NCBI GenBank assembly: GCA_013306675.1
Contig: JABLUY010000336.1
Span: forward strand, 1 to 31,256
Direction of reading: 5' to 3'
Origin: Thraustochytrium sp. TN22
Lineage: Eukaryota; Sar; Bigyra; Thraustochytrida; Thraustochytriidae
DNA: 31,256 bases
The notes under the pieces are model-generated. The model had not been told where the DNA came from. It did not search any database and saw nothing but the letters and a program-made list of their open reading frames with translations. Made by a program: the position numbers and the translations under genes. Shown here in pieces: positions 1 to 31,256 of the stretch (position 1 is the first letter of the stretch; each line of letters starts with the position of its first letter).

Positions 1-705
1 CGCCGCCGCCGCCGCCGCCGCTGCCGCTGCCGCCGCCGCCGTCACCGCCGCCGCCGCCGCCGCCGCGCTCCGGACTGCCTGGGCGCCTGCGCAGGCTGGT
101 GGGAGCTGCCCGAGCACTCGTACGCCGTCGCCGTCGCCGTCGCCGTCGTCGTCGTCGTCGTCGTCGTCGACGTGGACGCGGACGCCCTGAGCGTCGGCGA
201 GGGCGGCGACCGCGCCAGCGCCGCACAACGATGCCTCGAGCAGCACTGGCAGCGGCCGCGGCGAAGAAACGAGGACGAGGACGAGGACGAGGACGAGAAG
301 GTCGCGGAGGGGGACGAGGACGAGGACGAGAATGAGCGACAGCAGTCGAGTGGTGGTGCGTGGCGGCGGTGGGACCTGGTACCGGGTACCCTTGTGCTAA
401 GGGAACCAGCGGCAACGCCACCAGCTCGAGTCGCCATCGCCAGTGACAATGTCCGTCGCGCAGCGTTGCGACGAGATGAGACTCTTCGGATCGCGACGCG
501 TGGCGTAACATGGAGTGGCTGGCTGCAGCGCAAGGCAAGGCAAAGCCACAGCCTGTTGCGACGAGCGGCAGTGCAGACGCGCATAACTCAGCTCGCTGCC
601 AGCGGCGCTCTGGTCAGGCTCACCGCCGCTCATCGCTCGCCTTGGTTGCATCACATCCGTGCGCGACTCGGAGTACCCGAGAGCCACCACCACCGTGAAC
701 CCTGA
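1..705 (+). CDS. Possible 3' end of a gene entering from the left edge (doubtful)
   Basis: The frame is open from base 1 to TGA at 703-705 with no in-frame ATG seen near the edge, so it could only be the tail of a longer gene. It would read Arg-rich, then a Trp-Trp-Glu-Leu segment around base 107-120, a valine/alanine run from the GTC repeat, then Glu-Asp dipeptide repeats at about 270-332. The first half has strong G/C third positions; the second half does not. Simple trinucleotide repeats keep frames open by chance in GC-rich DNA, so this is weak evidence. I do not recognise a product. Confidence 0.2.
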   Translation, partial: RRRRRRRCRCRRRRHRRRRRRRAPDCLGACAGWWELPEHSYAVAVAVAVVVVVVVVDVDADALSVGEGGDRASAAQRCLEQHWQRPRRRNEDEDEDEDEKVAEGDEDEDENERQQSSGGAWRRWDLVPGTLVLREPAATPPARVAIASDNVRRAALRRDETLRIATRGVTWSGWLQRKARQSHSLLRRAAVQTRITQLAASGALVRLTAAHRSPWLHHIRARLGVPESHHHREP

Positions 706-994
706 GCAACCAAAAGTCGCTCTCGTCACACAAGTCGTAGGGACTCGGGAGACGATACTTTCACAAGAGAGCCGAGCGAGAGCTTGACGAGGTTCCGTGT
801 CTGGAGCTCGTTGCACGCCGCCTGCGCCACGGCGAGCTAGTAGCGAGCTCGCCGAAGGCGCAGGGCGGCATGGGACGCAGGTCCGCCGCTCGAACGACGG
901 TCAGGACTCCATCCATCAGTGCGGCGCGCAAGGCCGGAATCGCGCGCGGCGCGCGAGCTGCAGACCCGGAGCGAGCACTGCGGCGGCACGGAGG
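1..994. other. Low-complexity left edge and 5' flank of the hydrolase gene
   Basis: This stretch opens in a CCG/CGC trinucleotide repeat (about 1-69), then carries a GTCGCC/GTC repeat (about 123-170) and GAGGAC repeats (about 270-332). One plus-strand frame is open from the left edge to a TGA at 703-705. Up to about 345 its third positions are almost all G/C and it would encode a segment rich in valine and then Glu-Asp repeats, so it may be the 3' end of a gene entering from the left. After about 345 the sequence loses that codon bias and looks like 3' UTR or spacer. Nothing in it matches a family I know. Two GGTACC hexamers lie one base apart at 378-390. From about 760 to 994 I see only GC-rich leader for the next gene. 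Confidence 0.4.
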
Positions 995-2008
995 ATGGAG
1001 GGCGGCGGCGTGGAGGCGCCGGCGTGGTTCACGGACGCCGTGGCGCCGGAGGACCGTGAAGAGGGTCGCGTCCTGACGTCGGACGGTGTGGAGCTCGAGT
1101 ACCTGCGGTGGCGGCCGCTGCGCACGCACAAGCACGAGCCCGTGGAGGACCTGCAGCCTCTCGTGCTGGTACACGGGAACGGTGCAAACGCATTCTGGTA
1201 CTGCCCGATTGCGCCCTTCTTCCGGGAGAACTATGACGTCTTCGCTCTGAGCTCGAGCGGGTGCGGCGGCAGCGGATTCAGGGACACGTACAATGTGGGC
1301 ACGTTTTGCGACGAGATCATGGAGCTGTGCGAGGCCAAGGGGCTCTTCTCGCGGTCCAAGAAGCCGCTCGTTGTGGGCCACTCGCTCGGCGCCGGCGCCT
1401 GTCTGCGGCTTGCACTGCTCCACGGCGAACGTTTCCACGGCATCGTGCTCGTGGACAACCGCATCGAGGACAAGCCGCCCGAGTACTTTGAGCAGCAGCA
1501 GAAGCGCGGTATGCGCGAGCGCAAGAAGAGCCCGCTCTTCAAGGAGCGCGCCGCGTTCAAGCTGCACCCGTACACCGTGTCGCCCGCCTCGCGCTTCAAG
1601 CTCGCACCGCCCCAGGACACCACCCCCTTCGTGCTCGACTACATCGCGCGCATGTCCGCCCAATACGAGGACAAGGGCTGGCGCTGGAAGGGAGACCCGA
1701 ACCGCTTCCGCAAGCTTGACCTCGTCACCAACAAGCCTAACATGAGCCTGGACGAGCTGCGCGCCGCGCAGGAGAAGGTCCCGCTCGCCGTCATCTACGG
1801 CGAGCGCAGCTTCTTCTTCACCGTCAAGTCTATCCGCGATACCATGGACAACAAGGTCAGCAAGATCATCCCGGTCATCGCCATCCCTCACGCCGAGCAC
1901 CACCTGCTGCTCGACGAGCCCATCGCCTTTGTCACTGCGCTGCGCGCGCTCTTCCTCCTCTGGGCGCCCACGGCCCAGCGCGGCGCCGCCGCTGCCAGCC
2001 GGCTCTGA
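995..2008 (+). CDS. Alpha/beta hydrolase with C-terminal peroxisomal signal (SRL)
   Basis: A 337-residue alpha/beta-fold hydrolase, likely an esterase or lipase; the substrate cannot be read from sequence. The oxyanion-loop motif HGNGAN lies at residues 60-65. The nucleophile elbow is GHSLG (128-132) with Ser130, and the probable catalytic histidine is in AEHH near 301-303, just before LLLDEP. The protein ends in Ser-Arg-Leu, a canonical PTS1 tripeptide, so import into peroxisomes is likely. Yeast Lpx1, a peroxisomal lipase of this fold, is a reasonable functional analogue, though orthology is not shown. I chose the ATG at 995 (MEGGG): the frame stays open upstream but only with GTG, and the upstream residues are an Arg-rich, unstructured translation of leader sequence. 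Confident for fold, moderate for location, low for substrate. Confidence 0.9.
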   Translation: MEGGGVEAPAWFTDAVAPEDREEGRVLTSDGVELEYLRWRPLRTHKHEPVEDLQPLVLVHGNGANAFWYCPIAPFFRENYDVFALSSSGCGGSGFRDTYNVGTFCDEIMELCEAKGLFSRSKKPLVVGHSLGAGACLRLALLHGERFHGIVLVDNRIEDKPPEYFEQQQKRGMRERKKSPLFKERAAFKLHPYTVSPASRFKLAPPQDTTPFVLDYIARMSAQYEDKGWRWKGDPNRFRKLDLVTNKPNMSLDELRAAQEKVPLAVIYGERSFFFTVKSIRDTMDNKVSKIIPVIAIPHAEHHLLLDEPIAFVTALRALFLLWAPTAQRGAAAASRL

Positions 2009-2442
2009 TTGCACAGAAGAAATGAAGAGACGCGAACCAGTTTGCTTGCACGTATCACTAGGCCTACTGCACAGCCAGCAAGGCACTTGCTTCGAGGACG
2101 ATTTGCTCAGCGCATGTGCGTACTGCCAGCGCTGGGGAGTCGTTCACCGCGTCGGCCAGCTTGCAGGCACGAGCCGAGCCGAGCGGAGCCGTCACACCGA
2201 AAGTCGCCAGCATCTTGCCGTCCTGCTCGAGCTTCTCCACGGCCACCTCGAACGCCGTCACCGCCGAGGTGGCAACCGTCGCGCAGCCAAGGCCAGCAAG
2301 CAAAGCCGCAACTACCTTCGCTTGAGCCTGGTCTCGCGGGCGCGCGCGCAGCCAGCGCACGGGCGGGGCGGGCGGGTGGGCGAGTGAGCGCGCGGGCGAG
2401 CGCGCGGACGAGCGCGCGGTCCGGGCACGCGCGGCGGCAAGG
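2009..2442. other. Spacer between hydrolase and APC13, with a doubtful minus-strand small frame
   Basis: The right part (about 2330-2442) is a CG-dense leader of the type seen before other genes here and is probably the APC13 promoter and 5' UTR. The left part (2064-2330) is open on the minus strand with high G/C third positions and an alpha-helical, Ala/Val/Glu-rich translation ending at a TAG (2064-2066). The only minus-strand ATG in that frame nearby is at 2211-2213, which gives 49 residues. The plus strand is also open here with similar codon bias, so neither frame is convincing. No RNA gene seen. Confidence 0.4.
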
Positions 2443-2673
2443 ATGGAGTCCGACAGCACGTACATCCCCAAGCAGGACAACTTGGACCTCATCGACGAGG
2501 AGTGGACCAAGGACGCGCTGTCGGACGATGAGATTGAGCTGGAGCCAGAGCACGACGTGCACCAGGACGACCAGGAGGTGGACCCGACGCTGCCACCGAC
2601 GGCCATGCCCAAGGACGAGGAAGAGGAGAAGTGGGTCGACCTCGGACTCGATGCTTTTGTCAGTAACAGCTGA
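2443..2673 (+). CDS. ANAPC13: Anaphase-promoting complex subunit 13 (APC13/SWM1-like)
   Basis: A 76-residue acidic protein matching the small APC/C subunit APC13 (Swm1 in yeast, Bonsai in Arabidopsis), which stabilises TPR subunits in the arm of this nuclear ubiquitin ligase that drives mitotic exit. The two diagnostic motifs are in the right order and spacing: LDLIDEEW at residues 14-21 (animal APC13 has LDLIDDAW) and KWVDLGL at 63-69 (animal KWTDLAL). An acidic linker separates them, and length matches the family's about 74 residues. The ATG at 2443 directly follows a GC-rich leader. The gene converges on the kinesin gene, whose stop lies 109 bp downstream across a CT microsatellite. The match rests on motif recognition in a very short protein. 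Confidence 0.85.
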   Translation: MESDSTYIPKQDNLDLIDEEWTKDALSDDEIELEPEHDVHQDDQEVDPTLPPTAMPKDEEEEKWVDLGLDAFVSNS

Positions 2674-2680
2674 CCGAGCC

Positions 2681-2737
2681 CTCTTCTCTCTCTCTCTCTC
2701 CTTCTCTCTCTCTCTCTCTCTCTCTTTCTTTCCTCTT
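2681..2737. repeat. CT microsatellite between convergent 3' ends
   Basis: A run of CT dinucleotides with occasional TT interruptions fills half of the 109 bp between the APC13 stop and the kinesin-14 stop. It therefore lies in the 3' UTRs or spacer of both genes; read from the kinesin gene's strand it is a GA tract. Confidence 0.9.
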
Positions 2738-2782
2738 TCGGTCGTAGATTGCAACATAACATGTATTGAACTGCAAAAGTCC

Positions 2783-5710
2783 TCACCTCCTTGCGTCGCT
2801 CTGGGGTTTGGCGCGAGGCTTGCGTGGCGTGCCGCCGGTGGAAGCGGCCGAGGACAGCGAGGCGGCAGTGGAGGCGCCGAGCGAGCGGGTCTGCGCGGCG
2901 AGCTGCGCTCGCAGATCGTCCACCAGACGCTTGTACTTCTTCAGGTCGACCGAGTCGCCGTTGCGCTTGGCCTGCCCCAGCTGCACTTTGCGGCAGCGAG
3001 CGGCGAAATTGAGCGAGCACACGGACTCGGGCGCGTTCCAGCGCACGGGCGAGATGTTGACGAACATGGCCACCTTGGAACCTCCCTCGAGCGAGTTCTG
3101 CAGCAGGTGCGTCAGCTTGGAGTTGCGGTAAGGCACGTGCTGCTGGCGCGCCTTGGGATCGCCCAAGGCGTTAATCACATCACCCAGCGCCGACAGGCTC
3201 TTGTTAATGTTCTGCGCCTCCTTGAGCCGGTCGCCCGTGGCGTCCGTCTTGCCCACGCGCTCGCTGCCGGCCAGGTCGATGAGGTTCAGTCGCGAGGCCG
3301 TCTTGGCGCCCGACACCAGGTTGCGGCCCTCGATCGCCAACATAAACACCAGGTGCGAGCGCGACGAGTGTTCGTTCATGCTGTGCGCGCCCACCGCGCG
3401 GTTGCGCTGCGCACGTGCCATGGCGCCGCGCACATCCTCCAGCGAGTCGACCGGGAGCTCCTCGAGGTCCTGCACGAAGACTTTGCCGCTCGTTGCCACG
3501 CGCAGGTCCAGCTTGGCGCCAGCCGCGTCGCCGCGCGCTAGCAGGTCGCGCACGGACTCGTTGTAGATCTCCAAGATGCTCAAGGAGAACGAGAAGGTCT
3601 CCTCCTCGCGGCGATCGCTCCGGAGCGTGAAGAGCCGCTGCAGCGCGCGCAGGTTCACGCCCGGGTCCTCCGCAGCACCTTCCATCGTGAACGTCTTGCC
3701 GCTACCCGTCTGGCCGTACGCAAAAATGCACACGTCAAAGCCGTCCAGCACGCTCGTCACGAGCGGGCTGATATCCTCGAAGACCTCCTCCTGCGTTGAC
3801 GTAGGCGGGAATACCGCGTCGAACTCGAAGCGGTTTGCCGTCGCTTCGTCGCGCGCCACCTCGATCTCGTTGTCTACCGGGAAGGAGGTCACATCCACGG
3901 CGCCCTCGGCCGTCCGCTTGCGCTCGGCGCTTAGCACGGGGCGCACACGGCAGAATACGCGGATGTTGCCCTTGAGGTTCATCAGGTCGTTGTGCACACG
4001 CTTGCGCAGCGTGCTCTCGCGAATGTACCGCTGCCTGTACTCCTCCATCTTGCTACCGAGAGCCTCCTGCAGCTCTGCCAGCGCCGCCGCCTTCTCCTCG
4101 TCCGCCTCCTTCTTGATCTCTGCCGTCGCGATCAGCGCCTCGTCGCGCTCCAGCTCTGCCGCCTCCACGCGCGAGGCCGCCTCCTCCTGGACTGCGCGCA
4201 GCTCCGCGCCGGCGCGCTCACGCTCTTCCTGCATCTCGCCCTGCAGTCGCTCCACCGTCGAGTGAAGCGCGTCTTCGATCTCCGCGCGCACCTTGGCAGC
4301 CTCCTCAAGCTCCGCGGCGTGTTCGCTGGCCATTTCGTCCTTGAGCCGCTCCAGCTCTGACAGCGCCGCGCTCGACTCCTTGAGCTGCTCCACCGTCTGC
4401 TGCAGCTTATCCTTCAGTGCAGCCTCCTCCGCCTCGTGTTGCGATTGCACCTCGGCTAGCTTCGCCTCGAGCGCCGTGCGGGCTGTCTCGATGCCCGCGA
4501 GCTCCGACAAGGTCATCTCGTGCGTCTTTTGGAGACTTTCGTGCGAGTCGCGGAGCGCCACAAGAGTATCGGTCGTTGTCGCATGCGTCTGGTGGAGCTC
4601 GCCCAGCTCGGCGCGGAGAGCCTCTTGCCCGGCACGCGACTCCTTGAGCTCAGTACTGACCGCCTTGAGCTTGGCGCGTTCTGCGTCGAGCTCAGCACTG
4701 GCCACCTCCTCCTGTGCGCGCACTTCGTCCAGCTCAGTGCTGCGCGCCTCGAGACCGAGGCGCGCCTTTTCCAGCTCAGCGCAGATCGTCTCGTGCTTGG
4801 AGCACGCCTCGTCCAGTTCGGCGCTCACCGCCTCGCGCTTGGCGCGCTCCTCGGCGAGCTGAGTGGACAGCACCTCGTGCTTGGCGCGAAGGTCTGCGAG
4901 CTCCGCGGAGCGGTCCTCCTCGACGGCTGGCGCTTTTCCGTCGGACTCAGAAGCGGGCGCTGTCTGCAGGAGAATGCTGATCTGCTCGCGCTGCCGCTCG
5001 CAGGCGCGGCGCAGCTCGTCGCGCTCGCGCGCGAGGTCCGCGGCCCGCTGTTGCGCCTCCTCGGACTCCTGGGAGAGCTTGGAGTACTCCTGCGCAAGAG
5101 AGTCGAGAGCATTCTCGTCCCCCTGCTCCTTGTCCTTGCGCAGCTGTTCGAGGCGCTCGAGTTGCTCGACGCGCGAGTCCTGCGCGCGCACGTGCTCCTT
5201 GAGCGAGTTCACCTGCTCACGGAGGGCGATCGCCTGCTCGCGCTGCTCGCGGGCCTGAATGAGCGCCGCCATCTTCTCGGCGATGTTGGCTTTCATCTGG
5301 TCCTCCCACTCGCTGACCCACGCGGGCTCCGCCGTATCGTCGCCTCCCTTGGACTCGGCGCGGATCGCCTCTGCGTCCTCCGCGCCGCCGTCGCCCTGCA
5401 GCTTCTTGCTGGCACCACTGTTGCTTGGCCCGAGGTTGGGCGCATGCGGCGCGTTTTCCTTGGTGAGGTCGGCGATCTGGGCCTCTTTCTCCGCAAAGAG
5501 CTGCTGGTACTCGCGCAGCACTTTGAGTTGGCCGAGCTCCATTTCCACGAGGAGCTGCTTGTAGACGGCGACCTGCCGCTCGGGGTCGAGCTCTTCGTCA
5601 TCGTCGGCGAAGTTGAGCTTGACCACGCTCTCCACGCTCTCCACGGCACGTCGCAGGTTGTCTTCGAGCCCGGACCGTAGCGCCCCGAAGGCGAGCCGGT
5701 TGATGAACAT
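2783..5710 (-). CDS. Kinesin-14 (C-terminal motor, minus-end-directed type)
   Basis: A 975-residue kinesin with its motor at the C-terminus. Residues 1-130 form a helical head (MFINRLAF...), and about 135-570 are an almost unbroken coiled coil rich in Glu, Ala and Leu. The neck and motor start around 565 with NLKGNIRVFCRVRP, the neck-motor junction typical of kinesin-14. The P-loop GQTGSGKT is near 666-673, switch I NEHSSRSH near 775-782, and switch II DLAGSER near 810-817. About 55 basic and Ser/Thr-rich residues follow the motor. The family moves toward microtubule minus ends and works in spindle organisation or retrograde transport. I chose the ATG at 5708-5710; the frame continues upstream to 6058, but that part is Arg-rich, not kinesin-like, and opposes a small frame on the other strand. 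Confidence 0.96.
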   Translation of the reverse strand: MFINRLAFGALRSGLEDNLRRAVESVESVVKLNFADDDEELDPERQVAVYKQLLVEMELGQLKVLREYQQLFAEKEAQIADLTKENAPHAPNLGPSNSGASKKLQGDGGAEDAEAIRAESKGGDDTAEPAWVSEWEDQMKANIAEKMAALIQAREQREQAIALREQVNSLKEHVRAQDSRVEQLERLEQLRKDKEQGDENALDSLAQEYSKLSQESEEAQQRAADLARERDELRRACERQREQISILLQTAPASESDGKAPAVEEDRSAELADLRAKHEVLSTQLAEERAKREAVSAELDEACSKHETICAELEKARLGLEARSTELDEVRAQEEVASAELDAERAKLKAVSTELKESRAGQEALRAELGELHQTHATTTDTLVALRDSHESLQKTHEMTLSELAGIETARTALEAKLAEVQSQHEAEEAALKDKLQQTVEQLKESSAALSELERLKDEMASEHAAELEEAAKVRAEIEDALHSTVERLQGEMQEERERAGAELRAVQEEAASRVEAAELERDEALIATAEIKKEADEEKAAALAELQEALGSKMEEYRQRYIRESTLRKRVHNDLMNLKGNIRVFCRVRPVLSAERKRTAEGAVDVTSFPVDNEIEVARDEATANRFEFDAVFPPTSTQEEVFEDISPLVTSVLDGFDVCIFAYGQTGSGKTFTMEGAAEDPGVNLRALQRLFTLRSDRREEETFSFSLSILEIYNESVRDLLARGDAAGAKLDLRVATSGKVFVQDLEELPVDSLEDVRGAMARAQRNRAVGAHSMNEHSSRSHLVFMLAIEGRNLVSGAKTASRLNLIDLAGSERVGKTDATGDRLKEAQNINKSLSALGDVINALGDPKARQQHVPYRNSKLTHLLQNSLEGGSKVAMFVNISPVRWNAPESVCSLNFAARCRKVQLGQAKRNGDSVDLKKYKRLVDDLRAQLAAQTRSLGASTAASLSSAASTGGTPRKPRAKPQSDARR

Positions 5711-6205
5711 GATGGCGCGGCCCGGCCGTCCCACCGTGACCGCACGCCGCCCGCCTGACCGCCGACGCCCTCGAGCGGCCGGAGCGAGCGCAGCGCGCTG
5801 GCGCACGCCCCGCGCACGGCTTTGCGGGGCACAAGCGTCTTCCGCGGGCTTTGACTGCCCCCGAGCTGGGGAGGCAGCGGAGTGAGTCGCCAGTGCTTGC
5901 CAGTTTGTTGCACGCTGACGATGACGGTTACGTGCCGCTAAGATGATGACGGTCGACGCGGACATGGAGACGTCGGAGTACTCCAAGGGCCACACGCTTA
6001 TTAACATCGACAAAAGAAAGGTTGGCATTGAGGACTTTGATTTGCCTTGATTTGACAAGGGCCTCGTTCGAGCCCGGTTTCACATGTCAATGTTCGCAAG
6101 ACAGAGAAGGCAGGGTAGCAAAGCAAGCCTCAGCACGAGCGCAGAGTGAGTGTACATCCATTCTTTTTAAAGGGGCGCGGGGCCGGGCATCGATCTGCTT
6201 CGGCG
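5711..6205. other. Spacer upstream of kinesin and downstream of SAXO gene
   Basis: GC-rich leader of the kinesin gene occupies 5711 to about 5880. A 35-codon plus-strand frame lies at 5943-6050 and is listed separately. From 6051 to 6205 the base composition drops, as expected for the 3' UTR of the minus-strand SAXO gene; a short T-rich/TTTAAA patch lies near 6164-6171. A tRNA B-box-like TTCGAGC at about 6067-6073 has no matching T-stem, so I see no tRNA. Confidence 0.5.
5943..6050 (+). CDS. Candidate 35-residue small protein or terminal exon
   Basis: A short frame starts at tandem ATGs (5943 and 5946) and ends with TGA at 6048-6050. It would encode 35 residues containing EYSKGHTLINID and ending KVGIEDFDLP, a balanced polar composition unlike chance translations of this GC-rich DNA. 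It lies between the 5' end of the kinesin gene and the 3' end of the SAXO gene, transcribed divergently from kinesin. A GTGAGT about 55 bp upstream (near 5887) and an AG just before the first ATG leave open that this is the last exon of a spliced gene, but I found no convincing first exon. I do not recognise the family. Confidence 0.35.
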   Translation: MMTVDADMETSEYSKGHTLINIDKRKVGIEDFDLP

Positions 6206-7537
6206 TCACGGCTGGAAGGCGGACGGGTTGAGATCGCGGTCGATGGCGATGTGCTGCGCCTTCCCGGTGAGCTTGTCGACGGCATCGACGTGCAGGCGCG
6301 AGTGCTCGTTGACGGAAAAGGTGACGAGGATCTGCGGGTAGCCGCAAGGCTTGGGGTCGATGCCCACGAGCTGAAAGGAGGCGAGCACCGGGTTCTCCGA
6401 AGCGCGAGACGCGGCACCCTGGCGCACGGTGATCTGCACGGAGGTCTGGTTGTCGGTGACGGTGGTGAAGACTTGTGCGTGGCTCGCCGGCAGGCGCTCG
6501 CGCTCGGCGATCATGACGTGAAAGTGGTCGTTGACGGTCTCGAGACCGATGGGCACACGCTGCACGGGCAGTTGCCAGCCACGAAAGGTGTCGCGCGCCG
6601 TGGAGCTGCCCTGGAAGCGTTCGTGGCCCACGTGCAGGTTGCCAGCGGGCGGCACGGGCCGCGCGGGCTGCACGCCGTGCGGCGCCTGGAAGCGATCGCG
6701 CGCCTCCGTGGCATCCTGGAAGGGCGCGTTGGTGGTGGCCGAGTGTGCCGGGCCGTGGCTGCGCTCCACAGGCTGCGCCGGGTGCGCCACAAAGGCGTCG
6801 CGCGTAGTCGTGGTGCCATAAAAGTACGCCTTGTTGGGCTCCCAGGGAATGCGCTCCGGTAGCGTACGCATCGGCATCTCGTGTGCCACGAAGGTGTCAT
6901 GTGCCGTCGAGTGGCCATGGAAGCGCTGGTCTGTCGGCAGCACGTCCTGCAGCGTCTTGCCGGACGGCACGACGGGCTGGGCGCGCTCCTGCGTGCCGGG
7001 CGCGCCAAATGCCTGGCGCGTTGTGGTGCCGTCGTAGAACTCCGAGGACGTGCCCACGGTCACATGCGTGGCGCGCGCCAGCTCGCTGGGCGCCGGCGGC
7101 ACGGCCGCCGCGTGCGCCGGGTAGCTGTCGCGTGTCGTCGTGTTGCTGTAGAACGGCAGCGCCGGCCGCTCCGCGGGCCGCGGCGCCATGGACGCCGCCG
7201 GCTCCGCCTTGTGCGCCACGTAGGCGGCGCCCGAGGTCGTTGTGCCGTAGAATCGCGTGTTACTCGGCTGGAACTTCTCCTCCGCTACCGTACGCGGCGC
7301 CGCCTCGATCACGTGCGCGCGGTAGGTGTCGGCGCTCGTCGTCGACCCGTAGAACCTGCCGTTCTTGTCCGTGCTCAGGTTCGCCGGCGGCGGCAGGTCC
7401 AGCTTGCCGTGCGGGCCCACCGGGTGCGCCACGAACTCCGACCGCGCGGTGGTCTGCGCGTCAAACGCAGGCCGCACCTCGCGCCACACTTGCACGCGCT
7501 TGTCGCCCGCGACGTGCGTGTTCACCAGCTCCTGCAT
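6206..7537 (-). CDS. SAXO-type axonemal microtubule-binding repeat protein fused to an Hsp70 substrate-binding domain
   Basis: A 443-residue protein in two parts. Residues 24-321 hold nine units of a 15-residue motif, consensus RFYGTTTxRDxFVAH, at 24, 61, 95, 128, 166, 205, 238, 272 and 307, spaced 33-39 residues. This is the pattern of the SAXO (FAM154) Mn repeats that bind and stabilise ciliary microtubules. Residues 328-434 align by eye with the Hsp70 substrate-binding beta-sandwich: IGLET, QVFTTVTDNQT, ITVRQG, ASFQLVGI, PQILVTF, LHVDAVDKLTGK, each with a close Hsp70 counterpart in the same order. There is no Hsp70 ATPase domain and no helical lid. I chose the ATG at 7535-7537; upstream residues are Arg-rich and start only with GTG. 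The likely site is the axoneme; the role of the Hsp70 module is unknown. Confidence 0.88.
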   Translation of the reverse strand: MQELVNTHVAGDKRVQVWREVRPAFDAQTTARSEFVAHPVGPHGKLDLPPPANLSTDKNGRFYGSTTSADTYRAHVIEAAPRTVAEEKFQPSNTRFYGTTTSGAAYVAHKAEPAASMAPRPAERPALPFYSNTTTRDSYPAHAAAVPPAPSELARATHVTVGTSSEFYDGTTTRQAFGAPGTQERAQPVVPSGKTLQDVLPTDQRFHGHSTAHDTFVAHEMPMRTLPERIPWEPNKAYFYGTTTTRDAFVAHPAQPVERSHGPAHSATTNAPFQDATEARDRFQAPHGVQPARPVPPAGNLHVGHERFQGSSTARDTFRGWQLPVQRVPIGLETVNDHFHVMIAERERLPASHAQVFTTVTDNQTSVQITVRQGAASRASENPVLASFQLVGIDPKPCGYPQILVTFSVNEHSRLHVDAVDKLTGKAQHIAIDRDLNPSAFQP

Positions 7538-7763
7538 GCTGTCCTGCTGCCTGTCCAAGGTCTCTCTTCTCGCCCCGTCCGTGCAGACACACGCCTTGGC
7601 TCGCTGGTTGGCCAGCTGCCGCCGCGCTGCCCGCCCGCGCGCCCTCGCGCCGCTTACCGGGTCTGCCTGCGCGCCTGCGCCTCGTCGTCGCCGGTCCTTG
7701 GGTCGCCGTTTCGCGCGAGTCGTTGACGCAAGGTTCGGGTTCTTCGAGTTCACCTCTCACAAA

Positions 7764-7788
7764 GAGGAGAGGAGAGGAGAGGAGAGGA
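7764..7788. repeat. GAGGA pentanucleotide repeat
   Basis: Five tandem GAGGA units lie about 230 bp upstream of the SAXO-Hsp70 ATG. On the gene's own strand this is a pyrimidine (TCCTC) tract within the probable promoter or 5' UTR. Confidence 0.85.
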
Positions 7789-7931
7789 AACTCAGGAGAC
7801 GGAGAGCAGGGGGTCTCACTATCACCAAAGCGCAGAGAACGCGCGGACACTTGCTTGTGTCCAAGTCGCTCTTGCTCTTAGTCGGCCACCGTTGCAATCG
7901 CAGTGAAGCCCGTTGTGCAGGCGAGAAACGG

Positions 7932-8163
7932 GGCCAAAGTATGGCTTCGGTTCGTGGATAGGTATGGTATGGTAGCTAGCTACAAGAAGACCCGAACACA
8001 GCGCGCACGGCAGGCAGCCAAAGTATGGCTTCGGTTCCTGGATAGGTATGGTATGGTAGCTAGCTATAAGAAGACTCGAACACAGCGCGCACGGCAGGCA
8101 GCCAAAGTATGGCTTCGGTTCCTGGTAGCTAGCTACAAGAAGACTCGAACACAGCGCGCACGG
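7932..8163. repeat. 84-bp minisatellite, three units
   Basis: Three direct repeats start at about 7934, 8018 and 8102, each beginning CCAAAGTATGGCTTCGGTTC and ending AACACAGCGCGCACGG. The period is exactly 84 bp. Units 1 and 2 differ by only a few substitutions; unit 3 lacks 15 bp (an ATAGGTATGGTATGG segment) and diverges after its last GCACGG. Each unit contains a palindromic TAGCTAGCTA. Both the period and the deletion are multiples of three, so one plus-strand frame stays open through all units (about 7903-8229), but it has no ATG at its start and no known product. On the minus strand each unit carries GTTCGAGTC, a B-box look-alike without tRNA pairing. Confidence 0.9.
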
Positions 8164-8232
8164 CCGCCCTTGATATCACGGAGTCGTCGTCCTTTGCGGC
8201 GTCAGCGCTTGAGCACCACAGCGACGTGAAGA

Positions 8233-8809
8233 CTAGCCGGCGACGCGACGGTGACGGCGCGCTTCGTCCAGAAGAGGACCCAGGAAACGAGCCTCTTGCG
8301 CGATGAGATCGCGCTCCCAGGTGAACTGGGCTGTGCTCCTCGAGGCTGTGGTCGAAGACGCAATCTTCGTGAAGGCTGCCGCCGCAGGGGCTGCGCGAGG
8401 GGATCTCGCGCTGCTTGCGGAACTAGAGTGCGATGGTAACGGAGGCGGAGAAGGCGAGCGTGTGGCTGGAGCCTGAGCAGCTGCCTGCGGACGCGGGGGG
8501 CGCAAGGTCTTGGATGTGTTCTTGGCGCTCTCCGCGAGGCGGGCCGCGACGGCCTTGCGCTGTTGCTCCTGTAGGGCGGCTCTCTGCTGCGCACGTAGTG
8601 CCGGCGGCGTCCGCGCAGGCCTGCCGGCCTCTCCACCACCCCGCGGGCGCTTGCTCGGGCGCCCACGCAGAGACCTCCCGTTCGATGTCGCAGTGGTAGC
8701 CGTCGGAGCTTGAGCTGCCGTGGCACCAGCCAAAGAAGAAGAAGAAGGAGGAGAAGAAGAAGAGGAAGACGCTTGTGGCTGTATCTGTGTCGTCGGCCTG
8801 GACGCCCTT

Positions 8810-8842
<33 letters not shown>

Positions 8843-9201
8843 GCGGCGTGTGGTCTGGCACTGGCGAGCGTGGCCGCTGGTGGCGGTGGCGGAGCCGACT
8901 CGAGCTGCTCGACCGATTGCACGACGGTGATGGAGGGACGCGAGCGCTCGTGCACCTCCGTCGCCTTGGAGCGGCCGGAGACGCCGAGGCGAGCGAATTT
9001 GGCGCCGGGGCGCTCGCCGTCGCCGCCGTCCTCCTGCTGCAGCTGCACAAAGGCCGCGCGAGCGCGAGGCCCGGCGTTCGCTGCCGCAGCAGCAGCAGCG
9101 ACGGTCGCCGGCGCGGTGGCCTTGGCGGGCTCCGGTCCGCGGTCCGCCGGCGGCGCCGCCGCGGCCTCCTCCGCCGCTGCAGCCACGGGCGGCGAGGTCA
9201 T
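8233..9201 (-). CDS. Low-complexity basic protein, function unknown
   Basis: A 322-residue protein I do not recognise. Residues 1-50 are Ala/Pro-rich. A short, more complex block follows (AFVQLQQEDGG ... KFARLGVSGRSK ... SITVVQSVEQL, about 50-105). Then come a ten-threonine run encoded by a TTG-type microsatellite (8809-8842 on the plus strand), a serine tract, and a long Arg/Lys/Ala/Pro region with a predicted helix RAALQEQQRKAVAARLAES. The last 30 residues (FTWERDLIAQEARFLGPLLDEARR) look like an amphipathic helix and may be the conserved functional part. Basic clusters such as SKRPRGG suggest the nucleus. The ATG at 9199-9201 lies 146 bp from the start of the divergent acylaminoacyl-peptidase gene, so a shared promoter is likely. 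The stop is TAG. Confidence 0.65.
8809..8842. repeat. TTG trinucleotide microsatellite encoding polythreonine
   Basis: About eleven GTT/TTG units inside the low-complexity gene are read on the minus strand as ACA/ACAAC repeats giving a run of about ten threonines. A neighbouring GAA/GAG-rich tract (about 8736-8772) encodes a serine run on the same strand. Confidence 0.85.
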
Positions 9202-9347
9202 GGCGGATGAGGCCCGGAAGGATGGATGATGACCAAAACGGGTTTGGCGAGGGCGGCTTGGACGCGAGCGACCTGGGGCTGTAGGTCGCGGCGAAGTTGA
9301 CGTGAGGTGTAGGAGCGCCCAGCCAGCCAGCCAGCCAGGCAGACGAT
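9202..9347. promoter_or_regulatory. Likely shared bidirectional promoter
   Basis: Only 146 bp separate the ATG of the minus-strand low-complexity gene (9201) from the ATG of the plus-strand acylaminoacyl-peptidase gene (9348). Both core promoters and 5' UTRs must fit here or overlap the neighbouring gene. Four tandem CAGC/CCAG units (about 9318-9337) lie just before the peptidase ATG. No TATA box is visible. Confidence 0.55.
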
Positions 9348-11648
9348 ATGCAGCTCTCCCGGCGCGCCCGCGTGGCCCGGGCCCTGCTGGCGCTGGAGCG
9401 CGAGTCGGGCGGCGCGCTCGTGGGCGCCGACGTGCGCGAGACGAGCCAGGGCGCGAGCGTGGTCCGCGTGCGGCGCTCGCAGCGCGACCTGGCGCGCGGC
9501 GTGGACCTAGCGTCCACAAGGGACTTCTTCGTGCCGCCCAAGGGCCAGACGGCAGCCGTGGCGCTGGACGCGGTGCCGGCGGAGCCCAACGCCGGCGCGA
9601 AGCTCGTGCTGGAGAGCCGCTGCCCGGTGCCGGGCCGCGACGTGGCGCTGCGCGTGCGACAGGGCGCCAAGGACGACAAGGAGCTCTGGATCGAACTCTG
9701 GACGCCTGTCGCCGGCCTGCAGCGTGCCGCCAAGCTGTCCGAGGTCTGCAGCAAGGTATACAAGGACATCGTGTTTGGGTCCGTGGCTTGGGCCCGTGAC
9801 GCCTCGGCCGTCGCCTTTGTTGGCGAGAGGGCCGATCCCAAGGCCTGGGACAACGCGTTTGAGTCCGCGCTCGCCGAGGATGCGCCCGGCACGGACGCGG
9901 CGGCTTCCGCGGCGGACGCGCCCAAGCCCTTCGCCGAGTGCAAGCACGAGCACTGTGACGACTTCGGGGAGACGCTCGAGGGCAAGAAGCGGCCCGAGCT
10001 CTTCGTCTGGGACCTGAGCGACGCGCACAGCAAGCCGCGAGCGCTCCAGGGCATGCCGGCCGGCGTCGTGCCGGCACAACCCATGTTCGATCACGACGGC
10101 TCGCTCATCGTGAGCGGGATCGAGGTGCCGCTGCGCAAGCTGGGCCTGAACTTTTGCCTCAACCGCACCACGAAGCTCTACCGCCTGCCGGACGGCGCAA
10201 GCACGGGCAGCAGCGCAGGCGGCGGAAGCACCAGCACGGGTGCAAGTGGCACGGAGATCGTGGCTCCGGCAGTGTGCCTGACGCCCGACCTTGCGCTTGC
10301 CTTCAACGCCACCGTGTCGGAGGACGGCTCGCGTCTCTGCTTCTTTGGCCGCCGTGAGGCCTTCCTTAGCCACAGCGCGTGCTACGAGCTCTTCGTGCTC
10401 GAGGACGGCCGGCTGCGTACCATCGTGAACCGCGTGGCAGCCTGGCCGGCGGAGGAGAACGGCGCATTCGCCGGGCTCTACGGCTACCACGGCAGCATGG
10501 CAAGCGCCGGCTACCTCTTCGGGGGCCGCCGCTGGTTTCTGTGCCAGTCGCCGAGCCGCGGGCGAAACCAGGTGCTGCTCGTGGACCTCGATGCCGAGGA
10601 CGGTGTGAGTGTCGTGCGCCCGCTCGCCCGCGACGAAGGCGAGCTCGAACTCCTCTGCGTGCGCGGCCCGCTCGCGGTAGTGCGCTACTCGTCGACGAGC
10701 GTACCCAGTGAGGCCTATCTGGTGCGCTTCGGGAGCGAGGCAGCGCCGCTCGACGGCCTCCGGGCCGAGCTGCTCGATGCGGCTGCGGCGACTGCCGCAG
10801 GCGTCGACAGCCCGACCCTGAGCAGCCTCGGACAGGCGCGCCAGGCCGTCGTCACGCTGGACGGCGGCGCCGAGGGCTACCTGCACTGGGTGCCGCCGGC
10901 GGAGGGAGCGGCCACAAAGCAGCTGCCATGCGTGGTGATCATTCACGGAGGGCCGTTCAGCTCGTCGCCCCGCGACGCTTTCATGCAGATGCGCGCGTTT
11001 CTGCTCTCACAAGGCATTGCGGTCTTCGTGGTGAACTACCGTGGCTCGTTGGGCTACGGTGAGGCCTGCATGGAGTCGCTCGTAGGCCAGATTGGCGTCC
11101 TGGACGTGCAGGACTGCGGCGAGCTCGTGCGCGCTGCACTCGCGGCTCACGCCGACGTGATTGACGCTTCGCGCGTCGCCGTTTACGGCGGCTCGCACGG
11201 CGGCTACCTCACGGGCTGGCTCGCAGGTCACCCAGAGTACAAGGACCTCTTTTGCGCCGCTGTGCTGTGGAACCCGGTGCTGGACCTCAACTACAACCTG
11301 GTCGCCACCGATATCCCAGACTGGGTCATCGCCTGCGCACAGGGTCGCGACTACGACCCGACACAGTCGCCCGCGCTCGTAGACCATCTGTACCAGAGGT
11401 CCCCGGCGAGTGTGGCGGCCAACGTGAGCATCCCGTGCCTCACGCTTCTCGGTCAGAGCGACCTGCGCGTGCCGCCTCGCCAGGGCGTCTACTTCCACGA
11501 GCTCCTGCGCACGCGCGGCGTGCCGTCGCGTCTCTTCCTTTACCCGGATAGCGGCCATGCTATCGCGCCCACCGAGCACAACATCAACGCCACGCTCGAG
11601 CTCCTGCTCTTCCTTCACGAGCACCTCCTCCCCGAGACGGAACAGTGA
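9348..11648 (+). CDS. APEH: Acylaminoacyl-peptidase (acylpeptide hydrolase, S9C family)
   Basis: A 766-residue serine peptidase of the prolyl oligopeptidase family, close to the 732 residues of the human enzyme. It releases N-acylated amino acids from blocked peptides in the cytosol and takes part in clearing damaged proteins. The N-terminal two thirds correspond to the beta-propeller, including blades with CFFGRRE and YELFVLEDG, and the last third to the alpha/beta-hydrolase domain. The oxyanion region VIIHGGPFSS is followed by the nucleophile motif GGSHGGYLTG with Ser616, Asp705 in GQSDLRVPP and His737 in DSGHAIAP, in standard order and spacing. The ATG at 9348 opens directly on MQLSRRARVARALLALE. 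A Cys/His-bearing, acidic insert lies around residues 180-215. The gene converges on duplicated copy 1, with only 55 bp between the stops. Confidence 0.95.
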   Translation: MQLSRRARVARALLALERESGGALVGADVRETSQGASVVRVRRSQRDLARGVDLASTRDFFVPPKGQTAAVALDAVPAEPNAGAKLVLESRCPVPGRDVALRVRQGAKDDKELWIELWTPVAGLQRAAKLSEVCSKVYKDIVFGSVAWARDASAVAFVGERADPKAWDNAFESALAEDAPGTDAAASAADAPKPFAECKHEHCDDFGETLEGKKRPELFVWDLSDAHSKPRALQGMPAGVVPAQPMFDHDGSLIVSGIEVPLRKLGLNFCLNRTTKLYRLPDGASTGSSAGGGSTSTGASGTEIVAPAVCLTPDLALAFNATVSEDGSRLCFFGRREAFLSHSACYELFVLEDGRLRTIVNRVAAWPAEENGAFAGLYGYHGSMASAGYLFGGRRWFLCQSPSRGRNQVLLVDLDAEDGVSVVRPLARDEGELELLCVRGPLAVVRYSSTSVPSEAYLVRFGSEAAPLDGLRAELLDAAAATAAGVDSPTLSSLGQARQAVVTLDGGAEGYLHWVPPAEGAATKQLPCVVIIHGGPFSSSPRDAFMQMRAFLLSQGIAVFVVNYRGSLGYGEACMESLVGQIGVLDVQDCGELVRAALAAHADVIDASRVAVYGGSHGGYLTGWLAGHPEYKDLFCAAVLWNPVLDLNYNLVATDIPDWVIACAQGRDYDPTQSPALVDHLYQRSPASVAANVSIPCLTLLGQSDLRVPPRQGVYFHELLRTRGVPSRLFLYPDSGHAIAPTEHNINATLELLLFLHEHLLPETEQ

Positions 11649-11703
11649 GGCAGACTTCAATTCGCATCATTTTCACTTCTCGTCATTCTCAGCCATCGCA
11701 GGG

Positions 11704-13077
11704 TCAGATCAGGCGCTCGAGTGCGCCCTGCAGGACGCGAAGGTACGCCACGGCGCCCTCTCGGTCGCCGCGCTCAACGAGATCGCCGATCTCGTGCGTG
11801 AGCTTCTGCGCATGCGCAACGTCCTCGAGCGGGATGCGGCGGGCCACCTCGGGCTCCTCCGAGGCGGTCGGGCAGACGCTGCTGCTCGACGAGCTCGTGC
11901 GGCTGCGCGTGAGGCGCCGCGCCGACTTCAGGGTCGTCTCCGACGCCGCGTCGGAGTCAGCGCGCGCGCGCTTCGAGCTGCGCTCCACCGGCGGCGAGGC
12001 CTTGTCCAGAATGTGCGCCGTCATGGCGGCGTCGAAGAAAAAGGGCTCGCTGCCCTGCGGCCCGAAGCTCGCCTTGGTCGCCGCGACCTTGTCCGCGTAC
12101 GCGTCCATGATGGCCTCCTGGTCGACGGCCGGGTTGCTGTACTTGTTGTTCTTCTTGGACCCCACGCGGAAAGTCCACGAGGTGATCTGCAGGTTGCCGC
12201 ACGACGCGCGCACCGTGTAGGTGCCGGTGGAGTGCTTGCGGTCGGCCGTGGCCTCCAGCATGACCAGGGACGGGTCGCGCGAGTGCCGCACCAAGCCGCA
12301 CTCCTTGAAGGGCAAGGTGGTGCCCGGGGACGCGGCCATCCTCTCCGGGCACTCCAGGCTGATCTTGTTGCCCACCACGGAGGCCTTGGGGATCAGGGTC
12401 TGCACGGCTTCGGCGTCGGCCAGGAACTCGAGCTTCAGGTCGGCCAGGGCCTCCGGGCACGGCAGGCGCAGCACCATGAGCGTGTCGGCCAGCGCGCGGA
12501 GCTCCTTGCAGAGGAGGCGCGTGGGCTGCTGCAAGATGCTCAGCCGCGGCAGAGACGGCGGCGACGGCGGTGCGCGCAGCAGTTCGTCCTCCAGCTGGGG
12601 CGGGACGGGCTGCGGCCGCGGAGTCTGCGGCTGCAGTTCCTCACAGTCGAGCAGCTCAGACAAATCGTCGCCCGGGCAAGCCAGCAGTGTCATCGCCTGC
12701 GGCAGCAGCTCCTCATGCGGCGTCATCGCCTGCGGCAGCAGCTCCTCATTTGCCAGCATCGCCTGTGGCAGCAGCTCCTCATGCGGCGTCATCGCCTGCG
12801 GCAGCAGCTTCTCATTTGCCAGCATCCTCTGTGGCAGCAGCTCCTCATGCGGCGTCATCGCCTGCGGCAGCAGCTCCTCATTTGCCAACATCGTCTGTGG
12901 CAGCAGCTCCTCATCCAGCTGGTCGAACGACATGTCGCCCGAGAAGAGATCCTCCATCATCGGCAGCGGCGACGATGGCGGCATGCAGAAGCCCGAGTCC
13001 GGGAGGTCTCGGAGGAGCACGATGTCCACGGCGCCACCGTCCACCATGATGTCAGAAGCCACGAGCGTCTCCTCCAT
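11704..13077 (-). CDS. Unknown nuclear-looking protein, tandem copy 1, with 11-residue repeats
   Basis: A 457-residue protein I do not recognise, one of two tandem copies. It has an acidic-hydrophobic N-terminus (MMEDLFSGDMSFDQL), then residues 56-130 with nearly seven 11-residue units alternating EELLPQAMTPH and EELLPQAMLAN. A Pro-rich stretch follows (150-178). The central region, about 180-350, has beta-strand-like segments (KISLEC, LVMLEATA, GTYTVRAS, WTFRVGSKK). A basic cluster SKRARA lies near 368, then a Ser run, and a C-terminal helix (IPLEDVAHAQKL to GALERLI). Activation-like N-terminus, proline linker, beta-rich core and basic signal would suit a transcription regulator, but that is inference from composition. 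The start ATG (13075-13077) and flanks are shared with copy 2. Confidence 0.8.
   Translation of the reverse strand: MEETLVASDIMVDGGAVDIVLLRDLPDSGFCMPPSSPLPMMEDLFSGDMSFDQLDEELLPQTMLANEELLPQAMTPHEELLPQRMLANEKLLPQAMTPHEELLPQAMLANEELLPQAMTPHEELLPQAMTLLACPGDDLSELLDCEELQPQTPRPQPVPPQLEDELLRAPPSPPSLPRLSILQQPTRLLCKELRALADTLMVLRLPCPEALADLKLEFLADAEAVQTLIPKASVVGNKISLECPERMAASPGTTLPFKECGLVRHSRDPSLVMLEATADRKHSTGTYTVRASCGNLQITSWTFRVGSKKNNKYSNPAVDQEAIMDAYADKVAATKASFGPQGSEPFFFDAAMTAHILDKASPPVERSSKRARADSDAASETTLKSARRLTRSRTSSSSSSVCPTASEEPEVARRIPLEDVAHAQKLTHEIGDLVERGDREGAVAYLRVLQGALERLI
12687..12912 (-). repeat. 33-bp coding repeat in two alternating types (66-bp higher-order unit)
   Basis: Nearly seven tandem 33-bp units encode EELLPQAM followed alternately by TPH or LAN. 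Because the two types alternate, the array probably grew by duplication of a 66-bp pair. Units differ by single substitutions, for example EK for EE and QR for QA. The paralogous gene at 14082-15230 has only one EELLPQA unit at the matching place, so expansion happened after, or contraction after, the gene duplication. Confidence 0.92.
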
Positions 13078-13688
13078 CCTTTCGACTCCTTGAATTGCCC
13101 TGGGTTGCCTTGCGCTCGTTGGTTCTTGGCGAGAGCTCCTTCTCTATCTAGCTGGTAGAGATGTGTTGCGGGTTTGCCTGCCCCGCTGCGGCGCACCCGA
13201 CCTTGTCGCGTCCCGCGCGTGGAAGTCCTGCCCGTGTTTCCGTGCCGCAGCGATCGCCGCTTTCAGGTTTCTTTGCCACGCTCTCGTTCCAGGTCTGCCG
13301 GTGCGGCGGCGGCGGCGCGCGCGCGCGAGCGCGACGGCGTCGCGCTGCGGGGCGCGCCCTCCCGCGCGCCGCCGCCGCGCCCCCCGCGCGCCGCCGCCGC
13401 GCCTCGCGCGGGCCGCCGCCTGGCCCCCCGCATGGCTACCGCCGGACTCCCGTTTTGCGAGTCTGGGCTCCCGCGCGCTCCGGCCTCTCCCGCCCCTCTC
13501 CCGGCTCCCGAGGACAGCGCAGCGCGAGCGCGAGCGCGAGCTGCCTCGGTCAGGCTCGCTGCGAGCTGCTCGCAGGCGTGACCGCTGGCAGGCGCGACTG
13601 CACGCAAGTGAATGACCTTGGCCGAGGACGAGCTCTGGAGTCTGCCTCGGTTGCGTGCGCCACGCTCAGGATCTCTTCGCTGCGCTCA

Positions 13689-13709
13689 CTAGCTAGCTAG
13701 CTAGCTAGC
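13689..13709. repeat. CTAG tetranucleotide microsatellite
   Basis: Five tandem CTAG/AGCT units form a perfect self-complementary run. The same TAGCTAGCTA string appears in each unit of the 84-bp minisatellite near 7970-8130. Confidence 0.9.
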
Positions 13710-13758
13710 AAGAGGATCCCATCACTGCGCTCGTGCCGCACGCTCACCCAACGCGCCC

Positions 13759-13950
13759 TTGGCCGTGGCGATCGCGCGCGACCAGAGCGCCTCGCTGCGT
13801 CGGCGGTGCGGGTCTCTGGCCAGGCGAGCTACTCCACGCGCGACGACCCCGCCTACCCGGACAACGGCCATTTCCCCTCGCACTGGCAGTACGAGGTGCT
13901 CAACATGCTTGCCTTGCGCAGGTCGCACTTCCTCGTCAAACAGAAACACC
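13759..13950 (+). other. Coding-like fragment of unknown origin
   Basis: Two overlapping plus-strand frames look coding. One reads AVAIARDQSASLRR (about 13759-13803). The next, from about 13806, reads GQASYSTRDDPAYPDNGHF then HWQYEVLNMLALRRSHFLVK, with mostly G/C third positions up to about 13940. There is no clear ATG and the frames are not joined. It may be an exon or a decayed fragment of a gene that once lay divergent to copy 1; copy 2 has nothing like it. I do not recognise the protein. Confidence 0.3.
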
Positions 13951-14081
13951 AAGCTCAACATCTTCATCAATCAAACAGTTTCCATCAACCATGGCAATCA
14001 AACAGTTTCCCTTTTATTATTCATGACAACAGCGGCGCGGCGGCGCCGGCGCGAGAAGAGCTCAAGCTCGCTCAAGCTCAA

Positions 14082-15230
14082 TCAAACCAGACGCTCGAGC
14101 GCGCCCTGGAGGACGCGAAGGTACGCGACAGCACCCTCTTCGTCGCCGCGCTCAACGAGATCGCCGATCTCGCGCGCGAGCTTCTGCGCAAGCGCAACCT
14201 CCTCGAGCGGGATGCGGGCCACGGCGGTCGGGCAGACGCTGCTGCTCGACGAGCTCGTGCGGGTGAGGCGCGCCGATTTCTTCAGGGTCGTCTCCGACGC
14301 CGCGTCGGAGTCGGCGCGCGCGCGCTTCGACCTGCGCTCCGCCACCACCGGCGGCGAGGCCTTGTCCAGAATGTGCGCTGTCATGGCGGCGTCGAAGAAA
14401 AAGGGCTCGCCGCCCTGCGGCCCGAAGCTCGCCTTGGTCGCCGCGACGTTGCCCGCGTACTCCTTCATGATGGCCTTCTGGTTGACGGCCGGGTTGCTGT
14501 ACTTCTTGTTCTTCTTGGACCGCACGCAGAAAGTCCACGAGGTGATCTGCAGGTTGCCGCACGACGCGCGCACCGTGTAGGTGCCGGTGGAGTGCTTGCG
14601 GTTGGCCGTGGCCTCCAGCATGACCAGGCACGGGTCGCGCGAGTGCCGCACCAAGCCGCAATCCTTGAAGGGCAAGGTGGTGCCCGGCGACGCGGGGCAC
14701 TCCAGGCTGATCTTGTTGCCCACCGTGGAGGCCTTGGGGATCAGGGTCTGCACGGCTTCGGCGTCGGCCAGGAACTCGAGCCTCAGGTCGGCCAGGGCCT
14801 CCGGGCACGGCAGGCGCAGCACCATGAGGGTGTCGGCCAGCGCGCGGAGCTCCTTGCAGAGGAGGCGCGTGGGCTGCTGCAAGATGCTCAGCTGCCGCGG
14901 CGACGGCGGCGACGGCGGCGCGCGCGGCAGTTCGTCCTCCAGCTGGGGCGGGACGGGCTGCGGCCGCGGAGTTTGCGGCTGCAGGTCCTCACAGCCGCCG
15001 AGCAGCTCAGACAAATCGTCGACGAGGCAAGACTGCGTCGACACCGCCTGCGGCAGCAGCTCCTCACTCACTTGGTCGAACGACATGCCGCTCGAGAGGA
15101 AATCCTCCATCATCGGCAGCGGCGACATTGGCGGCATGGAGAAGGCCGACTCCGAGAGGTCTCGAAGGAGCGCGATGTCCACGGCGTCGCCGCCCACCAT
15201 GATGCCAGAAGCCACGAGCGTCTCCTCCAT
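14082..15230 (-). CDS. Unknown nuclear-looking protein, tandem copy 2
   Basis: A 382-residue paralogue of the gene at 11704-13077, in direct orientation and sharing its start context, Pro-rich segment, beta-rich core (GNKISLEC, LVMLEATA, GTYTVRAS, WTFCVRSKKN), basic cluster, Ser run and C-terminal helix ending GALERLV. It has a single EELLPQA unit where copy 1 has nearly seven, and small in-frame length differences, for example loss of ERMA near the middle and a shorter segment before the last helix. In stretches I compared by eye, such as 12007-12090 against 14361-14445, the DNA differs at only a few sites per 85 bases, so the duplication looks recent. Both frames are intact. Function unknown; the regulator-like layout is inferred only from composition. 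Confidence 0.8.
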   Translation of the reverse strand: MEETLVASGIMVGGDAVDIALLRDLSESAFSMPPMSPLPMMEDFLSSGMSFDQVSEELLPQAVSTQSCLVDDLSELLGGCEDLQPQTPRPQPVPPQLEDELPRAPPSPPSPRQLSILQQPTRLLCKELRALADTLMVLRLPCPEALADLRLEFLADAEAVQTLIPKASTVGNKISLECPASPGTTLPFKDCGLVRHSRDPCLVMLEATANRKHSTGTYTVRASCGNLQITSWTFCVRSKKNKKYSNPAVNQKAIMKEYAGNVAATKASFGPQGGEPFFFDAAMTAHILDKASPPVVAERRSKRARADSDAASETTLKKSARLTRTSSSSSSVCPTAVARIPLEEVALAQKLAREIGDLVERGDEEGAVAYLRVLQGALERLV

Positions 15231-15874
15231 CCTTTCGACCCCTTGAATTGCCTTGGGCTGCCTTGTGGTCCTTGGTACTTGGCGTGAGCTCTAGTAGCTA
15301 GATGTGTTGCGGGTTTGCCGCTGCGGCGCACCAGACCTCCGTCGCGTCCCGCGCGCGGAGGATGCCTTGCCCGTCGATCGCGGCGCCGTCGATCGGCGGC
15401 CTCGATTGCCGCGCGCCGGTTTGCCGCGCTCAGTTCCGGGTCTGCCGGCGCGGCGGCGGCGGCGCGCGCGCGAGGGCGGCAGCGTCGCGGCGGCGGCCCG
15501 CGCCCTCCCGCGCGCCGCCGCCTCGCCGCCCGCGCGCCGCCGCCGCGCAGCCCGCGCGCCGTCGCCTGGGCCCCGGCATGGCTACCGCCGGACTCCCGGG
15601 CTGGCGAGACGGGCTCCCGCGCGCTCCCGCGCTCCCGCGGGGCGCGCTGCGCTGCCTCGGTCGGGCTCGAAGACCTCGGCGCGCGCGCTGGCGCTCGCCT
15701 CCTGCTCGCGCTGCGCAGCGCTGGCTGCGTCGGGCTCCCTCTGCGCTCCTGGCGCGCCGCTCGCTGCGCTCCTGGCGCGCCGTCTGCACGCAGAACCTGA
15801 ACGCGAGCAGGTACAAGGCGAGCGACAGCAAAGCAAAGGTGGAGCATAGGAGCCTGAGAGACCGGAGCGAGATC
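15231..15874. promoter_or_regulatory. Divergent spacer between copy 2 and the small membrane protein gene
   Basis: These 644 bp lie between two divergent ATGs. The part from 15231 to about 15690 is paralogous to the flank of copy 1, so the duplication carried the promoter. A plus-strand ATG at 15578 (reading MATAGLP) is in frame with the downstream membrane protein and would add 99 Arg-rich residues; the matching ATG in the other copy (13432) leads to a short, unrelated frame. I therefore treat this as leader sequence rather than coding, though an Arg-rich targeting extension cannot be excluded. No TATA box seen. Confidence 0.5.
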
Positions 15875-16363
15875 ATGAAGGGCAAGGGCGCCTGCGTGGT
15901 GCAAGAGCACGGAAGGACGCTGGCCCGGTTGGCGAGCTCCGTCAAGGACCCGCGCTTCGTGCTGCGCGGCCTGTGCGCCGTGGCCACGCTGGGCGCGGTG
16001 GCGCGCTTCGCCAAGGACCCGTACTCGGACCCGGTCGGAGGCCTCGTGGACGATGCCCTGGCCGCGCTGGGCCCAACCGGCTTCGTGCGCGCCTGGCAAT
16101 GCGTGTGCCTGGTCGTGCTTGCACTCCTTTGCGCAGTGTCGACCCGCGAGCCGCTCATGAACGGTCCGCTACATGTGGTGCCCAAGGACGATGCCTCGGC
16201 TGCCGCCATGGGTATGGCGCTTGCCCTAAGCGCAGTCCTTGTGCAAGAGGTTATTGGGCCCACGCTGGCGGCATACCTGATGGTGCTCGGCATCGGTACG
16301 ACGCTCATCTTTGGCACCCTGGCCACATGCACTTTTCTTCGGGCTGCGATTCGTTCGCACTAA
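15875..16363 (+). CDS. Small multi-pass membrane protein, function unknown
   Basis: A 162-residue protein with a basic, soluble N-terminus and hydrophobic segments at about 72-90 (AWQCVCLVVLALLCAV), 108-127 (AAAMGMALALSAVLV) and 132-156 (AYLMVLGIGTTLIFGTLAT); a weaker one lies at 30-45. That suggests three or four membrane spans. The segment between (STREPLMNGPLHVVPKDDAS) would be a hydrophilic loop. I do not recognise a family. I chose the ATG at 15875 because codon quality improves sharply there; an in-frame ATG at 15578 would give 261 residues with an Arg-rich N-terminus that could act as a mitochondrial presequence. The stop is TAA, 177 bp before the convergent thioredoxin reductase stop. 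Confidence 0.7.
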   Translation: MKGKGACVVQEHGRTLARLASSVKDPRFVLRGLCAVATLGAVARFAKDPYSDPVGGLVDDALAALGPTGFVRAWQCVCLVVLALLCAVSTREPLMNGPLHVVPKDDASAAAMGMALALSAVLVQEVIGPTLAAYLMVLGIGTTLIFGTLATCTFLRAAIRSH

Positions 16364-16540
16364 CGACGCAAAATTGATGATTCGTGGTTTTCCCACTGCC
16401 GCTGCTGTCTGTCCTGCATGTTTTCCCCACGAGGCTGCCTCGAAGTCCCATCAACGAAGAAATTCTAGCGCGTCCAAGCTTGTCGAACATAAAGCAGCTC
16501 GCAATGCCAGCTAGAACTTGAGTGAATAGAAAAAGCTTGC

Positions 16541-18250
16541 TCATCCGCAGCGACCGCCAGCGCAGCCGCCCTGCTGCACAAAGTCCTCCCCGGAGCGCGA
16601 AGTGACGGAGAGGTCAACAAAGGCCTCGGCGTTGGTCGGATGGATGCCAAGGACGCGGTCGAAGAGTTCCTCCTTGGTGATACCAATGTTGATGGCCAGA
16701 GCGAAGCCCTGGAGGATCTCGCCGGCGGAGGGGCCGACGTAGTGCAAACCGACGACTTGCTGCTGCGCAGGGTCCCCGTTGCCGCGCAGACAGACAACCT
16801 TGGCGAGGCACTGGCGCGGGTACTCGGATCCGTCGTGCGCGAGGCGGTGCGAAGCGGACACGTGCAGGCTCTGCCACTCCATGAGGTAGGTCTCGACGTT
16901 GTCAGCGCCGAGCAAGTCGCACGCGCTTTCCTCGCTGAAGCCGATGCGGCCGTACTCGACGGGCGTGAAGACCGTGCTGGGCACCATGAGACTAACGGCC
17001 TCGACCGGGCCCAGCAGCTGCTCGGCAGCCGTCTGCAGGTAGCGTGCGGGGCGCGCATCGGGCGGTGGCGCGAGCAGGTCGGCGAGCACATCGGCCTGGC
17101 GGATGGCCACGGGTGTGAGCTCCGGTGCGCGCAGCGGCGTGAGCGCGCAGTCGCCGAGCGCGTACACGCCCGGTAGCGTGGTCTGGAAACGGTCGTCCAC
17201 GCGCACCTTGCCGGAGCCCTCGTCGACCTCGACACCGGCAGCCGGCAGCCCGAGGTCCGCGACCTCCGGGTCGCGTCCGGTGCCAAAGAGCACCGTGTCG
17301 AAGGTCTCTTCGGTCAGCGAGCCGTCCGCGGCGCGCAGCTCGACCCGCACGGCGGACCCATCGCGCTCCAGACGCGTCGGCTCCACCTGCGCGACGCGCA
17401 CGCCGTGCGCCTGCAGCAGCTCGACGACCTTGGCGACGCACTGCGCGTCGAAGCCCGGCCCGCGAAGGGCGCGGCTGCGGATGGCCACAGTCGTCGGGTA
17501 GCCAAGGCCGGCCAGGAACCCGGCGATCTCCAGCGAGACGTAGGACCCGCCCACGCAGAGCGTGCGGCCGGGCGGTGCGGCGAGCGAGAAGATGTCATCG
17601 CTCGTGATGCCGAGCTCCGCGGCGCCCGGCACGCTGCCCGGGATGCGCGGTCGGCCGCCCATGGCAAGTACAACGCCCTTGCGCGCGGTCAGCGTGCCGG
17701 CGCGGCCGCCGGCGCCCCGGGCCACCGCGACGCCGCGGCTCTTGGCGTCGGCCACAATCCCCGTGGCGCGACCGCGCACCAAGCGCACGCCCGCGTTCAG
17801 GTTAGCCCCGTACGAGAAGCTCAGCGACCGCACGTGGTTCTGCACCGTCTGCATGACCGTGCCCCAGTCCGCAGCGGCGGGCCCGCGCGCGTCCAAGCCG
17901 AAGGCCGCGCCGTCCATGGCCAGGTCCTCGCGCAGGCCCGCCGCGCGGTGGAAGAGGTACTTGGGGATGCATCCTACATTGACGCACGTGCCGCCGAAGC
18001 CGTAGGTCGTGCCTCTCGCCGACGGCCGCGCCTCGTCCACGAGCGCCACGGCGCAGCCTCTGCTCGCGAGCCTGTTGGCCACGGCGATGCCGCCCGACCC
18101 GCCGCCCACGACCACGAAGTCCGCCTCCTCGTCCGCCGGCGTCTCCAGGCCCTGCAGCGCGGCGCCCAGGTCCAGGCCCAGCGTCGCCAGCCCGCGGCTC
18201 GCCGCGCGCAAGCGCGCGGCGCGACGGACTCCGTGCCTCGCCAGCAGCAT
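16541..18250 (-). CDS. Large-type thioredoxin reductase with CX4C C-terminal redox centre
   Basis: A 569-residue flavoenzyme that passes electrons from NADPH through FAD to thioredoxin. The FAD fold GGGSGG is at 49-54, the first redox pair GTCVNVGC gives Cys89 and Cys94, the NADPH fold GGSYVSLEIAGF is near 234-245 with Arg258/Arg263 after it, the second FAD motif YALGD is at 363-367, and the His537-Glu542 dyad sits in GIHPTNAEAF. The C-terminal tail ends CAGGRCG, placing Cys563 and Cys568 four residues apart like the CGGGKCG tail of Plasmodium TrxR, and unlike the selenocysteine GCUG tail of animals. This tail separates it from glutathione reductase. The N-terminus from the chosen ATG (18248-18250) is Arg-rich, acid-free and helical, as expected for mitochondrial import. 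CIPKY replaces the usual CIPKK. Confidence 0.93.
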   Translation of the reverse strand: MLLARHGVRRAARLRAASRGLATLGLDLGAALQGLETPADEEADFVVVGGGSGGIAVANRLASRGCAVALVDEARPSARGTTYGFGGTCVNVGCIPKYLFHRAAGLREDLAMDGAAFGLDARGPAAADWGTVMQTVQNHVRSLSFSYGANLNAGVRLVRGRATGIVADAKSRGVAVARGAGGRAGTLTARKGVVLAMGGRPRIPGSVPGAAELGITSDDIFSLAAPPGRTLCVGGSYVSLEIAGFLAGLGYPTTVAIRSRALRGPGFDAQCVAKVVELLQAHGVRVAQVEPTRLERDGSAVRVELRAADGSLTEETFDTVLFGTGRDPEVADLGLPAAGVEVDEGSGKVRVDDRFQTTLPGVYALGDCALTPLRAPELTPVAIRQADVLADLLAPPPDARPARYLQTAAEQLLGPVEAVSLMVPSTVFTPVEYGRIGFSEESACDLLGADNVETYLMEWQSLHVSASHRLAHDGSEYPRQCLAKVVCLRGNGDPAQQQVVGLHYVGPSAGEILQGFALAINIGITKEELFDRVLGIHPTNAEAFVDLSVTSRSGEDFVQQGGCAGGRCG

Positions 18251-19118
18251 CTCGACTTGGCAATTTGCCGCAGCCAGGCGCCGGCGCGAAGACCAAGCCT
18301 GAGAACGCGCCTCGGCGCCTCGCCTCAAAAGCGGCGGGCAAAAGCGGCCTGCGCAAGTGGCGGAGCAAGCATGCAAGCAAACCACTGACATCGTGTGACA
18401 TGTGAGATCGATCTGGCTGGCGGTCGTCAACGTTGGCGGGCAGCCCAGCCATGCTGAGCATAGCATAGCATATCAAGCAAGCGTCAAAAGGACGCCAAAA
18501 GGCGAAGGCAAGGTCTGAAAGCACGAAACGCACGAAACACCAAAAAGAGCTCTTGCTGTCAGCCAGCACCAGGGACAGCGCATCCACCATGGCCACAGCA
18601 CGAGCGTGGACATCTGTGCCCCCGACGCTTGGCGCCGCTCGGCTAGCTGGTGCAAAGTAAAGTAAAAGCAATCTCCACCCACTGCACATAGCACAGCCAT
18701 CACCAAGGTCGTCCTCGACGCAGAGCACCATGGAGCCCATGCTCCTCCGCCTCGCCTCGGCCGCCGCCGTCAGCGACGTCGCCGGCCCGAGCGAGCGAGC
18801 AGCCGGCAGCTGCAGCACGCACGCCCTTGCTGCCGCCCTGACGCCGCGCTCGTACCCCACGGCCACGGCCGCCGCCTCGTCCTCGTCCTCGCGCGCGCCC
18901 TGCTCGGCCGCGGAGCCCAAGTTGTGCAACAAGAGTCGGAGAAGAAGCAGACCCGGAGCCGCGGAGCGCGCGCGCGCGGCGCGGGGGCGCGGCGCGGCGG
19001 AGGGGGGCGGCGCGGCGCGGCGCGGCACGCAGGCGCGGCACGCAGCGCGGCGCGGCGCGGCGCGACCAGGCGGCGCGGGCACCGGCCGGCGGCAACGACA
19101 ACGAAGAAGAAGGCAGCC
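18251..19118. promoter_or_regulatory. Divergent spacer between TrxR and the transporter-transferase gene
   Basis: These 868 bp separate two divergent ATGs. A lower-GC middle part (about 18440-18720) contains GCATAGCATAGCATA and GTAAAGTAAAAG strings and may hold core promoters. From about 18950 to 19118 there is a dense GCG/CGG leader like those before other genes here. A plus-strand frame starts at ATG 18730 (MEPMLLRLASAAAV) and runs to 19293 in a different frame from the main gene; it could be an upstream frame or a first exon, but I see no clean splice sites. No RNA gene seen. Confidence 0.45.
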
Positions 19119-22100
19119 ATGGCGGGGCACCGCGCCGAGGACGCGGGCGCCGAGGGCCCCGCGCGGCGGCGCGGCGGGTCGGCGCAGCTGCTGGCGCCCG
19201 GGAGCGAAGCAACGGGGAACGCGACGGCCGCGCCCGCGGAGCAGGACGACGCGCTGGAGCACAGGCCGCCGGTGCTGGGGCTGCGCGAACTGAGCAGCTC
19301 CAACCTGTCGATGCTGGGCGGCGGTGCGAGCAGCGCAGCGGACTGCCCGGTGTGCGCCGGCGCCCAGGGCCAGCTGCAGGGCGCGATGCAGTCGCAGCAA
19401 CATGGCCTGCAGCTGGGCCAGATGCTGGCGCACCAGGCGCAGCTTTTGCCGCCTGGGCTTAATTCAGGGTCGTCGTTGCAGCCGCAGAGCGGTGGTCAGC
19501 TGGACCTGCACGCGGGCCAGCAGCCGCCGAGCGAGTACCAGCAGGAGCAGCACTACCATCACCACCACTACCATCACCACCACCACCACCACCACTACAG
19601 CCTCGCCGGCAGCACCGCCGTCTCCGGAACTGGGGCAAGCGGCGCAGCGTGCGGCGGCTGCCCCGCGTGCAGCCACCCGCTGCGGCAGCTCGCGCTGATT
19701 GGCACGGCGCAGGGCGGGCCGTCCCTGGATGCCTCGTCGCGACAAGCCGCGTCGGACGCCGCGCCGCTCGGGGACGAGCGCGTCCGCTTCAAGCGCAAGT
19801 CCTCCGTATATAACGACGACAGGTGGGAGGTGGACGAGCTGGATGCAGACACTCCGCCCCCTGGGCCGTGCAAGTGCGCGGACGTGGTAGTCAGTCAGCC
19901 GGCGTCGACACTGCTGGTTCTCATGTGGTTCGCCCTGAGCGGCATATTTTACGTGCAGGTGCAGCGGACGTCGCGAGGCACGCTGGGCGTGGGCGACCTG
20001 GTGGGCCAGGCTAGCGCGCACCTGCTTGTGTCGGGCGTGCTCATGGCGCTGCACGCAAGCGCGATGCAGGCAGCAGGCTCGCGCAAGCACGAGGTGCTGC
20101 GCACGCTCATGAAAGACGTGCCGCTGCCGGTGTGGGTCGTCTTGGGCGCCGCGCACCTGGTTGGCCACGCACTGCTGCTGGGTGGGCTCGCCGTGCTGAG
20201 CGTGTCGCTCGTGCAAATGAGCAAGCTCGTGGAGCCAGCGCTGGCCATCATCATGGCAAATCTGCGCTGGGTGCCGGCGCAGAGTCGTCCTTCGAGCTCG
20301 CAAGTGGCCTTCGCGTTAGTCCTGGCCGCCGGCGCCGCGGTAGCCGCGCTGCCGTCGCCTGGTTTGCTCTCGGGCGTCCTGCTGGTCCTCCTGTCCAGCG
20401 TCCTGCTGCAGTGGCGCTCGCATGTGGTGCGGCGCATGATGGCCAAAATCGACGTGGACGCCGGCGTGGTGGCATTCGCCATGACTAGTGCAGTGGGCTT
20501 CTTGCTCTCGCTGATGCTCCTGGCCGTCCTGTACATGACGAGCCTCTCACTCTTCACTGGCCACATCAACGTGGAGACCGGTCTGTACTACTTCGGCGTC
20601 AACGCGCTGAGCCTACTGGTCGCACAGCTGCACTCGCAGGGGGCGCACGAGGGCCTCAAACTGCTCAAGCGTGTCGTCATCGCGCTCATGGCCGTCCAGG
20701 TGCAGTCCGAGCACCTGGATATGGCACAGTGGGTCGGCGTCGCGGTCGTCTTTGTGGCGTGGATTGGTCTGGATATGGATCGCCACGCCGTGAGCCCGTC
20801 TCGCGCGCGCGCCATTGCCGCCGTGCTGGCCGCACTCGTGCTCTTTCTGCTCGTGGACAGTGGCCAGCTCCACCGCCTGGCAGGCGTCGAGACTTGGGTC
20901 TTTCACCGTGACATGCGCTTGTACGCGCCGGGCATCAGCGAGAATGGCCGCATCGAGCAGCCGCGGCCGTTCTGCGAAATCTACGAAGACCAGCTCTACA
21001 GCGTCTGGGTGTACCCGTTCGGGCCGGATGCCACCGTCACGCGACGCTGCCCGACCGAGGTGGTCTACTGCGCCTACGCCGAGTGCATGGACCGCTTCGC
21101 TGGCGCGAGGCGGCTGAACTTGGCGCCGCTCGCGCGCGGCACCGCCTACGAATCCTTCGTGCGACACCACATGTGGTACAAGGTGAAGCACAAGCGGCAG
21201 TTCGTTCACCACGTGCAGTCAGTGGCCATGATCTCGCTGCTCGTGAAAAAGCCCGGCATCTGCGTGCGCATCCTGGGTGATGCGCGCTGGCACTGCCACG
21301 GCGATCAGAGCTGGCGCTCGCTCGAGTACGACCCGCGCAGCCTCGGGTCGATGCCCTTTTTCGTCCCGCGCAAGCCCATCTTCTTGCGCGACGAGTTTAC
21401 CACTTTCACTTCGGTGACGCGGTCCAAGCGCGTGGCGGGCTCGGACCTCGGCGACGAGATGCGCGCCTTTGCAGGCCTCAGTTTTATGCCTTATCTGACG
21501 CACTTTACGGAGCGCGATCAGGGACTGCCCCTGGCCCACGGCTACCTCTTCATGAACGCCAAATTTGGACCGGCCGTCAACTGGCCGCCAGGCGACGCCG
21601 TGGATCCAGTCTTGGTCTCCATTCAGACCTCTCCGCGTTTCCGCAAGATGCTCCTCGCCGAGAAGCTCGCGTACTTTCATCAGTACAACCGACGGTACGG
21701 GCCCATTGGGGCGCGCGATGGCGTGACACTCAAGTTTTTGCAAAGCCAGGGCGTTGACGCATACTTTTCCGGCTGCTTCTCCTCTCTGGTGGACATTTCG
21801 CGCGACCTGTACGACGCCCCGCGCAACGAGACTTTCCTCGTGGACCTGGACGGCCAGGAGACGCTGCTGCCGGAGGCCGTGCGTCGCGGCGCCCGTATCC
21901 GCAGCGCGCGCCCGGCCGTATCCATCGTCCGCGACGAGGAGGGCTTGCTGCACTCGTCCTTCGACTTGCTGCGCACCTTCGCGGAGCGCGCCAGGCTGGT
22001 GGTCACCTCGCGCATGGATATTGGCCTCGCCGCGCTGGCACAGCGGGTTCCCGTGGTTTTCATCCCGGCCTCGTCCTCGCTCTCGCCCGATGCGGGCATC

Positions 22101-23048
22101 TGGGATGACGGCGCGGAAGTGGCTGGCACGCTTTTCCATGTTCTGAGCAAAAACCGCCGGCTGCCCGCGACCTTCAACTGGACACAGCCTCCGCCAAACC
22201 CAGGCAACCATGAGGTGGACCGACAGCGCGCGCGGCTGTGGGATCACGTTTCCACGCGATCGCAACAGTTTGCCGAGACAGCGCAGCTTTTCGGCATGGT
22301 GCCGCTGCGTCGGCTCGGTGCCGGCGAGCCATTCGGGCCCGATGCGGCGCACGAGCTCTTCCACCTCGCATTAGCCACCGCCGCCGACATGACGCCGGCC
22401 ACCCTGCGCCTCGCAGAGAGCGTCTTCCGTTACCATCCCAACGCCAAGCTCATGGTGTACTGCAATGACGCAGGCGTGCGCCACACGGATCTCGTCAAGC
22501 TCGCACTCACAGGCTACGACGTTGAGGTCACCACCTTTGACCTCGTGCAGCAGCTGCGCCAACTGCGTCTAGATCACAGCCTCGTCAAGCGCCTTGTCAC
22601 GCACCTGCGCAGTCACCCCAATGACATTACACTCCTTCCGGCAACGGTGCTCTGGAACTACGGCGGCGTCTTTCTGCGCAGGCACGACGCCGTCCTCACG
22701 CGCACGCTGCCCCTGGCCATGCAGGAAGCCTGGCAAGACGGCGCCAGTCTCCTCATCTTCCCCAAGGCCTCCGCGCTGCTCTCTCGTGCCACCGAGCTCT
22801 TCTTGCGCAATCCGCAGCTGTCCTTTGAGAACGCTTGCGTGCAGGCCATCAACGAACATACCTTCGACCCGCACACCGCCGGAATCGCGGCCCAGCATGA
22901 TGAGTCCGGCTTCACTGTCTTTGGTGGGACAAACACTTCCAGCCAGGTCCTCAAGCTTACTGATGGCGCCTTCTTCGCTGGCGGCTGCTTGGCTGAAAAT
23001 TCCACCTGTGTCAGCTTCCGCGACGACGCCTGCATCTTCTGTCCATGA
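19119..23048 (+). CDS. Fusion of sugar-phosphate/nucleotide-sugar transporter, pyruvyltransferase-like and GT32-like domains
   Basis: A 1,309-residue membrane protein. Residues 1-260 are soluble and include a histidine cluster at 145-161. About 263-585 form nine or ten membrane spans resembling the triose-phosphate/nucleotide-sugar transporter family, for example LSVSLVQMSKLVEPALAI. After a lumenal stretch, residues about 775-985 match polysaccharide pyruvyltransferase-like proteins: GDEM, NWPP, IGARDGVTLKFL, YFSGC (Cys886) and VVTSRMDIGLAAL. About 1074-1309 resemble a GT32-type glycosyltransferase around LWNYGGVFL (YGG 1181-1183). The inferred role is to import an activated sugar into the Golgi and use it there in decorating a glycan. 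The usual His of the SRLH motif is Asp967, and the GT DXD position reads RRHD. The ATG at 19119 follows a GCG-rich leader; upstream only GTG occurs in frame. Confidence 0.82.
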   Translation: MAGHRAEDAGAEGPARRRGGSAQLLAPGSEATGNATAAPAEQDDALEHRPPVLGLRELSSSNLSMLGGGASSAADCPVCAGAQGQLQGAMQSQQHGLQLGQMLAHQAQLLPPGLNSGSSLQPQSGGQLDLHAGQQPPSEYQQEQHYHHHHYHHHHHHHHYSLAGSTAVSGTGASGAACGGCPACSHPLRQLALIGTAQGGPSLDASSRQAASDAAPLGDERVRFKRKSSVYNDDRWEVDELDADTPPPGPCKCADVVVSQPASTLLVLMWFALSGIFYVQVQRTSRGTLGVGDLVGQASAHLLVSGVLMALHASAMQAAGSRKHEVLRTLMKDVPLPVWVVLGAAHLVGHALLLGGLAVLSVSLVQMSKLVEPALAIIMANLRWVPAQSRPSSSQVAFALVLAAGAAVAALPSPGLLSGVLLVLLSSVLLQWRSHVVRRMMAKIDVDAGVVAFAMTSAVGFLLSLMLLAVLYMTSLSLFTGHINVETGLYYFGVNALSLLVAQLHSQGAHEGLKLLKRVVIALMAVQVQSEHLDMAQWVGVAVVFVAWIGLDMDRHAVSPSRARAIAAVLAALVLFLLVDSGQLHRLAGVETWVFHRDMRLYAPGISENGRIEQPRPFCEIYEDQLYSVWVYPFGPDATVTRRCPTEVVYCAYAECMDRFAGARRLNLAPLARGTAYESFVRHHMWYKVKHKRQFVHHVQSVAMISLLVKKPGICVRILGDARWHCHGDQSWRSLEYDPRSLGSMPFFVPRKPIFLRDEFTTFTSVTRSKRVAGSDLGDEMRAFAGLSFMPYLTHFTERDQGLPLAHGYLFMNAKFGPAVNWPPGDAVDPVLVSIQTSPRFRKMLLAEKLAYFHQYNRRYGPIGARDGVTLKFLQSQGVDAYFSGCFSSLVDISRDLYDAPRNETFLVDLDGQETLLPEAVRRGARIRSARPAVSIVRDEEGLLHSSFDLLRTFAERARLVVTSRMDIGLAALAQRVPVVFIPASSSLSPDAGIWDDGAEVAGTLFHVLSKNRRLPATFNWTQPPPNPGNHEVDRQRARLWDHVSTRSQQFAETAQLFGMVPLRRLGAGEPFGPDAAHELFHLALATAADMTPATLRLAESVFRYHPNAKLMVYCNDAGVRHTDLVKLALTGYDVEVTTFDLVQQLRQLRLDHSLVKRLVTHLRSHPNDITLLPATVLWNYGGVFLRRHDAVLTRTLPLAMQEAWQDGASLLIFPKASALLSRATELFLRNPQLSFENACVQAINEHTFDPHTAGIAAQHDESGFTVFGGTNTSSQVLKLTDGAFFAGGCLAENSTCVSFRDDACIFCP
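19551..19602 (+). repeat. CAC/CAT repeat encoding a histidine cluster
   Basis: A run of CAC, CAT and TAC codons gives residues 145-161 of the fusion protein, about thirteen histidines with three tyrosines. It lies in the N-terminal soluble region before the first membrane span. Confidence 0.9.
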
Positions 23049-23132
23049 GCAAGTTGCTGCCCGGGCTGGCTCAAGAAATGCTTTTTCGCATGCAAAGCCA
23101 TGCGAAGCAGAACTTTGTAATCTGTTTTCAAG

Positions 23133-25310
23133 TCATTCCGCTTCAGGTGTCAGAATTTGTAGGGGACTGCCGTCAATGCTGCGCTCCTCGCCAGCCACCG
23201 CCTCCTTCATGACGGATGTGGATCCTTGATCATCCTCCGACTGTGATGATCGTTGGTGCTGTTGTTGTTGAGAATGATGGTGCTCTTGGAGTGGTTCCTG
23301 CTGCTGTTCCTGTTGCTGCTGGTGCTGCTGTTGCTGCTGGTGCTGCTGGTGCTGGTGCTGGTGCTGGTGTTGGTGCTGGTGCTGGTACTGTTGCTGCTGC
23401 GGCTGCGGCTGCTCTGGCTGCTCCTGCTGCTCTTGATGTGTCTGTTGCGACTGCGTGTGCATCTTCTGCACCTCCTGCACCTCCTCCTCCTCTTGCTGCT
23501 GGCGCTGCTGGTGCTGCTGGTGCTGCTGGTGCTGCTGGTGCTGCTGGTGCTGCTGGTGCTGCTGGTGCTGGTGCTGGTGCTGCTGGTGCTGCTGATGCTG
23601 CTGGTGCTGCTGGTGCTGCTGGTGCTGTTGTTGCTGCGGCTGCGGCTGCGGCTGCTCTGGCTGCTCTGGCTGCTCTTGATGTGCCTGTTGCGAGTGCGTG
23701 TGCATCTCCTGCACCTCCTGCATCTCCTCCTCCTCCTGCGGCTGCTGCTGCTGCTGCTGGACTTGAGCTTCTTCTTGTTGGCGTTGGTGTTGACTTTGTT
23801 GCTCAAACAGGTGTGCCTGCTGATTTCCCTGCGCTTGCAGGTGCGTTGAGGCTTGCGCTCCTTGTGACTGCGCTCCAGGGCTACGCTCGTCGGAAGGTGC
23901 CCCCCAAGAAGAAAGCGCCTGTACGTGAGCCGGTGAAGAATTCAGGTCACCCACCCAGCTTGGTGCAGGGCACCTCTGCTCAGGGGGCAATGTCTTGTTG
24001 TGTCGGCAAACCAGCATCCACAGGAGCTTCGCCCGTTCGAACCACTGCTCAGCACTAAGGTGGCACCTTAGCTGCTTCGCTTGAGCCTCACGAACAAGCT
24101 CCTCGGGTGATCGGGGGACGCTAGCGTCCCCGTTGCCGGACGTGTCCTGCTGCGCTGACAATTGAATTGCACTTGTAACGAGACTCTCGTATCGCGCTTG
24201 CTGCTGTTTTGCGTGGTGAGTGAAGAAGTTGCACTTGCGAGTCATGTGCGCCAGCTGGGCGTTGGTTTGGGCGAGGTCATTTGCCGCCTTGGAGTGAGCC
24301 TTCCGTAGTTGCACGATCGCCGTGTCCCGGTTTTGGATTTGGATCTTGAGATGCTCGATTTCCTCCTCGCGGGCCCTGAGGGCCGAAAGCATCGCCTTGC
24401 GTTGCTCGAGAAGCTTCCGCGTGCCGGCCGTGTACCCTTGCATCTTCTCGACATACCAGGTGGACAACTTCTGAACTTGTAGTTGCTTCTGCACAGCCTC
24501 ATGCATGATGCTGCCCATCCTGGCGCTGAGTTCGTCAGGCTCACTGCCGAGGTCTGTAAAAGCGCCGCTGCCATGGTATCCACTGCCGGCGCCACCGTTC
24601 CCGCCTTGCATGTCATGCATCGAGTGTGTCGAGGACACCCTCGGACCCAAGTTCGGTTCGACAGGGACGCCTACCGCATTCGTCGGTGACGTACCGCCAT
24701 GCCGAGCATACTGCAGAGGCACAGTCGGACTGCTCCGGTTCCAACTGCTATTGCTGCTGCTGCTGCTCGACGCGTGCGTGCTTTGTACCGCGTGCGTGCT
24801 TTGCACCGAATGTGTGGAGGACGCCCTCGGACCCATGCGCTGTCCATCCGGGGCGGAAGCCGGAGGCGACCAGGATCCACCGCTGTGCAGTGTATACTGC
24901 AGAGGCATACCCGGGCTGTTGCCGTAGCTGCTGCTGCTGCTGCTGCTACCACTGCTACTTGCCGCTGGCTGCCGAGTGGTTCTGCTAGAAGACGTTGCTG
25001 CTCCGTGATAACCAGGCTCCATCCGAGGTCGCTTTGGTTGGTCCCCATGTGAGATTGACACCTGGGTGCTCGAGGCGCTCGCGCTCTGCCCAGATGAGCT
25101 TCCGGACCACGCTCGTTTCATCGTTGGCGTCTGCGCACTGACATAGGTCGGGTGTCTCACCTGTGCATGTGGACCGGTCTGCTGCGTGTGTGGATCAGCC
25201 TGCTGAATGCCCGTTGCAGACTGACGTGCGCTTGACGCGGGTTCTTCTGCATGTGGCCGCCAACTCCCTTGCAAATGCGCCGGTCGAGTATACTGCTGTT
25301 GTTGTTGATG

Positions 25311-25365
<55 letters not shown>

Positions 25366-25430
25366 GTCGGAACCGACACATACGTTCGCTGCTGAGGTTG
25401 TAATTGCTGCTGATGTCGAAGCAGCTGTTG

Positions 25431-25476
<46 letters not shown>

Positions 25477-25533
25477 CGTTGCAGCTGCTGTTGCTGTTGA
25501 AGCTGTTGCTCCTGCTGCTTCTGTCGCTGCTCC

Positions 25534-25604
<71 letters not shown>

Positions 25605-25724
25605 CTGTTGCTGCTGTTGCTGTTGCTGCTGCTGCTGCTGCTGCTTTCGTTGCAGCTGCTGTTGCTGTTGAAGCTGTTGCTCCTGCTGCTTCTGTCGGTG
25701 TTGAAGCTGTTGCTCCTGCTGCTT

Positions 25725-25764
<40 letters not shown>

Positions 25765-27305
25765 GGCTGTTGATGTTGTTGCTGCTGAGGCTGCTGCTGA
25801 GGCTGCTGCTGGGCCTGCTGCTGGGCCTGCTGCTGGGGCTGCTGCTGGGGCTGCTGCTGAGGCTGCTGGAGTTGCTTTGACTGACTGTGAGTGGCTTGGG
25901 GCATTTGCGGTCTTGGCTGTGTTGGCGGCCTGATTTGCGCTTGCTGGTGCTGTTGCATTTGCTGTTGCGTTTGCGTTTGCGGCTGTGGTTGCTCCATTGA
26001 AGAGTCTAACTCCTTTGCAGAGTCCAGCTCCTTTGCAGAGCCTAGACGTTGGCGCTTCTGCTGTTCTTGCAGGTCGCGTAGTTGCTGCTGCCGGCGTTGA
26101 TGCTCTGCCTTTTGCAGTTGCACCTTCTGCAGGACCTCCTTGTGGCGCTGGAGCTGCTCGGGCGTCTGCTGCCCGTCAAGACTCTGCTCTGTCGGAGAGG
26201 ACGCCTTCGGAACGAAGTCGTCTGCGCTTGCTTCTGCAGCCGCCTTGGCGGGCGCGTGCTGCTCCTGCGCGGCGCCCTCCGCGGGCTTCGGCGGATGCTG
26301 CAAGGGCTTTTTGGAGGCCGCTCCCGCCGGCGGGCTGTTGGGCGGCATCTCCTCGAGGAACATGTGCGAGCTGCGGACGGTCGGTGCGTACGTGCGGTAC
26401 GTCGCGGCGGACTGGGCCGCGACCGAAGGCAGCTCAGAAATCGTTCGCGCAGAAGCGCCGACAGCGGCAGCGGCGGCGGAGGAGGAAGAGGCGGAAGGCG
26501 TTTTGGCGGAAAAGAGAGGACTGGTGGTCGGGGAGGTGGCGCGCGAGTCACTGGCGAAGCCACGAAGGCTGCCCACGCCAATACGGCGCAGCGAGATACT
26601 GCCAAAGTAGCGCGAGGTGTCCTTGCCGCGGCGGATGGAGCAGGTGATGACCTCGAGCGGCGCACCCTCAAGGGCGCGGCGAAGGGTATGCACGATAGCG
26701 TAGTGCTGATCCTGGACCTCGTCGAAGAGCGCCCTTTCAAAGGCCTCGTAGGAGGTCTTCTCGGCGGCGAGCTTCTTGCTGATCTTGGGCTCGTCGAAAG
26801 GTTTGGCGAGGTCGAAGCGGGCCAGAGCGATGACGACGCTGTTTTCAGGAGTGACCTGGAGCATGATGCGGATTCCTTTGCCGTCCATGAGGTTGCCGTC
26901 CGGACAATCGGCCACACAAGCCTCGAGGAAGCGACTGATGATGGGGTCCGAGTTCATCTCGGCCTCCGGTGGCGAAGCAGGTGTGGTGGGAGCGTGGTCC
27001 TCGTGCGAGATGGAAGACGGAGGGGACACGGCGGCCTTGGGCGAGTCTGGCATATCAGCCGCGAGCGAACTCTCCGCACGCGACTTGTTCACGTCGCGCG
27101 GCGTGTCCTCGCCGTGGTTGCCCAGGTCCAAGTGCTCGTCGAGGTCTTCGTCCTCGTCTTCGTCAATCAGCAGGTTGATGATCTCGCCTCGCTGCCGCTT
27201 CGTCGGCGACGGCCTCCTGATTCCCGTTGCGGCCCCGGCGGCCGCAGCGGCGCCGTCCTTGGCGCCGTGCTCGTGGCCGCCATTGCGGTGGTTGGACTCC
27301 GGCAT
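23133..27305 (-). CDS. Giant polyglutamine protein with N-terminal domain and coiled coil
   Basis: A 1,390-residue protein. The start (27303-27305) is followed by an Ala/acidic region with a basic patch (RRPSPTKRQRGE), suggesting the nucleus. Residues about 115-245 form a complex, probably folded domain (SRFLEAC, HTLRRALEG, SRYFGSISLRRI) shared with the protein at 29332-31008. A Ser/Ala linker follows, then 450-650 of glutamine-rich sequence with several pure Q runs, the longest 37 residues (25533-25643). A second Ser/Pro/Thr linker leads to a coiled coil at about 925-1050 and a Trp/Cys-containing block (AEQWFERAKLLWMLVC). The last 230 residues are glutamine-histidine repeats. The organisation suggests a nuclear or RNA-granule scaffold or a Mediator-like coactivator, but no specific family was recognised. 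The frame is unbroken through every repeat. Confidence 0.85.
23290..23760 (-). repeat. Segmental duplication with glutamine-histidine arrays
   Basis: Two roughly 240-bp blocks near the 3' end of the polyglutamine gene encode related strings: EEEEMQEVQEMHTHSQQAHQ (around 23680-23740) and EEEEVQEVQKMHTQSQQTHQ (around 23440-23500), each followed by an EQPEQPQPQ linker and a QQH or QH array. The block was duplicated in frame, and each copy's QH array then changed length on its own. Confidence 0.85.
25315..25880 (-). repeat. CAG/CAA tracts encoding polyglutamine
   Basis: Several CTG/TTG (plus-strand) tracts separated by imperfect copies of a KQQEQQLQQQQQLQRK module (about 25470-25530 and 25650-25720). 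The longest run, 25533-25643, encodes 37 glutamines from mixed CAG and CAA codons; 25318-25364 is nearly pure CAG. A further set of 12-bp CCTGCTGCTGGG-like units (25790-25870) encodes QQAQQQPQ repeats. Confidence 0.92.
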
Positions 27306-27768
27306 CCACGCCTCGAGCGGCGCGTCTCGCGCGCCCCCGCCCGGCCCGCGCGGCGCGGGCCGCCGGCGGCCGCCGGCTGCAGACGCGGGCTCGCCGCCGC
27401 GCCGCGCCGCGCCGCGCCGCCCTCGAGCGCGCGGCCGCGCGCGCGCGCGCAAGGGGTTCTGCGCCTCCGCGAGCGCCGCGTCAGGCCAGCGGGAGCGCCG
27501 CGCCCCGTCCGTCGGCGCCGGGATCGCGCGCGGCGCTCCTCCGCCGTCCCGGCGGCCGCGCGCGGCGGCGGCGCGCGGGCGGCGCGGCGCGCCGCGGCCG
27601 CGCGCGCAGCGCCCGCCGCGCGCGCGCGCGCGCGCCTGCGCCCGCGCGGCAGCTGCGCGGCGGGCCGCGGCGGCGGGGTGGCGGCGCGAGGCGCGCGGCA
27701 GGCAGCGCAGCCTCGCGCGGGCAGAACGCCAAGGCGCGCTCGGCGGCTGCGCGCGCGCGCGCGGCGGA

Positions 27769-27806
<38 letters not shown>

Positions 27807-27820
27807 GCGGGCGCGGCGCG
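27306..27820. promoter_or_regulatory. CG-dense divergent promoter region between polyglutamine gene and gamma-SNAP
   Basis: These 515 bp lie between two divergent ATGs and are almost entirely C and G, with CGCG runs (about 27425-27450, 27615-27640) and a GCG/GGC trinucleotide array (about 27763-27806) directly before the gamma-SNAP ATG. Both strands are open over long stretches, but only as Arg/Ala/Pro-rich chance frames. No TATA box is visible. Confidence 0.6.
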
Positions 27821-29233
27821 ATGTCGGCCCTGAGCGCGGGGCGCAAGCACCTGGCGGCCGGCAAGGCGGCGCTGAAGACGTCGCTGTTCAAGTGGGCGCC
27901 GGACCACGTGTCGGCGGCGCACGAGTTCGAGAAGGCGGCCGTTGCGTTCCGGGCGGCCGGCGCGCGCGAGGAGTGCCTGGCCGCGTACGAGCTGGCGGGC
28001 GAATCGCATGTCAAGGCCAAGAACGACGCGGCGGCAGCCAAGGCGTGGGAGGCAGCCGCGCAGCAGCGCGTGGATGTCTTCAAGGAGGAGGCCAAGGGGA
28101 TCGAGGGCGGGCTCGCCGAGGCCAAGGCGGCCGCCGAGCTGTACTCGCGCGCTGCCATGGTGTACCGCGAGGGAGGCATGGCGACGCAGGCCGCGAGCGC
28201 GCTGACGAAGCGCGGCCAGCTCCTCGCTGACGCGGCGGGGTCGCTTCCGGAGGCTCACCGCGAGCGGGACGGCCTGCTCACCGAGGCGCTCAAGAGCATG
28301 ATGACGGCGTGCGAGGAGCTCGAGATGCATGGTAAGCTGGTCTTCAGCAAGGACACCTACCGCAACGCCTTCAATCTGGTGGTGAAGCTGCGCCGGTGGA
28401 GTGACGCGCTGCGCGTGCTGGACAAGATGCTGCTCGTCTACAAGGAGCTGAACCAGACGACGGGCGCGCACAAGCTGCGTCTGAGCGCCGTGGTCATCAA
28501 TTTGCAGCGCAATGACCTCACGGCGGCGCAAAAGGCCTTCCGCGACGGCTTTGATGATGACTCGTACCTGCGCTCGGACGAGTGCGCCGCGGCCGAGGAC
28601 CTGATCCGCGCCTGGGAGGCATTGGACGAGGACGCGGTACGCAGCGTGACGAAGCGCACCGTCTTTCAGTTTCTCGAACACCAGGTAGCGCTCGTCGCGC
28701 GGGAGCTGAGTCCGTACACCGCGAGTGCGCAGTCCAAGGACGCTATGCCGTATGGCTCGCTCAAGGAGGCGCCGCCGCAGCCCATGGCGGTACCCGCGGC
28801 TGCGCCCGCCGCCGCCGCTGCTACTGCTACTGCTGCTGCAGCCGTCGCGCCTCAGGCCACGGCGGAAGCCGCGGATCCCGCAATGCGCAGCGAGCTCTTT
28901 CGCGGGCGGGGCGGCGGCGCGAGCGGCGCGAGCGGCGCGAACCGCGGCTCCGCGGCTCCGGAGGCCTCGGCCGCGGTAGCAGCAGCGCTGCCGGCGTCGG
29001 AGTCGGAGTCGCTGTCCTCGTCGCACGAGGTGACGGCCACGGCGACGGCGGCTGCGCCCGTGGACGCCGTGGCAGATGTGCTGGAGGGCGCGGCCATGTT
29101 CGCCAAGACCACGGACGAGGCGTCGTCGAGCTTGCAGGCGTCTGCGGAGCCGTCGATCGCTGCAGTGCCGGCTCCGGCTCCGGGGGTTGAGGAGGACGAG
29201 GAGGACGAGGACGAGCTCGCATTTTTGCGGTGA
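27821..29233 (+). CDS. NAPG: Gamma-SNAP-like SNARE disassembly adaptor with long C-terminal tail
   Basis: A 470-residue protein whose first about 300 residues match gamma-SNAP, the TPR-like adaptor that links NSF ATPase to SNARE complexes on the cytosolic face of secretory and endosomal membranes. Matching blocks in order include KTSLFKWAPDHVSAAHEFEK (human gamma: KTGFLKWKPDYDSAASEYGK), AAVAFRAAG, AAMVYREGG, LVVKLRRWSDAL, VINLQRNDLTAAQKAF and DECAAAEDLI. Human gamma-SNAP is about 312 residues; here an Ala/Ser/Thr/Pro-rich linker of about 150 residues is inserted before an acidic end (EEDEEDEDELAFLR) that recalls the DEEEDEYSGG tail of animal gamma-SNAP. The ATG at 27821 directly follows the GCG array. 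The stop is 98 bp from the convergent neighbour's stop. Confidence 0.92.
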   Translation: MSALSAGRKHLAAGKAALKTSLFKWAPDHVSAAHEFEKAAVAFRAAGAREECLAAYELAGESHVKAKNDAAAAKAWEAAAQQRVDVFKEEAKGIEGGLAEAKAAAELYSRAAMVYREGGMATQAASALTKRGQLLADAAGSLPEAHRERDGLLTEALKSMMTACEELEMHGKLVFSKDTYRNAFNLVVKLRRWSDALRVLDKMLLVYKELNQTTGAHKLRLSAVVINLQRNDLTAAQKAFRDGFDDDSYLRSDECAAAEDLIRAWEALDEDAVRSVTKRTVFQFLEHQVALVARELSPYTASAQSKDAMPYGSLKEAPPQPMAVPAAAPAAAAATATAAAAVAPQATAEAADPAMRSELFRGRGGGASGASGANRGSAAPEASAAVAAALPASESESLSSSHEVTATATAAAPVDAVADVLEGAAMFAKTTDEASSSLQASAEPSIAAVPAPAPGVEEDEEDEDELAFLR

Positions 29234-29279
29234 GCGGAGCGGACGTGCGACGGAATCTTGTAGCAAATGACGAAGGGTG

Positions 29280-29290
29280 AAAAAAAAAAA
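29280..29290. repeat. A11 homopolymer between convergent 3' ends
   Basis: Eleven adenines in the 98-bp spacer between the gamma-SNAP stop and the convergent stop at 29332. It is a rare A-rich patch in GC-rich DNA and may belong to the 3' end signals of one or both transcripts. Confidence 0.7.
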
Positions 29291-29331
29291 GGGATGCTCG
29301 CTATTCAGTCTGTCACTGTCAAAGGATGATT

Positions 29332-31008
29332 TCAAGTGGAGGCCGACGGCACGTTTCCGAGCGGAAAGCCGTCGTCCTTGGTGGGCTGGTGCTCCTGGTC
29401 AAGGCGCGCGCGGAGGCGCTCGAGGTCGCGCTTGACGGCGCGGTACTTTTGCTTGACGGTGTCGAGGCTATTGGCCGCCTGAATGTACCTGGCCTCGGCA
29501 AGCTCGTGCTTGAGCTTGATGTTCTCGTTCTCCGTGCGCGAGAGCTTGAGTTTGTTGCGGAGGTCCTGCACGCGGCGATCGCGGTCCGCGAGCTCGCTGG
29601 CGAGCCCAACGCCGGCCGCATCACCTCTCGCGAGAGAGCCGCCCCGCCGCTGCGCGTCGGCAAGCTGCGCCCGCGTCTCGCGCAGCTCCCGCTCGAGGCG
29701 CTCGTTTACATCGAGCTGGGCGTCGAGCTTGTCCTGCATGTCTGAAAGCTCATCGTCGCCGCGGAGACAGACCGTGTGGATGGCCGGCACGACGGCATGA
29801 AAAAACTCGGTCATGCCTCGCGGCAGCAGGTTCGGCAGCGCCGCAAGGATCATGTCGGCCGAGGCCAGGTCGCCATTGGCGGCTGCGGCATTCAACTGCG
29901 CCGTCGTGAGAAGGGAGGCTGAGGACGAAGACGAAGACGAAGAAGCACCGAGGGCCGCGTCTCTCAACGCAGCGGCAGCGCGTGACCCGGACGCGGCCGC
30001 CTGTCGCATTTGCGCTTGCTCCAGCTCTTCCTCATGATGGTGATGTTGCTGCTGCTGCTGCTGCTGCAACAAGTCCTGCTGGCCTTGCAGCTTCTGCTGC
30101 TTTTCCTCGGCAATACGACGGCGCTTGGCTATGGCGGCAGCACGCGCCTTGGCGGTGCGCTCGGCGCCGGAGACGGCCGCCGGCGGCGCGCTGCGCAGCG
30201 CCCTCGGGGTCGCGGCCGCTGCGGCCGCCGGCGTTGCCGGCGTCGCGGGCGCGCGAGCGGGCCCAGTATCGGACTCTGCGTGAACGAGGAAAATGGTGCC
30301 CTCCAGGACGTTTTCCTCCGGGATGTACTTGAGATCCGACTTTTCGACCGTGAAGAGGTAGCGCGACTGACCGTCCCGATGAAGCGCCTTAATCTTGCCG
30401 TCGAGCGAGCGGAGCGTGTGAATGAAACCAGTCTCGTCATTACGCTGCACGAAGCTCACAAGCGTCGATACGAAGTGACCGCCGCGCGGGCGCTCGAGCC
30501 GCAGACGTTCTGTGACCTTTTCCGGGTCTGCGATGTTCTCGGGCTTGTCCATCTGCTTATCGTGCAGCGCGTAGAAGATCATGCGCCCGCGGCCGATCTT
30601 CTTCTGCTGAAAGACGAGGAGCGCCCGCTCCCAGTTGCGCGGCAGCTTCGCCAAGCAGTTTGCCAAGAAGATCGCCATGAGCTCGCGCTTTTCGGCCGTG
30701 CCCTTGTTGCGAAGCTCGACCTCGAGCCGCGAGCCCCAGCCGGCCGTCTTCCTGCGCTTGGCCCCGTTCGCCTGAGCGCCGCCGCCCGACGACGAGGCGC
30801 TCGCGGGCGCGACCGTCGCGCTGCGCAGCGAGGTGCGACGAAAGCTCGGTCTGCTGCCGTTCTCGTCCGCCTCGCCGTCCCCGCCGTGGCCCTGCTCCAG
30901 CTCCTCCTCGTCCGAGTCCTCATCATTCGTGCTCTGGTCCGTTTCCATCCGCGCGACCGCCTCCTCCGCGGGCATCGCCTTCTCCTTCCCCTCCTCCATG
31001 CTTGCCAT
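29332..31008 (-). CDS. Nuclear-looking coiled-coil protein sharing a domain with the polyglutamine protein
   Basis: A 558-residue protein of unknown function. Residues 1-60 are acidic, followed by a basic nuclear-signal-like KRRK at 84-87. Residues 94-245 form a complex, probably folded domain (FLANCLAKL, IHTLRSLDG, SRYLFTVEKSDLKYI) that resembles the N-terminal domain of the giant polyglutamine protein in motif order. A Pro/Ala linker, a second basic cluster KRRR near 296, a seven-glutamine, four-histidine tract (315-325), a Ser run, a helical block 370-415 and a coiled coil 415-540 follow. The layout (acidic start, domain, Q tract, coiled coil) matches the larger protein in miniature. The ATG at 31006-31008 was chosen; a second ATG three codons later is also possible. 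A TATA-like site lies 78-85 bp upstream. Confidence 0.82.
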   Translation of the reverse strand: MASMEEGKEKAMPAEEAVARMETDQSTNDEDSDEEELEQGHGGDGEADENGSRPSFRRTSLRSATVAPASASSSGGGAQANGAKRRKTAGWGSRLEVELRNKGTAEKRELMAIFLANCLAKLPRNWERALLVFQQKKIGRGRMIFYALHDKQMDKPENIADPEKVTERLRLERPRGGHFVSTLVSFVQRNDETGFIHTLRSLDGKIKALHRDGQSRYLFTVEKSDLKYIPEENVLEGTIFLVHAESDTGPARAPATPATPAAAAAATPRALRSAPPAAVSGAERTAKARAAAIAKRRRIAEEKQQKLQGQQDLLQQQQQQQHHHHEEELEQAQMRQAAASGSRAAAALRDAALGASSSSSSSSASLLTTAQLNAAAANGDLASADMILAALPNLLPRGMTEFFHAVVPAIHTVCLRGDDELSDMQDKLDAQLDVNERLERELRETRAQLADAQRRGGSLARGDAAGVGLASELADRDRRVQDLRNKLKLSRTENENIKLKHELAEARYIQAANSLDTVKQKYRAVKRDLERLRARLDQEHQPTKDDGFPLGNVPSAST

Positions 31009-31256
31009 TCGCTTGTGCCTTTTCCACGCGCGCGCCGACTCGGTGCGCTCCCGCGCGCTGGCCAGCTCGCTCGTCGCCCTGCACGCTATATAGGTAGCAG
31101 GCGAGCTCGCTCGCTGCCTGCCTCGCCTCGCCGCGCCGCGCCGCGCCTCGCCGCGCCTCGCCTCGCCGCCGCGTCTGGGCCGCGCCTCGCCGCCGCGCGA
31201 CGCCGCGCCTCGCCCGCCCGCGCCCGCCCGCGCCGCCGCCGCCGCCGCCGCCGCCG
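31009..31256. other. Right edge: 5' flank of coiled-coil gene and CCG-rich repeats
   Basis: The first about 85 bp are the probable 5' UTR and promoter of the gene at 29332-31008. From about 31120 to the end the DNA is a succession of GCCTCGCCGCGCC-type imperfect repeats, finishing in a pure CCG run (about 31233-31256). No gene seen. Confidence 0.7.
31086..31093 (-). promoter_or_regulatory. TATA-like box (CTATATAG)
   Basis: A palindromic CTATATAG stands alone in CG-dense DNA 78-85 bp upstream of the ATG at 31008. The distance suits a TATA box with a start site about 30 bp downstream and a 5' UTR near 50 bp. It is the clearest TATA candidate in the non-coding parts of the window. Confidence 0.5.

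Follow-up and report, generated by a model that had tools for sequence, protein, structure and literature searches.

A thraustochytrid fusion of Mn (SAXO) repeats with an Hsp70 substrate-binding domain, a probable FAP363-type microtubule inner protein

The Mn helices of SAXO proteins and of Toxoplasma SPM1 are described as binding, at 8-nm intervals, the interface between alpha- and beta-tubulin within a dimer (PMC9564825; PMC8144581), and a minimal Mn syntax, [TS][TS]x4[YF], has been published (PMC10973386). SAXO1/SAXO2 (FAM154) and SPM1 carry arrays of such repeats; the passages describing them do not speak of an Hsp70 domain, and Toxoplasma has separate thioredoxin-like proteins, TrxL1/2, beside SPM1. 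The closest described system is FAP363, a microtubule inner protein (MIP) of the Chlamydomonas ciliary doublet (PDB 6U42), for which Mn motifs and a globular HSP70-like domain are described; the relevant passages present that domain as a bridge and mention no groove ligand (PMC7590530). A survey of MIPs classes FAP363 as 'Mn repeat (only)', the passages concerned making no mention of Hsp70 (PMC10973386). Mn-type MIPs such as FAP363 are described as joining N to C. A literature search returned nothing joining an Hsp70 substrate-binding domain with a microtubule inner protein. Judged by title, none of the matches listed was relevant to a SAXO and Hsp70 fusion, none of those on SAXO and stramenopiles concerned the present protein, and none of those on Hsp70s without a nucleotide-binding domain reported a natural protein consisting of the substrate-binding domain only.

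The window analysed here, a stretch of 31,256 nt from Thraustochytrium sp. TN22, contains a minus-strand frame that is open throughout its 443 residues (Table 1). This frame had been read in a first-pass annotation as nine SAXO/FAM154-type repeats continuing without interruption into an Hsp70 substrate-binding beta-domain (SBD-beta) with no ATPase domain, and both the single frame and its two parts were upheld. Pfam HSP70 matched the C-terminal part at 84.2 bits (E 7.9e-24), and since the profile was covered only at positions 392-499 of 599, the N-terminal nucleotide-binding domain (NBD) is missing; no residues are left for the helical lid either. The predicted SBD has eight strands and, in the overlay on DnaK that the same annotation had named as a check, superposes on 1dkx_A with an rmsd of 1.1 A; mean pLDDT for the whole model was 45.1, with low confidence in the repeat part.

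Table 1. Features of the fusion gene, with positions in the window and residues of the encoded protein.
Feature	Residues	Window positions	Strand	Remarks
Whole coding frame, Mn (SAXO) repeats then Hsp70 SBD-beta	443 aa + stop	6206..7537	-	
Conserved N-terminal motif LVNTHVAGDKRVQVW	4-18	7484..7528	-	candidate end for N-to-C self-association (putative role)
Nine Mn-type repeats	25-35, 62-72, 96-106, 129-139, 167-177, 206-216, 239-249, 273-283, 308-318	6584..7465	-	motif matches, shuffle control, PDB profile search
Pfam SAXO1-2 (PF05217), best stretch	71-251	6785..7327	-	
GWQLPVQR	320-327	6557..6580	-	occupies place of Hsp70 interdomain linker (DnaK VLLLDV)
Hsp70 substrate-binding beta-domain	328-435	6233..6556	-	
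C-terminal tail	eight residues	6209..6232	-	where Hsp70 has lid (SBD-alpha)

Pfam SAXO1-2 was matched at 34.9 bits, above its curated cut-off of 26.5. The repeats lie 33-39 residues apart, compared with the 32 residues per repeat described for SPM1, and eight of the nine follow the minimal Mn syntax, one being degenerate; in 5000 shuffled sequences such matches averaged 0.65 and never exceeded six. A profile of the repeat part, built from five of the eight fusion proteins described below, obtained 11 matches in the PDB at E values up to 10. Six were natural, namely SAXO1 (chain 8ou0_D, the best match, E 9.8e-14), 8glv_zj ('Flagellar associated protein'), two STOP-family chains and two SPM1 sequences, and five were designed proteins (E 0.012 to 1.5). 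The STOP-family chains are axonemal, and an axonemal location of the fusion protein is likely. Nine repeats on one protofilament would span ~72 nm, a mismatch with the 48-nm repeat, and by analogy with FAP363 the chain may cross protofilaments.

The same fusion, which the first-pass annotation had proposed to look for in other proteomes, was found by protein searches in seven other proteins (P0002-P0007 and P0016). P0002, 66% identical to the window protein (P0001), is from Hondaea fermentalgiana, which NCBI taxonomy places among the thraustochytrids; P0003 is from an MMETSP transcript set and contigs, and P0004 from MMETSP0100. HSP70 was matched in all seven fusions scanned (window protein included) and SAXO1-2 in five of these, at E values up to 1, while P0016 carries both families by precomputed annotation. 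The junction is the same in all eight proteins, two of which come from transcript collections: the join of SAXO repeats to SBD-beta is real and common to the relatives. Since the searches scored only candidates sharing exact words (8000 or 200 candidates), the family is possibly wider than eight. The public record names P0002 'Heat shock 70 kDa protein', which is misleading for a fusion without the ATPase domain, and genes of this family are liable to such misnaming.

Against the other seven, the window protein shows 51-84% identity for the SBD but 27-59% for the repeats; by these figures the SBD changes more slowly. The N-terminal motif of the window protein is 53-87% identical to that of P0002-P0007 and 27% identical to that of P0016 (over 11 aligned residues), with W18 invariant in all eight. 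In a tree of 25 SBDs, those of the eight fusions form one clade (support 100/100), whose long stem attaches close to DnaK of the bacterial/mitochondrial type. The fusion gene is the one SAXO1-2 locus found in its own genome and, among the 10 HSP70 matches listed there, the only one to cover the SBD alone. Four groupings with possible SBD donors, named after the tree was seen, were compared by the AU test and none was rejected: with the own-genome Hsp70 that we take, from familiar sequence features, to be of mitochondrial type (p 0.139), with those that we likewise take to be cytosolic and ER types (0.133), with a wider mitochondrial/bacterial set (0.135) and with one bacterial set (0.365).

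The SBD-beta of Hsp70/DnaK shares its eight strands and central groove residues with the fusion protein, but is accompanied by an ATPase domain, an allosteric VLLLD linker and a lid; lacking all three, the fusion protein cannot go through a chaperone cycle. In all eight fusions the linker reads GWQLP, the position of DnaK D393 is P, and R467, which forms a salt bridge with the lid, is missing; its partner D431 is kept in six. D479 is changed in six and the N/D481 position is variable. The arch loop GG405-406 is replaced, G405 being kept in one fusion and G406 in none. Site-0 positions F426, V436, I472 and V474 are identical throughout the family, and every one of the eight retains V440 and L484, through which substrate binding is signalled to the ATPase.

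For a quantitative comparison, the eight fusion SBDs were set against those of 17 Hsp70s (E. coli DnaK, three encoded in the window's own genome and 13 of the 35 non-fusion matches of the protein searches), using groove-site lists from passages of PMC8604352 and PMC4408060, NBD-contact and latch lists from passages of PMC8215388 and PMC4595643, and 20000 draws of control positions matched for conservation in Hsp70s. At ten groove positions (sites 0, -1 and +1, without R467) identity was 0.93 versus 0.65 among the fusions and 0.76 versus 0.49 to the Hsp70s, with 0.001 and 0.0006 of draws as high, fractions that rank the contrast and are not true probabilities since the sequences are related; adding R467 changed them to 0.0035 and 0.0095, respectively. 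Identity at the NBD contacts K414, N415 and D481 was 0.17 versus 0.66 among the fusions (0.0003 of draws as low) and 0.20 versus 0.49 to the Hsp70s (0.08 as low). A broad list of 30 cavity positions showed a weak effect (0.69 versus 0.58 among the fusions, 0.03 of draws as high; 0.50 versus 0.41 to the Hsp70s, 0.05 as high), and the latch pair D431/R467 was jointly not unusual (0.25 and 0.15 of draws as low). On a first groove list, hydrophobic positions were 0.92 alike among the fusions versus 0.68 for other hydrophobic SBD positions, and the narrower literature-sourced lists agree. Our reading of these residue patterns is that the groove is probably still in use, severed from ATPase and lid.

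The first-pass annotation was aware of no earlier description of such an architecture, a statement overturned by FAP363. Besides the published description, a structure match placed the SBD fold in one chain of the solved structure 6u42, and chain 5F of 6U42 would, from two papers and the PDB code, be FAP363; a categorically new architecture is thus ruled out. The two proteins have the same domain order, an N-terminal Mn array followed by a C-terminal Hsp70-like domain with neither NBD nor lid. They differ in that FAP363 has six Mn motifs and the fusion protein nine, and the searches made no link between the two by sequence; the fusion SBD is near enough to Hsp70 for 84 bits in Pfam. Since FAP363 was absent from the best 60 of 70, 69, 78, 65 and 71 matches, and no 6u42 chain was among the 11 PDB matches of the repeat profile (E up to 10), the likeness rests on architecture and fold. 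Taken together, these findings indicate that the fusion protein is probably a thraustochytrid FAP363-type MIP, its design known from a green alga; new are the spread beyond green algae and the pattern of groove kept and coupling lost. If so, both green algae and stramenopiles have this MIP design, which may then be of early eukaryotic origin. The same genome holds a RIB43A gene (one locus, E 5.6e-41) and marks of motile flagella, DM10 domains (eight matches) and a radial-spoke protein; SPACA9, also considered as a partner, matched neither this genome nor any control genome, a result that carries no weight.

As a FAP363-type MIP, the protein would run with its Mn repeats along the luminal face of the protofilaments of flagellar doublets, one short helix per tubulin dimer (~8 nm), and its SBD-beta would be a docking domain that links adjacent inner filaments, which in Chlamydomonas are two copies of RIB43a. 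The domain may also aid N-to-C self-assembly, with which the conservation of the N-terminal motif is compatible, and the kept groove would probably grip a fixed partner peptide. Such a groove-held peptide is plausible given the N-to-C joining of Mn-type MIPs and the behaviour described for BiP, whose protomers oligomerise, even when lidless, by taking one another's linker into the groove (PMC4608358). For the lidless DnaK SBD, weak and rapid peptide binding is quoted (kon 2e4 per M per s and koff 12.5 per s; PMC6017645), so the groove would hold on durably only if the lattice brought the two partners into contact. We tentatively suggest that the Hsp70 groove could act in flagellar microtubules as a permanent, ATP-free clip on one fixed peptide, either of RIB43a or of the next molecule's N-terminus. 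If this were true, chaperone client binding would have become a lattice-building joint, and the same would be predicted for FAP363. The family is in any case a natural experiment, an Hsp70 groove without ATPase and lid in which the groove core is kept and the coupling surface lost, and gives a way of asking whether a structural latch can be made of a chaperone groove. When candidate groove ligands were ranked by a crude, home-made score, the N-terminal motif and repeat 7 (KAYFYG) were top-ranked windows in some members only, and the ranking was set aside as too rough.

Several other explanations, not mutually exclusive, bear on how the SBD is used. The first-pass annotation had offered a docking or client-holding module and, alternatively, a structural beta-sandwich reused as a MIP domain. 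An ATP-independent holdase, with the groove binding unfolded axonemal clients and the Mn repeats anchoring it along the flagellum, would account for the four invariant site-0 residues, but it lacks a lid, has lost R467 in every fusion and would inherit the weak, fast binding quoted for lidless DnaK, and in FAP363, its precedent, the domain serves for docking; we regard it as distinctly improbable. Client holding found no direct evidence, whereas the kept groove core and the loss of ATPase contacts, linker and R467 are better explained by fixed docking or a clip. The structural alternative is supported. In its strictest form, fold reuse only, the beta-sandwich would be a rigid spacer or bridge with an empty groove, as the bridge description of the FAP363 domain and its passages' silence on a groove ligand would allow; groove residues are partly core residues, conserved anyway, and the broad cavity list shows a weak effect. 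Against this stands the excess conservation of the hydrophobic groove positions, on which the first and the narrower sourced lists concur, and we consider an empty groove somewhat unlikely.

The origin of the fusion allows further readings. Were two genes merely read as one, an identical junction would hardly recur in eight proteins, two of them from transcript collections, and such a gene-model artefact is scarcely credible. Convergence, in which this family and green-algal FAP363 each joined SBD-beta to Mn repeats independently, agrees with an Mn part closest to SAXO1 among PDB chains, no 6u42 chain being among the 11 matches, with the long stem near bacterial/mitochondrial-type DnaK and with the failure of the AU test to reject any of the four donor groupings; against it speak the shared domain order, the fact that both proteins are without NBD and lid, and the RIB43A partner gene found in the genome, and it appears unlikely.

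Other features of the window were also recorded. Immediately downstream of the fusion gene and co-oriented with it is the gene for a kinesin of 1081 aa with a C-terminal motor domain (2783-6028, minus strand; Pfam Kinesin E 3.8e-109, residues 694-1015), and upstream lies a tandem array of period 84 (7933-8125; 2.3 copies, 97% matches). Two neighbouring minus-strand genes, at 11704-13077 and 14082-15230, are paralogues, 81% identical over 353 aligned columns, with no Pfam family at cut-off in either; an EELLPQxM-type repeat is expanded in the former and nearly absent from the latter. A plus-strand frame of 1309 aa (19119-23048) has an N-terminal half that is membrane-rich by eye and a weak hint of polysaccharide pyruvyl transferase (E 0.22), and a minus-strand frame of 1390 aa (23133-27305) contains very long glutamine and histidine-glutamine tracts.
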